Shown: piece by piece, positions 1-64,000 of the stretch | Layout of the letters: each line of letters opens with the position of its first letter | How positions within the stretch are numbered: position 1 is the stretch's first letter | Source: Afipia massiliensis | Lineage (GTDB): Bacteria; Pseudomonadota; Alphaproteobacteria; Rhizobiales; Xanthobacteraceae | Assembly: GCF_001006325.2 (NCBI RefSeq) | Contig: NZ_LBIA02000001.1 | Span: forward strand, 3,597,501 to 3,661,500 | DNA: 64,000 nt | Direction of reading: 5' to 3' | Notes under the pieces: model-generated | Seen by the model: the letters and a program-made list of their open reading frames with translations, nothing else | The model's database searches: none | What the model was told of the DNA's origin: nothing | Translations under genes and position numbers: made by a program

Positions 1-248
1 CCGTGGATCCCGGTCTCGATGGCGATCTTGACCTTGGTGCCGACGCCGTCTGTGGCGGCAACCAGCACAGGGTCCTTGAAACCCGCAGCCTTGAGGTCAA
101 ACAGGCCGCCGAAACCACCGATTTCGGCATCGGCGCCCGGCCGTGCGGTGGCGCGCACCATTGGCTTGATGAGGTCAACCAGCCGGTTTCCGGCGTCGAT
201 ATCGACGCCAGCGGAGGAGTAGGTCAGGCCGGATTTTTGATCGGTCAT
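1..248 (-). CDS. purM: Phosphoribosylformylglycinamidine cyclo-ligase, N-terminal part (runs off window)
   Basis: This is the first 82 codons of PurM (AIR synthetase), which closes the imidazole ring in purine biosynthesis using ATP. I read it by reverse translation from the ATG at 246-248. The protein opens [18 protein letters not shown], continues with [17 protein letters not shown] and reaches [14 protein letters not shown], a recognisable PurM N-terminal signature with the glycine-rich and DGVGTK segments. The rest lies beyond base 1. It is divergent from the CDP-alcohol phosphatidyltransferase gene, as in related genomes. Confidence 0.93.
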
Positions 249-377
249 ACTAACCACCACACCAGGTTTCCGTGAGTTAGCCGGTGGTTACGTCGGATTT
301 TGCGCTGGCGCAATGGCTGGTGGACGGGCTGTGCATAGCTAGGAGAACGGGACTTCTGACGGCGGGGCGTCCTGAAG

Positions 378-435
378 TGGATTTGACATTCGCACCCGGC
401 TCAACCGCAAGCGCGCAATGCGAATGTCAAATCCA
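378..435. repeat. Perfect 17-bp inverted repeat (long hairpin) in the purM upstream region
   Basis: Bases 378-394 (TGGATTTGACATTCGCA) and 419-435 are exact reverse complements, separated by a 24-base loop. The stem lies in the 347-bp gap between the divergent purM and phosphatidyltransferase genes, and I see no credible gene in that gap. There is no T-tract, so a simple terminator is unlikely. In arm length and loop size it resembles the two hairpins between aspS and maeB. Confidence 0.85.
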
Positions 436-595
436 AAACTGCTCTGGAAGCTTATACTTGCCAATGGTCCTTCGATTCTAACATTTGCAAAAGCGCCCCC
501 TGAAACGGGACGCCAATGCTGGAATCCGACCGCCCGCCGCATCCTATGCAAGGCTGTGGGGGGCCGCTAAAAGACGGAGAGCCGGGAAAAAGCGC

Positions 596-1141
596 GTGAA
601 TCTGCCGAACATCATCACTCTTGGCCGCATCTTGCTGGTGCCGGTCATCGTCTGGGCGATCGCGTCGAACCAGATGACCATCGCTTTTGTGATCTTCGTC
701 GTGGCGGGGGTCAGCGATGCTATCGACGGGTTCCTCGCCAAGCGGTTCAACATGGCGACCGAAATCGGGGCGCTGCTCGATCCGGTCGCCGACAAGGCGC
801 TGCTGGTGTCGATCTATGTCGCGCTCGGAATCTCGGGTGACATTCCGCGCTGGCTGGTGATCCTGGTGGTGTCGCGCGATTTCATGATTGTGGGCGCGGT
901 GATCATCTCGTGGATTCTCGACAATCCCGTTCCGATGAAGCCGCTGATGGTGTCCAAGCTCAACACCGTGGCGCAGGTGGCGTTCGCCGCACTGGTGCTG
1001 GCATCGCTTGGTTTCGGTTTCAGTACAGCGCCTTACGAGATCGCGTTGATGTTGTGTGTCACGGTCTTGACGCTGCTTTCGGTGTCCTTCTATCTCGTCG
1101 AGTGGGCAAGGCACATGAGTGCAGGCGCTCCAACGCCTTGA
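596..1141 (+). CDS. pgsA: CDP-alcohol phosphatidyltransferase, PgsA-like
   Basis: A 181-residue integral membrane enzyme that transfers a phosphatidyl group from CDP-diacylglycerol to an alcohol. It is most like PgsA, phosphatidylglycerophosphate synthase, of phospholipid synthesis. The family signature D-x2-DG-x2-A-R-x8-G-x3-D-x3-D is visible at residues 41-66 as DAIDGFLAKRFN...GALLDPVAD, with Lys in place of the usual Arg. Several hydrophobic segments follow. I start it at GTG 596 (product MNLPNIITLGRILL), because PgsA proteins begin this way and GGGA lies 8 bases upstream; the open frame continues back to 485. The end overlaps the open frame of hdaA, but the chosen hdaA start leaves a 40-bp gap. 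The exact substrate (glycerol-3-phosphate or another) is inferred. Confidence 0.85.
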   Translation: MNLPNIITLGRILLVPVIVWAIASNQMTIAFVIFVVAGVSDAIDGFLAKRFNMATEIGALLDPVADKALLVSIYVALGISGDIPRWLVILVVSRDFMIVGAVIISWILDNPVPMKPLMVSKLNTVAQVAFAALVLASLGFGFSTAPYEIALMLCVTVLTLLSVSFYLVEWARHMSAGAPTP

Positions 1142-1181
1142 ATGCGATGATGGCCGCGTATTGCGTACCTGGAGTGACTGC

Positions 1182-1865
1182 GTGGTAGTCCGCGTCCGCC
1201 CTCGTCAATTGGCCCTTGCGTTGCCGCACGCGGAGAGCCTGACGCGCGACAATTTTCTGGAAGGTTCCGCGAACGCGCAGGCGCTTGCCCTGATCGATGC
1301 GTGGCCGGATTGGCCCAACCGCGTGATGATGCTGGTGGGGCCCGAGGGCAGCGGCAAAAGCCATCTCGCGTCGATCTGGGCGGATGAGGCGGGCGCGCGG
1401 TCGGTCGCGGCACATACGCTGACACCGGACAATGTGCCGGGCGAGCTCGCGACCGGAGCGCTGGTTGTGGACGATCTCGACCCCGCGTCATTCGACGATC
1501 GCGCGCTGTTTCACCTGCTCAACCTCGCACGCGAAGACGAGGCCTATATCCTGATGACGGGGCGGGCGCAGCCGTCCTCGTTCGCGGTGACGTTGCACGA
1601 CCTGCGGTCGCGGTTGCGGGCGGTGCCGGTGGTGACGCTGACGCCGCCGGACGATCAGTTGTTTCGCGCGCTGATCGTCAAGTTCTGCGCCGACCGGCAG
1701 ATGAGTGTGGACGAGAGCATTGTCAGCTATCTCGCGACCCGCATCGAACGCTCGTTCGCGGCGGCGCGGCGAGCGGTCGAACAGCTCGACGAAGAGGCGC
1801 TTCGGCAGCGCCGCCCGGTGACCCGCGCGCTGGCGGCGGAAGTGCTGAAAGACACTGCGGCCTGA
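1182..1865 (+). CDS. hdaA: HdaA, DnaA-related regulatory ATPase
   Basis: A 227-residue AAA+ protein of the Hda/HdaA family. These bind the DNA polymerase sliding clamp and stimulate ATP hydrolysis by DnaA, limiting re-initiation of replication. Residues 9-14 (QLALAL) match the clamp-binding motif found near the Hda N-terminus. Walker A is GPEGSGKS at 53-60 and Walker B is ALVVDDLD at 93-100. There is no DNA-binding DnaA domain IV, so this is not DnaA itself. The GTG at 1182 is preceded by GGAG with a 7-base gap. Its place between the phosphatidyltransferase and ppk matches the order known in this bacterial family. Confidence 0.9.
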   Translation: MVVRVRPRQLALALPHAESLTRDNFLEGSANAQALALIDAWPDWPNRVMMLVGPEGSGKSHLASIWADEAGARSVAAHTLTPDNVPGELATGALVVDDLDPASFDDRALFHLLNLAREDEAYILMTGRAQPSSFAVTLHDLRSRLRAVPVVTLTPPDDQLFRALIVKFCADRQMSVDESIVSYLATRIERSFAAARRAVEQLDEEALRQRRPVTRALAAEVLKDTAA

Positions 1866-1904
1866 CCGCGCAGGGACTTGGTCATTAACCGGTCCTGGCT
1901 CATC

Positions 1905-1922
1905 ATGTCATCGAACTGTCAT
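1905..1922 (+). promoter_or_regulatory. Pho box upstream of ppk-ppx
   Basis: The sequence ATGTCAT-CGAA-CTGTCAT consists of two 7-base half-sites in direct orientation with a 4-base spacer. This is the architecture of a PhoB binding site (consensus CTGTCAT-AWAW-CTGTCAY). The second half is exact and the first differs at one base. It ends about 70 bases before the ppk start, a suitable place for PhoB activation under phosphate limitation. Confidence 0.75.
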
Positions 1923-1993
1923 GACAGTGGCACATTGTCTCTGTGGAACGGGCCTAAGGTCCGGTCTGATGACATGATATGAGGTTTCGCTTC

Positions 1994-4180
1994 ATGGACG
2001 CCGCGCAAGCTGTTGTAAAAAAAGAAGAAAATGAAGAAATCGTAAGCGTGTCGTCGATCGGGTCGAGCCCCGAGCGCTTCATCAATCGCGAATTGTCATG
2101 GCTCCATTTCAATCGCCGCGTGCTGGAAGAGTCGGTCAATCTCAATCATCCGGCGCTGGAGCGGGTCCGGTTCCTGTCGATTTCGGCCAATAACCTTGAC
2201 GAGTTCTTCATGGTCCGCGTCGCGGGCCTCAAGGCGCAGGTCCGCGAAGGCATCGCCGAGCGCAGCCCTGACGGCTCGACGCCCACCGAACAGCTCGCCA
2301 AGATCAACGAGACCGTCTCGAAGCTCGCCAGCGACCAGCAAGAGATCTGGCGCGATCTGCGCCATGTGCTGTCCGATGTCGGAATCGTTCTGGTCGACGG
2401 CAAGGACGTCACCAAGGCCGAAGGGAGCTGGATCGAGGACCATTTCCTTCACAACATTTTCCCGCTGCTGACGCCGCTGGCGATCGACCCGGCGCATCCG
2501 TTCCCGTTCATTCCGAGTCTCGGCTTCACCATCGCGCTGCATCTGGCGCGCGTGTCCGACGGCAAGGCGATGAATGCGCTGATCCGCATGCCGGGCAAGA
2601 TCGACCGTTTCATCAAGCTGCCGGCCGGCAAGGACGGCTCGGTGCGTCTCATCACGCTCGAACAAGCCACCGGCCTGTTCATCGGCCGGCTGTTCCCGGG
2701 CTACACCGTCAAGGGGCGGGGCGCGTTCCGCATCATCCGCGACTCCGAACTGGAAATCGAGGAAGAGGCCGAGGATCTCGTTCGCCTGTTCGAGTCGGCG
2801 CTGAAGCGCCGCCGTCGCGGGTCGGTGATCCGTCTCGAAATCGAAGCCCACATGCCAGACGAACTGCGCGCCTTCGTGCAGCGCGCGCTGTCGGTGCCGG
2901 ACGATGACGTCCTGCTGGTCGACGGCGTGCTCGCCATGAACGAGCTGTCGCAACTGACGCGGCTGGATCGTCCCGATCTCGAATTCACGCCTTACGTGCC
3001 GCGTCACCCCGAGCGTGTCCGCGACCACGGCGGCGACATTTTCGCGGCGATCCGGCAGAAGGATCTGGTCGTCCACCATCCGTATGAATCGTTCGACGTC
3101 GTCGTGCAGTTCCTGCAGCAGGCGGCGCGCGACCCCGACGTCGTTGCCATCAAGCAGACGCTCTATCGCACCTCGCGCGATTCGCCGATCGTGAGAACGC
3201 TTGTTGAAGCTGCCGAAGCCGGCAAGTCGGTGACGGCGCTGATCGAACTCAAGGCGCGGTTCGACGAAGAAGCCAACATTCGCTGGGCACGCGATCTCGA
3301 ACGTGCCGGCGTGCAGGTCGTCTACGGGTTCCTGGAACTGAAGACCCACGCCAAGCTGTCGCTGGTGGTGCGCCGGGAAGGCGCAGGTCTCACGACCTAC
3401 GTTCACGCCGGCACCGGCAACTACCATCCCGTTACGGCGCGCATTTATACAGACCTGTCGTACTTCACCTCGGACCCGGTGATCGCGCGCGATGCCGCGC
3501 GCGTGTTCAACTACATCACCGGCTACGCCGAGCCGCGCGACATCGAGAAGATGGGCGTGTCGCCGCTGACGCTGCGCAAGCGGATGATCGAGCACATTCA
3601 CGCCGAGAGCAATCACGCGCGTCACGGCAAGCCGGCGGCGATCTGGCTGAAAATGAATTCTCTGGTCGATCCCGAGATCATCGACGCGCTCTACGAGGCG
3701 TCGCAGGCCGGCGTCTCGATTGATCTGGTGATCCGCGGAATCTGCTGCCTGCGTCCCGGTGTTCCCGGGCTGTCGGAGAACATCCGTGTCAAATCGATCA
3801 TCGGCCGGTTCCTGGAACACGGACGTGTCTACTGCTTTGGTATGGGTCACGGCCTGCCGAGTGCGAAGGCGGCTGTGTATATCTCGTCAGCCGACATGAT
3901 GCCGCGCAACCTCGACCGCCGCGTCGAGGTCCTGTGCCCGCTGCAAAATCCTACGGTTCATCAGCAGGTTCTCGAGCAAATCATGGTCGCCAACCTGAAA
4001 GACAACGAACAAAGCTGGCAGTTGTTGCCGGATGGGTCGTCAACGCGTATGAAGGCCGCGAAGGGCGAGGAACCTTTCAACGTGCACAATTATTTCATGA
4101 CGAATCCGAGTCTGTCAGGCCGTGGAAAGTCGCTTAAAGAATCTTCGCCACGTCGTCTTACGCGCCGTTCGGAGCGTTAG
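1994..4180 (+). CDS. ppk: Polyphosphate kinase 1
   Basis: A 728-residue PPK1, which reversibly polymerises the gamma-phosphate of ATP into inorganic polyphosphate. The N-terminal domain opens with the family signature [18 protein letters not shown]. The catalytic core holds [14 protein letters not shown] and [16 protein letters not shown], whose His452 corresponds to the autophosphorylated histidine, and [11 protein letters not shown] with the second conserved His. The length is normal for the family. An ATG at 1979 is in frame, but the one at 1994 has GAGG 9 bases upstream and is preferred. The gene overlaps the start of ppx and lies behind a Pho box, so synthesis and breakdown of polyphosphate are probably co-transcribed and phosphate-controlled. 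Confidence 0.96.
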
Positions 4181-5729
4181 CGGCACGAAGAACGAATCCG
4201 TGGCCCCCGCAGCCGTTCGCGAACGTCATCGCAGCGTGCGCAAGGTTTCCAAGAGCGTCGCCGTCATTGACATCGGATCGAACTCGGTCCGTCTCGTTGT
4301 CTATGAAGACAAGACGCGCAATCTCGCGCCGATCTTCAACGAGAAGACGCTGTGCGGCCTAGGGCGCGAAGTGCAGTCCACCGGGCTTCTCGCCGCCGAC
4401 GCCGTCGAGAAGGCGCTCGTTGCGCTGAAGCGCTTCAAGGCGCTCTGCAAGGTGATGAAAGTCGGCGAGGTTCATGCGATCGCGACGGCAGCCTGCCGCG
4501 ACGCGACCAACGGACCGGACTTCATCGCCAAGGCCGAACGCATCTGCGGCTGCGCCATCGACATCCTGCCCGGCGCGCGCGAAGCGAAGCTGTCCGCGCT
4601 TGGCGTGGCGTCGGGTGTCTACAAGCCGGACGGGATCGTCGGTGACCTCGGCGGCGGCTCGCTCGAGCTTGTCGATGTACGCGGTCATCGCATCCGCACC
4701 GGAACGACGTTGCCGCTCGGCGGCCTCGCATTGCAGGACGCGTCGCAGAAATCGCTGAAGAAGGCGGAACGTCTCGTCGCCAGTCAGTTGACCGGGCTGC
4801 CGCAACTTAAGGCGGGGACGGGGCGGACATTTTACGCGGTCGGCGGCACATGGCGCGCGCTGGCGCGCATCCACATCATTCAAAGCGGTTATCCGCTGCG
4901 CGTCATGCACGGCTACAGCATTCCAGCGGCCGATGCGCTCGACTTTGCGCGACGGCTTCGCCGTCTCGCCGCGAGCAATACGCTTGCCGATATCGAGACT
5001 GTGGCCGATGCCCGCCGTCCGCTGCTGACCTATGCGGCGCTGGTGCTGGAATATATCATTCGTGTCGCGAAGCCGAAGACCATCGTGTTCTCGACCTACG
5101 GAGTTCGCGAAGGATTGCTCTACGAGATGCTGCCGGAAAAGGAGCAGCGCAGGGACGGGCTGATCGCCACGGCGCAGACGATGAACGAGTTGCGGTCGCG
5201 CTCGCCGCGCCACGCCGATGATCTGATCATGTGGACCGACAAGCTGTTCCGGGTCGCGGGCCTGCGCGAAACCGACGACGAGAAGCGGCTGCGTCATGCG
5301 GCTTGCTGGCTGTCCGATGCAGCCTGGCGCGCCCATCCGGATCACCGCGGCGAGCAATCGCTCGATTTCATCATCAACGGAAATTTCGGCGCGGTGACGC
5401 ATGAGGGCAGGGTATTTCTCGCGCTCGCGGCTTTCTATCGTTACGCCGGATTGAATCCGGAGAACGAGGCGCCGGAATCGGTGCGCGCGCTCATTCCGCC
5501 CGCGATGGTCGAGCGTGCGCGCCTGGTCGGCGCTGCGTTCCGCGTTGCGTTCATGATCTCCGCGGCGCAGCGCGGCGTGCTGCCCCACACGCATTTCCGC
5601 AATCAGGGCCGCAAGCTTATCCTGGTGTTCGACAAGCGGGCCACCGACCTTGCCGCCGACCGCGTCACCAATCGCTTCAAGCAGCTCTCGCGCCTGATCG
5701 GGCGCACCGGCACGATCGTAAAACAATAG
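4122..5729 (+). CDS. ppx: Exopolyphosphatase (Ppx/GppA family)
   Basis: A 535-residue Ppx/GppA phosphatase that releases phosphate from the ends of polyphosphate chains; some members also hydrolyse pppGpp. Actin-like ATPase motifs are clear: [16 protein letters not shown] near residue 50, [23 protein letters not shown], and a long C-terminal HD-like helical region. The open frame begins at GTG 4122, inside ppk, giving a 59-base overlap. A second GTG at 4200 would remove the overlap and a basic N-terminal stretch and is equally possible. The pairing with ppk supports exopolyphosphatase rather than guanosine pentaphosphatase. Confidence 0.93.
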
Positions 5730-5731
5730 GG

Positions 5732-7324
5732 ATGCGCGCGTCTGCTGGATCTTTCGGCAGGCTCGATCCCGGTCCATTGTGGTATGCGACGGCGCTGGCG
5801 CTCGTTGCAGGCTTGGCAGCTCCGTTCTTTCTCGTCGATCTGCCTCCGGTTCTGGATTATCCGAACCATCTCGCGCGCTACTTTGTTCTCGCCCATCCGA
5901 ACGATCCATTTCTTTCGCAAATGTACGCGCCGCGCTGGGGCATCCTGCCGAATATCGGCATGGATGTTCTCGGCGTGAGCTTGCTGAAATTTGTCGAACC
6001 GCATTTTGGCGGTCGATTGATACTGGCATTGAGCCTCTTTGCGCCGGTGGTGGGGGTTGTCGCGTATAGCCGAGTGGCTTTCGGACGCTTCACCTATTGG
6101 CCGTTAGCCTCCGGGCTAGTCGCCTGGAACGCTATCTTCTTTCTGGGGTTCATGAACTTCCTGCTGTCGGTGGGGCTTGCCTTCGGCGCCGCCGCGCTGT
6201 GGATGATGCTGGTTCGGCGCGGTCAACGATGGAGCGCGGCCGTGCTTCTCGCGGGCGCCGTCGCCGTGATTTTCTTCTGTCATATCTTCGGTGTGTTGCT
6301 CACGGCGCTCCTGATCGGTTCATACGAACTGGCTCGTCTTCTCGATCTGAGGCGAGACGGAGCGTTCACCTTGGGTGAGGGGTTGCGAACCTGTCTTCCG
6401 ATCGCGTTGGCTCTGAGCCCGGCAGTCGCGCTCTATCTGGCGTCGCCATTGTCGGGTGATTCCACTCCCGGCACATGGGACGGCCTGCAAAAGGTCTTCG
6501 TGACGTTTGCGCCTTTCACGGTTTACAGCACGGTCCTGACAGTGGCGGCCGGAGTTGTTTTCTTTTCTTTTCTCGTCCTCGTCTGGCGTCATGCCGTCTT
6601 CGCGCAGGGCGTCCCGCTGGCGCTTGCGGCATTGGGATTGGTGTTCGTCGTGGCACCATCGACAATCAAGAACGGCACGTTCGTTGACGGACGGCTGGCG
6701 TTGCTGTTTGCGCTGCTGATTTTCGCAGGCATGCAGCCGCGGATCACGCCACGTCAGGGCTTGCTGGCGGGTCTGGTCTTCGCGGCGTTGATCGGCATTC
6801 GCACAGGTTATGTTGCGTGGGCCTGGATCGATCATCGGCATGACGTCGCAGATGTCAGGTCTGCCATTGCAGAGGTGAAGCCAGGTTCCCGGGTGTTGGT
6901 GGCGCGAGGACAGCCGGGGTACAAAACAGCCGGCGTCTCGCCGCCGGAGCGGGCGCTGCCGGGAATGTACAGGCTTGATGGGCACCTCGGTGCGCTGCTT
7001 GTGATAGAACGGCGCGCCTTCTGGCCGCTGATGTTTGCCGATCCTGCCCAGCAGCCCTTGATGGTGAAGCCCCCCTATGACCGTATCGCCCATCCGCTTG
7101 CTGAGCCGGTGGATTGGCCTGTGTTGAATCGGGACCGGTTCACAGCGGAAGACCTCGCGGCAGCGCGCTATCTGCCGGACTGGCGGGCAAACTTCGATTA
7201 TGTCCTGCTGATTGATCCGCCGACGCCGTTGCAGCCACCCTCTGGTCTGATGCCTGTGGTTTCTAACGGTTACGCAGTTCTCTATCGGGTAACATCAGCG
7301 CCCGCAGCGGCTGCGAAGCGATAG
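5732..7324 (+). CDS. Polytopic membrane protein, possibly GT-C glycosyltransferase-like
   Basis: A 530-residue protein with roughly ten hydrophobic segments in the first 370 residues and a soluble C-terminal part with no cysteine pairs or recognisable catalytic motif. The first external loop after TM1 carries FLVDLPPVLDYPNHLAR. An acidic residue in that loop is typical of GT-C enzymes using lipid-linked sugars, but that link is only an inference. It begins 2 bases after the ppx stop, so it may be co-transcribed. I do not recognise a specific family or substrate. Confidence 0.75.
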   Translation: MRASAGSFGRLDPGPLWYATALALVAGLAAPFFLVDLPPVLDYPNHLARYFVLAHPNDPFLSQMYAPRWGILPNIGMDVLGVSLLKFVEPHFGGRLILALSLFAPVVGVVAYSRVAFGRFTYWPLASGLVAWNAIFFLGFMNFLLSVGLAFGAAALWMMLVRRGQRWSAAVLLAGAVAVIFFCHIFGVLLTALLIGSYELARLLDLRRDGAFTLGEGLRTCLPIALALSPAVALYLASPLSGDSTPGTWDGLQKVFVTFAPFTVYSTVLTVAAGVVFFSFLVLVWRHAVFAQGVPLALAALGLVFVVAPSTIKNGTFVDGRLALLFALLIFAGMQPRITPRQGLLAGLVFAALIGIRTGYVAWAWIDHRHDVADVRSAIAEVKPGSRVLVARGQPGYKTAGVSPPERALPGMYRLDGHLGALLVIERRAFWPLMFADPAQQPLMVKPPYDRIAHPLAEPVDWPVLNRDRFTAEDLAAARYLPDWRANFDYVLLIDPPTPLQPPSGLMPVVSNGYAVLYRVTSAPAAAAKR

Positions 7325-7400
7325 AGCGCCGTTTACGTCAGAAATCGGGTGGATGCTTTATCGTTCGCAACGTAGCTCTGGCTCCAAAGAGGAGCTTTGT

Positions 7401-8141
7401 ATGACAGTTGTAGCGAAACCCAGGGTTCCCGCGTCGTCCGATTCATCCCGCGTCGAGGCGTTGGATTGGCCGGGCATCGCCACGCATCTCGACGGCAACG
7501 GCTGGGCCGTGTTGCCGCGCTTGCTGTCGCCGGAGGAATGCGGAGCAATTGCCGGGCTCTATGGCGAGGAGAGCATTTTCCGCAGCCATATCATCATGGG
7601 TCGGCATGGCTTCGGACGAGGCGAATACAAATACTTTTCCTATCCGCTGCCGGACATCATCGCCGACCTGCGAACGGCGCTGTATCCGCAACTGGCGCCG
7701 ATCGCCAACCGATGGAACGAATCGATGGGGATCGATGTGCGTTATCCGGCGGCGCATGCCGATTTCATCAAGCGTTGCCACAAGGCCGGCCAGACGCGGC
7801 CGACGCCGCTGCTGCTCCAGTATGCCGCGGGCGATTACAACTGCCTGCATCAGGATTTGTACGGTGAGCATGTGTTTCCGCTGCAGGTCGCGATCCTGCT
7901 GTCGGAACCGGAGCGCGACTTCACCGGCGGCGAGTTCGTGCTGACGGAGCAGCGCCCCCGCATGCAGTCGCGCGCGGCGGTGGTGCCGCTGCGCCAGGGC
8001 GATGCGGTGGTGTTCGCGGTTCATCAGCGTCCGGTGCAGGGCACCCGCGGGACCTATCGCGTCAATCTCCGGCATGGCGTCAGCCAGCTCCGGTCTGGCC
8101 ACCGGCATACTGTCGGGATCATTTTCCACGACGCCAAGTAG
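7401..8141 (+). CDS. 2-oxoglutarate/Fe(II)-dependent oxygenase (prolyl 4-hydroxylase-like)
   Basis: A 246-residue enzyme of the 2OG-Fe(II) oxygenase superfamily. The HxD metal motif appears in [16 protein letters not shown] and is followed by a jelly-roll core ([17 protein letters not shown]). The distal histidine and the 2OG-binding arginine are most likely in [20 protein letters not shown]. The ATG at 7401 has GAGGAG 7 bases upstream. The substrate is unknown: bacterial members hydroxylate proteins, small molecules or nucleobases. It is the first of two such oxygenases here (the other is alkB at 11208). Confidence 0.85.
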
Positions 8142-8170
8142 GAGCGCGGGCGGGTTCGAGGCTCGACGGC

Positions 8171-8238
8171 TGGCACGTTTGTGGCTTTGGCACATTTGTC
8201 GCGTTGGCACATTTGTCGCGTTGGCACATTTGTCGCAT
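8171..8238 (+). repeat. Four tandem 17-bp units with sigma-54 -24/-12 spacing, upstream of glsA
   Basis: Units lie at 8171-8187, 8188-8204, 8205-8221 and 8222-8238. The two middle copies are identical (TGGCACATTTGTCGCGT), the last differs at one base, and the first is diverged. In every unit a GG and a GC are separated by exactly 10 bases, the spacing of RpoN promoters (TGGCAC-N5-TTGC). The first unit, TGGCACG-TTTG-TGGCT, differs from the consensus core at one key base. The array ends 46 bases before the glutaminase ATG, so transcription from the last unit would start about 35 bases ahead of it. Confidence 0.7.
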
Positions 8239-8284
8239 AAGACGACATCGACACGAGTGCCCGCAACGAGAAGCCGAATCCCAC

Positions 8285-9220
8285 ATGAGCAATGCCACCC
8301 TGGATCGCGTCGTGAAGGAAATCACCGACGAGATGATGGAACGAAAGGACCGTGGAGACGTCGCCACCTATATTCCGGAACTGGCCGGGGTCGACGTCAA
8401 CTCATTTGGTCTCGTCGTGGTCGATTCCAATGGACACGTCGCGGCAGGCGGTGACGCCGACACGACGTTCTCGATTCAAAGCATCTCCAAGGTGTTCACG
8501 CTGACGCTGGCGCTGGGCATGATCGGCGACAAGCTGTGGCAGCGGGTAGGGCGCGAACCGTCGGGCAGCCCGTTCAATTCGATCGTTCAGCTCGAGCGTG
8601 AACGCGGTATTCCGCGCAATCCGTTCATCAACGCCGGCGCGATTGCGGTGTCCGACGCTATTCTGTCCGGGCATCAGCCTAGGGAGACGCTGGGCGAAAT
8701 CCTGAGGTTCATGCAGTTCCTCTCCGGCGACTCCTCGATCACGATCGATGAAGCGGTCGCGGCCTCGGAGCAGCGCACCGGCTTTCGCAACATCGCGCTG
8801 GCGAACTACATGAAGTCGTTCGGTGTCGTCGAGAATCCGGCGGAGCTCACGCTCGGGGTTTATTTCCATCAATGCGCCATCGCCATGTCGTGCCGTCAGC
8901 TTGCGATGGCGGGGCGGTTTCTCGCTCATTCCGGACGGAACCCGTCGACAGGATTCCTGGTCGTTCCTCCGGAGCGGGCGCTGCGCATCAACGCCGTGAT
9001 GCTCACATGCGGGCATTACGACGGGTCCGGGGAGTTCGCCTATCGGGTTGGCCTGCCGGGCAAGAGCGGTGTCGGGGGCGGCATCCTGGCCATCGCGCCG
9101 GGCAAGGCATCCATCGCGGTCTGGTCGCCAGGCCTCGACTCGAATGGCAATTCCCGGCTTGGCCGCGACGCCCTTGAAAACCTCAGCAAGCGGATGGGGT
9201 GGTCAATCTTCGGCGCATGA
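8285..9220 (+). CDS. glsA: Glutaminase
   Basis: A 311-residue glutaminase of the serine-dependent beta-lactamase-like fold, which hydrolyses glutamine to glutamate and ammonia. The catalytic SxxK is in [12 protein letters not shown], near residue 65. [23 protein letters not shown] and [17 protein letters not shown] are typical glutaminase blocks. The length matches single-domain bacterial enzymes. The ATG at 8285 is chosen because the upstream part of the open frame translates through the tandem repeats. The ribosome binding site is weak. Its closeness to gstI-glnII and the repeats suggests nitrogen-dependent control. Confidence 0.93.
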
Positions 9221-9256
9221 CGGGGCGTGACGCGCTTCGCGAGCACCAAAGCAAAA

Positions 9257-9281
9257 GGGCCGAAGCTTGATGCTTCGACCC
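9257..9281 (-). terminator. Rho-independent terminator for the gstI-like gene
   Basis: GGG-C-CGAAGC, a 5-base loop, then GCTTCG-A-CCC form a strong stem. Read on the minus strand it is followed by CCCTTTTGCTTT, so it terminates the gstI-like gene. It lies in the convergent gap with glsA and may also slow transcription arriving from glsA. Confidence 0.7.
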
Positions 9282-9344
9282 ATTATTCGACGTCGTTATC
9301 TACCGGGCGGACCTGCCACCCGGGCGTCATGCCGGCCGGCGGCA

Positions 9345-9524
9345 TCAGTGTTCGCTGCCCCGCTTGGCGTCTTCGATGGCGGCTTCGTGGTACCAGCCGC
9401 TGCCGGAGACTGCATAGTCGAGTGTCGGCTTGGCAGGCTCGCTTCGGCTGCTGAGCGCGGCTCCTCGGCCGCCCACGGGGAATTGGTAGATCTTGGCCGT
9501 CGGCTGGGTCGAATTGGGTGTCAT
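9345..9524 (-). CDS. gstI: GstI-like small protein (DUF2735 type), divergent from glnII
   Basis: A 59-residue protein read from the minus strand. It starts MTPNSTQPTAKIYQFPVGGR, includes SGSGWYHEAAIEDAK and ends RGSEH. The KIYQFPVGGR and WYHEAAI segments are those of the DUF2735 family, which in rhizobia lies next to and divergent from glnII. There the Rhizobium leguminosarum GstI protein (63 residues) inhibits translation of glnII mRNA. The ATG at 9524 is preceded by GAGGAG. A terminator hairpin lies 63 bases beyond the stop. The identity is from sequence memory and context; translational repression of glnII here is inferred. Confidence 0.8.
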   Translation of the reverse strand: MTPNSTQPTAKIYQFPVGGRGAALSSRSEPAKPTLDYAVSGSGWYHEAAIEDAKRGSEH

Positions 9525-9866
9525 TCCGGTCTCCTCTCGGTGGGCGCGTCAGCGCTTCGAGATAATGTAAGTGGAACGCACGTCTTTTGCGCGGTTTGCC
9601 CTATAAAAAGCAGGCGTTTGCATACAATTTGCGCATCCGCGATTCTGCGCCGTCACTCAGCATGCGCTTGATGTCTTAACGCACTCACACCTGCAGGGTT
9701 TCCTCGACAGATAGCCCTAAATCGGGCCGCCGCCAAACGAGGCAGGTGCAAAAACTGATGCGAAAACGTGCACATGGCTGAGCGGGACTGGCGAATCAGT
9801 CCGGTGCAATGGATGGGGCGGGGGTGACCTGACCCGCTGTGGACAGCGTCCCGCCAGGAGGCCGGT

Positions 9867-9882
9867 TGGCATGTTAAATGCT
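9867..9882 (+). promoter_or_regulatory. Sigma-54 (-24/-12) promoter of glnII
   Basis: TGGCATG-TTAA-ATGCT has GG and GC separated by 10 bases and differs from TGGCACG-N4-TTGCW at two positions. It lies about 90 bases before the glnII ATG, predicting a start near 9893 and an 80-base leader. Published rhizobial glnII genes are driven by sigma-54 with NtrC, which fits. I did not find a convincing NtrC dyad by eye in the upstream 300 bases. Confidence 0.7.
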
Positions 9883-9972
9883 TATTAAGGGCCAGCCGTT
9901 TGCGGCCGGGTTCCCCGGTGGCTAAACCGGCCGGGAACTTAGCACGCAATCGTTCACTCACGAGAGATCGCA

Positions 9973-11010
9973 ATGACAAAGTATAAGCTCGAGTACATCT
10001 GGCTCGACGGATACACCCCAACACCTAACCTCCGCGGAAAAACACAGATCAAGGAATTCGATGCGTTTCCGACGCTCGAGCAACTCCCGCTGTGGGGCTT
10101 CGATGGAAGCTCGACCATGCAGGCCGAAGGCCATAGCTCGGATTGCGTTCTGAAGCCCGTTGCCATCTATCCCGATGCCACGCGCATCAACGGCGCTCTG
10201 GTCATGTGCGAAGTCATGATGCCGGATGGCAAGACCCCGCACGCGTCCAACAAGCGCGCCACCATTCTCGATGACGCCGGCGCCTGGTTCGGCTTCGAGC
10301 AGGAATACTTCTTCTATCAGGACGGCCGCCCGCTCGGCTTCCCTGAGGCTGGTTATCCAGCACCGCAGGGCCCGTACTACACCGGCGTCGGCTACAGCAA
10401 CGTCGGTTCGGTCGCCCGTGAGATCGTCGAAGAGCACCTCAACCTGTGTCTCGCTGCCGGCATCAACCACGAAGGCATCAATGCCGAAGTGGCCAAGGGG
10501 CAGTGGGAATTCCAGATCTTCGGCAAGGGCTCCAGGAAGGCCGCTGACGAAATGTGGATCGCGCGTTACCTGCTTCTGCGTCTCACTGAAAAGTACGGCA
10601 TCGACATCGAATTCCACTGCAAGCCGCTCGGCGACACCGACTGGAACGGCTCGGGCATGCACGCCAACTTCTCGACCGAGTATATGCGCACGGTCGGCGG
10701 CAAGGACTACTTCGAAGCGCTGATGAAGCAGTTCGACAAGAACCTCATGGACCACATCGCCGTCTACGGCCCGGACAACGACAAGCGTTTGACCGGCAAG
10801 CACGAGACCGCTCCGTGGAACAAGTTCAGCTACGGCGTTGCCGACCGCGGTGCATCGATCCGCGTGCCGCACTCCTTCGTCAACAACGAGTACAAGGGCT
10901 ACCTCGAAGACCGCCGCCCGAACTCGCAGGGCGACCCCTACCAGATCGCTTCGCAGATCCTGAAGACGATCTCCGAAGTTCCAACGGGTGCCAAGAAGGC
11001 CGCGGCCTGA
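9973..11010 (+). CDS. glnII: Glutamine synthetase II (eukaryote-type)
   Basis: A 345-residue GSII that makes glutamine from glutamate, ammonia and ATP. The short length and the blocks YIWLDGYTPTPNLRGKT, WGFDGSSTMQAEGHSSDC, FGFEQEYFFY, WNGSGMHANFSTE and GKHETAPWNKFSYGVADRG mark the GSII (octa/decameric) family, not the 470-residue GlnA. GSII lacks the adenylylation loop of GSI, so control is mainly at expression. It lies behind a sigma-54 promoter candidate and opposite a gstI-like gene. No glnB precedes it, as expected for glnII. A strong terminator follows. Confidence 0.97.
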   Translation: MTKYKLEYIWLDGYTPTPNLRGKTQIKEFDAFPTLEQLPLWGFDGSSTMQAEGHSSDCVLKPVAIYPDATRINGALVMCEVMMPDGKTPHASNKRATILDDAGAWFGFEQEYFFYQDGRPLGFPEAGYPAPQGPYYTGVGYSNVGSVAREIVEEHLNLCLAAGINHEGINAEVAKGQWEFQIFGKGSRKAADEMWIARYLLLRLTEKYGIDIEFHCKPLGDTDWNGSGMHANFSTEYMRTVGGKDYFEALMKQFDKNLMDHIAVYGPDNDKRLTGKHETAPWNKFSYGVADRGASIRVPHSFVNNEYKGYLEDRRPNSQGDPYQIASQILKTISEVPTGAKKAAA

Positions 11011-11075
11011 GGGCCTCAAGGCTAAGCTATCCAGATAGCTTGAGCCATGAGTTACCCCTTTTGGTTCAAGTTAGT

Positions 11076-11114
11076 GCCGGACGGAAGCTCACGCTTCCGC
11101 CCGGCTTTTCTTTT
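11076..11114 (+). terminator. Rho-independent terminator of glnII
   Basis: GCCGGACGGAAGC at 11076-11088 pairs with GCTTCCGCCCGGC at 11093-11105, with one mismatch and a 4-base loop, followed by TTTTCTTTT. It lies 66 bases after the glnII stop codon. Confidence 0.88.
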
Positions 11115-11207
11115 GCGGGCGCGGTCCCCGGAAACCGGGTGGAAACATCGCCCTGAATCGGTTGATGTAGGTGAGGCGGCGAAGCCGCGAATCTCACTTT
11201 GAGTCCG

Positions 11208-11858
11208 ATGATGCGTGATCTATTCGACGGCGATGTTATGGAACCGCGCGACGTGCAACTCGCGCCAGGAGCGATGCTACTCGCTGGCTTTGCGCGGCCT
11301 CTGGAAGCGTCGTTGATCGAAGCGGTGAACGCCATCGTTGAGCGCGCACCGTTCCGCCATCTCGTCACGCCCGGCGGGCACCGGATGTCGGTGGCGATGA
11401 CTAATTGCGGCAGGGTGGGCTGGGTCAGCGACCACACCGGCTATCGCTATGATGCGATCGATCCCGAAAGCAGCCATCCATGGCCGCAAATGCCGGCCGT
11501 GTTTGCCGATCTGGCTGCGCGCGCCGCAGCGAAGGCAGGCTTCGTCGATTTTCGTCCCGACGCCTGCCTCATCAATCGCTATAAGCCGGGCGCCAAGCTG
11601 TCGCTGCATCAGGACAAGGACGAACTGGATTTCAACGCGCCGATTGTTTCGGTGTCGCTGGGTTTGCCCGCGACGTTCCTTTTCGGCGGCTTGAACCGGT
11701 CCGACAAGACCGCGCGCTACCGGTTGACCCATGGCGATGTGGTGGCGTGGGGCGGGCCGTCGCGGCTGGCTTATCACGGCGTGATGCCGCTGCCCGACGG
11801 CGAGCATCCGCTGCTCGGTGCCCAGCGCATCAACCTGACTTTTAGGAAGACGCGTTGA
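11208..11858 (+). CDS. alkB: DNA/RNA alkylation repair dioxygenase AlkB
   Basis: A 216-residue 2OG-Fe(II) oxygenase that removes methyl groups from 1-methyladenine and 3-methylcytosine by oxidative demethylation. NRYKPGAKLSLHQDKDE contains the HxD motif, SRLAYHGVMPL the third iron ligand, and RINLTFRKTR the paired arginines typical of AlkB. The length equals E. coli AlkB. I start at ATG 11208; a second ATG at 11211 and a TTG at 11199 are in frame. It stands alone, with no adjacent ada. Confidence 0.93.
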   Translation: MMRDLFDGDVMEPRDVQLAPGAMLLAGFARPLEASLIEAVNAIVERAPFRHLVTPGGHRMSVAMTNCGRVGWVSDHTGYRYDAIDPESSHPWPQMPAVFADLAARAAAKAGFVDFRPDACLINRYKPGAKLSLHQDKDELDFNAPIVSVSLGLPATFLFGGLNRSDKTARYRLTHGDVVAWGGPSRLAYHGVMPLPDGEHPLLGAQRINLTFRKTR

Positions 11859-11894
11859 CGCGGTTTCGTCGCAAGACGCGGTAAAGCTTTCACT

Positions 11895-11962
11895 CCGTTC
11901 GTCCCCGCGAAGGCGGGACCTAGGGCAAAGAACTTTATTCCCGCTTGCGCGGGAATGAGCGG
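11895..11962. repeat. Bipartite palindromic element, copy A
   Basis: Two palindromes face each other. One is built on GTCCCCGCGAAGGCGGGAC, with one damaged arm; the other, at 11938-11957, is built on ATTCCCGCTTGCGCGGGAAT and ends GAGCGG. They are separated by an 18-base spacer and lie in the 125-bp gap between convergent alkB and rnd. It belongs to the same family as the elements near 13.6, 23.7, 26.2, 48.2 and 57 kb. Confidence 0.8.
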
Positions 11963-11983
11963 AGAAAGGCAAGTCGGAAGCTT

Positions 11984-13132
11984 TTACTCTCGATCGACCC
12001 GCACGACGCGGCCCTTGTCGATGGCCAGCGCAAGGCGGCCCTTCTTCAAGGCCAGCGCTGCTTCGCCGAACAGTTCACGGCGCCAGCCGTGCAGCGCGCC
12101 GACATCGGCGTTGTCGTCGGCGGCGATCTGTTCGAGGTCGTCCACGGTCGCAATCACCTTGCTGGCGACGGCGTGCCGTTCCGACGTCATGCGCAGCAGT
12201 ACCTTGAGCAGTTCGACCGTTGCTGCGCCGTTGGTGTTGCCGCGTGGCTTGTCGAGCTTGGGCAATGTCGACAGGTCGCGTGCAGTCCCGCGCTTCACCG
12301 CGGCGACGATGTCCTGTCCCCATTTCGATTTGTCGAAACCCTTCGGCAGCGAGCGCAGACCCGCGAGCCGCTCGAGGCTGGTGGGCGCGTGAGTGGCGAT
12401 GTCGCCGATGGCGTCGTCCTTCAACACACGCGAGCGCGGCACATCGCGGCTTTGCGCTTCCTGTTCGCGCCACGCCGCGACTTCCATCAGAACGGCGAGT
12501 TCTTTCGGCTTGCGGACGCGGGTCTTGAGACGCTCCCACGCGCGCTCGGGGTGGAAATCGTATGTCTTCGGCGAGGTGAGGATTTCCATCTCCTCGCTGA
12601 CCCATTCGCTGCGGCCGCGCTTCTTGAGGTCGGCGTCGAGTGCAGCGAACACGTCGCGCAGATGCGTGACGTCGGCGAGGGCGTAGGTGACCTGATCATG
12701 CGTCAGCGGACGGTTCGACCAGTCGGTGAAGCGGTGGGTCTTGTCGGGACGATGCCCGGTGATGCGCTCGACGAGTTGATCGTAGGCGATGGAATCGCCA
12801 TAGCCGAGGACCATGGCGGCGACCTGGGTGTCGAACACCGGATGCGGGATGATGCCGGCCCGGTGAAAGATGATTTCGATATCCTGCCGCGCGGCATGGA
12901 ACACCTTCAGCACGCTCTCGTTGGCCATCAGGTCGAAGAACGGCTTGAGGTCGATTCCCTCGGCGAGGGTGTCCACAACGACAGCCTCATCCGCACTGGC
13001 CATCTGCACGACGCAGAGGAGCGGATAGTAGGTGGTTTCGCGCAAAAACTCGGTATCGACGGTGATAACACGGTGTTTGGCGAGGCGATTGCAGACTGCG
13101 GCGAGTTCGTCCGTGGTGGTGATCATTTCCAT
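11984..13132 (-). CDS. rnd: Ribonuclease D
   Basis: A 382-residue 3'-5' exoribonuclease that trims tRNA precursors. The DEDDy exonuclease domain is clear: [13 protein letters not shown] (ExoI, D and E), [11 protein letters not shown] (ExoII, D) and YALADVTHL (ExoIII, Y...D). HRC-like helical domains follow, from roughly residue 210 to the end. I start at the ATG at 13132 ([14 protein letters not shown]), the usual N-terminus of this family in related genera; the open frame reaches 13216 without homology. It is convergent with alkB. Confidence 0.95.
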
Positions 13133-13300
13133 GCGGGGGTTATGGACGCCTTGAACGGAATTTTCCATGCGAAAATCGGCTGATCGGGCAAGCCCATAGG
13201 TCATGGCAGGGGACATCTTTTCCCCGCTTCTGAACCGGAGGCGTATGCTCCGCGACCAATAGGTTATTGCCGCAATGCACTATTTCAGGGAGCAATTGTC

Positions 13301-13564
13301 ATGGCCGGAAAATGTCTCATCGGTGCGGGAGCCGCGGGCTTCCTGATCGCGTCGCTGGTTCCAGCCATGGCCCTGGCCAACAACCTCAACGTCAACGCCG
13401 GCACGCACATTCCAATGCGGCCCCACGTCAATCTCAACGCGACGATCAATCTCGATGTAAAGTCCCGAATGTTTCGCGATATTGACCTCTCCGATACCTG
13501 CCGCGCCGATGAACGCATCAAAACGAAAGGCAAGCGGGAGTGGCGTTGCCGTCAGGATCGCTAG
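13301..13564 (+). CDS. Small secreted protein, unknown function
   Basis: An 87-residue protein with a good Sec signal peptide (GAGAAGFLIASLVPAMALA, cleavage near residue 26). A short mature part, NNLNVNAGTHIPMRPHVNLN, is followed by a basic tail with two cysteines (DTCRADERI...WRC). The ATG at 13301 has AGGGAG upstream. I do not recognise a domain. The two cysteines could form a disulfide in the periplasm. It stands alone downstream of the divergent rnd promoter region. Confidence 0.6.
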   Translation: MAGKCLIGAGAAGFLIASLVPAMALANNLNVNAGTHIPMRPHVNLNATINLDVKSRMFRDIDLSDTCRADERIKTKGKREWRCRQDR

Positions 13565-13590
13565 GATTCACGCCCCGCGAATTCCCATCC

Positions 13591-13658
13591 CCGCTCGTCC
13601 CCGCGCAAGCGGGGACCCAGAGCAACGGCCGGATTCCCGCTTTCGCGGGAATGAGCGG
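13591..13658. repeat. Bipartite palindromic element, copy B
   Basis: A left palindrome CCGCTCGTCCCCGCG...CGGGGACCCAG (13591-13620) and a right palindrome GGATTCCCGC...GCGGGAATGAGCGG (13631-13657) are separated by 10 bases. The outer ends are CCGCTC/GAGCGG and the inner ends CCAG/GG. It is the same element as copy C at 23703, in reverse orientation. Confidence 0.9.
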
Positions 13659-13757
13659 AGAGAGCTGGAATTCAAGGTAGCTATGCGAGCCGCTGAAGGG
13701 GCTGCATTGCGCGCTATAGCGTGATTAGGTGCGGCTCCACATGCGAGCTTCATCATC

Positions 13758-14603
13758 ATGATTACTGGACTTGATCACGCCGTCGTTCTGGTTCGCGACA
13801 TTGAAGCCGGTATCGCGGGCTATCAGACATTGCTCGGCCGCGCGCCCGCATGGCGCGCGCAAAGCAATGGTGCAGCCACCGCGATTTTCGCGCTCGATAA
13901 CACGTCGCTCGAACTGATGGCGCCTGCGGGTGAAGGCGAAGCAGCCGATCGCGTGCGCGCCGCGCTCGACAAGCAGGGCGAGGGGCTTGCGAGTCTGGCC
14001 TTCGGTGTCGACGACATCGCAAAGGCGCATCATCGACTCACGAGGCTCGGCCTTGCGCCAGACGAGATTTCCGACGGTGCCAGCACTGATACTGCGGGAC
14101 ACACGCTGACCTGGAAACGCACGCGAGCGTCGGCGGAATCGACCCACGGTATCCGGCTGTTCTTTCTCCAGCGCGCGGAACGGTTGGCGCGTTCAGAGGA
14201 GACGACCGCTGCGTCGGTTGTTGCGCTGGATCATCTGGTGATTGCGACACCCGACCCGGAGCGCACCGCAGCGCTGTATGGCGCGCGACTCGGCCTCGAC
14301 ATGAAGCTGGACCGGACCATCGCCGCGCTCCAGACCCGCTTCCTGTTCTTCAAAACCGGCGGTCTGGTGTTCGAGGTCATCCATCGCACCAAGGACGGAA
14401 GAGGGGACGGTCCGGACAAGATTTACGGCGTGTCCTGGCGCGTCGCCGACATCGAGGCGACCCGGGCGCGGCTTCTAGGGGCGGGTCTGGACGTCTCCGA
14501 ACCGCGTGAAGGACGCAAACCGGGCACCCGGGTCTTCACGGTGCGGACCGGCACATTCGGGGTGCCGACCATTGTGATCCAGCAGGGGCAGCGGGAGCCC
14601 TAG
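13758..14603 (+). CDS. VOC-family (glyoxalase-like) two-domain protein
   Basis: A 281-residue protein made of two VOC modules: residues 1-120, starting ITGLDHAVVLVRDIEAGIAGYQTLLG, and about 150-281, starting VVALDHLVIATPDPERTAALYGARLGLDM. Each begins with the LDH motif that supplies a metal-ligand histidine in dioxygenases and glyoxalases. LVFEVIH in the second module carries a candidate Glu ligand. It resembles the glyoxalase-like domain family of unknown substrate. It is monocistronic, with weak ribosome binding. Confidence 0.75.
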   Translation: MITGLDHAVVLVRDIEAGIAGYQTLLGRAPAWRAQSNGAATAIFALDNTSLELMAPAGEGEAADRVRAALDKQGEGLASLAFGVDDIAKAHHRLTRLGLAPDEISDGASTDTAGHTLTWKRTRASAESTHGIRLFFLQRAERLARSEETTAASVVALDHLVIATPDPERTAALYGARLGLDMKLDRTIAALQTRFLFFKTGGLVFEVIHRTKDGRGDGPDKIYGVSWRVADIEATRARLLGAGLDVSEPREGRKPGTRVFTVRTGTFGVPTIVIQQGQREP

Positions 14604-14792
14604 CGACAGTTGACGGCCCTCTGCGACCCGGGCAGCGGGTACATTGTTTTTATTAAGCTTTTTCCCGCCATACGGGAGGGTAACCGGCACCATGCGGTTG
14701 CCGCGTTCCCTTCGCTCGGGTAAACCCTGCGCGCGCGCACTAGCGCCTGCACCCCTTGATTCTGCCCTCTGACGCCGTTTTCCAGGATTTCC

Positions 14793-16559
14793 ATGCATCG
14801 TTATCGTTCCCACACCTGCGGCGCGCTCCGCGAAGCCGACATTGGTCAAGAGGTCCGGCTGTCCGGCTGGTGTCACCGCATCCGCGACCACGGTGGACTG
14901 CTGTTCATCGACCTGCGCGACCATTACGGAATGACGCAATGCGTGGTCGATCCGGATTCGAAGGCATTCGGTCTGGCCGAAAAGCTGCGCGCCGAGTGGG
15001 TGGTGAAGATCGACGGCAAGGTTCGCCGCCGTCCTGACGGCACCGACAATCCTGACCTGCCGACCGGCATGGTCGAACTGTTCATCGCCGACATTGAAGT
15101 GCTGGGCGAGGCGGGCGAACTGCCGATGCCGGTATTCGGCGATCAGGAATATCCTGAGGAAATCCGGCTCAAGTACCGCTTCCTCGATCTGCGCCGCGAG
15201 AAGCTGCACCAGAACATCATGACGCGCGGCGCCATCGTCGATTCGATGCGCGCGCGGATGAAGACGGCCGGTTTCTTCGAATTCCAGACGCCGATCCTCA
15301 CTGCGTCGTCGCCGGAAGGCGCGCGCGACTTCCTCGTGCCGTCGCGCATTCATCCCGGCAAGTTCTACGCGCTGCCGCAGGCGCCGCAGCAGTACAAGCA
15401 ACTGCTGATGATGTCGGGCTTCGATCGCTACTTCCAGATCGCGCCGTGCTTCCGCGATGAAGATCCGCGCGCCGATCGTCTGCCGGGCGAGTTCTATCAA
15501 CTCGACGTTGAGATGAGCTTCGTCACGCAGGACGATGTTTTCGCGGCGATGGAGCCGGTGATTACCGGTGTGTTCGAGGATTTTGCCAAGGGCAAGCCGG
15601 TCACCAAGAAGTGGCCGCGCATTCCGTTCGCCGAAGCGCTGCGCAAATACGGCACCGACAAGCCGGACCTGCGCAATCCGCTGGTGATGCAGGACGTGTC
15701 CGAGCACTTCCGCGGCTCCGGCTTCAAGGTGTTCGCGCGCATGCTCGAAGACGCCACCAATCAGGTCTGGGCGATTCCCGGACCGGGCGGCGGTTCGCGT
15801 GCATTCTGCGACCGCATGAATTCGTGGGCGCAGGGCGAAGGCCAGCCGGGCCTCGGCTACATCATGTGGCGCGAAGGCGGTGAGGGCGCAGGCCCGCTTG
15901 CCAACAACATCGGACCCGAGCGTACCGCTGCGATCCGTGAACAGCTTGGTCTCAAGGAAGGCGATGCCGCGTTCTTCGTCGCCGGCGATCCGTCGAAGTT
16001 CTGGAAATTCGCGGGCCTCGCGCGCACCAAGCTCGGCGAAGAATTGAACCTGATCGACAAGGATCGGTTCGAACTCGCATGGATCGTCGACTTCCCGATG
16101 TACGAGTACAACGAGGAAGACAAGAAGGTCGACTTCTCGCACAACCCGTTCTCGATGCCGCAAGGTGGCATGGAAGCGTTGCAGACGCAGGATCCGCTCA
16201 CGATCAATGCGTTCCAGTACGACATCGCTTGCAACGGTTACGAGATCGCATCCGGCGGCATTCGCAACCATCGCCCCGACGCGATGGTGAAGGCGTTCGA
16301 GATCGCGGGCTATGGCGAGGAAACGGTCATCGAGCGTTTCGGCGGCATGTATCGCGCATTCCAGTACGGAGCTCCGCCGCATGGCGGCATGGCCGCTGGC
16401 GTCGATCGTATTGTGATGCTGCTCTGCGGCACGAACAACCTGCGCGAAATCTCGCTCTTCCCGATGAACCAGCGTGCTGAAGATTTGCTCATGGGCGCGC
16501 CATCGGAAGTCGCACTCAAGCAGTTGCGCGAGCTGCACATCAGGCTCAATCTGCCCTAG
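14793..16559 (+). CDS. aspS: Aspartyl-tRNA synthetase
   Basis: A 588-residue bacterial-type class II AspRS. The N-terminal OB-fold anticodon-binding domain (residues 1-110, [23 protein letters not shown]) precedes the catalytic core. Motif 2 is [16 protein letters not shown] and motif 3 is [14 protein letters not shown]. The bacterial GAD insertion lies around 290-420. The active-site loop reads [12 protein letters not shown]. Whether the enzyme is discriminating or also charges tRNA-Asn cannot be decided from what I see. The ATG at 14793 has AGGA at good spacing. The stop codon TAG is part of the first base pairs of a long hairpin. Confidence 0.97.
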
Positions 16560-16631
16560 TGTGGTGGTTCGCAAGTCCGCGTGTTTCCTGCTGCACGCTT
16601 TTTTGCGGACTTGCGAACCGAAACCACACTA
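16557..16631. repeat. Long imperfect hairpin 1 between aspS and maeB
   Basis: The left arm 16557-16580 pairs with 16605-16631: 8 bp (TAGTGTGG), a 3-base asymmetric bulge, then 15 bp (GGTTCGCAAGTCCGC), with a 24-base loop. The left arm starts with the aspS stop codon. It could stabilise or terminate the aspS message, but there is no 3' T-tract. Confidence 0.85.
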
Positions 16632-16643
16632 GAATTATAATTT

Positions 16644-16718
16644 CCAGTGTCCTTTTGAATCCGAAGTTCGCTAGATACGCGCTGCAAAATTAAGCGAACT
16701 TCGGATTCAGGACACTGG
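16644..16718. repeat. Long imperfect hairpin 2 between aspS and maeB
   Basis: The left arm 16644-16672 pairs with 16693-16718: 9 bp (CCAGTGTCC), a TTT bulge, then 17 bp (TGAATCCGAAGTTCGCT), with a 20-base loop. It has the same design as hairpin 1, only 12 bases away, but the stem sequence is different. The maeB start is 85 bases further on. Confidence 0.85.
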
Positions 16719-16802
16719 GACTGAATCGCATAACCGTCGCAAGACGGGACTAAACAGCACTCGCCGCAAGACGGTGCTGATAAGAATATATCGGGAGTGG
16801 GT

Positions 16803-19112
16803 ATGGCGTCGACGTTGTCTGAAGAACTGCGCCTCGCGGCGTTGGCTTACCATCGCCTTCCACGGCCCGGTAAACTCGAGATTCAGGCGACCAAGCCGCT
16901 TGCCAATCAGCGCGACCTCGCGCTGGCCTATTCGCCGGGTGTTGCCGCGGCCTGCGAGGCGATTGCAGCCGATCCGGCGATGGCTGCCGAACTCACGACC
17001 CGCTCCAATCTTGTTGCCGTCGTCAGCAACGGCACCGCCGTGCTTGGCCTCGGCAATATCGGTCCGCTCGCGTCCAAGCCCGTGATGGAAGGCAAGGCGG
17101 TCCTGTTCAAGAAATTTGCCGGCATCGATGTGTTCGACATCGAGATCGCCGCCGACACCATCGCGCGCGTGGTGGAGACTGTTGCGGCGCTGGAGCCGAC
17201 CTTCGGCGGCATCAATCTTGAGGACATCAAGGGGCCGGAATGCTTCGAGATCGAGGAGCAGCTCAAGGCGCGGATGAAAATCCCGGTCTTCCACGACGAT
17301 CAGCACGGCACCGCGATTATCGTCTGCGCAGCGATCCGCAACGCGCTGATGCTGACCGGCAAGAAGATCGAAGATATCAAGATCGTGGCGTCCGGCGCGG
17401 GTGCCGCCGCGATCGCCTGCCTCAATCTGCTGGTGTCGCTCGGCGCGCAGCGCAAGAACATCTGGGTCTGCGACATCGACGGCCTCGTCTATGAGGGCCG
17501 CAATACGCTGATGGACAAGTGGAAGGCGGTCTACGCGCAGAAGACCGACAAGCGCACGCTGGCCGATGTCATCGGTGGCGCGGACGTGTTCCTCGGCGTG
17601 TCGGCGGGCGGCGTGCTCAAGCCCGAGATGGTCAAGGAGATGGCCGACAAGCCGCTGGTGATGGCGCTCGCCAATCCGACGCCGGAAATCATGCCTGACG
17701 AGGCGCGCAAGGTGCGCCCCGACGCAATGATCTGCACCGGGCGTTCCGATTTTCCCAATCAGGTGAACAATGTTCTCTGCTTCCCGTTTATCTTCCGGGG
17801 CGCGCTCGATGTCGGCGCGACCGCGATCAACGAGGAGATGAAGCGTGCGGCAGTGGATGCGCTGGCGCAGCTTGCGCGCGATCCACCGTCCGATGTCGTG
17901 GTGCGCTTCGATGGCGGCGAGACGCAGGGCTTCGGTCCCGGCTCGTTGATCCCGAGCCCGTTCGATCCGCGGCTGATCCTGCGCGTCGCGCCCGCGGTGG
18001 CGCAGGCGGCGATGGACTCCGGCGTGGCGACGCGGCCGATTACTGATTTCGACACCTATATCGAACAGCTCGACCGGTTCGCGTTCCGCTCCGGTCTGGT
18101 CATGAAGCCGGTGTTCGCCAAGGCCAAGACCCAGCCGGTCCGCGTGATCTACGCCGAGGGCGAGGACGAGCGCGTGTTGCGCGCGGTTCAGGTCGTGCTT
18201 GAGGAAAAGCTGGCGCGCCCCATTCTGGTCGGACGTCCGTCGGTGGTCGCAACGCGCATCAAGCGGTTCGGTCTTTCGATCAACCCCGGCAGCGATTTCG
18301 ATCTGATCAATCCCGAGGACGATCCGCGTTATCGCTCCTACGTGCAAACCTACATCGATCTGGCCGGGCGGCACGGCATCACACCGGAAGCTGCACGGAC
18401 GCTGGTGCGCACCAATGCGACCGTGATCGCGGCGCTTGCGGTGGCGCGCGGCGAGGCCGACGCCATGCTGTGCGGCGTCGATGGCCGCTACATGAGCCAT
18501 CTGCGGCGCATTCGCGAGATCATCGGCGTCACGCCGGGTCTTGCGGACTATTCGGCGCTGGCACTGGTGATCACCAGCAAGGGTGCGTACTTCATCGCCG
18601 ACACCCAGATTCGTCCCAACCCGACCGCGGAAGAACTGGCGGAAATGGCGGCGCTCGCCGCCGTGCACGTCCAGCGGTTCGGCATCAAGCCGAAAGTGGC
18701 TTTCCTGTCGCATTCGGACTTCGGCAGCTACGATTCAGCGTCGGCCCAGAAGATGCGGCGCGCGACCGAGATATTGGTCAACGACCACCCCGAGATCGAA
18801 GCCGACGGCGAGATGCACGGCGATTCCGCGCTGACCGAGCTGTCGCGCAAGCTCGTCCTGCCGCATTCGCGGCTCGAAGGGTCGGCCAATATCCTGATCA
18901 TGCCGAACCTGGATGCGGCCAATATCGCGTATCAGATGATCAAGATTCTCGCCGACGCGCTTCCTGTCGGGCCAATCCTGATCGGACCCACGCGTCCGGC
19001 CCATATTCTGACGCCGTCGGTGACGGCGCGGGGCATTCTCAACATGACGGCGGTTGCGGCGGTCGAGGCGCAGGAGCGGGCGGGACGGCAACAGCCAACG
19101 CTGTTCGGTTGA
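16803..19112 (+). CDS. maeB: NADP-dependent malic enzyme with phosphotransacetylase-like domain
   Basis: A 769-residue MaeB-type malic enzyme, converting malate to pyruvate and CO2. Residues 1-430 are the malic enzyme domain: [64 protein letters not shown], and the dinucleotide-binding [14 protein letters not shown]. Residues about 440-769 are the PTA-like domain ([16 protein letters not shown]...[13 protein letters not shown] end), which in this family is regulatory and not known to be catalytic. The length is standard. ATG 16803 has GGGAG 5 bases upstream. Confidence 0.95.
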
Positions 19113-19161
19113 CGGCAACTCCTGTATAGTCCCGTTCGCGGGATTTCAGCGGGGGCGACAA

Positions 19162-19617
19162 ATGCCAGCCATAGTCACAGTCGGTCGTGTTCTGTTTGTC
19201 GTCCTGTTTGTGTTTTCCGGGGCCTCCAAGCTATTCGATATCGCATCGACCACCCAGGCAATCACCGAGAAGGTCGTCCTTCCGGCGATGCTGACGCAAT
19301 ACACCACCCAGCTTGAGGGCGTCACCGGGATGCCGACCGCGCAGATGCTGGCAATTTTGGCCGGCGTCCTGGAAGTCGCGGCCGGATTGTTCATCGCGCT
19401 GAATTTCGGCACGCGGTTCTTCGCCTGGGTGCTGGTGCTGTTCGTTGCGGTGGCGACATTCTACTTCCATAATTTCTGGGACATGACCGGCGCCGATCGG
19501 ATCAACAACATGATCCATGCGCTGAAGAATCTCTCAGTGATCGGCGGGCTGCTGGTGATCGCAGGGTACCCGCGTCCAGTGGCGATGGAAGACAGTGGCC
19601 GCTACACCGACGTCTAG
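19162..19617 (+). CDS. DoxX-family membrane protein
   Basis: A 151-residue protein with four hydrophobic segments. It opens VGRVLFVVLFVFSGASKLFDI and has a second helix pair at LEVAAGLFIALNFGTRFFAWVLVLFVAVATFYFHNFWD; this is the DoxX/SURF4-like family. The family is linked to thiosulfate:quinone oxidoreductase in archaea and to redox stress in other bacteria, but the role here is unknown. ATG 19162 follows a GGGGG Shine-Dalgarno-like run. Its last 4 bases overlap the end of the convergent DHFR-like gene. Confidence 0.8.
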   Translation: MPAIVTVGRVLFVVLFVFSGASKLFDIASTTQAITEKVVLPAMLTQYTTQLEGVTGMPTAQMLAILAGVLEVAAGLFIALNFGTRFFAWVLVLFVAVATFYFHNFWDMTGADRINNMIHALKNLSVIGGLLVIAGYPRPVAMEDSGRYTDV

Positions 19618-20177
19618 CTCCGCCGCCACGCCGTTACATCGACGCGCCGTTCCGCGTCCAGTACGCGGACTCCGTCAGCCTTGAGGCCGTGACTGGCCAG
19701 AATTTCCTGCGGCGAACGCGACGGTACTTCGAGAAACCCGCCCATGCCGCCGGGGATTGTCAGGTTGTGCGCCTGCGACAGCCAGAACGTATCGAAGCGG
19801 TCCATGAACATCTCGAACACGACGGGGCCGCCGATGATCGCCGCTGTTCCGGTCGTCACGCCGCTCTCGCGGCAGGCGTTTTCGAACGATGCGCCGGCGG
19901 GATTCCACAACGTCGCCCTGGGATTGGCGGGATCGCGGGCGAGGCCCGGTACGGTTCGCGTCAGCACGATGCGCGTGCGGTCGGGCGAGCGCGGCTGATC
20001 CTCGAATGAGTTTCGCCCATGGACGATCAGGTCCGCCGCATCGAGGGCGGATTCGAAAAACCTTTGATCGGCCTCGAACTTCAGTTCCGGCGGCATGATA
20101 CCACTGGCGTCCGCGAGCATGCCGTCGGCGGAAAGGATCACATAGCCTTCGATGCGCATGAGATGCGGTTTAGCCAT
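19614..20177 (-). CDS. Dihydrofolate reductase / RibD C-terminal-like protein
   Basis: A 187-residue protein with the fold of DHFR and the reductase half of RibD. It includes IEGYVILSADGMLADASGIMP at the N-terminus, ADLIVHGRNSFE, RIVLTRTVPGL and AAIIGGPVVFEMFMDRFDTFWLSQAHN. The GGP block resembles the NADPH-binding GG motif. The true folA catalytic pattern is not complete, so it is probably a dihydrofolate reductase-like reductase of unknown substrate. It is convergent with the DoxX gene, with a 4-base overlap. Confidence 0.75.
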   Translation of the reverse strand: MAKPHLMRIEGYVILSADGMLADASGIMPPELKFEADQRFFESALDAADLIVHGRNSFEDQPRSPDRTRIVLTRTVPGLARDPANPRATLWNPAGASFENACRESGVTTGTAAIIGGPVVFEMFMDRFDTFWLSQAHNLTIPGGMGGFLEVPSRSPQEILASHGLKADGVRVLDAERRVDVTAWRRS

Positions 20178-20205
20178 TTTCGGGAAAGCCGCAAGTGCGC
20201 GTTTG

Positions 20206-21171
20206 TTATTCCGAAATGGTCTGCACGACGCTGTTGACCGGGCGCGCGCTGACCGTCGGTAGCTTCACGTCCTTGACCAACTCCTCGTCGTATTTCGCGA
20301 TGGTCTGCATCGGCGCCTTGGCCTTGACCTGTACCACCTTGTAGCCGCCTGCCTTCAGCCGCTTCATCAACTCGGGCAGCGCTTCTGCGGTATGCTTCTG
20401 GAAGTCGTGCATCAGTACGATGCCCTTGCCGTTCTTCTCGAGCTTGTTCATCACGTTCTCGATGATCTTCTCGGCCTTACTGGCCTTGAAGTCGAACGAG
20501 TCGAGATCACACGACCAGATCGAAATGTTGCGCTCGCCGAGATACGTCACCATCGCAGGCGGATGCTGGAGTGCGGGAAACCGAAACAGCGGTGAGGGCG
20601 CGGCTCCCAGCGCCCACTTCACGGCGCTGAACCCCTTCTCGATTTCGTCCTTACGCTGGTCGTCGGTCAGCTTCTTGTTGGCGAGGTTGGCGTGGGACCA
20701 CGTATGCGCGCCGATGGTGTGACCTTCCGCTGCGACCTGCTTGAGAATCTCGGGATAGTAGGTGGCATGCTTGCCGATCGGGAAGAAGATCGCCTTGACG
20801 CATTCGTCGGCAAGCGTCTTGAGCACTGATGGCGTGTTGACCGGCCATGGACCGTCATCGAACGTCAGCACCACTTCCTTGTCGCGCAGGAAGTCGAGCT
20901 GCTTGAAATGCTCGAAGCCGAAGCCGGGGCCGCCGGTGGTGTCGATCTGCACCACGCGCGACACGCCGATGGCGTTCGGGTTGGCGCAAGTGGCCTTGAT
21001 CGGCGTTGGTGCAGGCGCTGGTGCGGTCGCAGTCGTTGGCGCCGGCGTTGGAGCTGCGGCTTTGGGCGGCGGTGGGGTGGTGCGCTGCGGGATGAGGGCC
21101 TGTGACCAGACGCTGGTGAAGGCGCAGATCGAGATGACACTGGCGGCGAAAACGGTTGCCTTGATGCGCAT
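20206..21171 (-). CDS. Exported polysaccharide deacetylase (NodB domain)
   Basis: A 321-residue secreted protein. A signal peptide (MRIKATVFAASVISICAFTSVWSQA) is followed by a Pro/Ala/Thr-rich linker (about residues 30-60) and a NodB homology domain. VVLTFDDGPWPVNTP carries the Asp-Asp motif and HTIGAHTWSHANL the His-x3-His zinc ligands. LMHDFQKHTAEALPELM supplies the late histidine block. Such enzymes remove acetyl groups from peptidoglycan or other N-acetylglucosamine polymers. The ATG at 21171 is chosen for the signal peptide and an upstream G-run; the frame is open further. The substrate is not known. Confidence 0.88.
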   Translation of the reverse strand: MRIKATVFAASVISICAFTSVWSQALIPQRTTPPPPKAAAPTPAPTTATAPAPAPTPIKATCANPNAIGVSRVVQIDTTGGPGFGFEHFKQLDFLRDKEVVLTFDDGPWPVNTPSVLKTLADECVKAIFFPIGKHATYYPEILKQVAAEGHTIGAHTWSHANLANKKLTDDQRKDEIEKGFSAVKWALGAAPSPLFRFPALQHPPAMVTYLGERNISIWSCDLDSFDFKASKAEKIIENVMNKLEKNGKGIVLMHDFQKHTAEALPELMKRLKAGGYKVVQVKAKAPMQTIAKYDEELVKDVKLPTVSARPVNSVVQTISE

Positions 21172-21322
21172 GGAAAATACCCCCGAACGCAAAACCCCCG
21201 CGTCCGGCCCGGCGGACGCTGCCGTAGTCCCGGGCATGAGCCTAGACCCACATCGTTTATTGCGCCAACCGATTTTCAAGCGGAGCGTTGGCAGGGTTAA
21301 TTCTGGAGAATTGCGGGTTCCG

Positions 21323-21895
21323 TCAGGCTGTCAGGGCGCGAGCAATCGCGGTGACGACGCGCGTGTCGGTCGGCTCGACGCGGGAGGAAAACGCATCGGC
21401 GATATGGCCGTCACGGCCGACGAGATACTTGTGAAAATTCCAGCCTGGCAGATCGGCCGGGCGCTCGGTTGCGGCCCATTTGTAGAACGGATGGGCGTTT
21501 GGTCCCTTCACGGAGGTCTTGGCCGTGATCGGGAAGCTGACGTGATAGGCCTGCTCTGCGGTGTGCGTGATGTCGCTTGCGCCGCCCGGCTCCTGCGCAC
21601 CGAAGTCGTTGGAGGGGACGCCGATGACAGTCAGGCCGCGGTCGCGAAACTTCGTCCAGATCTCCTGCAGCCCCGCATACTGCGGGGTGTAGCCGCAGAG
21701 CGAGGCGGTGTTGACCACCAGCAGCGGCTTGCCCGCGAAGTCGGCGAGGCGGATGTCGCCGCCCTTCAGGCTCTGGAATGAAAAGCCGTATGCGGTCATG
21801 CGGCTCATCGCGGCCTGCGCGAAGACGGATCGCGTCGCGAACGGGAGTGCTGCGCCAGCCGCAATGGCCGTTATCACACGTCGGCGGTCGATCAT
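21323..21895 (-). CDS. Exported glutathione peroxidase-family protein
   Basis: A 190-residue thiol peroxidase of the GPx family. The active Cys is in VVNTASLCGYTPQYAGLQ, followed by IGVPSNDFGAQEPG, with the conserved Asn/Trp in LPGWNFHKYLVGRDG. The N-terminus MIDRRRVITAIAAGAALPFATRSVFA is a signal peptide with three consecutive arginines, compatible with Tat export, so this member probably acts in the periplasm. The ATG at 21895 has GGGAG upstream. Cys rather than selenocysteine is used. The reductant may be thioredoxin-like rather than glutathione. Confidence 0.85.
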   Translation of the reverse strand: MIDRRRVITAIAAGAALPFATRSVFAQAAMSRMTAYGFSFQSLKGGDIRLADFAGKPLLVVNTASLCGYTPQYAGLQEIWTKFRDRGLTVIGVPSNDFGAQEPGGASDITHTAEQAYHVSFPITAKTSVKGPNAHPFYKWAATERPADLPGWNFHKYLVGRDGHIADAFSSRVEPTDTRVVTAIARALTA

Positions 21896-21971
21896 GATGC
21901 GCTCCCTGAGAGACTGTCGCTCAAGATAACGGATTGCCGCCGCTCCAAGTTTCAAGAAGCCGTGACAGGTC

Positions 21972-23624
21972 TCACGGACGCTTTGGCGGCTTGTCGCACC
22001 ATGGCATCGGCAATTCCGGTTCGTAGTACTCGTTCCACTCGCAAATGTATTCGGGGCCGCTGCGCTTCATGACATGCTTCACCGGCTCGGCCTGGCTGAT
22101 AGCCACATGGGCGACGATCAGCGCCGCGCCGATCGGATAGGCCCACTTGCTCCACCGCAGGTCGTTCAGCTTTTCCAGCAGGAGTGCGCCGGCCAGAATG
22201 ATGAGCGGGTCGGTCAGAATGAAGTATTCGGCCTTGAGGTTGCGCCGCACGCCGAGCGCATCGATGCCGATAGCTGACAGCAGCAGCAGCGTTGCCTGGA
22301 TCGCGACCTGCCGTTCGCCTTTGAGCCACGCATAAACGATGCCCGGAATGACCAGCCAGGTCAGGAACACGGTCGGGCGCGGTGACGTGAACAGGACGAA
22401 CGTGTACCGCTTGAGCACGGAAATGACGCCGTCGAACAGCAGGCTGATGGCCGCGAGAATCTTGCCGCCTTCAGTCGCCGTGGTCGCCGGCGCGCCCGCA
22501 AACACCAGCATTTTCTCGATAGGGTTGATCACCGCGACGGCGTTTTGCGGATCATACTGCAGATAGAGCGCGAGCAGTCCGAGTGACGCGCCGGCGATAA
22601 CCGCGAACATCGACGTCAGCGTTTCGGTGAGGCTGATCCGCCAGATCACCGCATAGACAATCATGGCGAGGCCGATCCAGCAGAGCAGGGCAACCTGATA
22701 CACCCCGAATTTGCCGCCGATCAGCGCGTTAAGCTGGGCAATGTCCATCGATTCCGGCTCGAGCCCCGCGGCAATCAGGGGCCACGCAAGGCTGAACATC
22801 AAAGCCGCGACAACGGCTGCACCGAGCGTCGCAATCCATGCCCGAGCCGAGTTGTTCCAGAACGCTGTGCTGGTGCTCTCCGGTGTGCCGAACGGCAGCA
22901 TCATCAGCGGCAGTCCCGCGATCAGCAGAATGATCTGAACCTTGTTCTGCAATCCGAGCACGCACAGCGCGGCCGCGCCAGCGAGTGCCATCGGACGCCA
23001 GGTGCTGGCGCGGCGGCTCACCGCGATCAGCAGCATCAACGCCAGCGTGAACAAACACGCGGCGATCAGTTCGCTGCGGAGAATACGCATATGAACCGCG
23101 ATGCCGCCGGAGAATGCGAAGGCGAATGTGGCCAGCAGCGCGATCCGCCAGTCGCGGAAGATGCAGCGGGCGAGCGCCGCGAAGGCAAGCACGAAGATCG
23201 TTGCGGTAAGCCACGCCGCAACGCGGCCGGCGCGAACCGCGCTCGTCATCGCCGCATCGAAGGCGGGAACGTTCAGCGCCGAGGGGATCGACGACAGCTT
23301 CCATGCATCGAGCAGACCCAGCGAATGCATCAACTGGAACCACGACTTCACCGACAGGATGGTGAAGTAGGATGGGTGATCGAAGAACGCCTGCGGCTTG
23401 CCCTCGTTCAGCACGAGCGCGTTGTAGACGATCATGAAATCCATATCGGCATTGCGCCAGTAGATGACGAAATAGCCGGCCAGGAAAAACGACAGCGCGA
23501 GGCCAATCAAAATGACGGCCATGCCGCCGGTCCAGCCGAACGGTGTCAGCCTAGCAAGCGCGTCACGCCGCGGGTCTTTGGAGGAGGGTGTTGCTGAGGT
23601 CTGGATGTCGGGGAGGGCTGTCAT
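21972..23624 (-). CDS. Polytopic membrane protein, GT-C-like
   Basis: A 550-residue protein with about 11-12 hydrophobic segments and a short C-terminal tail containing Cys (YICEWNEYYEPELPMPWCDKPP). The loop after TM1 holds RNADMDFMIVYNALVLNEGKPQAFFDHPSYFT, with acidic residues placed as in GT-C glycosyltransferases. No specific family is recognised. It lies 76 bases upstream of the peroxidase gene on the same strand, so it may share a transcript. Confidence 0.72.
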   Translation of the reverse strand: MTALPDIQTSATPSSKDPRRDALARLTPFGWTGGMAVILIGLALSFFLAGYFVIYWRNADMDFMIVYNALVLNEGKPQAFFDHPSYFTILSVKSWFQLMHSLGLLDAWKLSSIPSALNVPAFDAAMTSAVRAGRVAAWLTATIFVLAFAALARCIFRDWRIALLATFAFAFSGGIAVHMRILRSELIAACLFTLALMLLIAVSRRASTWRPMALAGAAALCVLGLQNKVQIILLIAGLPLMMLPFGTPESTSTAFWNNSARAWIATLGAAVVAALMFSLAWPLIAAGLEPESMDIAQLNALIGGKFGVYQVALLCWIGLAMIVYAVIWRISLTETLTSMFAVIAGASLGLLALYLQYDPQNAVAVINPIEKMLVFAGAPATTATEGGKILAAISLLFDGVISVLKRYTFVLFTSPRPTVFLTWLVIPGIVYAWLKGERQVAIQATLLLLSAIGIDALGVRRNLKAEYFILTDPLIILAGALLLEKLNDLRWSKWAYPIGAALIVAHVAISQAEPVKHVMKRSGPEYICEWNEYYEPELPMPWCDKPPKRP

Positions 23625-23702
23625 GATTGGCGGGTTCTATCGCAAGGCCGCACCGAAAGCCAACGGGGTTGCAGGGCAAGTGACCGCTGAAAGAAACCCT
23701 CT

Positions 23703-23773
23703 CCGCTCATTCCCGCGCAAGCGGGAATCCAGTTCGTCAAATTCTGGGTCCCCGCTTACGCGGGGACGAGCGG
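23703..23773. repeat. Bipartite palindromic element, copy C
   Basis: The left palindrome CCGCTCATTCCCGCG...GCGGGAATCCAG (23703-23732) and the right palindrome CTGGGTCCCCGC...GCGGGGACGAGCGG are separated by about 11 bases. It has the same design as copy B, inverted. It lies between the membrane protein and L,D-transpeptidase genes. Confidence 0.9.
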
Positions 23774-23805
23774 GATTAAATCTGGCCCACCCTTTCGATC
23801 AGACG

Positions 23806-25374
23806 CTACCGCAGCGGGACGATGAAATCCGTGCCCCGGCCGGTCTCGTCGCCAAGGCCGCGATCGGACACGGTGATCGAGCCGCCCGGCGCAAGCGCCG
23901 ATGCGATCCGCTTCATGGCGTCTTCAGGAATGGTCAGGCGATCGAGCGCCTCCGTTGGCGATGACGGTGGAGCGGTCGTTGTGATCGCAGCGGCAGGCTC
24001 GCCGCGCCTGCGCCGGGGAGTTTCTTCGGCCGCGCGCACGGGCACGGGAAGCGAGACAACCGACCAGCGCAGCGCATCGGGATCGGCCTTGTCCGTACGG
24101 ACCGTGAAGACGTACGTGCCGAGCGGGCGATCCGATGCGGCGATGGTGATCGGCGCTTCAAACCACGGTTCGAAATTCTGCCGCACGTAGATTTTATTCT
24201 CCTTAGCGCTGACAAGGGCCGCAACATGACCGGTGCGGGGTTTCACCGGGCCGATAAATTCCGCCGTTCCTTCGAGCGGAGGCGTGACGCTGGGCGATGC
24301 TAGAGGATCAGTGGCGCGGGCCTGATCCTTGTCGGTCTTCGAGGTTTCGCCCTTCTGGTCGGCAAGCTTGTCATCGACAGGTTTACTGTCAGGCGCATCA
24401 ATCTTGGTGTCATCTTTCTTCGCGTCATCGTTCGAGGTCTCCGACGATGCGACCTTGGGAGTTTCCCGACCGGAATCCCACGCTTGCGCGACGGTGTCCG
24501 CATCGCTCTTTTGCGGAAATGCACCGCTGGCGTCGGCTGTGCGAATGGGCGCGCCTTCGGAAATCGATGTCAGCCTCAGTTGCGGCTTTTCGTGAGCGGC
24601 GGCATCGAGGATCGACGAGCGGTCGGACTTCAGCGTCGAGGCCTGCTTGTCCGGTGCGGGCGCCGCTGCGACCGGCCTTGTGTCCGGCTTGCGCGTGATC
24701 AGCAGCGGATGAGAGACATCGATCGGCGAGATCTCGCCGGGGGTGACGATCACGCGCGCGCCCATGCGGGTCCAGCCCCACATCCGCATCGCGAAATTCA
24801 TCGGCATGCGGATGCAGCCGTGCGACGCCGGATAACCGGGCAGCGCGCCCGCGTGCATTGCTATGCCGGACCAGGTGAGGCGCTGCATGTAGGGCATCGG
24901 CGCGCCGCTGTAGATATTCGAGCGGTGGTATTTGTTTTTCTGGATGATGCTGAACACGCCCGTCGGCGTCGAATGGCCCTGCATGCCGGTGGACACCGGC
25001 GACTCCGCGAACAAGCCGTTCTGGTCGTAGATTTTCACCTTCTGGTTTTCGATCGAGATCGCGATGACGATCGGCCCGACCGGTTTGGCGGTGTCCTTGG
25101 GCGCATCGGGCAGCTTCTGGCGGGTGCGCGCGACGCGCGGGCGGCGCGGTTCCATTAGCGGCGGCTCGGCGTAATAGTCGCCGCCGGGGTCCATCGGCCA
25201 GAACATCTGGGCGTCGGCGGGCAGCGCAAATCCGGCTGTCAGCGTCGCGGCAAGCCATGCGGTTCGCAGGCCCCCGGATCGGGCCGGACGGGAACTGATG
25301 TCACTGCCAAAAGGGGAGGTTGTGCCGACCATTTTGTGCTGGTCGTTCGGAAAAGGTAGCCGATTGCCGTACAC
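23806..25374 (-). CDS. L,D-transpeptidase (YkuD) with a long C-terminal extension
   Basis: A 522-residue envelope protein. After a hydrophobic N-terminal segment (LRTAWLAATLTAGFALPADA) comes a YkuD domain: GPIVIAISIENQKVKIYDQNG, STPTGVFSIIQK, and the catalytic SHGCIRMP with its nucleophilic Cys. These enzymes make 3-3 peptidoglycan cross-links or attach proteins to the wall. A Lys/Asp/Ser-rich low-complexity linker follows. Near residues 380-450 there is a weak second copy of the YkuD N-terminal half that lacks HGC. Start GTG 25374 has GAGGAA 7 bases upstream; an ATG at 25332 is an alternative. Confidence 0.88.
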   Translation of the reverse strand: MYGNRLPFPNDQHKMVGTTSPFGSDISSRPARSGGLRTAWLAATLTAGFALPADAQMFWPMDPGGDYYAEPPLMEPRRPRVARTRQKLPDAPKDTAKPVGPIVIAISIENQKVKIYDQNGLFAESPVSTGMQGHSTPTGVFSIIQKNKYHRSNIYSGAPMPYMQRLTWSGIAMHAGALPGYPASHGCIRMPMNFAMRMWGWTRMGARVIVTPGEISPIDVSHPLLITRKPDTRPVAAAPAPDKQASTLKSDRSSILDAAAHEKPQLRLTSISEGAPIRTADASGAFPQKSDADTVAQAWDSGRETPKVASSETSNDDAKKDDTKIDAPDSKPVDDKLADQKGETSKTDKDQARATDPLASPSVTPPLEGTAEFIGPVKPRTGHVAALVSAKENKIYVRQNFEPWFEAPITIAASDRPLGTYVFTVRTDKADPDALRWSVVSLPVPVRAAEETPRRRRGEPAAAITTTAPPSSPTEALDRLTIPEDAMKRIASALAPGGSITVSDRGLGDETGRGTDFIVPLR

Positions 25375-25635
25375 GCGAAATTCCTCAATTGATTCCAGTA
25401 TTAGTGTCGCCAATCGGCTGAATGTTCATCGCCGTCCCGGGTCTCGGTACCGCATTCTGCGTGATTCACGGTGCTCAAATGCTAGCCGGGGAGCCTTCAA
25501 AAGCGCTTAACGGCTGCTTGGTGGCGGTCACAATCCCGTGCCTTCCAACGCCGCCGACGCCACCCCACATGAGGGGTTCCCGGCGCGGGGCAAGTTGCCC
25601 TGAGCCGTCCTGAAGACCCTTCCTTGGAGTTCCCG

Positions 25636-26169
25636 ATGTCCTTACGTTCGACCCGAATGACAGCCGCCGCGCTGTTGGCCACCGCTTTTGTCTGGCTGGC
25701 CGCAGCGCCTGTGGTGGCGGCTGACGAGCCGGACCTGATCTTCCGCCGCTCCACCGTCTTCAAGCTACTCAGCCCGGACGACAAACTCGCGACCTACGGA
25801 GTCGATGATCCGGCGGTCGAAGGCGTGGCGTGTCATTTCACGGTGCCGGAGAAGGGTGGTTACAAGGGCTGGCTCGGACTTGCCGAGGAGGTCTCGGACA
25901 TCTCGCTGGCCTGCCGCCAAATCGGACCGATCCGCTTCAAGGCCAAGGCGGCTCAAGGCGAGGACATGTTCCGGCAGCGCCGCTCGCTGTTCTTCAAGAA
26001 GATGCAGATCGTGCGCGGCTGCGACGCCAAGCGGAACGTGCTGGTCTACATGGTCTACTCCGACAGGCTGATCGAGGGCTCGCCGAAGAACTCGACGTCC
26101 TCGGTCCCGGTCATGCCCTGGGGCAGCAACGACACCATCCAGAAATGCAGTGATTTCATTTCGGGATAG
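25636..26169 (+). CDS. creA: CreA-family protein
   Basis: A 177-residue exported protein of the CreA family, conserved in Proteobacteria and of unknown function. The signal peptide (AALLATAFVWLAAAPVVAA) is followed by the typical CreA blocks VFKLLSPDDKL, YGVDDPAVEGVACHFT, GWLGLAEEVSDISLACRQIGPI, FFKKMQIVRGCDAKRNVLVYMVYSDRLIEGSPKNS and PWGSN. The ATG at 25636 has GGAG 6 bases upstream. It is not linked to creBCD here, as is common outside enterobacteria. Confidence 0.9.
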   Translation: MSLRSTRMTAAALLATAFVWLAAAPVVAADEPDLIFRRSTVFKLLSPDDKLATYGVDDPAVEGVACHFTVPEKGGYKGWLGLAEEVSDISLACRQIGPIRFKAKAAQGEDMFRQRRSLFFKKMQIVRGCDAKRNVLVYMVYSDRLIEGSPKNSTSSVPVMPWGSNDTIQKCSDFISG

Positions 26170-26229
26170 TCACTCGTGATGACGGTGGTGCGATCCGTCA
26201 TTGTGAGGAGCGCTTGCCGTTTCCATCCC

Positions 26230-26298
26230 CGCTCGTCCCCGCGAAAGCGGGGACCCACGCACGCAACGCTGGATTCCCGCTTTCGCGGGAATGAGCAG
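26230..26298. repeat. Bipartite palindromic element, copy D
   Basis: CCGCTCGTCCCCGCGAAAGC... (26230-26257) faces GGATTCCCGCTTTCGCGGGA... (26272-26298), with a spacer of about 15 bases. It has the same orientation as copy B. It lies downstream of creA. Confidence 0.88.
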
Positions 26299-26361
26299 AG
26301 AGGACACGTTCTCTAGTTCATCACGAACACACGCCAGCTCGCTCGCAATGACATCAGGCGA

Positions 26362-26655
26362 TCAAGCCGCCGACTTGTTCTTGATCATGCCGACGATGGC
26401 GGTCAGCACCGCACCGGCAACGCCGCCGCCTGCAGCCTGTCCGATGATCGCGCCGATGTCCGGTGTCGCAGCCGTGTTGGCCAGCAACGGAATCAGCATT
26501 CCGAGAATCTGCCCGCCCACGCCGCCGCCGATAGCACCGGCGATGGTATTCCCTATGGTGCCAAGATCGATGTTCTTGGCCGCGCCGCCCACGACGTTTC
26601 CGCCGATGGCGCCGCCGATGATCTGAATCAGCAGGGTAACAAGCATGCCCGACAT
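26362..26655 (-). CDS. Small glycine-rich hydrophobic protein
   Basis: A 97-residue protein, very rich in Gly, Ala and Ile, with repeated GxxxG patterns (IGGAIGGNVVGGAAKN, IAGAIGGGVGGQILGM, IIGQAAGGGVAGAVL). This is a glycine-zipper-like composition found in membrane-inserting or scaffold proteins. There is no classic signal peptide and the C-terminus is basic (MIKNKSAA). It resembles conserved hypothetical proteins of this bacterial family. No function can be assigned. Confidence 0.6.
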   Translation of the reverse strand: MSGMLVTLLIQIIGGAIGGNVVGGAAKNIDLGTIGNTIAGAIGGGVGGQILGMLIPLLANTAATPDIGAIIGQAAGGGVAGAVLTAIVGMIKNKSAA

Positions 26656-26909
26656 GATTTCGCCTCCCGGTCCGGATTGACGTTCATCACGACGGCGCCG
26701 GACTCATTCGCCGCGCTTTGCAACTGTAGGACGATGAAACCGGCGGTCACGCTGAAAGTGAGAATTCGTACGACGAAAAGCCGGGCGATAAGTCATCGAA
26801 TTGTCTTGCGCGATTTCGAATCAGAAGTGACGCGCGGCGCTCTTGCGTTTGCGGGTGGTTTGATCGACCCTTGCCGGACAACCAAATGAAAATCAAAAGG
26901 GCGGATAAC

Positions 26910-27656
26910 ATGCGTCTCAAGAACAAGGTTGCGCTGGTCACGGGCGGCGCATCGGGATTTGGCGCGGCCATTGCGCGGCTTTTCGTGGACGAGGGCGCCA
27001 AGGTGGTGATCCTCGATCTGAACGGCGAGGGCGCGGCGCGCGTCGCCGCGAACACCGGCGGCGCTGTCGCGGTCGCTGGCGATGTCTCGAAGCGCGACGA
27101 CATCGACAGGGCCGTCGCAACAGCGGTCGAGAAATTCGGACGGCTCGACATCGTGGTCAACAATGCGGGGTGGTCGTTTCGCAACAAGCCGATCATGGAC
27201 GTGACTGAAGACGAGTTCGACCGCGTGTTCGCGGTCAACGTCAAGTCGATCTATCACATGACGAACGCGACCGTGCCGCTGATGCGCAAGCAGGGCGGCG
27301 GATGCATCATCAACATCGGCTCGACCGGCGGCATCCGTCCGCGTCCGGGGCTTACATGGTACAACGGCTCGAAGGGCGCGGTGAACCTGCTCTCCGGCGC
27401 GATGGCGGCGGAACTTGCGCCCGACAAGATACGGGTCAACTGCGTTGCGCCGGTGATGGGCGAGACCGCGTTGCTTGAAACATTCATGGGTGTGCCGGAC
27501 ACGCCGGAAAACCGCGCGAAGTTCATCGCGACGATTCCGCTCGGCCGTATGTCCCAGCCGGATGATATCGCCAAGGCGTGTGTCTATCTGGCGTCGGACG
27601 ATGCGGATTTTATTACCGGCGTGGTGCTGCCGGTGGATGGCGGCCGAACGATCTAG
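26910..27656 (+). CDS. Short-chain dehydrogenase/reductase
   Basis: A 248-residue classical SDR. The cofactor motif VTGGASGFGAAIARLF sits at the N-terminus, followed by the structural NNAGW, catalytic Ser in NIGSTGG, and YNGSK giving Tyr and Lys. An Asp at the end of beta-2 (VVILDLNGE) suggests NAD(H) rather than NADP(H). The C-terminus GVVLPVDGGRTI is typical. The ATG at 26910 is preceded by AAGGGCGG; an in-frame ATG at 26886 is less likely. The substrate is unknown. The gene ends 4 bases inside the convergent small gene at 27653. Confidence 0.88.
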   Translation: MRLKNKVALVTGGASGFGAAIARLFVDEGAKVVILDLNGEGAARVAANTGGAVAVAGDVSKRDDIDRAVATAVEKFGRLDIVVNNAGWSFRNKPIMDVTEDEFDRVFAVNVKSIYHMTNATVPLMRKQGGGCIINIGSTGGIRPRPGLTWYNGSKGAVNLLSGAMAAELAPDKIRVNCVAPVMGETALLETFMGVPDTPENRAKFIATIPLGRMSQPDDIAKACVYLASDDADFITGVVLPVDGGRTI

Positions 27657-27901
27657 CGCTTGCCCTTGCGGTCGACGCATTTGCGGGAAGCTTCGACGCC
27701 TGCTGCGGTGAGGCGAAGGCCTGACACTTCCTTGATCTGCCCCGAGGGGCAGGAGCCGTCATCGACATAGATCTTCTGGCCGAGCCGCAGGTTGGTGATG
27801 TCGGCTTCACGACCGACAATGTCGGCGCGAGCGGAGGCAGTCGTCGCAAGCGACAGGACTACTGCGAGCAAGAGCGTTCGTGGCGACGATACTGCGTTCA
27901 T
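27653..27901 (-). CDS. Small secreted protein, DUF6719-like
   Basis: An 82-residue protein with a signal peptide (TLLLAVVLSLATTASARA) and a short mature domain, IYVDDGSCPSGQIKEVSG...RKCVDRKGKR. The pattern VDxGxC...G-x-VxG...C-V recurs in the protein at 40701 (VYVDNGTCGVGKVMKVTG...KVCVP), so the two are paralogues. I believe they belong to DUF6719, but have not checked. The start ATG overlaps the TGA of the preceding 52-residue gene (ATGA), suggesting coupled translation. Confidence 0.7.
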   Translation of the reverse strand: MNAVSSPRTLLLAVVLSLATTASARADIVGREADITNLRLGQKIYVDDGSCPSGQIKEVSGLRLTAAGVEASRKCVDRKGKR

Positions 27902-28056
27902 GCGTAGCTCTTGTTCTGGATCTTCAGCCCGTCGGGACCGACATTGATCTGCAGGCCCTGCGGCTTCTTGTTGTCCTGATAGACCTTGTAGCCGAGCACG
28001 CCGACCGCGATCACGAGTGCGCCGACGACGGCGTAGAGAATGTTGCGATTGTCCAT
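27898..28056 (-). CDS. Small membrane-anchored protein, 52 residues
   Basis: It is read on the minus strand: MDNRNILYAVVGALVIAVGV, then LGYKVYQDNKKPQGLQINVG, then PDGLKIQNKSYA. One N-terminal transmembrane helix is followed by a soluble tail. GGAGAG lies 5 bases before the ATG at 28056. The stop overlaps the next gene by 4 bases, and the SMR transporter gene ends 18 bases upstream, so the three appear to form one operon. It matches a short conserved type common in this bacterial family, with no known function. Confidence 0.7.
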   Translation of the reverse strand: MDNRNILYAVVGALVIAVGVLGYKVYQDNKKPQGLQINVGPDGLKIQNKSYA

Positions 28057-28074
28057 GCGTGTCTCTCCAATGCG

Positions 28075-28404
28075 TCAATGCGAAACTGTTGATGAAAACA
28101 GGTTGATGGTGCCGACGCCGGCGATGATCAGCGCGAGGCCGATGACGGCGGGCATGTCGAGTTTCTGGCCGAACCAGACGAGGCCGACGATGGTGATCAG
28201 CACGATGCCGAGACCGGACCAGATCGCATAGGCGATCCCGACCGGCATGGTCCGCAGCACCAGCGACAGGAAATAGAACGACGCCGCGTAGCCGATCAAT
28301 GTCAGGATCAGCGGCTTCGGTTTGGTGAATTGCTCCGACGCCTGAAGCGCGGCGGTGCCGATCACTTCAAGAATGATTGCGATGATGAGGTAGGCGAAGG
28401 TCAT
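28075..28404 (-). CDS. Small multidrug resistance (SMR/EmrE-type) transporter
   Basis: A 109-residue protein with four transmembrane helices. It contains the essential membrane-embedded Glu in AYLIIAIILEVIGTAALQASEQFT and the signature YAASFYFLSLVLRTMPVGIAYAIWSGLG. The protein works as a dimer exchanging protons for cations. The sequence fits the EmrE/QacE branch (YAIWSG). It heads a probable operon with two small genes downstream. Confidence 0.93.
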   Translation of the reverse strand: MTFAYLIIAIILEVIGTAALQASEQFTKPKPLILTLIGYAASFYFLSLVLRTMPVGIAYAIWSGLGIVLITIVGLVWFGQKLDMPAVIGLALIIAGVGTINLFSSTVSH

Positions 28405-28534
28405 GCCTCATCGTAGTCGGGCCACCGCGATTCTCATAGGCAGCGGTTGCCTTGCGGACATGCGCAGACGCGGTCAGCCGGCGCATGTCGCAAGATGTGG
28501 GCGAAGGGAACCGGCACGCGCAAGTCGCGCGTGC

Positions 28535-28726
28535 CTAATGCTTCGCCACCGTTTCCCTGACTTCGGTACAGCACGCCGGGCATTCGTAAACGAAGTCGAC
28601 TCTCGCCAGGTCCCAATGGGGCTGAACCTCCATGATCTGCATGGGAAGGCTCAGGCAGCTTGGACACACGGTCATCGCTGCGTGAAAGATCTGACGCTTT
28701 TGGTGATGCTGCGCATAGGCTGGCAT
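28535..28726 (-). CDS. Small zinc-ribbon-like protein
   Basis: A 63-residue protein with two CxxC knuckles, TVCPSCLSLPMQIMEVQP and FVYECPACCTEV, typical of a zinc ribbon. The same layout (CPGC...MDVMDV...FTYACSGCGTE) appears in the minus-strand protein at 45822-46139, so both are real members of one family. AGGAGAG precedes the ATG at 28726. The function is unknown; such proteins may bind metal or nucleic acid. Confidence 0.7.
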   Translation of the reverse strand: MPAYAQHHQKRQIFHAAMTVCPSCLSLPMQIMEVQPHWDLARVDFVYECPACCTEVRETVAKH

Positions 28727-28902
28727 GATTGCTCTCCTTTATCGTGGGAGCTCATTCTCAATCGCCGGCGAGACTTCATCGCAAGAGACTTCATTGATTG
28801 TCGCCGATGATGAACGATCCTATCGCGCAAGCCGCAAATGCCTCATCAACTCTTGCGAACGCACGAAGAACATCCGCACAAACTCGGCGTGTGTGACTAA
28901 AT

Positions 28903-29379
28903 CTACACAGTTGGCGCCTTGGTTCGGTCATAATGTATCTGCGCTTTCGCGACATCGCTCATGTGTCGCTCGGCCCAGATCCGTAACGCGTCGACAGTTT
29001 CGCTCAGCGTGCGCCCCAGCGGCGTGATCGAATACTCCACCGTCACTGGAACAGTGGGCGTCACCTTGCGCGTCACGAGGCCGTCGCGCTCAAGACCTTT
29101 CAGAGTCTGAGATGCCATCTTCTGCGTAAGCCCGCCAATCTCGCGGCGCAGTTCGTTGAATCGCCATGGCCGGTGCGAGAGCAGGATCAGCAACAGCACG
29201 GTCCACTTGTCGGCGATGCGATCGAGCACAAGCCGCGTCGGGCAGTCCTGCGCGTAGGGATTAGCCGGCCAGTTGCCGCGCGAGGCCTTGGTCGCACGCG
29301 CAGATCTGGCGGGCGGTCTCTCGCGGGAGACCATGTCTCTGGAAAGTGCCTTCTTCACAGCGGCGCCGGCAGCGGGCAT
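28903..29379 (-). CDS. HxlR-family transcriptional regulator
   Basis: A 158-residue winged-helix regulator. The HxlR signature CPTRLVLDRIADKWTVLLLILLSHRPWRFNELRREIGGLTQKMASQTL begins at Cys46, the position used for redox or electrophile sensing in family members such as YodB and QorR. A basic N-terminal extension is unusual, and the start (29379 or 29334) is uncertain. It is divergent from an NmrA-like oxidoreductase gene with a palindrome between them, so it probably represses that gene and itself. Confidence 0.88.
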   Translation of the reverse strand: MPAAGAAVKKALSRDMVSRERPPARSARATKASRGNWPANPYAQDCPTRLVLDRIADKWTVLLLILLSHRPWRFNELRREIGGLTQKMASQTLKGLERDGLVTRKVTPTVPVTVEYSITPLGRTLSETVDALRIWAERHMSDVAKAQIHYDRTKAPTV

Positions 29380-29399
29380 CTGATGTCCATTCGTTAGTT

Positions 29400-29416
29400 G
29401 GTATCGATTGGATACC
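29400..29416. promoter_or_regulatory. Palindromic operator candidate between hxlR-like and NmrA-like genes
   Basis: GGTATC-GATTG-GATACC is a perfect 6-bp inverted repeat with a 5-base spacer, in the 56-base divergent gap. The position and symmetry suit a dimeric winged-helix regulator controlling both genes. It also argues that the regulator starts downstream at 29379 rather than at 29427. Confidence 0.6.
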
Positions 29417-29435
29417 ACGTATCGCAAAGGACGTC

Positions 29436-30047
29436 ATGATGAAAGTCGCATTGATCGGAGCCACCGGCCGCGCCGGTTCGCCCATCCTCCAGGAACTCGC
29501 CCGCCGCGGCCACGAGGTCACCGCCATCGTCCGCAATCCGGAAAAGGTTCAGGCGCAGGCCAACGTCACGCCGAAGAAGGGCGACGTGTTCAACAAGGAT
29601 GATCTCACAGCGCTGCTCAAGGGACACGACGCGGTCATCAGCGCCGTGCATTTCCTGCAAAGCGATCCGCGCAAGCTGATTGACGCCGTGAAGGCGTCGG
29701 GCGCGAAGCGCTATCTGGTGGTCGGCGGTGCGGGCAGTCTCGAAGTCGCGCCCGGGGTTACGCTGGTTTCGACGCCGGAGTTTCCGGCGATCTACAAGGA
29801 CGAGGCGACGAAGGGCGGCGAGTTCCTGAATCTGTTGCGGCAGGAGAAGGAACTGGACTGGACGTTTCTCTCGCCGTCGGCGCTGTTCTTTGAGGGGCCG
29901 CGCACCGGCACATTCCGCCTTGGCAAGGATCAGCTTCTGACCAATGATAAGGGCAGCAGCATCTCGTTCGAGGATTACGCCATCGCGCTGGTCGATGAAG
30001 TCGAGAAACCGGCGCATTCAAGGCAGCGGTTCACGGTGGGGTACTAA
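29436..30047 (+). CDS. NAD(P)-dependent oxidoreductase, atypical SDR (NmrA/YwnB-like)
   Basis: A 203-residue protein. It has a Rossmann motif ALIGATGRAGSPILQELARRGHEVTAIVRNP, then GHDAVISAV, and RYLVVGGAGSLEVAPG in place of the classical YxxxK. It resembles the atypical SDR5 / NAD(P)H-binding group often placed under HxlR control. The ATG at 29436 has AAGGA upstream; the ATG at 29439 is also possible. It is probably induced by electrophiles or oxidants through the divergent HxlR protein. Confidence 0.85.
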   Translation: MMKVALIGATGRAGSPILQELARRGHEVTAIVRNPEKVQAQANVTPKKGDVFNKDDLTALLKGHDAVISAVHFLQSDPRKLIDAVKASGAKRYLVVGGAGSLEVAPGVTLVSTPEFPAIYKDEATKGGEFLNLLRQEKELDWTFLSPSALFFEGPRTGTFRLGKDQLLTNDKGSSISFEDYAIALVDEVEKPAHSRQRFTVGY

Positions 30048-30071
30048 CCCGACACGACGGCTCCTGCCCAT

Positions 30072-30155
30072 CGTCATTGCGAGCGAAGCGAAGCAATCCA
30101 GTCCTGAGAAAGACAGAGGCTGGATTGCTTCGTCGCTTTGCTCCTCGCAATGACG
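30072..30155. repeat. Bipartite inverted repeat of a second family (CATTGCGAGCGAAGC type)
   Basis: A left arm 30072-30101, starting CGTCATTGCGAGCGAAGCG and ending AATCCAG, faces a right arm 30120-30155, starting CTGGATTGCTTCGTCGC and ending CAATGACG. The spacer is 18 bases. It is a common intergenic repeat type. The inner ends CCAG...CTGG are the same as in the GTCCCC/ATTCCC elements. Confidence 0.85.
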
Positions 30156-30268
30156 GGGGCTGGAACAACTTACCTCCAACGTCATCGCATCCCTTCCAAC
30201 GGCCCCTTAAAGTTGGCTACACTCGCGGCCAATAATCTGCGCGCAGACGCATGAAGGGACGAAACGCG

Positions 30269-31561
30269 ATGGACGCCAAAACAACGACGAACGAGACCCA
30301 GCGCCGTATTCTCGATGCGGTCGACGATGCCTTCGACCGGCAGATCGAAACCACGAAGCAGTTTTCATCCATCCCCTCGACGCGCGGTGCGGAAGGCCCG
30401 TGTCAGGACATGATGGGCGACCTGCTGCGCGCGCGCGGCTATGAGGTCGATGACTGGCATATCGACACCGACGATCTGAAAGACCTGCGCGGCTATGGGC
30501 CAATCGAGCATGATTTCTCCAAGGCTCGCACGGTGGTCGGGACCTATCGTCCGGCGCGAGAGGCAGGCCGCTCGCTGATCCTGCAAGGCCACTGCGATGT
30601 GGTGCCGGCCGGTCCGCTCGACATGTGGGACACGCCGCCGTTCACGCCGACGGTCAAGGACGGCTGGCTGTATGGACGCGGCGCAGGCGATATGAAGTCC
30701 GGCACCATCGCCGCACTCTACGCGCTGGATGCGTTGCGCGCGGCGGGCCTGAAGCCGACGGCGCGAATTCATTTTCAGTCGGTCATCGAGGAGGAGAGCA
30801 CCGGCGTCGGCGCGCTCTCGACGGTGCAGCGCGGTTATCGCGCCGACTGCTGTTTCATCCCGGAGCCGACCAACGGCAAGCTGGTTCGTTCGCAGGTCGG
30901 TGTGATCTGGTTTCGCCTCAAGGTGCGCGGCAAGCCGGTGCATGTGTTCGAGGCGGGGGCAGGGGCCAACGCGATCAAGGCGGCGTATCACCTCGTGCAG
31001 GCGCTTGAAGTGCTGGAAGAGGAATGGAACAGGCGCGCGGCCAGCGACAGGCACTTCAAGGTCGTCAAGCACCCGATCAATTTCAATCCCGGCATTATCA
31101 AGGGCGGCGACTGGGCCTCAAGTGTGCCGGCATGGTGCGACCTGGACTGTCGTATTGCCGTGCTGCCCGGCTGGTCGATCGCCGATCATCAGGCCGAGAT
31201 TGTGGCCTGCGTCGAGGCGGCCGCGAAACGGCATCCGTTCCTGGCGAAGAACCCGCCGGCGGTGGAGTGGTCGGGCTTTCTCTCCGAAGGCTATGAACTG
31301 ACGGACGCCGGCGAGTCCGAGGCTGTGCTGCGCTCAGTCCACGGGACCGTATACGGCGGCCCGTTGAAGGAGCTGGCGTTCACGGCGCTGACCGATACGC
31401 GGTTCTACGGCCTCAATGCGGGCATCCCGAGCCTGTGCTTCGGGGCGACGGCGGAGGCGATGCACGGCTTCAACGAGCGGGTCGAAATCGAATCGCTGCG
31501 CAAGACCACGCAGGCGATCGCGCTGTTCGTGGCGGGGTGGTGCGGCGTGGAGGCTGCATAG
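30269..31561 (+). CDS. M20-family deacylase/peptidase (ArgE/DapE-like)
   Basis: A 430-residue zinc hydrolase. LILQGHCDVVPAG holds the first metal His and Asp. YGRGAGDMKSGTIAALYALDAL holds the bridging Asp. QSVIEEESTGVGAL holds the catalytic Glu pair, and PEPTN and GFNERVEIESL supply later ligands. The domain order (catalytic, dimerisation lid, catalytic) is standard. The best match by pattern is the ArgE/DapE-related deacylase group, acting on N-acyl amino acids. The ATG at 30269 is chosen; an ATG at 30251 is in frame. Substrate unknown. Confidence 0.88.
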   Translation: MDAKTTTNETQRRILDAVDDAFDRQIETTKQFSSIPSTRGAEGPCQDMMGDLLRARGYEVDDWHIDTDDLKDLRGYGPIEHDFSKARTVVGTYRPAREAGRSLILQGHCDVVPAGPLDMWDTPPFTPTVKDGWLYGRGAGDMKSGTIAALYALDALRAAGLKPTARIHFQSVIEEESTGVGALSTVQRGYRADCCFIPEPTNGKLVRSQVGVIWFRLKVRGKPVHVFEAGAGANAIKAAYHLVQALEVLEEEWNRRAASDRHFKVVKHPINFNPGIIKGGDWASSVPAWCDLDCRIAVLPGWSIADHQAEIVACVEAAAKRHPFLAKNPPAVEWSGFLSEGYELTDAGESEAVLRSVHGTVYGGPLKELAFTALTDTRFYGLNAGIPSLCFGATAEAMHGFNERVEIESLRKTTQAIALFVAGWCGVEAA

Positions 31562-31634
31562 GACGCAGGATCACTTGCGCAAGCCAGCGAGCATCTCGGG
31601 GTCTGTCGAATTGCTCATGACGGGGAGAAAGCGA

Positions 31635-32771
31635 ATGCGACGCTGTGTTTACGTTTTCGGCTTGCTCGTTTTGCTCACGACAGGCGCGGCCGCCCAAACA
31701 GTGTTGCCTGGTTTGATCCGCGCTCCAATCGCCATTGCGATCGATCTGCCCGATGGACGCAAGGTAACTCTCGAAGGTCTCGTGATCCGCCCCGACAGAT
31801 CCGGGCGCTTCCCGCTGGTCGTCCTTATTCATGGGACGCCTCGCGGTGATGGCCCGACTTTTTTGGCGACGATTGCCCGCCAATCGCCAGCCCGACTTAA
31901 CGGCCCGTCGGTTGCCTTCGCGCAACGAGGTTACGTGGCGGTCTCGATCATGCGCCGCGGTTTCGGACGTTCCGAGGGGCCGTATGCTGAACATATATCA
32001 GGAACATGCGACAATCGGGACTATCTGGAGGTGGCACGTACGGCAGGCGAGGATGTTGCCGGTGCGGTAGCGGCGCTTCGGCGTGAGCCTTGGGTGGACC
32101 CCGATCATGTGTTGCTGTTGGGCTGGTCGTCAGGCGGCCTGGCTGCGACTGCGGCTGCTGCGACCAATCCTGCGGGCGTCGTCGGCGTTCTGAGTGTCGC
32201 TGGTGGCCGCGGCTCTTTCGCACCAGGCCAAATTTGCAGCGCCGGCCGGCTGGTCGAGGGCTTCGGCGTGTTCGGCAAGACAGCGCGTGTCCCTGCGTTG
32301 TGGCTGTATTCCGAGAACGATCGTTACTTCAATGCGACACTGGCCCGCCAAATGTTCGAGGCCTACACAGCCTCGGGCGCTCCGGCGCAGTTACAGATGC
32401 TGCCGCCGTTCGGCACGGACGGTCACATGGTGCTGGATGCCGAGCCGATCGAAATTTGGTGGCAACCCGTTCAGACATTCCTGACCGCGTTGCATTTGCC
32501 AACGTCGGTGGTGGTGGAGTTACCTCCGTTGGCTGATCTTCCACCGCCGACGCCCATAAATGCTGCGTGCGCAGCCTTCTTCAATCGGTATTATTCCGCG
32601 CGCACCGACGTCAAGGCGTTTGCCGTCAACCCCGAAGGGCATTGCGGCTCCAGCGTTATGGCGCGATCGCGCGACGAAGCTAAGGAAGAGGCGATGACGC
32701 GATGCGCGCGGGCCTGGAAGGATTGCCGGCTCTATGCGGTCGGGCAGGAATTGGTCGAGCGCTCCAACTAG
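31635..32771 (+). CDS. Exported alpha/beta hydrolase (dienelactone hydrolase-like)
   Basis: A 378-residue protein. The signal peptide (CVYVFGLLVLLTTGAAAQ) is followed by an alpha/beta-hydrolase fold with VVLIHGTPRGDG (oxyanion loop), nucleophile elbow LLGWSSGG, Asp in LYSENDRYF and His in GTDGHMVL. A C-terminal segment of about 60 residues (CAAFFNRYYSARTDVKAFAVNP...GHCGSSVMAR) carries a pattern seen in small stress-related domains. Start ATG 31635 has GGGAGA upstream. It probably acts in the periplasm on an ester or peptide. Confidence 0.82.
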   Translation: MRRCVYVFGLLVLLTTGAAAQTVLPGLIRAPIAIAIDLPDGRKVTLEGLVIRPDRSGRFPLVVLIHGTPRGDGPTFLATIARQSPARLNGPSVAFAQRGYVAVSIMRRGFGRSEGPYAEHISGTCDNRDYLEVARTAGEDVAGAVAALRREPWVDPDHVLLLGWSSGGLAATAAAATNPAGVVGVLSVAGGRGSFAPGQICSAGRLVEGFGVFGKTARVPALWLYSENDRYFNATLARQMFEAYTASGAPAQLQMLPPFGTDGHMVLDAEPIEIWWQPVQTFLTALHLPTSVVVELPPLADLPPPTPINAACAAFFNRYYSARTDVKAFAVNPEGHCGSSVMARSRDEAKEEAMTRCARAWKDCRLYAVGQELVERSN

Positions 32772-32867
32772 CGAGTGGCGGAGCGCCCGGAGCTTCATCC
32801 ATCGCTTTAACTGATCTGTTGCCTGAGGAAGGTCTTCATCTTTTTCCTGAATGTGAGGAGCGGCAGC

Positions 32868-33266
32868 GTGACCCTGCTTGAAATGATCCAGTCGCGGCCG
32901 ATGCCGTTCGCCGCCCTGATGGGCGTGACTTTCACGCAGGCCGAGAAGGACAGGGTGGTCGCGACTATGGTGGTGCGCGAGGACCTCTGCACGCTGGGAC
33001 ATGCGATCCACGGCGGTGCGGTGATGGCCTTTGCCGATTCCGTCGGCGCGGCCGCAACCATCATCAACCTGCCGCCGGACGCCAAGGGCACCACCACCAT
33101 CGAGAGCAAGACCAATTTCACCGGGGCGGCCAAGGCCGGGACGACCGTCACGGCGACCGCAACCGCCATCCATCTCGGGCGGCGCACCCACGTCTGGCAG
33201 ACCCGGATCGAGACCGGCGAGGGCAAGCTGGTCGCTGTGGTCACCCAGACCCAGTTGATCCTGTGA
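32868..33266 (+). CDS. PaaI-family hotdog thioesterase
   Basis: A 132-residue hotdog-fold thioesterase. The core LGHAIHGGAVMAFADSVGAAA contains the HGG motif with the catalytic Asp downstream. TIESKTNFTGAAKAG and RRTHVWQTRIET are typical strands. It likely hydrolyses acyl-CoA thioesters. The GTG at 32868 has GAGGAG 7 bases upstream. The last 30 bases of the gene, including the stop, recur at 35003-35033. Confidence 0.88.
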   Translation: MTLLEMIQSRPMPFAALMGVTFTQAEKDRVVATMVVREDLCTLGHAIHGGAVMAFADSVGAAATIINLPPDAKGTTTIESKTNFTGAAKAGTTVTATATAIHLGRRTHVWQTRIETGEGKLVAVVTQTQLIL

Positions 33267-33267
33267 T
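33237..33267 (+). repeat. 31-bp direct repeat, upstream copy (3' end of thioesterase gene)
   Basis: Bases 33237-33267 (GTGGTCACCCAGACCCAG followed by TTGATCCTGTGAT) are identical to 35003-35033. This copy is the functional end of the thioesterase reading frame. The two copies bracket the outer-membrane protein gene. Confidence 0.92.
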
Positions 33268-33442
33268 TGGTCCAATCTCAAGTTGTCCGGGCAGGGACTG
33301 GGCCGATTCCGGACGTTGAAATACGACGCCTTCACACGTTTTTGGAAGGTGTTGCCCTGCCGCTATATCGTTGGCTCGGTGTGGCCACGTAAGCTCCCTC
33401 GGTATTTTTGACTCGTTGGTATTTGAGGCTTCGGGGGTTCTA

Positions 33443-34930
33443 ATGCGGACAATTTTTCTGTCGACCGCTGCAGCGCTGGCGACTGTTTCGTTCGCCCATG
33501 CAGCTGACTTGCCAAGCCGCACCTACACGAAAGCGCCGGCTGCGGTTTCAGCCTATAGCTGGACCGGGTTCTATGTCGGTGGCGGCTTTGGCTACGGAAT
33601 GGTCAATGAAGAAACCAGCTCAGCAGCTCTAAATGGCCTTTTTGCAAATAGCGGTCTGAACAACGCTGCGAAAGGTTGGTTCGGAACGGTCAGCGCCGGT
33701 TACGACTATCAATTCACGGATCGTATCGTCGCGGGTGTGTTCGGAAACTATGATTTTTCGGACATCAAGGGCACGTATTCGCTGGCAAACGCGACTGCAC
33801 CTTTCTCGCCATTGGGCGGTGAGGAAAAGCTCAGTTCGACATGGGCTGTCGGCGCCCGCCTTGGCTGGCTTTTCGATGAAAAGACACTGACCTATGTCAG
33901 CGGCGGTTACACCCAGGCCAGGTTCGATTCCATCAACATCGCTCAACTCAACGGTATTCCGGCGGTCCCTCCTGGTGTTTCCTTCACCTTGGGCTCACGG
34001 ACCGTGGATGGTTGGTTCTTGGGCACCGGTATCGAAACGAAGCTGGATTTCCTGCCTGGGGACGGCTGGTTTGCGCGGACCGAATATCGGTATGCGCGCT
34101 ACGATGCGGCATCCGCTCCTCAGTTGGTCAATGGCGGCCCGTTCAATGCGGTCGTTACGATGCGTCCCGACGTGCAGACTGTACGGACGGAGCTGACGTA
34201 TAAATTCAATCCGTTCGGCGCGCCGAAAACTTATGCACCGCCTGTTCGGAGCTTCACCTCTGCTCCAACATCGTGGACCGGCATCTACATCAGCGGTGGC
34301 GGCGGGTACGGCCTCGCCAGTGTCGCGCAGTCCAATTTTGGCGCTCTTCCGTTACATGCCAACATGGGTGCGAAGGGTGCGTTCGGCACCATCGGCGGCG
34401 GCATCGACTATCAGTTCAGCAACCGCATCGTTGCTGGTGTTCTCGCCAATTATGATTTCGCCAACATTCACGGCACCGCCGACACACTTTTCTATACGAA
34501 CCCGACAGACCCGATCGGTGCCGCGACAAAGTTGAGTTCGTCCTGGGCCGTTGGTGCGCGCGCCGGCTGGCTGATCACGCCGAAGACGCTGACGTATATT
34601 AACGGTGGTTACACCGAAGCGAAATTTGACGGGTCTCCGGCTGCAAGTCTTTTAACCGGTTTGCCTGAAGCGCCGGGCGACAATGTGCCCGGCCATACTC
34701 ACAAGGGCTGGTTCCTCGGCAGCGGCGTCGAAACCAAGCTTGACCTTCTTCCCGGCAACGGCTGGTTCCTGCGCTCGGAGTATCGCTACGCGGAGTATGA
34801 CAGGGTCAACACCGTCGCCACTCTTGGCGGAGCGCCCATTGCTATGTCGTTCAAGCCGACGGTCCAGACCGTCCGGACCGAGTTGAGCTACAAGTTCAAT
34901 TGGGACGGGCCAGTTGTCGCGAAGTACTGA
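33443..34930 (+). CDS. Outer-membrane beta-barrel protein with two tandem barrel domains
   Basis: A 495-residue exported protein. Its signal peptide ends SFAHAADLPSR. It holds two homologous Omp25/Omp31-like barrel units: about 40-275 (YSWTGFYVGGGFGYG to TELTYKFNPFG) and about 280-490 (TSWTGIYISGGGGYG to TELSYKFNWDG). Both have the sequence YDYQF/IDYQF, RIVAGV, NYDF, KLSSTWAVGAR/KLSSSWAVGAR, TLTY, GGYT, GWFLG and EYRYA in the same order. Usual family members have one barrel of about 230 residues. It lies between 31-bp direct repeats and ends in a strong terminator, so it is an independent unit. Confidence 0.9.
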   Translation: MRTIFLSTAAALATVSFAHAADLPSRTYTKAPAAVSAYSWTGFYVGGGFGYGMVNEETSSAALNGLFANSGLNNAAKGWFGTVSAGYDYQFTDRIVAGVFGNYDFSDIKGTYSLANATAPFSPLGGEEKLSSTWAVGARLGWLFDEKTLTYVSGGYTQARFDSINIAQLNGIPAVPPGVSFTLGSRTVDGWFLGTGIETKLDFLPGDGWFARTEYRYARYDAASAPQLVNGGPFNAVVTMRPDVQTVRTELTYKFNPFGAPKTYAPPVRSFTSAPTSWTGIYISGGGGYGLASVAQSNFGALPLHANMGAKGAFGTIGGGIDYQFSNRIVAGVLANYDFANIHGTADTLFYTNPTDPIGAATKLSSSWAVGARAGWLITPKTLTYINGGYTEAKFDGSPAASLLTGLPEAPGDNVPGHTHKGWFLGSGVETKLDLLPGNGWFLRSEYRYAEYDRVNTVATLGGAPIAMSFKPTVQTVRTELSYKFNWDGPVVAKY

Positions 34931-34949
34931 ACGCCTCTCTCCACGCAAA

Positions 34950-34972
34950 AGCCCGGCTAGGCCGGGCTTTTT
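34950..34972 (+). terminator. Rho-independent terminator of the outer-membrane protein gene
   Basis: AGCCCGGC (34950-34957), a 3-base loop, GCCGGGCT (34961-34968), then TTTT. It begins 20 bases after the stop codon. Confidence 0.9.
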
Positions 34973-35002
34973 CATTTTTGAAGACTGGCCGCTTGGCTCG
35001 CG

Positions 35003-35033
35003 GTGGTCACCCAGACCCAGTTGATCCTGTGAT
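35003..35033 (+). repeat. 31-bp direct repeat, downstream copy
   Basis: This is an exact copy of 33237-33267, including a stop codon, but with no reading frame leading into it. The preceding ten or so bases (CTTGGCTCGCG) resemble those before the first copy, so the duplicated segment was probably longer. It is a remnant of the thioesterase 3' end. Confidence 0.92.
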
Positions 35034-35117
35034 AAATTAACCCCACGCGGCGAAATACTGCGCAATTTGGCCTCTAAACAGGCAGTTCCGCCGCCTGAAC
35101 AAGTAACTGTGAGGTTT

Positions 35118-35138
35118 GCCGCGTTGCGCAATCGCGGC
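35118..35138. promoter_or_regulatory. 21-bp palindrome upstream of the RND operon, operator candidate
   Basis: GCCGCG-TTGCGCAAT-CGCGGC is a perfect 6-bp inverted repeat around a self-complementary TTGCGCAA core, 97 bases before the permease ATG. The core word TGCGCAAT recurs at 35059-35066, and TTGCGCAT at 35206-35213. Such repeated dyads are common operators for pump regulators, but no regulator gene is adjacent. Confidence 0.5.
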
Positions 35139-35235
35139 AGATTCGGATAGATCAGCCCCCAGATTTGAAGCGTGAAGAGAACAGGTCCTTCCTGCGGGCG
35201 CAGCGTTGCGCATCGCTGACCGAGAAACGTCAAAT

Positions 35236-38200
35236 ATGAATGCGCTCGTCCGGATTGCCCTGAGCCGACCCTATACTTTCGTCGTACTGGCACTTCTGCT
35301 GCTGATTGTCGGGCCGCTCGCGGCCTTGCGTACACCGACCGATATTTTCCCCGAGATCCGGATTCCGGTGATCGGCGTGGTCTGGTCCTATACCGGCCTG
35401 CCGCCGGACCAGATGTCGGGCCGCATCGTGACGCCGTTCCAGCGCGCACTGACCACGACTGTCAACGACATCGAGCACATCGTCGCCAATTCTTACAACG
35501 GCACCGGCGTCATCAAGATCTTCTTTCAACCCAACGTCGATATCCGCACCGCCAACGCGCAGGTGACCGCGATCTCGCAGACGATGCTCCGGCAGTTGCC
35601 GCAGGGCGCCACGCCGCCGCTGATCCTGAATTACAATGCTTCCACGGTGCCGATCGTCCAGCTTGCGCTGGCAGGCGAAGGACTGACCGAGCAAAACCTG
35701 TTCGACTTTGCCACCAACCAGTTGCGAACGCCGCTGGTGACGGTGCCCGGTGCCGCGATCCCATGGCCGTACGGCGGCAAGCAGCGCCAGATCCAGATCG
35801 ACCTCAACCCGAGCGCGATGCAGGCGCTTGGTCTGTCGGGGCAGGACGTCGCAAACGCGCTGGCCGCGCAAAACCTGATCACGCCTGTCGGCACCCAGAA
35901 GATCGGCGACTTCGAATACAACATCCGGCTTAACAACTCTCCGCTGAAGATCGAAGAGCTTGGCAACCTGCCGATCAGGGTCGTGAACGGGGCCACCGTC
36001 TATATCCGCGACGTGGCGACGGTGCGTGACGGCAATCCGCCGCAAACCAATATCGTTCACGTCGACGGCAACCGCTCCGTGCTGATGATGGTGCTGAAGG
36101 CCGGCGCGACATCGACGCTGGACATCATCTCCGGCATTAAACAGAAGGTCGCCGATATCAAGGATTCGATGCCTGACTCGCTCAGGGTCTCGTTCATCGG
36201 CGATCAGTCGATCTTCGTGCGCGGCGCCATCGCCGGCGTCGCCTTTGAGGGCGTGCTCGCCGCGGTGCTGACCAGCATCATGATCCTGCTGTTCCTGGGA
36301 AGCTGGCGTTCGACCATCATTATCGCGGTCTCGATCCCGCTGTCGGTGCTCGGCGCGATCATTTGCCTCGCGGCGATCGGCGAGACGCTCAACATTATGA
36401 CGCTTGGCGGCCTCGCGCTCGCGGTCGGCATTCTGGTCGACGACGCGACCGTGACCATCGAGAACATCAACTGGCATCTGGAGCAGGGCAAGGAGGTCGA
36501 GGAATCGATCCTCGACGGCGCGCGTCAGATCGTGACGCCGGCGTTCGTATCGCTGCTGTGCATCTGCATCGTGTTCGTGCCGATGTTCTTCCTCACCGGC
36601 GTGTCTCGCTTCCTGTTCGTGCCGATGGCGCTCTCGGTGATGTTCGCCATGGTGTGGTCGTTCATCCTGTCGCGCACGCTTGTGCCGACGATGGCGAAGT
36701 ACCTGCTGCACAAGCACGCCCATGACGAGCACGGCAATGCCGCGGAAAAGCCGCCCACCCGCAATCCGCTGGTGCTGTTCCAGCGCGGCTTCGAGGCCCG
36801 GTTCGAGAAATTTAGGGCGGGCTATCACGGCCTGCTTGAGATGGCGCTCGCTCACCGGCCGATATTCGTCACGGGCTTCCTCGCCTTCGTTGCGCTGTCG
36901 TTCCTGCTTGTGCCGTTCCTCGGCCGCAACTTCTTCCCGTCGGTCGATACCGGCCAGATCCTGATCCACGTCCGCAACCAGATCGGCACCCGTGTCGAGG
37001 AAACTGCGAACCGGCTGGCCGACATCCAGAAGGCGATCCGGCAGGTCATCCCGCCCGACAACATCGACACCATGGCCGATAACATCGGGATGCCGAACAG
37101 CAGCATCAACATGACCTACAACAACACCGGCGTGATCGGTCCGCAGGACGGCGACATCCAGATCAAGCTGAAGGGCGATCACCGCCCGACCGACGACTAT
37201 GTCCGCGAACTGCGCGAGAAGCTGCCGCGCGAATTCCCCGGCGTCTCCTTCGCATTCCTGCCGGCCGACATCGTCAGCCAGATTCTGAACTTCGGCGCGC
37301 CGGCTCCGATCGATCTTCAGGTGCGCGGCAATAATGCCGAGGGGAATTTCAAGTACGCCAACGATCTGCTGCGGCGGATCAGGCTCATTCCCGGCGTAGC
37401 GGACGCGCGGATCCAGCAGTCGCCGAACAGTCCGGGCTTCAATGTCGATGTCGATCGGACCCGCGCGCAGTATGTCGGGCTGACGGCGCGCGACGTCACC
37501 AACAGCATGGTCGTCAATCTCGCCGGCAGTTCGCAGGTGGCGCCGACGTTCTTCCTCAATCCCGAGAACGGCGTGTCGTATTCCATCGTGATGCAGACGC
37601 CGCAGTATCGGATCGACTCGCTGAACAAGCTCGAGGCGCTGCCGATTTCATCGGCGGGGATGGCGACGCCGCCGATCCTCGGCAGCATCGCCAACATCAA
37701 CCGCTCATCCTCCAGCGCCGTGGTGTCGCAGTACGACATCCAGACCATGGTCCAGATCTATGCGACGCCGCAGGGGCGCGATCTCGGCGCGGTGGCGAAG
37801 GACATCAACAAGGTTATCGCCGACACCGCGAACGATGTTCCCAGGGGCAGCCGCGTGGTTCTGCTCGGGCAGGTGGAAACCATGAACAACGCCTTCGCGG
37901 GGCTGCTGTTCGGCCTGCTAGGCGCCATTGTGCTGATCTACCTTCTGATCGTGGTCAACTTCCAGTCGTGGTCCGATCCGTTCGTGATCATATCGGCGCT
38001 GCCGGCGGCACTGGCGGGGATCGTCTGGTTCCTGTTCGCGACCCACACCACGCTGTCGGTGCCCGCGCTGACCGGCGCGATCATGTGCATGGGCGTGGCG
38101 ACGGCGAACTCCGTGCTGGTCATCGCCTTCGCCCGTGAGCGTTATGAGGAATTGGGCGACCCGATCGCCGCCGCGCTCGATGCCGGTTTCGTTCGGTTCC

Positions 38201-38427
38201 GGCCGGTGCTGATGACCGCGCTGGCGATGATCATCGGCATGACGCCGATGGCGCTGGGACTGGGCGAGGGCGGCGAGCAGAACGCGCCGCTCGGACGCGC
38301 CGTGGTCGGCGGGTTGATTTTTGCGACATTTGCCACGTTGATGTTCGTGCCAGTGCTGTTCAGTATGGTTCACAAGAAGATGCCCGCAAAACCTGCGATG
38401 GCACCGGAGATTGTTCATGCGACCTGA
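35236..38427 (+). CDS. RND-family efflux transporter permease
   Basis: A 1063-residue inner-membrane RND pump of the AcrB/HAE type. TM1 and the periplasmic domain open ALSRPYTFVVLALLLLIVGPLAALRTPTDIFPEI. The proton-relay Asp pair is in LAVGILVDDATVTIENINWHLEQG (TM4). FVPMFFLTGVSRFLFVPMALSV and the second six-helix bundle follow, with MTALAMIIGMTPMALGLGEGGEQNAPLGRAVVGG near the C-terminus. The order permease first, adaptor second is less usual. The stop overlaps the adaptor start by 11 bases. No outer-membrane TolC-type gene is adjacent. Confidence 0.94.
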   Translation: MNALVRIALSRPYTFVVLALLLLIVGPLAALRTPTDIFPEIRIPVIGVVWSYTGLPPDQMSGRIVTPFQRALTTTVNDIEHIVANSYNGTGVIKIFFQPNVDIRTANAQVTAISQTMLRQLPQGATPPLILNYNASTVPIVQLALAGEGLTEQNLFDFATNQLRTPLVTVPGAAIPWPYGGKQRQIQIDLNPSAMQALGLSGQDVANALAAQNLITPVGTQKIGDFEYNIRLNNSPLKIEELGNLPIRVVNGATVYIRDVATVRDGNPPQTNIVHVDGNRSVLMMVLKAGATSTLDIISGIKQKVADIKDSMPDSLRVSFIGDQSIFVRGAIAGVAFEGVLAAVLTSIMILLFLGSWRSTIIIAVSIPLSVLGAIICLAAIGETLNIMTLGGLALAVGILVDDATVTIENINWHLEQGKEVEESILDGARQIVTPAFVSLLCICIVFVPMFFLTGVSRFLFVPMALSVMFAMVWSFILSRTLVPTMAKYLLHKHAHDEHGNAAEKPPTRNPLVLFQRGFEARFEKFRAGYHGLLEMALAHRPIFVTGFLAFVALSFLLVPFLGRNFFPSVDTGQILIHVRNQIGTRVEETANRLADIQKAIRQVIPPDNIDTMADNIGMPNSSINMTYNNTGVIGPQDGDIQIKLKGDHRPTDDYVRELREKLPREFPGVSFAFLPADIVSQILNFGAPAPIDLQVRGNNAEGNFKYANDLLRRIRLIPGVADARIQQSPNSPGFNVDVDRTRAQYVGLTARDVTNSMVVNLAGSSQVAPTFFLNPENGVSYSIVMQTPQYRIDSLNKLEALPISSAGMATPPILGSIANINRSSSSAVVSQYDIQTMVQIYATPQGRDLGAVAKDINKVIADTANDVPRGSRVVLLGQVETMNNAFAGLLFGLLGAIVLIYLLIVVNFQSWSDPFVIISALPAALAGIVWFLFATHTTLSVPALTGAIMCMGVATANSVLVIAFARERYEELGDPIAAALDAGFVRFRPVLMTALAMIIGMTPMALGLGEGGEQNAPLGRAVVGGLIFATFATLMFVPVLFSMVHKKMPAKPAMAPEIVHAT

Positions 38428-39625
38428 TCAGGGCTCACGCGTGTCGCCGCGCAAGCTAAGGCTCTACGGCACCGTCGCCATCGGCGTGCTGACTGCCGTG
38501 GTCGTCACTGGCATCATCACCCGCTCGAAGGGCGACGCCCAGCTCAAGGAATGGACCGATGCGCAGGCCGTGCCGTCGGTGGCGGTGACGCTGCCCGGGA
38601 CCAAGCCGCTCAACGCCACGCTCGAGCTGCCGGGCCGGCTGGAAGCCTATTCCCGTGCGCCGATCTATGCGCGGGTCAGCGGCTACCTGAAAGGCTGGAA
38701 GTCCGACATCGGCGCGCAGGTCAAGGCCGGGCAGGAACTGGCTGAAATCGAAGCCCCGGATCTCGACCAGCAGCTGCTGCAGGCGCGCGCGGACCTGGCC
38801 AACGCACAGGCCGCCGCCAAGCTGTCGGCCGCGACGCTGGCCCGCCGCAAGACGCTGCTGGCGTCGAACTTCGTTTCGCAGCAGGAGATCGACGAGCGCT
38901 CGGCCGACCTCGCCAGCAAGGAAGCGCAGGTCAAGTCGCAGCAGGCCAATGTCGAACGTCTCGAGGCGCTCGCCGCCTACAAGCTCGTGACCGCGCCGTT
39001 CGACGGTGTCGTCACCGAACGCAACACCGACGTCGGTGCGCTGATCAGCGGCGGCACCGGTTCGGGTGCCGCGATGTTTGTCGTGTCCAACGTCAGCAAG
39101 CTGCGGCTCTATGTGAACGTGCCGCAGAGCTATCTGCCCGCCATCAAGATGGGCGCGAAGGCGACGGTCACGGTCCCGGAATATGCCAACCGGACCTTCC
39201 CGGCGACCATCGAGGCCTCCGCGCAGTCGGTGGACGTGTCATCCGGCACCACGCGGATGCAGCTGGCCATCGAAAACCCGAAGGGCGAATTGCGCCCCGG
39301 CGCCTACGCCAACGTCAAGCTATCCCTGTCGAGCGACGTGCAGCCCCTGAGCATTCCGGCAAGCGCGCTGGTGTTCAATAGCAGCGGTCTGCGCGTGGCG
39401 ACGGTCAACGCGGGGGACAAGGTACTGTTCAAGACCATCACCATCGCCCGCGATCTCGGCCGCGAGATCGAGATCGCCTCCGGCCTGTCGCCGGACGACC
39501 GGGTCATCGTGACCCCGCTCGACGGTATCGCCGACGGCGATCAGGTCCGCATTGCGGGCGCGGGCAAGAATGGCAAGGACGGCAAGCCGCGGACCAGTTC
39601 CAACAGCACCACCAAGACCGAGTAG
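38417..39625 (+). CDS. RND efflux periplasmic adaptor (membrane fusion protein)
   Basis: A 402-residue adaptor. An N-terminal membrane anchor (GTVAIGVLTAVVVTGIITRSKG) is followed by a biotinyl-lipoyl-like half (YARVSGYLKGWKSDIGAQVKAGQELAEIEAPDLDQQL), a coiled-coil hairpin (ARADLANAQAAAKLSAATL...ASKEAQVKSQQANVERLEAL), the second lipoyl half (LVTAPFDGVVTERNTDVG), and beta-barrel and membrane-proximal domains. It joins the permease to an outer-membrane channel encoded elsewhere. ATG 38417 overlaps the permease end, indicating translational coupling. Confidence 0.93.
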   Translation: MRPDQGSRVSPRKLRLYGTVAIGVLTAVVVTGIITRSKGDAQLKEWTDAQAVPSVAVTLPGTKPLNATLELPGRLEAYSRAPIYARVSGYLKGWKSDIGAQVKAGQELAEIEAPDLDQQLLQARADLANAQAAAKLSAATLARRKTLLASNFVSQQEIDERSADLASKEAQVKSQQANVERLEALAAYKLVTAPFDGVVTERNTDVGALISGGTGSGAAMFVVSNVSKLRLYVNVPQSYLPAIKMGAKATVTVPEYANRTFPATIEASAQSVDVSSGTTRMQLAIENPKGELRPGAYANVKLSLSSDVQPLSIPASALVFNSSGLRVATVNAGDKVLFKTITIARDLGREIEIASGLSPDDRVIVTPLDGIADGDQVRIAGAGKNGKDGKPRTSSNSTTKTE

Positions 39626-39673
39626 CGCCGCGCGCGTCTCCGTGTCACGCTGCAACGGTTCCTGGAGGGGTCC

Positions 39674-40129
39674 ATGCAGTCGCTTTTGGAGATGACCGGC
39701 AGCTTTCGGCTCGGGCCGCATTTCATCGCTCTCGCAGTGGCTTACGTGCTGGCGCTGCCAATCGGATGGAACCGGGAAAAGGCGGAGCGAAGCGCCGGAC
39801 TGCGGACGTTCCCGCTGGTGGCGCTGGCGACCTGCGGCATCGTCCAGGCCACGGAGCACATCCTCGAGGGCCACCCGGAGGGCACTGCGCGCATCATCGA
39901 AGGCTTGATGACGGGCATGGGCTTCATCGGCGGCGGGGCGATCCTGAAAACCGAGAATTCGGTGCGTGGTACCGCCACTGCCGCCAGCCTCTGGGCGACC
40001 GGGGCCACCGGCGCGGCGGTCGGGCTCGGCGCTTACGACGTCGCCGTGATGATCTCCCTGTTCACGTTCCTCACGCTCTGGCTGCTTGCTCCTTTCAAGC
40101 AGGAAGGCAGCGAAGAGGAAAAGAAGTAG
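39674..40129 (+). CDS. MgtC/SapB-family membrane protein
   Basis: A 151-residue protein with four or five transmembrane helices. The family signature is LALPIGWNREKAERSAGLRTFPLVALATCG followed by GLMTGMGFIGGGAILK and VRGTATAASLWATGATGAAVGLG. MgtC proteins modulate the F-ATPase or magnesium homeostasis and help growth in macrophages or low Mg. It is 48 bases downstream of the adaptor gene with its own GGAGGGG, so it may be read from the pump operon. Confidence 0.9.
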   Translation: MQSLLEMTGSFRLGPHFIALAVAYVLALPIGWNREKAERSAGLRTFPLVALATCGIVQATEHILEGHPEGTARIIEGLMTGMGFIGGGAILKTENSVRGTATAASLWATGATGAAVGLGAYDVAVMISLFTFLTLWLLAPFKQEGSEEEKK

Positions 40130-40208
40130 CCGCGCAGCGAGTGTTCTGCGCGCGATCGCGCTTAGAATCCGCGAAGCATTCGCGCGCGGCCGGCCACCGG
40201 GACCGTGT

Positions 40209-40520
40209 CTACTTTCCGACCTTGCCCGGATAACCGGGACTGGAGGTGCTGTCGCCTGGCAGGCCGCTCGGGTACGCGCCGGTCCCGATCGATCCGGGCG
40301 TCGAGGTATTCGGCACGCCGGGCTGGTTGATGCCGGTATTGCGACCGGTCGTTCCGGTGGCTGGCGCCGACGATGGAGGCGGGGTCGCGGGCGAGACGCC
40401 CGGTGAACCGGCCGCCGAACCGCCCGGCGAAGACGGGGGAGCAACCTGGGCGGAGGCCGCCAGCGTCGATGCCGCGAGCGATGCCGCCACCAATGTCGTC
40501 AGGAGCAATTTACGTCGCAT
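40209..40520 (-). CDS. Secreted Pro/Ser/Gly-rich small protein
   Basis: A 103-residue protein with a clear signal peptide (KLLLTTLVAASLAASTLAASA) and a low-complexity mature part of Pro, Ser, Gly, Ala and Thr (APPSSPGGSAAGSPGVSPAT). It contains no cysteine and no recognisable domain. GGAGG precedes the ATG. Possibly an envelope-associated disordered protein. Confidence 0.6.
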   Translation of the reverse strand: MRRKLLLTTLVAASLAASTLAASAQVAPPSSPGGSAAGSPGVSPATPPPSSAPATGTTGRNTGINQPGVPNTSTPGSIGTGAYPSGLPGDSTSSPGYPGKVGK

Positions 40521-40700
40521 TAGAACCTCCGTTGCTATTGGAGGCCCAACACATCGCGGCTTGTCCCGTTCCGGAATTTGCTATGACGTGTTCGCGAAGG
40601 CGTGCCGTAAAAATTTTCACGGTGCCGCTGTTCACGTCTTGGAACCTTCACTGAAACCGAGCATTGTGTTGTCCGTCGGTGTTGTCTGCCGGCTTTTGGG

Positions 40701-40961
40701 ATGAGCGTCATGCGTACCGTCGTCGCCCTCGCGTTTCTATGCGGTGTGTCCGCGCCTTGCATGGCGCAGGAAATGTCACCCAACTTCTTGAAAAAAGAAC
40801 CTTATTTCCTCTCACCGTGGTCCGTCGTCTATGTCGATAACGGCACCTGCGGGGTCGGTAAGGTGATGAAGGTCACGGGCGCGATCGGCGCGCTCCGCCG
40901 CAAGAAAGTCTGCGTCCCGATGGGACCGGAGCAGGCATCGCGAACATTCGCGACGCCCTGA
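40701..40961 (+). CDS. Small secreted protein, DUF6719-like paralogue
   Basis: An 86-residue protein with signal peptide (VVALAFLCGVSAPCMA) and a mature domain VVYVDNGTCGVGKVMKVTGAIG...KKVCVPMG. It shares the VDxGxC...G-x-V-x-G...CV pattern with the 82-residue protein at 27653-27901. The two cysteines may form a disulfide. ATG 40701 or 40710 may be the start. The role is unknown. Confidence 0.65.
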   Translation: MSVMRTVVALAFLCGVSAPCMAQEMSPNFLKKEPYFLSPWSVVYVDNGTCGVGKVMKVTGAIGALRRKKVCVPMGPEQASRTFATP

Positions 40962-40968
40962 TCGCCGG

Positions 40969-41523
40969 TTATCGGCGTCGTTTTCTCCAGAGTTCGACCA
41001 GCGGACCCCGTTGTCCGTACACCGGGTCTGTCTCCGGCAGGGCAACTTGCGGGATCATCCGGATCGCCAGGCGATAGTTCTCCGCCGTCGGGCGCGTGAC
41101 CTGCATCTGCTGGCCGGGCGGATAGGCGCCGACCACGGCGAAATCGTTGCTGGCCGACAGGCACTGATGGCCGGTGCCGGCGGGCAAAATGGCGACATCG
41201 CCCTTTCTGATCTCGAAATCCTCACCATGGTTGCCGCCGAAGCGGACAAGCGCGCGGCCGCGCGTGACGCCCAGCACTTCATGGACCGTCGCGTGATAGT
41301 GCAGATAGTCGAAGATGCCGTTGCGCCAGCTCTGACCCCAGCCGTTCGCGTGAAACATTTCTTCCATAGTCTGCTCCGGATCGCCGTCAACGGCGACGGC
41401 TCCCTTGTAGAGCAGGAACGGCAGCGGGCTGTTCGGGACCAGTCCGTCATCGGGGAAGATGAAGGACACGGGGCTAACCTTGAACGACGCCGTCGGTGGA
41501 TCGGAGTTATAGATTGCAGGCAT
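40969..41523 (-). CDS. Cupin-domain protein
   Basis: A 184-residue single cupin. Motif 1 is seen as FDYLHYHATVHEVLGVTRGRALVRFGG (His, His, Glu ligands) and motif 2 as GDVAILPAGTGHQCL (His ligand). The N-terminal part (FIFPDDGLVPNSPLPFLLYKGAV) resembles YjlB-type cupins of unknown function. The metal site looks complete, so an enzymatic role is possible. It is convergent with the small gene at 40701. Confidence 0.82.
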   Translation of the reverse strand: MPAIYNSDPPTASFKVSPVSFIFPDDGLVPNSPLPFLLYKGAVAVDGDPEQTMEEMFHANGWGQSWRNGIFDYLHYHATVHEVLGVTRGRALVRFGGNHGEDFEIRKGDVAILPAGTGHQCLSASNDFAVVGAYPPGQQMQVTRPTAENYRLAIRMIPQVALPETDPVYGQRGPLVELWRKRRR

Positions 41524-41711
41524 GGGGGCTAATCCATGTTTCCGTCATTCAGATAGGGGATTTTGCCGGCGGCAAAAGCCTGCGCGGCGGGGTGCAGGAA
41601 ATAACGCCTTGACCGTGACTATGTTCCGCGAAACCGGTGCCTCATGAAGAAGGGCGCCGCGATTTTTCGCGACGCCCTGATAGTTGCAGAAGCCTGACGG
41701 CGTAAGTTGCG

Positions 41712-42905
41712 TCAGTCGGCTCTCATGACTTCGCCGAACTGATCCCAGCTTTTGCCATTCCAGCGCTGCATCTGCATCTGTGTGTAAGCCTGGTTCACTT
41801 CAGGTGTTGTATTGACCTTGATGCCGGGCAGAACTGTCGGCAACACAAAGTCCTTGAAGCTCTTGCTTTGCTTTACGATGTTTTCGCGGGACAGATCGCT
41901 GCTGCTCTGCTTGATGAGTTGTTCAAGGATCATGCCCTGCTGGTATCCGTACATGTAGTTCTGGTCGGCGAGGTCCGCGCCGGGCAGATACTTGTTGAAG
42001 AACGCGACGAAATCCTTCACGCCCTGATCGTCCTTCCACTTCGGATCGGTCGGATCCTTCTGGAAGCCAGCCGTCACGACGCCTGTCACCTTGTCCAGGC
42101 CGACCGGCGCGAACGTATTGCCGATCGAGGCCGCGACGAAGTTAACGAGAGTGAGGGGCTTCCAGCCCATCTCGTTCATCTTGCGCAAGGCTTGCGCCGC
42201 GAACTTCGGAGTGCCTGCGATGAGGAGGGCGTCCGGTGCGCTGGCCCTCAGGTTGACGACCTGTGAATCCACTGTCGGGTCGGCAACCTCGTAGGCCATT
42301 GCCACGACCTTGGACGCGTATTCGTCCTTGTAGACCGCTTTCATCGCGACGACGAAATCCTTTCCGAGGTCGTCGTTCTGGTAGAGGACTCCGACTTTCG
42401 CGTTGGGCAACTGGGCGCGGAAGTACTTGGCGTAAATCTTCCCCTCGGTGTCGTAGCTCGGCAGCGCCGTCGTAGTCAGCGGGTAGTCCTTGCTGTCGGT
42501 GAATTTGGTCGCGCCGGTGGTGATGAAGGTGTCCGGAACCTTCCTGCCGGTGATGTATTTGATGGTCGCCGAGTTCGACGGAGTTCCGAGCTGGCCGAAC
42601 ATGAACGAGACTTCGTCGCTCTCGATCAGCTTGCGCGTATGTTCCACGGCCTTCGGCGGGCTGTAGGCGTCATCGTAGGTGATCAGGTTGACCTTGCGGC
42701 CATTGATGCCGCCACGGTCATTGACCTGATTGACGTAGGCGATCAGCCCCTTGCCGGCGTTGCCGAGCGATGAGGCAGGGCCGCTGAACGGGAAGGTCGC
42801 TCCGACCTTGATTTCCGTTGCGGTGACGCCAGGGGCATCGGCGGCGACTGCAGCCGCGGTCAGCGTGAGCGATGCGGCCAGCGCGGCGAATAATATCCTC
42901 GACAT
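41712..42905 (-). CDS. ABC transporter substrate-binding protein (LivK/branched-chain type)
   Basis: A 397-residue periplasmic binding protein with signal peptide (ILFAALAASLTLTAAAVAA) and the Peripla_BP_6 layout: EIKVGATFPFSGPASSLGNAGKGLIAYVNQVNDRGGINGRKVNLITYDDAYSPPKAVE, FMFGQLGTPSN and VGVLYQNDDLGKDF. Members bind branched-chain amino acids, amides or aromatic acids. No permease or ATPase genes are adjacent, so this is an orphan binding protein. GGGAGAG precedes the ATG. The 234-bp upstream gap is AT-rich compared with its surroundings and holds no gene. Confidence 0.92.
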   Translation of the reverse strand: MSRILFAALAASLTLTAAAVAADAPGVTATEIKVGATFPFSGPASSLGNAGKGLIAYVNQVNDRGGINGRKVNLITYDDAYSPPKAVEHTRKLIESDEVSFMFGQLGTPSNSATIKYITGRKVPDTFITTGATKFTDSKDYPLTTTALPSYDTEGKIYAKYFRAQLPNAKVGVLYQNDDLGKDFVVAMKAVYKDEYASKVVAMAYEVADPTVDSQVVNLRASAPDALLIAGTPKFAAQALRKMNEMGWKPLTLVNFVAASIGNTFAPVGLDKVTGVVTAGFQKDPTDPKWKDDQGVKDFVAFFNKYLPGADLADQNYMYGYQQGMILEQLIKQSSSDLSRENIVKQSKSFKDFVLPTVLPGIKVNTTPEVNQAYTQMQMQRWNGKSWDQFGEVMRAD

Positions 42906-43139
42906 AGTGGTTTCTCTCCCGTGAGCCGCCCGTCTACCCGATGCGGACTATTAGTTCGATTTTAGAACTTTAAACTAGCTTCGGCGAAATCAAGGAGCAA
43001 GTGGAAAGAATCCATATTTTAAGGAGATTTATGCGGCATAAGCGCCGTCACTCGTCGCAAAGACGATGCTATAGTATCAATTTTGGACTATTGATTGGCT
43101 CGGCTGTCTGCGGTTTGCCGCCAGCGGATGCCGTCCGCG

Positions 43140-43346
43140 TCAGCGATGCTCGGTAAATTCGTAGCGGTCGAGGATCAGGGTGTTGAAGAAGTCGCCCTTC
43201 GAGGGAGCCCGGCAGAACTGGAAGTAGACCTCACCGGGAACGCCGAAATAGCTGTAGGACCGGCCGCTCGTGAAAGTGACGTGAAGCTCGCGCGCGGGCG
43301 CGTTATACTCGATGCGCGAAATCACGCTTGATGCGACCTGCGGCAT
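43140..43346 (-). CDS. KTSC-domain small protein
   Basis: A 68-residue protein, MPQVASSVISRIEYNAPARE then LHVTFTSGRSYSYFGVPGEV and YFQFCRAPSKGDFFNTLILD, matching the KTSC domain. That domain is found next to or fused with RNA- or nuclease-related proteins in some bacteria. GAGGAC lies 5 bases before the ATG at 43346. It is divergent from clpS with about 97 bases between the starts. The molecular function is unknown. Confidence 0.78.
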   Translation of the reverse strand: MPQVASSVISRIEYNAPARELHVTFTSGRSYSYFGVPGEVYFQFCRAPSKGDFFNTLILDRYEFTEHR

Positions 43347-43443
43347 GCGGTCCTCGTTGCTTTCACTCGTCCCGATATGGGAAGCGAAACGTCCCGTACC
43401 AACCCTGAGATCGTCAACCTCTGCACGTGCCGAGAGATCACAG

Positions 43444-43761
43444 ATGAGCCCGACCACCGTCACACCGAAAACCACCACCAAGACCAAGACCGAGGTCAAG
43501 CTGCAGCGGCCGCCGCTCTACAAGGTGATCCTGCTCAACGACGATTATACGCCGCGCGAATTCGTCGTCAGTGTGCTGAAGGCGGTTTTCCGGATGGGTG
43601 AGGAGACGGCGAGCCGCGTGATGCTGACGGCGCATCAGAAGGGCGCCTGCGTGATCGCGGTCTACACGCGCGACGTCGCCGAGACCAAGGCCAAGGAAGC
43701 GACTGAACTCGGCAAGGCCAAAGGCTATCCGCTGTTCTTCACGACCGAGAAGGAAGAGTAG
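43444..43761 (+). CDS. clpS: ATP-dependent Clp protease adaptor ClpS (orphan paralogue)
   Basis: A 105-residue ClpS, the adaptor that delivers N-degron proteins to ClpAP. The flexible basic N-terminus (TVTPKTTTKTKTEVKLQR) is followed by YKVILLNDDYTPREFVVSVLKAVFRMGEETASRVMLTAHQKG. The NDDYTP motif binds the substrate N-terminus. The following residue, usually the hydrophobic gatekeeper Met in YTPMEFV, is Arg here. No clpA is adjacent, so this is likely the second ClpS paralogue known in alphaproteobacteria. Start at ATG 43444; the longer frame has no homology. Confidence 0.92.
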   Translation: MSPTTVTPKTTTKTKTEVKLQRPPLYKVILLNDDYTPREFVVSVLKAVFRMGEETASRVMLTAHQKGACVIAVYTRDVAETKAKEATELGKAKGYPLFFTTEKEE

Positions 43762-43844
43762 CGGGGCGAAAACCTTCACGATCATGGCTGCCAGTCGTGG
43801 GCGTTGCCTTGCCTGAGCGCCGCGTCAAGCGGTAGCGTGGATCG

Positions 43845-44909
43845 ATGACATCCGATCCCGCGAAGATTCTCCTGCCCTTGCTCACCTGCATCGAGACACT
43901 CAGTCTCATTGCGCGTCACTTCGATCCGTCCGCGCTCGGTGAGGTGATGGAGGCGGTCGGCGCGCCGGATGCGGCCTTGCGCGCGGACTATTCGGACTTC
44001 AAGCCATCCGATGCATCCGACGATGTCGGCAAGCGCCTTGTCGCCGCCAGCGACGAAGCGCTGGCCGGGTTCGCCGCATTGCGTGTGGCCGCTTTGCAGG
44101 GCGATGTCCGCGCGGTGTTTCGCGCCTTGCGTCATTTGCCGCGCGCGCAGGAAGCGCTCTATCCGCTCGCATCGATGATCCCGGCGGTAAACGGGTTCTT
44201 CCTCGATCCATCGCTGCGAAGCGATGCGGAAGCATTGGCGCACCGCATGCAGCCGCCCCGCGAGAACGAGACCGGCGTGATGCATGTCGACAACGAGCCG
44301 CGCACGCGCGGCGGCTTCTCGCTCTATGTGCCGGAAAACTACACGCCGGATCGCGCGTGGCCGCTGGTGGTGGCGCTGCACGGCGGCAGCGGGCATGGCC
44401 GCGGTTTTCTCTGGAGCTGGCTACGCGATGCGCGCTCCTTCGGTGCGATCCTCGTTGCGCCGACCTCGGCGGGCAATTCGCTCGGCTCGACATGGGCGCT
44501 GATGGGCGACGACACCGACACGCCGAACCTAGCGCGTATCGTCGCCACAATTCGCACGCGATGGAACGTCGATCCGAAGCGCCTGCTGCTGACCGGCATG
44601 AGTGACGGCGGCACGTTCTGCTATGTCAGCGCGCTCGATAACGGTTCACCGTTCACGCATCTTGCGCCGGTGTCCGCGACCTTCCATCCGATGCTGATCT
44701 CGATGGCGGACGCCGGGCGGATGCAGGGGCTGCCGATTTTCCTGACCCACGGCGCACTGGACTGGATGTTTCCGGTCGAGGTCGCGCGGCAGGCACAGCG
44801 CGCGCTGAGCGCGGCGGGCGCGAACGTGACCTATCGCGAGATCGACGATCTTAGTCACACCTATCCGCGCGAGATCAACGCGCCGCTGCTGGATTGGCTG
44901 AAGGCGTAG
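43845..44909 (+). CDS. Alpha/beta-hydrolase, phospholipase/carboxylesterase-like
   Basis: A 354-residue protein. The N-terminal 150 residues are helical and of unknown role. The hydrolase domain follows: SLYVPENYTPDRAWPLVVALHGGSGHG (oxyanion), LLLTGMSDGGTF (nucleophile Ser), LTHGALDWMFPVEVA (Asp) and DDLSHTYPREI (His), a full triad as in the phospholipase/carboxylesterase family. It has no signal peptide, so it is cytoplasmic. It may be in one unit with clpS, 83 bases upstream. Confidence 0.83.
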   Translation: MTSDPAKILLPLLTCIETLSLIARHFDPSALGEVMEAVGAPDAALRADYSDFKPSDASDDVGKRLVAASDEALAGFAALRVAALQGDVRAVFRALRHLPRAQEALYPLASMIPAVNGFFLDPSLRSDAEALAHRMQPPRENETGVMHVDNEPRTRGGFSLYVPENYTPDRAWPLVVALHGGSGHGRGFLWSWLRDARSFGAILVAPTSAGNSLGSTWALMGDDTDTPNLARIVATIRTRWNVDPKRLLLTGMSDGGTFCYVSALDNGSPFTHLAPVSATFHPMLISMADAGRMQGLPIFLTHGALDWMFPVEVARQAQRALSAAGANVTYREIDDLSHTYPREINAPLLDWLKA

Positions 44910-44961
44910 CCGGGCGGATGATTGTCGGGATATACTGATTGCAGGAAATCCCGAGATCCTC

Positions 44962-45807
44962 ATGACCCTTTCCGCAAGTTCCATTGCCGCAAGTTTAGGC
45001 ATCGCCGCATTCGTGTGGATGGCGACAGCGCATGCGCCGCTGCGCGCGCAATCCGCCGATCTCGTGCTGTGCGACCGGCTCGCCGCCGATCCCGCCGACC
45101 CGGACAAGCCTGCGGATGCGAAGGGCGTTGCCGCTGTCGCCGCAGCCGATGTCGCAACCGCGATCAAGTTCTGCAAGCAGGCGTCGGGTTCGCGCCGCGC
45201 AATGTATCAGCTTGGCCGCGCCTATGCCGCGAACCGCCAGAGCACGGAGGCCATCGGTGCCTGGCGCAAGGCCGCCGACAAGGGCAGCACCTCGGCGATG
45301 GTCGAACTTGGCGTCGCTTACGCGACCGGCGCGGGCGTGGCCAAGGACGAAGCTGCAGCGGCCAAGCTGTTCGAGCGCGCGGCGCTGGGCGGCAATCCGC
45401 GCGGCGTCAGCAACCTTGCGGCCCTCTCGGGAAAGGGCGGTGCCGCGCCCGCCGATGCAGCCCGGTCGCGCAGCCTGCTGGCGAAGGCAGCCGAGACCAA
45501 TGCCGAGGCGCAGTTTCAACTGGGGTTGATGTTGCAGGATGGCGTCGGCGGTCCGAAGGACGACGCGGGCGCGCGCAACCTGTTCGAGAAGGCAGCGGCG
45601 CAGGATCATCCCGGCGCGCTGGAGCGCATGGGAGCTTTCGCGAAGGACGGCCGGGGAGGCGCGCAGGATTCCGGCGCGGCGAAAACCTATTACGAGAAAG
45701 CCGCAGCGCTCGGCAACGACGAGGCCAAGGCGGCGCTCAAGCGTGCGCAGTGTCCCTATGTGCTCAAGGACAAGTCCGGCAAGGTCGTGACCAACCTCTG
45801 CTTCTGA
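44962..45807 (+). CDS. Sel1-repeat (TPR-like) exported protein
   Basis: A 281-residue protein with a signal peptide (SIAASLGIAAFVWMATAHAPLRA) and four to five Sel1-like repeats of about 36 residues. Examples are AMYQLGRAYAANRQSTEAIGAWRKAADKGS, AMVELGVAYATGAGVAKDEAAAAKLFERAALGGN and AQFQLGLMLQDGVGGPKDDAGARNLFEKAAAQDH. The last part (CPYVLKDKSGKVVTNLCF) has a Cys pair. Such proteins act as scaffolds in the envelope. It lies 52 bases after the hydrolase gene on the same strand. Confidence 0.85.
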   Translation: MTLSASSIAASLGIAAFVWMATAHAPLRAQSADLVLCDRLAADPADPDKPADAKGVAAVAAADVATAIKFCKQASGSRRAMYQLGRAYAANRQSTEAIGAWRKAADKGSTSAMVELGVAYATGAGVAKDEAAAAKLFERAALGGNPRGVSNLAALSGKGGAAPADAARSRSLLAKAAETNAEAQFQLGLMLQDGVGGPKDDAGARNLFEKAAAQDHPGALERMGAFAKDGRGGAQDSGAAKTYYEKAAALGNDEAKAALKRAQCPYVLKDKSGKVVTNLCF

Positions 45808-45821
45808 CGGGACGCGGCTGT

Positions 45822-46139
45822 TCAGCCCGTCCGCCGCTCGCGCACGACCTGCGAGCTAATCGCGGTTTCCACCGCGCGATGACGCGGCCGCTCGGCGGCA
45901 TCGGGACTGAAGCGGAAAATCTCGAGACTGCGCAGATGCGTCGTGGCGCGCGACGTAAATATTGGCGTGTCGCCCGCGATCGCACGGATGGTCTCGGTGC
46001 CGCAGCCCGAGCAGGCATAGGTGAACTCGAGCTTGGTCATCGCCCAGCGGACGTCCATGACGTCCATCAGGTGTTTGGCGCAGCCAGGACACACGATCAC
46101 CGCCGGCCGGGCATCCCGGAGCGCAACATTTGTCAGCAT
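45822..46139 (-). CDS. Zinc-ribbon protein
   Basis: A 105-residue protein with knuckles VIVCPGCAKHLMDVMDVRW and FTYACSGCGTETIRAI, then a basic C-terminal tail (RSLEIFRFSPDAAERPRHRAVE). It is of the same family as the 63-residue protein at 28535-28726. GGAGGGAGAG precedes the ATG at 46139. The function is unknown. Confidence 0.72.
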   Translation of the reverse strand: MLTNVALRDARPAVIVCPGCAKHLMDVMDVRWAMTKLEFTYACSGCGTETIRAIAGDTPIFTSRATTHLRSLEIFRFSPDAAERPRHRAVETAISSQVVRERRTG

Positions 46140-46385
46140 CTGAACTCTCCCTCCAGACCAGGGATGACGCGACTCACGGACAAACGCCGAAAGACCACAG
46201 GTATTTGAAGGCGCTTGCGAAATCGCAATGGCCGACGAGGCGTCAGTGTACTCCTATGCGGGGGACCGCTCCCGTGAACTGTTGCGATATGCACAGGAAA
46301 GGCGGGCCTGCTAGACTACCGGAGCGTGTGGGTTGTAAGGCGAGCCGGGGAACCCGATGGCTAGCTGGAGCGGGAGAGGCGAACG

Positions 46386-46682
46386 ATGAAACGGCTGACA
46401 TTCCTTGCAGCGGCATTTGCCGTCCTGACCGGCGCGGACACGTCGCCGGTGTCCGCGCAGAGCTTCCAGAGTTTCACCTGCGCCGACGGCGCACGCTTCG
46501 TTGCGCTTCTGGATACGAAGGTCGCGAACGTCCAGATCGACGGCAAGGCCGTGGCGCTGAGGAAGCGGTTCACCCTGACGGGTGCGCGCTACACCGGTCG
46601 GGGCATTACGCTGACCATGAACAAGAAAGGCACCTTGCTCAGGCACGGCAAGCGAGGGCCGACTGTATGCACCAGGACATAA
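46386..46682 (+). CDS. MliC-like periplasmic protein (putative lysozyme inhibitor)
   Basis: A 98-residue protein with a signal peptide (FLAAAFAVLTGADTSPVSA). The mature domain, FTCADGARFVALLDTKVANVQIDGKAVAL then RYTGRGITLTMNKKGTLLRHG and a terminal Cys, resembles the MliC fold (C..DG......V.ID.....SGARY...G). MliC proteins inhibit c-type lysozyme. The match is by pattern only and the usual loop residues are not fully conserved. Confidence 0.6.
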   Translation: MKRLTFLAAAFAVLTGADTSPVSAQSFQSFTCADGARFVALLDTKVANVQIDGKAVALRKRFTLTGARYTGRGITLTMNKKGTLLRHGKRGPTVCTRT

Positions 46683-46699
46683 TCTAGCGCGGCGCTATC

Positions 46700-46939
46700 T
46701 CAAACCGCCGCAGACGGCGGTTCTTTCGCACCATGCACACGCATCATCCACTGGCGATACTTGCCGGGCTCGCGGCGCTTGAGGGCGGGCCATGTCCACG
46801 ACATCGCGCGCCTGGCGTTGCCGTCCTTGTCCGCTAGCCAGATCCGTCCGATGCTCAGAGGGATCGGCGTTTCGTCGATGGGGTGCCAGGTCTGATAATC
46901 GTCGGCCCGCGCCCGCCGAAGTCGCTTCCAGATCGCCAT
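46700..46939 (-). CDS. Hypothetical small protein
   Basis: A 79-residue basic, tryptophan-rich protein (MAIWKRLRRARADDYQTWHP then IDETPIPLSIGRIWLADKDG and SWTWPALKRREPGKYRQWMM). There is no signal peptide or membrane helix. GAGG precedes the ATG at 46939. The frame is open further upstream but that part lacks a credible start. I do not recognise it. Confidence 0.5.
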   Translation of the reverse strand: MAIWKRLRRARADDYQTWHPIDETPIPLSIGRIWLADKDGNARRAMSWTWPALKRREPGKYRQWMMRVHGAKEPPSAAV

Positions 46940-47121
46940 CGACAAACCTCGCAATCGGCTTGCAGAAAAATGCTTCTCAGAAACGAGGGCATCATGTCGC
47001 AACGGGGCCTGTTTTGAAAGCTTCGAGTGCTTCGTCGCGGCGGGTTCGTGAAGACGGGCAAGGGCATTCGATCTGGTGTATTGCGGCACCCGGATTTCGC
47101 TCCGCGTCTTCCGGCGCTGGG

Positions 47122-47358
47122 CTATTGACCGCTCTCGGCCAGAGCCCTGAGACATGGCTTGCTGAGCTTGGCGCGGTTTTCTTTCAGGCATCCCAAAATT
47201 GCGAAATCGTCCTCCTTCATCACCGGACGGCAATGACGGGACACATCCTTTGAACAGGCGCGCTGCTGGTCGGATGTTCCGCCGCGTCGAGAGTCCTGGG
47301 CGAAAGCGGCGGTGACGGTTGCGGAAAGCACGGCAGCGATGAGGATCGTTCGAACCAT
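47122..47358 (-). CDS. Secreted cysteine-rich repeat protein
   Basis: A 78-residue protein with a signal peptide (ILIAAVLSATVTAAFA). One cysteine-rich repeat follows: RACSKDVSRHCRPVMKEDDF then AILGCLKENRAKLSKPCLRAL. The C-x6-C...C-L-x2-N-x2-L-x3-C spacing matches the GLG1-type cysteine-rich repeat seen in many rhizobial periplasmic proteins. Function unknown. Confidence 0.7.
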   Translation of the reverse strand: MVRTILIAAVLSATVTAAFAQDSRRGGTSDQQRACSKDVSRHCRPVMKEDDFAILGCLKENRAKLSKPCLRALAESGQ

Positions 47359-47449
47359 TGCTCTTGCTCCTCAGTCAGGGACAGGCCGGAGCACGGAATG
47401 ATGACCGCGCCATTTCAAACCCAAAACGCGGGTAGTTGTTCCACTCCCT

Positions 47450-47482
47450 CCGGATTACGCCGCGCTCCAATCCGGGCTACGC
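47450..47482. repeat. CCGGAT...ATCCGGGCTACG palindromic repeat, copy 1
   Basis: CCGGATTACGCCGCGCTCC followed by AATCCGGGCTACGC: an imperfect inverted repeat just upstream of the FMN reductase gene. The same type recurs at 57613-57644. Confidence 0.65.
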
Positions 47483-47512
47483 TTTCTGCCGTCCCGCAAC
47501 CGGAGCGCGCCC

Positions 47513-48103
47513 ATGACCGACCGCATTCTCGTGCTCTATGGCTCCTATCGGTCCGACCGGATGGGCATTCGCCTCGCGGATTTTATCGTCAAGGGTCTGC
47601 GCGACCGGAGCGTCGATGCCGAACTGATCGACGCGAAAGCCATCGGCCTGCCGATGCTGGACCGGATGTACAAGGAGCATCCGAAAGGCACAGCGCCCGC
47701 CGCGATGGAAGAACTCGCGCAGAAGATCATCGCTGCCGACGGCTTTGTGTTCGTGACCGGCGAATACAACTGGGGCCTGCAGCCGGGCCTGAAGAATCTC
47801 ACCGATCATTTTCTGGAGGAATGGTTCTGGCGCCCGGCGGCCATCGCCAGCTATTCGGCGGGACGGTTTTCCGGCGCGCGGGCTGCGCTGGCGTGGCATG
47901 GCACGCTGTCGGAGATGGGCATGGTGGTAACCTCGAGCACCATCGCGGTCGGACCGATTGGACAATCGCTCTCTGAAGCAGGAGAGCCGACCGGCGAGGG
48001 TGGCAAGGCGCTCGCAAGATCGTTTCCGCGCTTCGCCGATGATCTGATGTGGTGGGTCGAGGCCGCAAAGGCGCAGCGCGCGAAGAAAGCGCCGCCGTAC
48101 TGA
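47513..48103 (+). CDS. NADPH-dependent FMN reductase family protein
   Basis: A 196-residue flavodoxin-like reductase. RILVLYGSYRSDRMGIRLADFI forms the phosphate-binding loop, GFVFVTGEYNWGLQPGLKNLTDHF the conserved EYN-G-xPxxLKN block, and SYSAGRFSGARAALAWHGTLSEMG follows. It is related to chromate/quinone reductases of the ArsH/YieF type. It is cytoplasmic. The substrate is undetermined. Confidence 0.88.
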   Translation: MTDRILVLYGSYRSDRMGIRLADFIVKGLRDRSVDAELIDAKAIGLPMLDRMYKEHPKGTAPAAMEELAQKIIAADGFVFVTGEYNWGLQPGLKNLTDHFLEEWFWRPAAIASYSAGRFSGARAALAWHGTLSEMGMVVTSSTIAVGPIGQSLSEAGEPTGEGGKALARSFPRFADDLMWWVEAAKAQRAKKAPPY

Positions 48104-48150
48104 GGGGCAAACCCCTAACTTCCGCTCATCGGGCGAGCATTCGATTTATC

Positions 48151-48180
48151 CCGCTCATCCCCGCGCATGCGGGGATCCAG
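48151..48180. repeat. Single palindrome of the GIY-YIG-linked family, copy E
   Basis: CCGCTCATCCCCGCGCATGC followed by GGGGATCCAG: a 30-base palindrome identical in all 30 positions to the one at 57054-57083, which precedes the GIY-YIG gene. Here it stands alone as a half element. Confidence 0.88.
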
Positions 48181-48257
48181 AGGGCGGCGCCACGTGAACT
48201 CTTCCCTATGTCCTGACAAGCCAGCATCATCCTTGCGGATACGCGTCTGTTCCGCGC

Positions 48258-48611
48258 TTATTTCGTTCCCGTGAACTCGCCGAGAACCTGCAAGTACATC
48301 ATCGCGTTCAGCATCGTTGCGCCGATCACCAGCGCCAATGCAATGCCGAGATTGAATCCTGGTCCGAAGGCACGGGGTCCGCGGATCGCGCGCATCGCGG
48401 GCAGCAGCGCGCCGAGAAGGAAGATGAAGCCGAACGGCATCACCGCGACCCATTCGAAGCCGTCGCCTTTGGGATTGGTGTGGGCCGCGATGAAGCGGAA
48501 CGTCCAGAGCCAGAACACGGTGTTCGCCGCCGCAATCGCCAGCACGGTGGCGCGGATCGTCGGCGTCTCCCAGTCGGAGACCGGCGGCAGCGGAGGGGGC
48601 GTGGAGGTCAT
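48258..48611 (-). CDS. Small membrane protein, unknown
   Basis: A 117-residue protein with a Pro-rich N-terminus (MTSTPPPLPPVSDWETP) and three hydrophobic segments (ATVLAIAAANTVFWLWTF, WVAVMPFGFIFLLGALLP, NLGIALALVIGATMLNAMMY). An in-frame ATG at 48668 would add 19 residues. It is divergent from the 3-hydroxyacyl-CoA dehydrogenase gene. No family is recognised. Confidence 0.6.
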   Translation of the reverse strand: MTSTPPPLPPVSDWETPTIRATVLAIAAANTVFWLWTFRFIAAHTNPKGDGFEWVAVMPFGFIFLLGALLPAMRAIRGPRAFGPGFNLGIALALVIGATMLNAMMYLQVLGEFTGTK

Positions 48612-48818
48612 GACAAAGTCTCGTTGGATGTCGCTTCTTTCGTCGTCCGGCGGAGGAACCGGGTTCATGAGCGGACGGCCCGTCCGTGTTAGCTGTAGCG
48701 CAGCCGGGCAGGGCGGAGTAGATACCCGGTCCATGGACGAGACGCGGCCGGGCCGTATGGCGAACCCATGCGGCGTAAAGGTTTGCCGCCGGATTGAAGC
48801 AATGAAAGGACAAGAGAC

Positions 48819-49676
48819 ATGATTGAGACCGTTGGCATCATCGGAGCCGGCACCATGGGTAACGGCATCGCGCAGATCTGCGCGGCTGCGGGTCTTCAAG
48901 TCGTGATGGTGGACATCTCCGACGCGGCTGTATCGCGCGGTGTCGCGACGGTCGGCAGCAGCCTCGATCGGCTGGTCAAGAAAGAGAAGATGACCACCGC
49001 CGACCGCGACGCCGTGCTGGCGCGGATCAACGGGACGACCGACAAGTCCAAACTGTCCTCATGCGATCTGGTGATCGAGGCCGCGACAGAGAACGAGGAT
49101 CTGAAAATCAAGATCCTCAAGGACCTCTGCGCGAACCTGCAGCCGCGCGCGCTGGTCGCCACCAACACCTCGTCGATCTCGGTCACCCGGCTTGCGGCGG
49201 CGACGGATCGTCCGGATCGCTTCATCGGCATGCACTTCTTCAATCCGGTGCCGGTGATGCAACTGCTCGAACTGATCCGCGGCCTGCAGACCTCCGACGA
49301 CACCCACGCCAAGGCGCTCGCTTTCGCGCAGCGCGTCGGCAAGGTGGCGGTCACCGCCAAGAACAGCCCGGGCTTCGCGGTCAACCGCATCCTGTGCCCG
49401 ATGATCAACGAGGCGGTGTTCGCGCTGCAGGAAGGCATTGCCACCGCGGAAGAGATCGACGCCGGCATGAAGCTCGGCTGCAATCATCCGATCGGCCCGC
49501 TGGCGCTGGCCGACATGATCGGTCTGGACACCATGCTGTCGGTGATGGAGGTGTTCTACACCGGATTCAACGATCCGAAGTACCGGCCCGCGCCGCTGCT
49601 GAAGGAGATGGTCGATGCCGGACTCCTCGGCCGCAAGACCGGGCGCGGGTTCTACGAGTACGGCAAGGCGGGCTGA
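48819..49676 (+). CDS. hbdA: 3-hydroxybutyryl-CoA dehydrogenase
   Basis: A 285-residue NAD(P)-dependent enzyme interconverting acetoacetyl-CoA and 3-hydroxybutyryl-CoA. It has the Rossmann motif VGIIGAGTMGNGIAQICA, CDLVIEAATENEDLK, TNTSSISVTRLA, GMHFFNPVPVMQLLELIRG (with the catalytic His) and NSPGFAVNRILCPMINEAV (conserved Asn). The length fits the stand-alone enzyme rather than the FadB fusion. It probably links to PHB or fatty-acid metabolism. AAAGGA precedes the ATG. Confidence 0.95.
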   Translation: MIETVGIIGAGTMGNGIAQICAAAGLQVVMVDISDAAVSRGVATVGSSLDRLVKKEKMTTADRDAVLARINGTTDKSKLSSCDLVIEAATENEDLKIKILKDLCANLQPRALVATNTSSISVTRLAAATDRPDRFIGMHFFNPVPVMQLLELIRGLQTSDDTHAKALAFAQRVGKVAVTAKNSPGFAVNRILCPMINEAVFALQEGIATAEEIDAGMKLGCNHPIGPLALADMIGLDTMLSVMEVFYTGFNDPKYRPAPLLKEMVDAGLLGRKTGRGFYEYGKAG

Positions 49677-49788
49677 GCCCGCCGGACCTCTGCAGCGTTT
49701 TCGAGCGAAGCGGGTACCGGTTCGCCTGAAAAAAGCGCTAAATGAAAAGCTGAAGTCCGGCTTTGATTTGATCAAAGCCGGGCAGGCT

Positions 49789-50004
49789 CTACGGCCGCAT
49801 GAAGGCGAAGTCCGCGTCGGGGTCGCAGTTGTCAGCAAGGAAGTGCAGTTCCGACTGCACGTCGGAGACACTCCTTGTCTCAAGATATTTCGCGACGATG
49901 AGACCGAGCAGCGAGCGGCAGACGCCGTCGTCATCCAATCCTGCGGCTTTTGCTTCCGCCAGAGCCGCCGCGAAGTGACGGCTTGCGATTTCGGATGCGG
50001 ACAT
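49789..50004 (-). CDS. Hypothetical small protein (third of a three-gene tandem)
   Basis: A 71-residue mostly helical acidic protein, MSASEIASRHFAAALAEAKA then AGLDDDGVCRSLLGLIVAKY and SVSDVQSELHFLADNCDPDA. AGGGAA lies 6 bases before the ATG at 50004; an ATG at 50040 is in frame. It has no signal peptide. I do not recognise a domain, but the coding pattern and ribosome site are good. Confidence 0.62.
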   Translation of the reverse strand: MSASEIASRHFAAALAEAKAAGLDDDGVCRSLLGLIVAKYLETRSVSDVQSELHFLADNCDPDADFAFMRP

Positions 50005-50093
50005 TTTGGCTTCCCTGTCTGTTGGTTCCGGCTTGTACATCGGAACCATACCCGGCCCTTGATCCGGATCAAACAGGCGTGCGCCAGCGGCGC

Positions 50094-50318
50094 TTATTCC
50101 GCTCCGGAATAGGGCCTCGGCATTTCTCTCCCGGACATTTTTTCCATGGACCCCGGGCCAGTCAGCCACAAGGGTGCGCGGGCCGTTTGCCGCGGGGCGG
50201 CCTTGTCGATGATGACCGTCATCATGGTCAGCTGCGTATGGATCAGGACGGGATCGTCGGTCGCAGATGCGGCCTTGATCAGGGTGCGGAGATGTTTGAA
50301 CGCCTGAGCAGACTCCAT
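50094..50318 (-). CDS. Hypothetical small protein (second of a three-gene tandem)
   Basis: A 74-residue protein, MESAQAFKHLRTLIKAASAT then DDPVLIHTQLTMMTVIIDKA and a Pro-rich end (GREMPRPYSGAE). AGGAGAG precedes the ATG at 50318. It is helical at the N-terminus, with no membrane helix. Not recognised. It lies 44 bases downstream of the preceding small gene on the minus strand. Confidence 0.6.
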   Translation of the reverse strand: MESAQAFKHLRTLIKAASATDDPVLIHTQLTMMTVIIDKAAPRQTARAPLWLTGPGSMEKMSGREMPRPYSGAE

Positions 50319-50362
50319 GCGGTCTCTCCTGTGTGCTCAATCTGAAGATCTAACTCGAAGAC

Positions 50363-50566
50363 TTAACTCCAGGGGCTCTCGACGGTTGGCCTGGAACGGC
50401 TGCGTTGGGCGATCCGCTCCAGCGCCTGGGCCACCTGATCGCTGTCGAGTACAGACCGCAGACTGTCGATTGTTATCTTGCGGTCCTGTGGACCAGAGCC
50501 GGTGTCGCGGCCGAGGATGCGACGCGCTTCCTGAACAGCCGCGATGACAGTTTCCTGATCGTCCAT
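50363..50566 (-). CDS. Hypothetical small protein (first of a three-gene tandem)
   Basis: A 67-residue charged protein, MDDQETVIAAVQEARRILGR then DTGSGPQDRKITIDSLRSVL and DSDQVAQALERIAQRSRSRP. The start ATG at 50566 is chosen by composition and a GGGG run upstream. It has no export signal. Not recognised. The three small genes here probably form one transcript. Confidence 0.55.
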   Translation of the reverse strand: MDDQETVIAAVQEARRILGRDTGSGPQDRKITIDSLRSVLDSDQVAQALERIAQRSRSRPTVESPWS

Positions 50567-50687
50567 CGTCGTAAACCCCGCCTTCTCAACACAGCTTGAG
50601 AGTTTCAACCCGGAGACAGCGGTTTCGTTCCAAACGGCTGAGTGCCGCCGGGGCGTGTTCCTCGCAGTCGCGGAAAATGCAGTGCCG

Positions 50688-51665
50688 TTACGGCTTGCCG
50701 CCGGTCCCGACACGGTCCGGCTTGACTTCAGGTGTATCTGACGGGCGCGCGAGGCGGGCGCGCCGCGCGCTGACGGTTCGCGCCCAGACCTCGTGAAATT
50801 TTTTGGCAACACGCATGTCGATATGCGGGGCGATCAACTTCGTCATCGCGAAGGTGAGGTCCTCGTATTCGTATCCGCAGCCTTCGGCGCGCTTTTTCGG
50901 CAGAAAATCCTTTTCGACGACGTCGGCGAACAGCGTCTTGTCCGCGCCATAGGCGATGCACAGGACGTTGAACGCCCGCTGGGCCGGCAGGGAATGTTCG
51001 TCCGAAAACGCATTGAGCCGAACGGTGACGTGCGGTCCCTGCGGCATCTGGATGTTGTAACCGTAGGCGGAGCCCAGGATCATCCGGCGGGCCTCGTCCT
51101 TGCCGAGCCGGAGCATGACATAGGCAGCGAACTGATCGGCGGCGTCCTCCTCGCGACCGAGCACGGGAATTTCCAGCATATGGAAGACCGCGTGTCCGGT
51201 TTCGTGTAGGAAGACATCGAGCGCTGGACCCAGCATGGTGTCCGCCCGGGAAATGCCGATGGGAAGGTCCTGCTTCGGCGCGTTTTTCTGGATCTCCGCG
51301 AGCAACTCGTAGCAGACCGTGATGACTTCATTCTCATACCAGGCGTTGGCAACGCCGTCGCACCCTGCGACCTTGAGCATCAGCGGATAGGGAAGGCGAA
51401 GCGGGCTGAGCAATTCCTGCAAATTTTCGAGGGCGCGGCCTTGCTTCATCTGGTCGTGGATCGGCTGGTGCGCAGGATTCTTCGGCGGCACATACTCGTA
51501 GCGGATCTGATTGGATTTGCCTCTGGGGGCTGCGTTCGCGGTGCCGTTGGCGGACAGTGACAGAACCATGGCCGCTGCGGCGACAATCGCAGCCACCGGC
51601 TTTGGCCGCACAGCGCTGCGCGACTTCGCGTCCGGCGCGAATGCGCGATCCATGGGACTGGGCAT
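50688..51665 (-). CDS. Exported DUF4344-like putative metallopeptidase
   Basis: A 325-residue protein with a signal peptide (VAAIVAAAAMVLSLSANGTANAA) and an HExxH zinc motif in ALDVFLHETGHAVFHMLEIPVLGREEDAADQFAAYVM. The EDAADQ block a few residues on supplies the third ligand, as in DUF4344. Conserved Cys pairs (VAGCDGVANAWYENEVITVCYELL) lie before the motif. GGAGG precedes the ATG at 51665. It probably acts in the periplasm. The substrate is unknown. Confidence 0.84.
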   Translation of the reverse strand: MPSPMDRAFAPDAKSRSAVRPKPVAAIVAAAAMVLSLSANGTANAAPRGKSNQIRYEYVPPKNPAHQPIHDQMKQGRALENLQELLSPLRLPYPLMLKVAGCDGVANAWYENEVITVCYELLAEIQKNAPKQDLPIGISRADTMLGPALDVFLHETGHAVFHMLEIPVLGREEDAADQFAAYVMLRLGKDEARRMILGSAYGYNIQMPQGPHVTVRLNAFSDEHSLPAQRAFNVLCIAYGADKTLFADVVEKDFLPKKRAEGCGYEYEDLTFAMTKLIAPHIDMRVAKKFHEVWARTVSARRARLARPSDTPEVKPDRVGTGGKP

Positions 51666-51795
51666 GCATGTCCTCCCGCCGGCGGCTGGGTTTTGGGCTC
51701 GATCAAGAGCAGCAAGAATGCGCGCGCCGCGTCAACCGGAAAGTGATGGCTGTAGGGCGCTTGTCTGCGGCGAGGCGGCGGCTTACATCAGCCGC

Positions 51796-52218
51796 ATGAC
51801 CGATCAGACTACTCCCGCCATTCATACCTTCCATCCCGACCTGACCGAACAGAAGATCGCCCAACTTGTGGCGACATTCTACGGCCGCGCCCGCGCCGAC
51901 GATGTCATCGGGCCGATCTTCAACGCGGCGGTGAAGGACTGGGACCATCATATCGCGCAGATCAGCGATTTCTGGTCGTCGATGCTGCTCAAGACCGGCC
52001 GTTACGAAGGCCGCCCCATGCGCCCGCACCTGATGCTACCGATCAAGGGCGAACACTTCGACCGCTGGCTTCAGCTCTTCGAAAAGACCGCGCGCGAAAT
52101 CTTCCAGAGCGATGTGGCTGAGGCCTTCGTCATCCGCGCCCGCCGCATCGCCGACAGTTTCGAGATGGGCATCGCCACCACGCGCGGCGAGATCGCAAGG
52201 CCGAGGCACAGCGTGTAA
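51796..52218 (+). CDS. Group III truncated hemoglobin
   Basis: A 140-residue globin of the TrHb3 type. The E-helix region DHHIAQISDFWSSMLLKTGRY and the proximal F-helix HLMLPIKGEHFDRWLQLFEKTA contain the conserved His and the HFxxWL pattern of group III. Such globins bind oxygen or NO and are found in proteobacteria. ATG 51796 is chosen for fit to the family; the longer frame has no homology. It is convergent with the Bug gene. Confidence 0.88.
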   Translation: MTDQTTPAIHTFHPDLTEQKIAQLVATFYGRARADDVIGPIFNAAVKDWDHHIAQISDFWSSMLLKTGRYEGRPMRPHLMLPIKGEHFDRWLQLFEKTAREIFQSDVAEAFVIRARRIADSFEMGIATTRGEIARPRHSV

Positions 52219-52224
52219 AGCGAA

Positions 52225-52249
52225 GGGAGCTGACTGACAGCCAGCTCCC
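52225..52249 (-). terminator. Hairpin terminator behind the first Bug gene
   Basis: GGGAGCTG (52225-52232) pairs with CAGCTCCC (52242-52249) around a 9-base loop. Read on the minus strand it is followed by TTCGCTTT. It shares the 13-base word ACTGACAGCCAGC with the hairpin at 54269-54295, behind the other Bug gene. Confidence 0.6.
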
Positions 52250-52282
52250 CGAGGATGGTCCCGCCTTTGGGCAGGTTAGTTC

Positions 52283-53239
52283 TCACTCGATGATCTCGAT
52301 ACCGGCGACTGAGACCATCTTGCGGTGGATGTCGAGCTGCCGCTTCACAAGTGCACCGAGGTCTTCCGGCGTTGATGGCGTCAGCGTAAAATCCTGCTCG
52401 GCCATCCGCTGCTTCACGGCGGGATCGGACATGGCTTCTTTGAAGGCGTTGTTCAGCAAGGCAACGATGTCGCGCGGCATATTCGGCGGACCGAACAGGC
52501 CTGCCCAGGGCTCGATCTTGAAATCCGGAAAGCCCGCTTCGGCGATGGTCGGCACGTCCGGCGCGGCGGCGCTGCGCTTTTCGAGAATGGTCGCCAGTGC
52601 CAGGATCTTTCCGTCCTTCACCTGCGGGAGGCCGGTGCCGGAGGTTGCGACCATCGCCTGGATACGGCCGGTGATCAGGTCGGTGATGGCAGGCGGCTCG
52701 CCCTTGTAGGGGACGGGCGTCACATCGAGATTGTTCGCAGCGACAACCGACGCAAAAGCCAGACGGCCCGTGATGTTGCCCGAGCCATAGGCGAGCTTGC
52801 CCGGGTTCGCCTTGGCGTAAGCGATCAGTTCTTTCAGGTTCTTCGCCGGAACGTCCTTGCTGACGTAGAGGAAGAAATTGTAGCGGCCGATCTCGGTGAT
52901 CGGTGTGAAATCGGTGGTGACGTCGTAGGGCGGCGTCTTGCGCGTCGCAGGCACCCCGGACATCGCGCTGTTGGTCGCGAGCATGATGGTATAGCCATCC
53001 GCCGCGCTGCGCTTCAGCTCGTTTGCGGCGATCGAACCGTCTGCTCCGGGCTTGTTGTCGATGATGATCTGCTGGCCGAGTTTCTTTGAGACGGACTCGC
53101 CGAACGTGCGCGCGATCACGTCGGTGGAGGAACCGGCCGGGAAGTGGACAATGAGCCGGATGGGGCGGGTGGGAAAGTCGGCGGCCGTGGCTTGGCCGAG
53201 GCCCATAACCATAGAAATCGCGATCAAAATCTTCCGCAA
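52283..53239 (-). CDS. Bug-family (tripartite tricarboxylate type) solute-binding protein
   Basis: A 318-residue periplasmic binding protein. The signal peptide is followed by DFPTRPIRLIVHFPAGSSTDVIARTFGESVSKKLGQQIIIDNKPGADGSIAANEL, the classic Bug/TctC opening. AGLFGPPNMPRDIVALLNNAFKEAMSDPAVKQRM follows near the C-terminus. Members bind organic acids. The start is TTG 53239, which has GGAGGAG 6-7 bases upstream; a GTG at 53281 is in frame but less likely. It is divergent from a LysR gene, and no TctAB membrane genes are adjacent. Confidence 0.9.
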   Translation of the reverse strand: MRKILIAISMVMGLGQATAADFPTRPIRLIVHFPAGSSTDVIARTFGESVSKKLGQQIIIDNKPGADGSIAANELKRSAADGYTIMLATNSAMSGVPATRKTPPYDVTTDFTPITEIGRYNFFLYVSKDVPAKNLKELIAYAKANPGKLAYGSGNITGRLAFASVVAANNLDVTPVPYKGEPPAITDLITGRIQAMVATSGTGLPQVKDGKILALATILEKRSAAAPDVPTIAEAGFPDFKIEPWAGLFGPPNMPRDIVALLNNAFKEAMSDPAVKQRMAEQDFTLTPSTPEDLGALVKRQLDIHRKMVSVAGIEIIE

Positions 53240-53348
53240 AACGGTCTCCTCCGCAGGGTTCTGTGTGTCTTTTGCGCTCACATAGGAAGTGGACTGTCCG
53301 ATGAGTCAAATGATATATATCCCCCGTATCAATCGATGGTATCGATGA

Positions 53349-54263
53349 ATGATCGAACTTCGGCATCTTCGGTATTTTCTGGAAATTGCACGCTCCGAGC
53401 ACATCACGCGCGCGGCCGAAGCGCTGCATGTCACTCAGTCAACGCTGTCGCACCAGATCGGACAGCTTGAGGCGCTGCTTGGAACCCGGCTCTTTGATCG
53501 TGTCGGGCGCGGAATTCAGCTGACCGACGCGGGGCGAACGTTCTCGGACTACGCGCGGCGCGCGCTGGAGGAGGTCGATGAGGGACGGTTTGCGCTGGAT
53601 GGTCTCCGTGACCTCGTGCGCGGTCGGGTCCGGATCGGAGTCATCCATACCTACAACACCACGCTGCTCCCCGCCGTGATCGCGGAGTTTGCGCATTCGT
53701 ACCCAGGAATTCACATTTCCATCGAGGATCTGCCGGCGCCGGACATCGCGGCGCAAGTTGCGAGCGGCGCGCTGCACCTGGGTCTGTCGTTCGCAACGCC
53801 GGGTCGCACCGACGTGGAAGCGGAGGCCTTGTTCTCGGAGCGGCTGATGCTAGTCGTGCGGGACGATCATTCGCTCGCGCGGCGAAAATCCGTTCCCGCG
53901 CGGATGCTGACGGGCCTGAGGCTAACGGTACAGACCGAACGGTTCCTGTCGCGCCGGATCATCAATGCCGAGCTTGGGAAATGGATCGAGCGCGACATCT
54001 GGCTGGAGATGAGTTCGATCGATGCGATGCTCGAGACCATTCGTCTTCAGGGGCAGACGGCCGCGATCCTGTTCGAGCGCGCCATTGGCGAGGAGAGTGG
54101 CTTAAGACAAATCGAGATCGTCCAGCCCGGCGTGACGAGGACTGCGGCGATCATCTGGCGCAACGGCCGTGCGCGAAGCCGCGCGGCGACCGAAATCGCC
54201 GCGGCCGTCCGGCGGCACTGCAAGGCCGCGGGACTGTCGGTGAAGCGAACGGCGCGGCGCTAG
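53349..54263 (+). CDS. LysR-family transcriptional regulator (CynR-like)
   Basis: A 304-residue LTTR. The N-terminal winged helix reads LRHLRYFLEIARSEHITRAAEALHVTQSTLSHQIGQLEALLGTRLFDR. The effector domain (residues 90-300) includes VRIGVIHTYNTTLLPAVIAEF and LHLGLSFATPGRTDVEAEALF, closest to the CynR/CysB-like group. The 109-bp gap to the divergent Bug gene holds ATCGATGGTATCGAT near 53332-53346, a candidate site. It probably controls the flanking Bug genes in response to an organic acid. Confidence 0.92.
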   Translation: MIELRHLRYFLEIARSEHITRAAEALHVTQSTLSHQIGQLEALLGTRLFDRVGRGIQLTDAGRTFSDYARRALEEVDEGRFALDGLRDLVRGRVRIGVIHTYNTTLLPAVIAEFAHSYPGIHISIEDLPAPDIAAQVASGALHLGLSFATPGRTDVEAEALFSERLMLVVRDDHSLARRKSVPARMLTGLRLTVQTERFLSRRIINAELGKWIERDIWLEMSSIDAMLETIRLQGQTAAILFERAIGEESGLRQIEIVQPGVTRTAAIIWRNGRARSRAATEIAAAVRRHCKAAGLSVKRTARR

Positions 54264-54268
54264 CGGGC

Positions 54269-54295
54269 GCGGGCAACTGACAGCCAGCTGCCCGC
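54269..54295 (-). terminator. Hairpin terminator behind the second Bug gene
   Basis: GCGGGCA (54269-54275) pairs with TGCCCGC (54289-54295). The 13-base region between them, ACTGACAGCCAGC, is identical to the one in the hairpin at 52225-52249. It lies 17 bases beyond the Bug stop codon, between convergent genes. It has no clear T-tract. Confidence 0.55.
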
Positions 54296-54312
54296 GATTG
54301 ACGCCGCCAACG

Positions 54313-55281
54313 TTAGTCGATCTTGACGTCGGCCGCGGTGATGACCTGCTTCCAGCGCGCGACTTCCTCGCCGACGAACTTCCGGAATTCGTCCGGCGTG
54401 GTGCCCATGGCGACGATGCCCTGTTGCTCAAGCTTTTTCTTCAGGTCGGGATCGGCGAGGGCTTTCTTTGCCTCGGCAGCCACGCGCTCGACGATCTCCT
54501 TGGGCACGCCCGCCGGAGCAACGATGCCCGCCCAGGTCCCGGAGGCAAAATCCTTCACGCCTTGCTCGTTCAGGGTCGGCATGTCGCCGGCAGCCGGAAC
54601 GCGCTCCTTCGCCGCCACGCCGAGCGCCTTGGCGTTGCCCGCGCGCACCTGCTCCATCAACGGCCCGATGATATCGAACATGACGTTGATCTGGCCGCCC
54701 ACCAGATCCTGCAGCGCGCCTGCCGTGCCCTTGTAGGGCACGTGCTGGAGATTGATGCCTTCGCGGCTCTTCAGCATTTCCATGGTCAGGTGCGCCGCAG
54801 AGCCGACGCCGCTGGACGCAAAATTGAGCTGACCCGGCTTCGCCTTGGCCAGCGCGATCAACTCCTTCATGTCTTTCGCGGGCAGCGAGGGCGTCGCGAT
54901 CAGGATCAGCGGCGCGACGCTCATCAGCGAGACATAGGTGAAATCCTTTTCCGTGTTGTAAGGCAGATTAGCCTTGAGCGTCGCGTTCACCGCATGGGCC
55001 GCGATCACGGTGCCGAAGGTGTAGCCGTCGGGCGCGGCCTTGGCGACCACGTCGGTGCCGATCGCGGCATTGGCGCCCGGCTTGTTTTCGATAACGATGC
55101 TCTGCCCAAGCGCGGCCGCCATCTTCTCGGAGACAAGGCGCGCCATCATGTCGGTGTAGCCGCCCGGCGTGTAGGGCACGACCATGCGGATCGGCCGGGT
55201 CGGCCAGTTCTGGGCCGATGCGTTTCCGGCGCCAGCGGAGATGACAACGAGCGCTCCCAGCGCGCGGACGAGGCATTTCAT
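54313..55281 (-). CDS. Bug-family solute-binding protein, second copy
   Basis: A 322-residue Bug/TctC protein. A signal peptide (ALGALVVISAGAGNASA) leads to NWPTRPIRMVVPYTPGGYTDMMARLVSEKMAAALGQSIVIENKPGANAAIGTDVVAKAAPDGYTF. The fold repeats continue with FASSGVGSAAHLTMEML and AGDMPTLNEQG. AAGGAA lies 9 bases before the ATG. It is a distant paralogue of the protein at 52283. It is convergent with the LysR gene and divergent from the gene at 55494. Confidence 0.92.
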   Translation of the reverse strand: MKCLVRALGALVVISAGAGNASAQNWPTRPIRMVVPYTPGGYTDMMARLVSEKMAAALGQSIVIENKPGANAAIGTDVVAKAAPDGYTFGTVIAAHAVNATLKANLPYNTEKDFTYVSLMSVAPLILIATPSLPAKDMKELIALAKAKPGQLNFASSGVGSAAHLTMEMLKSREGINLQHVPYKGTAGALQDLVGGQINVMFDIIGPLMEQVRAGNAKALGVAAKERVPAAGDMPTLNEQGVKDFASGTWAGIVAPAGVPKEIVERVAAEAKKALADPDLKKKLEQQGIVAMGTTPDEFRKFVGEEVARWKQVITAADVKID

Positions 55282-55493
55282 CTTGGTATTTCCTTCTGAT
55301 GCGCGGCTTTCGGGCGGCGGTGTGTCGGTCCGCCCAACCGCATTTTGATTATTGTTTGTTCTTCCCGCGCCGCGTGTGTGCCGCGCCGGCAGGCTTGGAT
55401 GCTATATCAATTAAGAGCAGGATGGAAAGGTGGCGGCATCGCAAGCACACGCGGCGAGATCGCGCGGCCAGGTTTGGACGAAGGGACTTGCAG

Positions 55494-56192
55494 ATGACCT
55501 TGCTGGGTCGCGCCGCCGTGGCGATGTGGTGGGACATGGCTCCCGATCAGCGTGCGGAATTCGAGGATTGGCACTCGCACGAGCATTTTCCCGAGCGAAT
55601 GAGCATTCCGGGTTTTCTTCGCGGATCGCGCTGGTCCGCCGCGGATGGAAGCGAGGGATTCTTCGTCATCTACGAATTGGACGCCTATGAGACGCTCACG
55701 TCCGAACACTATCTCGCCCGGCTGAACGATCCGACGCCGTGGTCGGCGAAGATGATGCCGCATCATCGCAACATGGTGCGCAGCCAGTGCCGCGTGATCG
55801 CCAGTCACGGCGGCGGTGTCGCGAGCGTGATGGCGACGCTGCGATTGTCGCCGCAGCCGGGCAGGGAGGAGGCGCTGTCGGCGCATTTGCACGATGCCCT
55901 TGCCAAGCTGCCGTCGCAGCCCGGCGTCACGGGAGCGCACCTGTTCCAGACGAACACGCCCAAATCCGGCGTCACCACCGAGCAGCGGATTCGCGGCGGT
56001 GCCGATGCTGCGGCGGACTGGATTGTCCTTGTGTCCGGATACAGCGACGAGGCCCTGCGGCAGGTTCTGTTGTCCGAGCTTCAACCGACGGCGTTGGAAG
56101 CAGCCGGCGCGTCGGCCAAGCCATCGTCATCGGTCTTTCGACTGGCATTCTCGATGACGCGCGACGACGCTGCACAGCCAGGTGCGCGATGA
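55494..56192 (+). CDS. Hypothetical protein, dimeric alpha/beta barrel-like
   Basis: A 232-residue protein whose opening (AAVAMWWDMAPDQRAEFEDWHSHEHFPERMSIPGFLRGSRW) and middle (HLHDALAKLPSQPGVTGAHLFQTN) resemble two ferredoxin-like (EthD/antibiotic monooxygenase-like) modules in tandem. WHSHEHFPER is His-rich and may be an active site. There is no signal peptide. It sits next to Bug genes and may handle the imported acid. ATG 55494 has GAAGGGA upstream. Confidence 0.7.
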   Translation: MTLLGRAAVAMWWDMAPDQRAEFEDWHSHEHFPERMSIPGFLRGSRWSAADGSEGFFVIYELDAYETLTSEHYLARLNDPTPWSAKMMPHHRNMVRSQCRVIASHGGGVASVMATLRLSPQPGREEALSAHLHDALAKLPSQPGVTGAHLFQTNTPKSGVTTEQRIRGGADAAADWIVLVSGYSDEALRQVLLSELQPTALEAAGASAKPSSSVFRLAFSMTRDDAAQPGAR

Positions 56193-56287
56193 GCGAGGGC
56201 GGCGCGGCCGCCAAGCGCGCCGCCGAGGCCATGCTCAGGATGAAGAAGCTCGACATCGCCGCGCTGAAGAAGGCGTTTGAGGGCTGA
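56189..56287 (+). CDS. 32-residue ORF coupled to the preceding gene, resembles a VOC/PhnB C-terminus
   Basis: ATG 56189 overlaps the TGA of the previous gene (ATGA). The product, MSEGGAAAKRAAEAMLRMKK then LDIAALKKAFEG, looks like the C-terminal tail of PhnB-like VOC proteins, where a MxxMxKLDIAALxxA pattern ends the protein. It is either a short peptide gene or the remnant of a lost VOC gene. The sequence similarity is from memory. Confidence 0.4.
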   Translation: MSEGGAAAKRAAEAMLRMKKLDIAALKKAFEG

Positions 56288-56324
56288 CGCGTCCGCGTGA
56301 ACCCGCGCGCCTTGCTAGACTCTG

Positions 56325-56486
56325 TCAGAGCGGCGAGGCGAGCGGCACTCGCGCGAGGGTCTGTGTCGTCACTTGATAGTGTGTACCCATGTACAGGATC
56401 GCGGACCCCGCGAGGATCATGATCGCGATCACCAACGCCAGACACATCTGCGTTTCACGTCTCTCGTTGTCGAGATGAAGCCGCAT
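56325..56486 (-). CDS. Small single-span membrane protein
   Basis: A 53-residue protein: MRLHLDNERRETQMCLALVI then AIMILAGSAILYMGTHYQVT. It has one transmembrane helix with a charged N-terminus inside. GGAG lies 8 bases before the ATG at 56486. No known family. Confidence 0.55.
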   Translation of the reverse strand: MRLHLDNERRETQMCLALVIAIMILAGSAILYMGTHYQVTTQTLARVPLASPL

Positions 56487-56656
56487 GGCGCGTTCTCCGC
56501 TCGCCTCCGGAGAACAATACGCCCGGGGCCGCAGCGTTCCAGCAACAGGGCTGACGTATCCGATAAGTTTATGTGCGGTGCGGAAGGTTGACGGTTTGCG
56601 GCCGGCTTTGAGGCGGGACCGTTTCCCGTTGATGAACCGGGCGGAGGAAGCCGCCG

Positions 56657-56941
56657 TTACTTGCGCGGCGTGAGGTCGATGGAGCGCACGAGGATGCGCG
56701 ACGCGCCGGCTTCCAGATTTCCGGCGAGATATTTTTTGGCGGCGCAATCGGTGATGCGGTCCTGCAGACGCGCGAACTGGTCGCCGCGCTGGTTTTCGCG
56801 GACGTTGCGCGCCTTCTCGGCGTCGTCCATGGCGGAGTCCGAGACGCCGCATTGAATTTCGGTTTCGCCGTCGGCCATGAAGAACAGGAACGTGCCGGTC
56901 TGGTAATCGTGACCCTGGGCGCGAAGGAAGGTGAGTGACAT
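56657..56941 (-). CDS. DUF1488-family protein
   Basis: A 94-residue protein: GTFLFFMADGETEIQCGVSD then ARLQDRITDCAAKKYLAGNL with a terminal ILVRSIDLTPRK. The pattern (F...dg..v.C.vs..AL......) matches DUF1488, a small family of unknown function. AAAGGA precedes the ATG at 56941. It is divergent from the GIY-YIG element. Confidence 0.72.
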   Translation of the reverse strand: MSLTFLRAQGHDYQTGTFLFFMADGETEIQCGVSDSAMDDAEKARNVRENQRGDQFARLQDRITDCAAKKYLAGNLEAGASRILVRSIDLTPRK

Positions 56942-57053
56942 GGGGATCGTCCTTTCAGGCATATGATGCCGGTGCCCTGAAGGAGCGTAGCACAGTCTGG
57001 AGGAGCGCCGGCCAATTGTTTCCGTTGATCCTCGGCTGCTAAAATCCCGTTCT

Positions 57054-57083
57054 CCGCTCATCCCCGCGCATGCGGGGATCCAG
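57054..57083. repeat. Palindrome framing the GIY-YIG gene, left side (copy F)
   Basis: CCGCTCATCCCCGCGCATGC followed by GGGGATCCAG. It ends 12 bases before the GIY-YIG ATG. It matches the reverse complement of 57439-57468 at 26 of 30 positions. The changes at positions 7 and 26 compensate each other, so pairing inside each palindrome is kept. Confidence 0.9.
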
Positions 57084-57095
57084 AGGCAACGCAAT

Positions 57096-57383
57096 ATGAG
57101 CTTCTTCGTCTACATGCTGGCAAGCCAACGAAACGGCACGCTCTACATCGGCATGACCGACGATCTGCCGCGCCGCGTCTGGCAGCACCGGACGGGGGCC
57201 GTGCCGGGATTCACGTCACGATACGAGGTGAAGATGCTGGTTTGGTATCAAGCGCATGAGAGCCGGGAGTCAGCCTTCATGCGCGAGCGGCAATTGAAGA
57301 AATGGAATCGCGGCTGGAAGATTGCTTTGATCGAGGCAGGCAATCCGGAGTGGCGGGATTTGTTTGAGGATTTGTCGCCGTGA
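57096..57383 (+). CDS. Small GIY-YIG nuclease
   Basis: A 95-residue stand-alone GIY-YIG domain (UPF0213-like). FFVYMLASQRNGTLYIGMTDDLPRRVWQHRTG holds the two Tyr elements, Arg26 and His31. ESRESAFMRERQLKKWNR holds Glu64, the likely metal ligand. All catalytic positions appear intact. No other domain is fused. It lies between two inverted 30-bp palindromes, with another palindrome just outside to the right, so it appears to be the coding part of a palindromic element. Its cellular role is unknown. Confidence 0.9.
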   Translation: MSFFVYMLASQRNGTLYIGMTDDLPRRVWQHRTGAVPGFTSRYEVKMLVWYQAHESRESAFMRERQLKKWNRGWKIALIEAGNPEWRDLFEDLSP

Positions 57384-57438
57384 TTCTTCGTTGATCGCGT
57401 GGGCATCGGATCAAGTGCACTTGCTGTCAGGTTCCTTT

Positions 57439-57468
57439 CTGGGTCCCCGCTTTCGCGGGGACGAGCGG
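57439..57468. repeat. Palindrome framing the GIY-YIG gene, right side (copy G1)
   Basis: CTGGGTCCCCGCTTTCGCGG followed by GGACGAGCGG. It is inverted relative to 57054-57083, with the CCAG/CTGG ends facing the gene, and lies 55 bases after the stop codon. Confidence 0.9.
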
Positions 57469-57491
57469 ATGGGGGAGCGATCTCGCACCAC

Positions 57492-57521
57492 CCGCTCATT
57501 CCCGCGCAAGCGGGAATCCAG
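57492..57521. repeat. Additional palindrome right of the GIY-YIG element (copy G2)
   Basis: CCGCTCATTCCCGCGCAAGC followed by GGGAATCCAG: the ATTCCC type, 23 bases beyond G1 and in the opposite orientation, so the outer CCGCTC/GAGCGG ends meet. It may be the first half of a neighbouring element whose second half is lost. Confidence 0.88.
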
Positions 57522-57612
57522 TCAATACCTACCGGTGAAATTTGGGATGGGGCGGAAGTAGCCGCATGGAGCGCAGCGCAATGCGGGGGAGATGGCGGCC
57601 GCGGATGCAGCC

Positions 57613-57644
57613 CCGGATTTCGCTTCGCTTCATCCGGGCTACGC
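57613..57644. repeat. CCGGAT...ATCCGGGCTACG palindromic repeat, copy 2
   Basis: CCGGATTTCGCTTCGCTTC followed by ATCCGGGCTACGC. It overlaps the end of the pentapeptide-repeat gene: the minus-strand stop TAG (57639-57641) and the last Ala codon are inside the repeat. Confidence 0.75.
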
Positions 57645-58850
57645 TTGCTTCATCAAGCCGATGGCGTCGAGGGTAGTTTTTGATAAAGCCGTCGTTTCGT
57701 CCCAGTGGGCCTTCTTAAATAGTTCATTTGTTCGAACGATTTCCATCGCATTAAAGCTCGTTGCGCCATTCTTAATTGCGTCGGTTACGGAAAATTCTAG
57801 CCAAGAACTGAAAGCGTTTTTTAAGTTTGCGCCTCTAATATCTAGACTTATTATGTGAGCTTCTCGAAGATCGGTGTTTTCAATCGTGGTTAGAGAGAAG
57901 TCAGAGTCCTTAATTTTTTCCGAACTGAAATTACAATGATTGAGTGAAGAGCAGGTCAATTTGGTTCGATTAAGTTCTGCCCCACAAAATAGAGTATTTG
58001 AGAATATTGAATTCTCGAAACTAGCTCCGTTCAGTTTACAGAAATTCAGAAATGAGCCTGTAAAATCTGATCCATCGAAATTCAGGCCGGAGAAATCATA
58101 TCCAACGAGATTTGCTTCACGAAGATCTAAGCGCCATCCTTCTCTACGTCCTCGTTCATGAACGACCAAAAGTCGGCGGCCAATTATCGTAATTGCAGCT
58201 TGCACGTCGGTTCGTCTGCTCGGTTCAGGCGCTTGCTTGCCGGAAGAAATTTTGTCCCGCTCGTTTTCATCTTCTGGAATTTCCAACGGAGAGTTTTCGC
58301 GAACGTAAGCACATAGCGTTTCCAAAATTGCTTGTTGGTCTTTGTTGCTTTCGCGCAGGAGGCGTTCGAGCGAATACAAAGCCCCTAAGCGCGATTCTAA
58401 ATTTGGGAGAGACCGCACGACAGGTGAGCCATCTGGCTTTATGGTTTTCACTTCTCGGACGAGGCCTAGGAGCTCCACCGACTTTGCAAAGATACCGGTT
58501 AAATGGCTTTCTAGTGCCGTATTCGCTTGAGCCGTGGCCGCGTTGGCTTGTAGGTGAGCAACCCATGTTCTCCACACGAGAAATGGTGCACCAAACGCAC
58601 CGGCTAAAGCGAACAAGAAGTTTTTGGCCGCGTCCTGAAATGAATCGTCCGGCGAAAACAGCGCATTGACGCCAAGGCGAAATAGTAGAATTGCGGAGAT
58701 CAGCACACCTAAGCTGAAGACAATTAATCCAATCGTGAGTGAAACAGTCGTCCAAGATCTAAATGTTTCGGGAACGGGTGCGAAAACGTTTCGGTCAATT
58801 CCGAAAATGTCAAAAAAGTTTCGTTTATTCGGATCTGGCTCTGTCGACAT
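57639..58850 (-). CDS. Membrane-anchored pentapeptide-repeat protein, AT-rich
   Basis: A 403-residue protein. Two N-terminal transmembrane helices (VSLTIGLIVFSLGVLISAILL and FLFALAGAFGAPFLVWRTWV) lead to a helical region (ESHLTGIFAKSVELLG...LGALYSLERLLRESNKDQQAILETLCAYVREN) and then pentapeptide repeats from about residue 245 (LDLREANLVGYDFSGLNFDG, DFTGSFLNFCKLNGASFENS). Base composition is visibly AT-richer than every neighbour, so horizontal transfer is likely. The stop codon lies in an intergenic repeat. Related proteins occur scattered in accessory regions with unknown function. Confidence 0.85.
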   Translation of the reverse strand: MSTEPDPNKRNFFDIFGIDRNVFAPVPETFRSWTTVSLTIGLIVFSLGVLISAILLFRLGVNALFSPDDSFQDAAKNFLFALAGAFGAPFLVWRTWVAHLQANAATAQANTALESHLTGIFAKSVELLGLVREVKTIKPDGSPVVRSLPNLESRLGALYSLERLLRESNKDQQAILETLCAYVRENSPLEIPEDENERDKISSGKQAPEPSRRTDVQAAITIIGRRLLVVHERGRREGWRLDLREANLVGYDFSGLNFDGSDFTGSFLNFCKLNGASFENSIFSNTLFCGAELNRTKLTCSSLNHCNFSSEKIKDSDFSLTTIENTDLREAHIISLDIRGANLKNAFSSWLEFSVTDAIKNGATSFNAMEIVRTNELFKKAHWDETTALSKTTLDAIGLMKQA

Positions 58851-58870
58851 AGCGTAACCGTGTGCCGTTT

Positions 58871-58898
58871 AAGAAAAGGGGCAGGTTAGACCTGCCCC
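58871..58898 (-). terminator. Rho-independent terminator of nrdJ
   Basis: On the minus strand: GGGGCAGGT, a 3-base loop, ACCTGCCCC, then TTTTCTT. A perfect 9-bp stem, 34 bases beyond the nrdJ stop. Confidence 0.92.
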
Positions 58899-58931
58899 AA
58901 ATTCAGTCGATTAGCTACTATTCAGCCAATC

Positions 58932-61900
58932 TCACGAACATCCCGTCGTGCTGCCACACGTGTCGCACTTCATGCACGTTCCGTTACGAACGAGAGTGAA
59001 GTTCGAGCACTCGGTGCACATGTCGCCCTCGTAGCCGCGAGCCTTGGCTTCCGCGCGGCGTTCGGCCTTGGATGGAGCGGCCTGTGCTGCTGAACCTGAT
59101 TTGCTCCAGTTCTGCTGCTCCAGCTTTTCCGTCGGCGAGAGTTCGCGCTCAGGCTCGGCGACCTTGAGTGCCACCGCGCCCTCGACATTGTCCTGCCCGT
59201 CGTGGTGCCGTGCGGTCGCGCCGGCGGACGCAATCGAGGTGACATTGCCGGAAGCCTGCGCGTCGGCGCCGCCCTGCATGACCACAAGCTTGTCGGTGCG
59301 CGAGCGGGTGAGGCCCTTCGAGACGAACTTGTTGCCGTCCGGATTGCGGCCTTCCTCGACGCCCTTGCCGAGCGCGTCGAACTGCGTCTCGCTCGGATCG
59401 ACGTGGGCGAGATCGAAGCGCGACTGGTACGACACGGCGAGTTCGCGGAACACGTAATCGAGGATCGAGGTCGCGAACTTGATCGAGTCGTTGCCCTGCA
59501 CCGGGCCCGCAGGCTCGAAGCGGGTGAAGGTGAAGGCGTCGACATACTCTTCCAGCGGCACGCCGTACTGGAGGCCCAGCGAGACGGCGATGGCGAAGTT
59601 GTTGATGAAGGAGCGGAGCGCCGCGCCTTCCTTGTGCATGTCGATGAAGATCTCGCCGAGGCGGCCATCATCGTATTCGCCGGTGCGCAGATAAACCTTG
59701 TGCCCGCCGACCACAGCCTTCTGGGTGTAGCCCTTGCGGCGATCCGGCATCTTCTCGCGTTCGCGCATGACGATGATGCGCTCGACCAGCTTCTCGACAA
59801 TCTTTTCCGAGACCTGGGTGGTGCGCGCCGCCATCGGCTTGTCGTAGAACGCCTCGATGGCATCTTCCTCGTCGTCATCATCGCTGATGAGCTGCGAGTT
59901 CAGTGGCTGCGAAAGCTTCGAGCCGTCGCGATAGAGCGCGTTGGCCTTGAGCGCGAGCTTCCACGACAGCAGGTAAGCGGATTTGCAATCCTCCACCGTG
60001 GCGTCGTTCGGCATGTTGATGGTCTTGGAGATCGCACCCGAGATAAAGGGCTGCGACGCGGCCATCATGCGGATGTGGCTTTCCACCGAAAGATAACGCT
60101 TGCCGATCTTGCCGCAGGGATTGGCGCAATCGAACACCGAGTAGTGCTCGGCCTTCAGGTGAGGCGCGCCTTCCACGGTCATCGCGCCGCAGATGTGGAT
60201 GTTGGCCGCTTCGATCTCGCGCTTGCTGAAGCCCATGGCGGTGAGCAGGTCGAAGCCGGGGGCCGCGATGGCTTCCGGTTCGATCTTCAAGGTGTCGCGC
60301 AGAAAATCTTCGCCGAAGGTCCACTTGTTGAAGGCGAACTTGATGTCGAAAGCGGTCGGCAGCGCAGCCTCGGCCTTCTTCAGGGCTTCGTCGGTGAAGC
60401 CCTTGGCCTTCAGCGTCGAGGCGTTGACGCCGGGCGCTTGTCCCAGCGAGCCGTGACCGACCGCGTAGGCTTCGATCTCGGCGATCTGGTTTTCAGGATA
60501 GCCGAGCGCGCGCAGCGCTTCCGGCACGGCGCGGTTGATGATCTTCCAGTAGCCGCCACCGGCGAGCTTCTTGAATTTCACCAGCGCGAAGTCCGGCTCG
60601 ATGCCAGTGGTGTCGCAATCCATCACGAGGCCGATGGTGCCGGTCGGCGCGACTACCGTGGTCTGCGCGTTGCGGTAGCCGTGGGCTTCTCCGAGTTCGA
60701 GCGCCTGATCCCAAACGAACTTCGCGCGGGTGACGATGTCGCCCTGCGGGCAGCTCGCATGATCGAGCGGCACCGGATTGACGGCAAGCGCTTCATAGCC
60801 GTTGGAGTGGCCATGGGCCGCGCGGCGATGGTTGCGGATCACGCGCAGCATGTGCGCGGCGTTCTTCTTGTAGCCGGGGAAGGGGCCAAGCTCCTTTGCC
60901 ATCTCGGCGGAGGTGGCGTAGCTGGTGCCGGTCATCACGGCGGTGAGGGCGCCGCACAGCGCGCGGCCTTCCTTGGAGTCGTAAGACAGACCCATGGTCA
61001 TCAGCAGGCCGCCGATGTTGGCGTAGCCGAGGCCGAGCGTGCGGTACTCATAGGAGAGTTCGGCGATCGGCTTGGACGGGAACTGCGCCATCATCACCGA
61101 GATTTCGAGCACCACGGTCCACAGGCGGCACAGGTGCTCATAGGCTTCGATGTCGAAGCGGCGGGTCTGCGTGTCGTAGAAGGTCAGCAGGTTGGCGGAG
61201 GCGAGGTTGCACGCCGTGTCGTCCAGGAACATGTATTCCGAGCACGGATTCGACGCGCGGATGTCGCCGCTGGCCTTGCAGGTGTGCCAGTCGTTCATGG
61301 TGGTGTTGTAGTGCAGGCCGGGATCGGCCGACGCCCAGGCGGCGTAACCGATTTTTTCCCAGAGATCGCGGGCCTTCAGCGTCTTCATCACCTTCTTGCT
61401 GGTGCGGGCGTTGAGATTCCAGTCGCCGTCGGTTTCCACCGCCCGCAGGAAATCGTCCTTCAGCGAGACGGAGTTGTTCGAGTTCTGGCCCGCGACGGTG
61501 AGATACGCTTCCGAATCCCAATCCGTGTCGTAGGTGTCGAACGAGATGTCGGTGTAGCCCTGCTTGGCGAACTGCATCACGCGCTTGATGAGGTTGTCCT
61601 GCACCATGGCGCGGCGCGCGAACTTGATCTCACGGCGGAGCGCCGGGTTCTTTTCGGGATCGAAGCAGTCGTCGCCTGAACCTTCGCAGTTCACGCAGGC
61701 CTTCATGATGGCCTTGAGGTGCTTCTGGTTGATCTTGGAGCCGGTGACGAGGGCCGCGACCTTCTGCTCCTCCTTCACCTTCCAGTCGATATAGGTCTCG
61801 ATATCCGGATGGTCGGCATCGACCACGACCATCTTGGCCGCGCGGCGCGTGGTGCCGCCGCTCTTGATGGCGCCCGCTGCACGGTCGCCGATCTTGAGGA

Positions 61901-62669
61901 ACGACATCAGGCCCGACGAGCGGCCGCCGCCCGAAAGCTTTTCGCCTTCACCGCGCAGACGCGAGAAGTTGGAGCCGGTGCCGGAGCCATACTTGAACAG
62001 GCGCGCTTCGCGGACCCACAGGTCCATGATGCCGCCTTCGTTGACGAGGTCGTCGTCCACGCCCTGGATGAAGCAGGCGTGCGGCTGCGGATGCTCGTAG
62101 GACGATTTGGATTTGGTCAGCTTGCCGGTCTTCCAGTCCACATAGTAGTGGCCCTGGCCGGGACCATCGACGCCGTAGGCCCAGTGCAGTCCGGTGTTGA
62201 ACCACTGCGGCGAGTTCGGCGCGACCATCTGCTTGGCGAGCATGAAGCGCAGTTCGTCATAGAACGCGCGGGCGTCTTCTTCCGACGAGAAGTACGAACC
62301 CTTCCAGCCCCAGTAGGTCCAGCAGCCGGCGAGGCGGTCGAACACCTGCTTGGCGGAATGCTCGCCGCCGATACGCTCGGATTCGGGGAGGAGGGCGAGC
62401 GCTTCGGTGTCCGGCACCGAGCGCCACAGCCACGAGGGAATGGTTTCTTCCTCGACCTTCTTCAGGCGCGAGGCGACGCCGGCTTTACGGAAATATTTCT
62501 GCGCCAGAACGTCGGAGGCGACCTGCGACCAGAACTCCGGCACCTCGACGTTCTCAAGGCGGAACACCACCGAGCCATCGGGGTTGCGGATCTCGCTCGT
62601 CGTCAGCCGGAAGTCGATGGCGGCGTAGGGTGACTGGTCGGCTTTGGTATAGCGGCGTTCGATGCGCAT
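58932..62669 (-). CDS. nrdJ: Vitamin B12-dependent ribonucleoside-diphosphate reductase (class II)
   Basis: A 1245-residue class II RNR, which reduces ribonucleotides using adenosylcobalamin and needs no oxygen. The N-terminal portion is [42 protein letters not shown] holds the active-site Cys/Asn/Glu region, [31 protein letters not shown] the finger-loop region, and [37 protein letters not shown] the C-terminal domain. The very end has two CxxC pairs ([29 protein letters not shown]), the redox-active tail and zinc site. Length and domains match the long NrdJ of alphaproteobacteria. It is preceded by a long leader. Confidence 0.97.
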
Positions 62670-63568
62670 TGTAGTGCCCCGTCCTTTGCCGGCGCTCCCG
62701 TCCCTTGACGGTAAGCCGGAGATTTCAATTTGCGAACCGGTTCGTCCGCAGTTCTTTGCCGTTCACGTCGTCCCGTTTCGGGTCCGAAGCCGCGGCCTGT
62801 TAACTCTGGTGGGCGCGATCCGGTCCCCAAACCGGCCTTGCCCGAACGCCCCAAACTCGCCTTATGCGCCACGGTTTGCCGCGGTTTCGCCTTTTGCCCG
62901 GACTGCCGTCCGGCTCCGAAAAAAGAGCAGACAAATCCACGTCCCGTGGCCTCGACCGGCCTGACGGAGTTGTCGTTTTGACCCTTTTCGGGAGGTGTCC
63001 GGCGGGACTGAAAACCCCCGCGCCGAACAGTCCCAAAGCTAGGCCGACTCCATCCGGCACGTCAAGGATTAGTGTCGAAAGTTGAATCAAATACTAAATA
63101 TGGTGGAAAATGCGGATTTCCAGCGGGATGGCGCATCGCCGGGATGGTTCGCATTGCGGGAAGTATCGGTGAGTCCTTGTGGATTCGGAAGCCGAAATCT
63201 CACCTCCTTGTGAGTTCCTCCAAGGTTTGTCGCGAGCCTCCAAAATCGCGTCTTGGGTATGCGCGCTTTTTGCGGATTTCGGGTGGATCACGTGACGCGC
63301 CCAAGGTCTTTCTCCCCGTCATCCACATGGTGTGGAATTCAAGTCGAAGGGCCAAACCTGTGGACAGCCGCACGCCGCCCGAAGCGCTGATCGAAACGTC
63401 GCCGGACGAGCGAGCCGTCGCGCAGTGGCGAATGCGGCCTGTCGGGAATCGTTGAGATGCATCGACCCGGCGCCTGCGCAATCGCGGGGAAGATCTGCCG
63501 CAAAGCGGGTGGCTGAACGCGCGAATCGCGGTCATGGTGCGGACGGTTCCCTCGGACTCTTCATTCCC
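62670..63568. other. Long intergenic region upstream of nrdJ, no credible gene
   Basis: 899 bases separate the divergent nrdJ and EamA genes. Short open frames here lack homology-like features. On the nrdJ strand the first ~360 bases form a GC-rich leader with small hairpins, for example CCGGAC-GGCA-GTCCGG (62898-62913). The part from 63100 to 63560 is less structured. It contains words near the DnaA-box consensus, but these are too weak to claim. Confidence 0.6.
63036..63065 (-). promoter_or_regulatory. Sigma-70-type promoter candidate for nrdJ
   Basis: On the minus strand TTGACG (63060-63065), an 18-base spacer, and TAGCTT (63036-63041). It would give a transcript start near 63029 and an untranslated leader of about 360 bases before the nrdJ ATG. 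Confidence 0.5.
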
Positions 63569-64000
63569 ATGACAGCCCAGATCTATCGAAGCGCGCCGGC
63601 ACGCATAGCGCCCGCTGGGCTGGTTTTCCTCGGCATTATGACGCTGGGCGCCGGCATCAACTGGCCGGTTCAGAAGATATTGCTCGGCGAATGGCCGCCG
63701 TTATCGGCGCGGGGGCTGTCGGGACTGGCGGGAGCGTGTCTGCTTGCCGTGCTTGCGATCGCGGCGCGCCAGAGTCTGCGCGTGCCGGAGGGGCAGTGGC
63801 TGCGAATCTGTATCTCCGCGTTCCTCAACATCACTTCCTGGGTGGTGATGATGGGATTCGCGCTCACAATTCTCCCTGCCAGCGAAGCCGCCATTCTCGC
63901 CTATACCATGCCGGTTTGGACGGCCGTGCTGGCATGGCCTGTACTTGGCGAACGGCTGACGCCATTGCGCGTCGTCGCCATGATCATGGCGTTCGCCGGG
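63569..64000 (+). CDS. EamA-family (DMT) transporter, N-terminal part (runs off window)
   Basis: The first 144 codons of a drug/metabolite transporter, translated directly from ATG 63569. PAGLVFLGIMTLGAGINWPVQKILLGEWPPLSARGLSGLAGACLL is the typical EamA start (N-W-P, PPL...RG). SAFLNITSWVVMMGFALTILPASEAAILAYTMPVWTAVLAWPVLGERLTPLR is the conserved mid-domain with YTMPVW and GERLT. About five helices are visible. The remaining half lies beyond the window. The substrate is unknown. Confidence 0.88.
   Translation, partial: MTAQIYRSAPARIAPAGLVFLGIMTLGAGINWPVQKILLGEWPPLSARGLSGLAGACLLAVLAIAARQSLRVPEGQWLRICISAFLNITSWVVMMGFALTILPASEAAILAYTMPVWTAVLAWPVLGERLTPLRVVAMIMAFAG

Follow-up and report, generated by a model that had tools for sequence, protein, structure and literature searches.

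Extragenic palindromes are common repeats of bacterial genomes and, to our knowledge, few of them outside the RAYT-linked ones have been assigned a maker. In the window, meaning here the whole stretch of 64,000 nucleotides of Afipia massiliensis that was analysed, a small gene for a GIY-YIG nuclease lies between two inverted palindromes, and the same palindromes recur elsewhere as inverted pairs with no gene between them. This arrangement raises the question of whether nuclease and palindromes belong to one system, and of what kind that system might be. The observation is real and reaches beyond the window, and it suggests a miniature system of mobile elements that relies on a nuclease and not on any known transposase. 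The explanation which we consider probable is a two-ended palindromic mobile element that carries the gene of an Ssn-like, sequence-specific nuclease, with the gene-less pairs as its non-autonomous, REPIN-like relatives.

The nuclease gene and its frame

The gene-bearing locus spans positions 57054-57521 and is read entirely on the forward strand. A left-end palindrome of the AT type (57054..57083; CCGCTC-ATCCCCGC-GCAT-GCGGGGAT-CCAG), whose single-stranded DNA hairpin has a predicted energy of -9.8 kcal/mol, stands upstream of the nuclease gene (57096..57383; ATG start, 95 amino acids). This is followed by a right-end palindrome of the GT type in inverted orientation relative to the left end (57439..57468; CTGG-GTCCCCGC-TTTC-GCGGGGAC-GAGCGG). 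We refer to this palindrome type and its nuclease as class A. The coordinates of gene and frame, taken from a preliminary description of the window, all proved exact on re-check. Absent from that description is a third palindrome, of the left type (ATTCCC), at 57492..57521 on the same strand, 23 bp past the right end. Genome G017 carries the same gene at the same locus, with three palindromes in the same arrangement as in the window.

The protein is an Ssn-like, single-domain nuclease. Its only Pfam domain is GIY-YIG (PF01541, residues 3-75, E=1.1e-14), and it contains neither a second domain nor a Y1 transposase domain. Residues Y17, G19, R27, H31 and E64, which we take to be the catalytic positions, are invariant in an alignment of seven proteins, and the gene relatives in G017, G014 and G009 are 76-88% identical. 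The protein matched no NCBIfam model and no defence-system model, Rfam had no match over 57000-57600, and no relatives were found in the phage records searched; 35 of 72,556 plasmid records contain relatives. The closest named relative, L102 (87%), lies on a 3.2-kb contig which is labelled Lentisphaeria and has class A palindromes, and which is perhaps a wrongly binned alphaproteobacterial contig. Elsewhere in the window, about four units of a 17-bp tandem repeat, TGGCACATTTGTCGCGT, occupy 8171-8236.

Framing of small GIY-YIG genes

The source genome has eleven GIY-YIG matches, seven of which are small proteins of the window gene's type. Six of these seven genes are framed, namely the window gene by CCGCTC (class A), three genes by GTCGTCCCCGC (B), one by GTCATGGCCGGGC (C) and one by GTCATTGCGAG (D). 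Beside the seventh gene, D palindromes occur on the downstream side alone. Framing was scored by comparing inverted arms in the 250 bp upstream of a gene with those in the 300 bp downstream, at a threshold score of at least 14 and a stricter cut of 17. Within the genus, inverted arms occur on both sides of 51 of 53 small GIY-YIG genes (45/47 of this type and 6/6 of a related clade H). Another family of small GIY-YIG genes, from which one gene was taken in each of 14 genomes of the genus, is framed in 0 of 14 cases, and thus not every small GIY-YIG gene belongs to the association. This family (YVGWTND...SREWHLKRDRAFR; L006, L085, L088-L095, L097, L099-L101) is a natural negative control. The genus set comprises 73 rows, of which 7 come from the window's own genome, 60 were fetched and 6 were left out (three weak rows, two that are pieces of genes already fetched, and one at the edge of a contig). 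One gene of a third type, L098, has no arms (score 8.5) and is counted in neither the 53 nor the 14, and the genes of G042-G044 lie outside the 53 and outside the protein tree described below.

The association is also found well beyond the genus. Among the 80 best loci across bacteria, 66 are framed, compared with 30 of 1297 intervals shifted within these loci and 11 of 1500 random intervals of the window. In the phylum, 200 genomes were sampled and 54 had a match; from 29 of the other 53 the best match was taken as a locus, and 20 of these 29 loci are framed against 18 of 499 intervals, the 20 including one locus, L309 (score 14.0), whose arm is not a palindrome. At the cut of 17, the figures are 61/80 against 7/1297 across bacteria and 19/29 against 3/499 in the phylum. 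Relatives without flanking arms at the threshold number 2/53 in the genus, 14/80 across bacteria and 9/29 in the phylum. Shifted intervals were preferred to a null distribution in which loci exchanged their upstream and downstream flanks, because the palindromes of different species are alike; 570 of 1500 swapped pairs reached 14. The preliminary description had proposed collecting small GIY-YIG genes and looking for flanking palindromes, and most of those collected in the genus, the phylum sample and across bacteria do have them. It had also named, as the finding that would speak against the idea, a majority of unflanked genes. Overall this majority did not appear, and it holds only for the one other family with 0/14.

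Palindrome classes follow nuclease clades

When nine palindrome classes and the state "none" were placed on a tree of 68 nuclease proteins, the distribution required 9 changes, the minimum possible, compared with an average of 47.3 for shuffled class labels; 0 of 200 shuffles were as low as 9. The tree is built on 91 columns only, with 19 of 65 inner branches open, and eight of the 68 labels (L003, L045, L046, L047, L048, L059, L060, L080) were set by hand from the arms because the motif search had missed one side. Seven of the nine classes each fill one side of a branch. Class B needs two changes, as a close variant, Bp (GTCGTCCCGGC), sits inside it, and so does class C, owing to L066, a single row on a long branch. 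A more distant GIY-YIG clade with a YVGSATG or YTGTTR motif (L082, L083, L084, L086, L087, L096) is framed by a different class, GTCATCCTGAGG / CCTCATCCTGAGG, and the association therefore reaches beyond the Ssn-like clade.

That nuclease clade and palindrome class go together is thus strongly supported, and so are the linkage of gene and palindrome and the REPIN/RAYT-like architecture which the preliminary description had put forward. From the sequences we infer that each nuclease recognises its own palindrome class and drives the spread of that class. The match between class and clade amounts to a direct and testable assignment of makers for nine palindrome classes of one genus, with seven classes going to one clade each, B to the group that holds Bp, and C to a clade plus the stray L066. 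It is also the observation that speaks against a passenger role for the gene, in which another transposase, for example a RAYT, would move the palindromes and the GIY-YIG gene would merely be carried along. In favour of this role, we know of no joining activity among GIY-YIG enzymes; a passenger would hardly be expected to follow palindrome class with the fewest possible changes, however, and we regard this role as very improbable.

Class A palindromes in the source genome and its relatives

The palindromes are far too numerous in the source genome to have arisen by chance. The core TYCCCGCN4GCGGGRA has 200 copies in 4.5 Mb, compared with 0 for the reversed control, and the strict pattern has 33 copies, again with 0 in the reversed control. 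For these two patterns a chance origin is ruled out, whereas the loose pattern CCGCTCN5-30CCAG is weak alone (14 found, 8.2 expected; 6 of 100 shuffles reach as many). Compensating changes in the stems, claimed in the preliminary description, are borne out by pair counts over 97 palindrome instances with 23 distinct sequences, copies which are not independent because some of the loci overlap. Stem pair 1-20 is A-T in 51 and G-C in 46 instances, pair 3-18 is C-G in 54, T-A in 42 and broken in 1, and pair 4-17 is broken in 2 of the 97.

The outer ends of class A read TCT-CCGCTC / GAGCGG. Outer arms GATCC...ATTGAA had at first been taken for part of the element, from several copies of the source genome, and were then rejected. 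Over 37 rows, among them one false pairing (palindromes 57439 and 57492), conservation beyond the palindromes comes down to about TCT in front of them and some ten bases, weakly conserved, behind them. No consistent target-site duplication was found over the copies and orthologous sites compared; by eye, short direct repeats (GAATTC; AAGCTTTyACT) adjoin two elements of the window.

Palindrome number goes with gene presence. Class A palindromes are present in 9 of 29 genomes, with counts of 3, 5, 26 and 32 in the four genomes that have a class A gene; among the 25 without the gene, twenty have 0 and the others 3, 6, 14, 23 and 25 (one-sided rank test p=0.0008 and presence p=0.005, kinship ignored). 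Class B counts are 7, 24, 35, 48, 48, 77 and 130 with the gene, whereas of the genomes without it twenty have between 0 and 19 and two have 58 and 60 (rank test p=0.0018, kinship ignored), and the presence of class B alone is not significantly associated with the gene (p=0.16, kinship ignored). Some of the assemblies counted are fragmented. Five of the nine genomes with class A palindromes have no matching gene, some of them with many palindromes, and the gene is therefore not needed to keep the palindromes.

This persistence is what would be expected if the nuclease belonged to an Ssn-type site system that is not itself mobile, in which the enzyme acts on incoming or replicating single strands, as in the control of transformation, the palindromes are kept as its sites, and recombination or another enzyme spreads them. 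A relative of the protein in N. gonorrhoeae (63% identical), whose 3.3-kb locus contains seven CGTCATTCCCGCN4GCGGGAATC palindromes, fits such a system as well. We nevertheless consider an immobile site system possible but rather unlikely, as the gene-less pairs described next look like a transposable unit, with unlike ends in 35 of 36, sites without the pair in relatives, a nested pair and a deletion derivative.

Gene-less pairs as units

Four gene-less pairs lie in the window at 11.9, 13.6, 23.7 and 26.2 kb. All four, reported in the preliminary description, are real, with the qualification that the left palindrome of the first pair (11895..11962, reverse strand) is degenerate. It is of the GT type, with CCGTTC, one stem base missing and CCTAGG in place of CCAG. 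The second pair (13591..13658, reverse strand) has a GT end followed by an AT end, and the third (23703..23773, forward strand) an AT end followed by a GT end. The fourth (26229..26298, reverse strand) lies between the two ends of an element formed by D-class palindromes (GTCATTG.GAG). D-class (TCATTG.GAG) palindrome pairs occupy 26198-26351, with the class A pair between the ends, and 30074-30153. A solo palindrome of the left type stands at 48151..48180 on the forward strand and has the same sequence as that upstream of the gene.

In 8 of 29 genomes there are intact class A pairs separated by a short spacer, 36 in all, and in 35 of them one end is ATTCCC...GGGAAT and the other GTCCCC...GGGGAC. 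The four gene-bearing copies likewise have an AT end upstream and a GT end downstream, with the AT end reading ATCCCC...GGGGAT. The left end is thus ATCCCC in 4/4 gene-bearing copies and ATTCCC in 35/35 gene-less pairs examined, so that most gene-less pairs are a subfamily of their own and not direct deletions of the present gene copies. By eye, many of them share a CTTCAAA-like spacer, which suggests that gene-less pairs also multiply as such.

Comparison with orthologous sites, which the preliminary description had proposed, revealed several pairs that are missing in relatives, while the 23.7-kb pair lacks a clean empty site. The 13.6-kb pair is absent from seven aligned relatives, six of which have no insert and one of which, G041, has a short unrelated sequence; in G017, a class A palindrome occupies the corresponding position. 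The 11.9-kb pair is present in G019 and missing in G002, G004, G024 and G044. At 23.7 kb, G042 retains a piece of the pair, and a match in G019 appears to span the joined flanks. At 26.2 kb, G017 and G011 have the D element without the class A pair inside. Of six aligned pairs from elsewhere in the source genome, four (L234, L236, L239, L240) have relatives without the pair. A missing pair may reflect loss rather than absence of gain; for the 13.6-kb pair, gain is the simpler reading because of the number of relatives without it. At the remaining two of the six, L235 and L243, different species hold different palindrome families at the same intergenic site, as if some intergenic sites were palindrome hot spots.

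Loss of the gene can be seen directly at one site. At the position in G042 orthologous to the solo palindrome at 48151, both palindromes surround about the first seven and the last eight codons of the gene, the middle of which is deleted. A gene-bearing element therefore occupied a second site 9 kb away at some time, and deletion can turn such an element into gene-less or solo palindromes. For the gene-bearing copy of the window no clean empty site was found, as G019 and G002 match one flank only. In the close relative G042, different sequence takes the place of the whole segment 56995-58930, which contains the nuclease gene and a 403-aa ORF after it, between flanks that are about 92-94% identical.

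The same sites bear on homing, in which the gene-less pairs would be older and moved by other means, and the nuclease gene would copy itself into them, in the manner of GIY-YIG homing endonucleases, by cutting a pair and serving as the template of its repair. Homing usually destroys its target, however, and here both palindromes are intact around the gene, even though the gene does occupy the place of the short spacer in the gene-less copies. The surroundings of the gene in two relatives would agree with homing. The flanks of the gene in G009 do not match those in the window, and in G014 the gene is in the same neighbourhood, between the homologues of window 55281 and 56320 and not after 56994, hence on the opposite side of the homologue of 56320-56583, either by a local move or by rearrangement. 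GIY-YIG was also first seen in homing endonucleases (PMC1564403). Yet the gene-less pairs themselves vary in presence between species, their left end differs from that of the gene copies, and the G042 site records the loss and not the gain of a gene, all of which makes homing improbable.

A mobile element agrees better with these pairs, which look mobile by their unlike ends, their absence in relatives, the nested pair and the deletion derivative. Least credible of all is the reading in which the palindromes do no more than terminate transcription or stabilise mRNA as hairpins and the gene next to them is unrelated. Several elements do stand just after stop codons, and L234 and L239 adjoin a terminator-like hairpin (by eye), but inverted pairs, unlike ends, the match of class and clade and the 0/14 of the control family would be left unexplained, and we give this reading hardly any credence.

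Folding and proposed mechanism

Of 35 distinct pairs, counted without the false pairing 57439/57492, 26 have a four-way junction as their predicted minimum-energy structure in single-stranded DNA, and the other 9 a long hairpin. The outer CCGCTC/GAGCGG stem is closed in 24 of the 26 predicted junctions. With one end of the AT and the other of the GT type, the long hairpin is weakened, and the unlike ends of class A may therefore have been selected. In classes B and C the ends beside the genes are nearly identical, so that unlike ends are not general.

In the element that we propose, the nuclease would cut its own palindrome where a single DNA strand has folded into a hairpin or a four-way junction, and such single strands would come from the replication fork or from incoming DNA. 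The elements would then spread through cleavage together with host repair or replication. At least one gene-less copy arose when the gene was deleted from between its palindromes, and most gene-less pairs form their own subfamily with a slightly different left end, at intergenic sites that are empty in relatives. A GIY-YIG nuclease hydrolyses DNA and we know of no joining step, which counts against this explanation. Other points against it are the genomes that keep palindromes after lacking the gene, the different left end of the gene-less pairs, the relatives whose genes have no arms, and the fact that neither a clean empty site for the gene-bearing copy nor a consistent target-site duplication turned up. 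In a wider and more tentative form, to which we lean somewhat less than halfway, the system would stand for a class of bacterial mobile elements moved by GIY-YIG nucleases that cut folded palindromes, with host repair or replication inserting them, with many nuclease-palindrome families per genome, and accounting for much of the palindrome load of Proteobacteria. The assignment of palindrome classes to nuclease clades would also yield many nucleases whose recognition sequences differ and can be predicted, and would link the spread of repeats through genomes to an enzyme that possibly processes single strands.

Comparison with known systems

The preliminary description knew of no account of such a system, and in this it was probably mistaken. 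The Ssn family, reportedly described by Chenal, Veyrier and colleagues in Nat Commun in 2025, is said to consist of site-specific single-strand GIY-YIG nucleases associated with NTS repeats in pathogenic Neisseria, and thus to join small GIY-YIG nucleases to genome-wide cognate repeats. The same study is said to have found thousands of relatives with cognate sequences of their own and repeats in very many copies, and in Neisseria the nuclease reportedly modulates natural transformation. We take the 95-aa nuclease to fit this family, which also consists of small single-domain proteins, and here too a cognate repeat is present in many copies (33 strict, 200 core) and frames the gene. The N. gonorrhoeae relative, with similar palindromes around it, speaks for this kinship. 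The enzyme is most likely of the Ssn kind and would cut single-stranded DNA. The present system may differ from Ssn in that its two palindromes form an inverted unit whose ends are unlike, with copies that lack the gene, relatives in which sites are unoccupied, and one deletion derivative.

In architecture the closest parallel is the REPIN/RAYT system. Two articles describe a gene between two inverted REPs, hairpin-forming pairs as replicative units, coevolution of enzyme and palindrome, and a copy number that goes with gene presence (PMC3116915, PMC2817692). Here, the gene is likewise flanked by two inverted palindromes (51/53 in the genus), enzyme and palindrome match, abundance goes with the gene (kinship ignored), and inverted pairs are dispersed as units with predicted folding as single-stranded DNA. 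The enzyme, however, is a GIY-YIG nuclease and theirs an IS200/IS605-like tyrosine (Y1) transposase; the class A ends lack the GT(A/G)G head of REPs (PMC2817692), differ from each other, and are predicted to fold into a four-way junction in 26/35 pairs. As both enzyme and palindrome head differ, the present system works like a REPIN/RAYT system without being one. In these two texts the term GIY-YIG has 0 occurrences (PMC2817692, PMC3116915).

Two further groups of GIY-YIG proteins invite comparison. The small UPF0213 proteins are similar in sequence and size (solved example 1zg2, phmmer E=0.00018), whereas the separate YVGWTND family of these genomes has no palindrome frame. GIY-YIG homing endonucleases, which lie in an intron or intein or have an added DNA-binding domain, share the catalytic domain and the selfish-element context with the present nuclease, which by contrast is stand-alone, framed by palindromes and composed of the GIY-YIG domain with no further Pfam domain.
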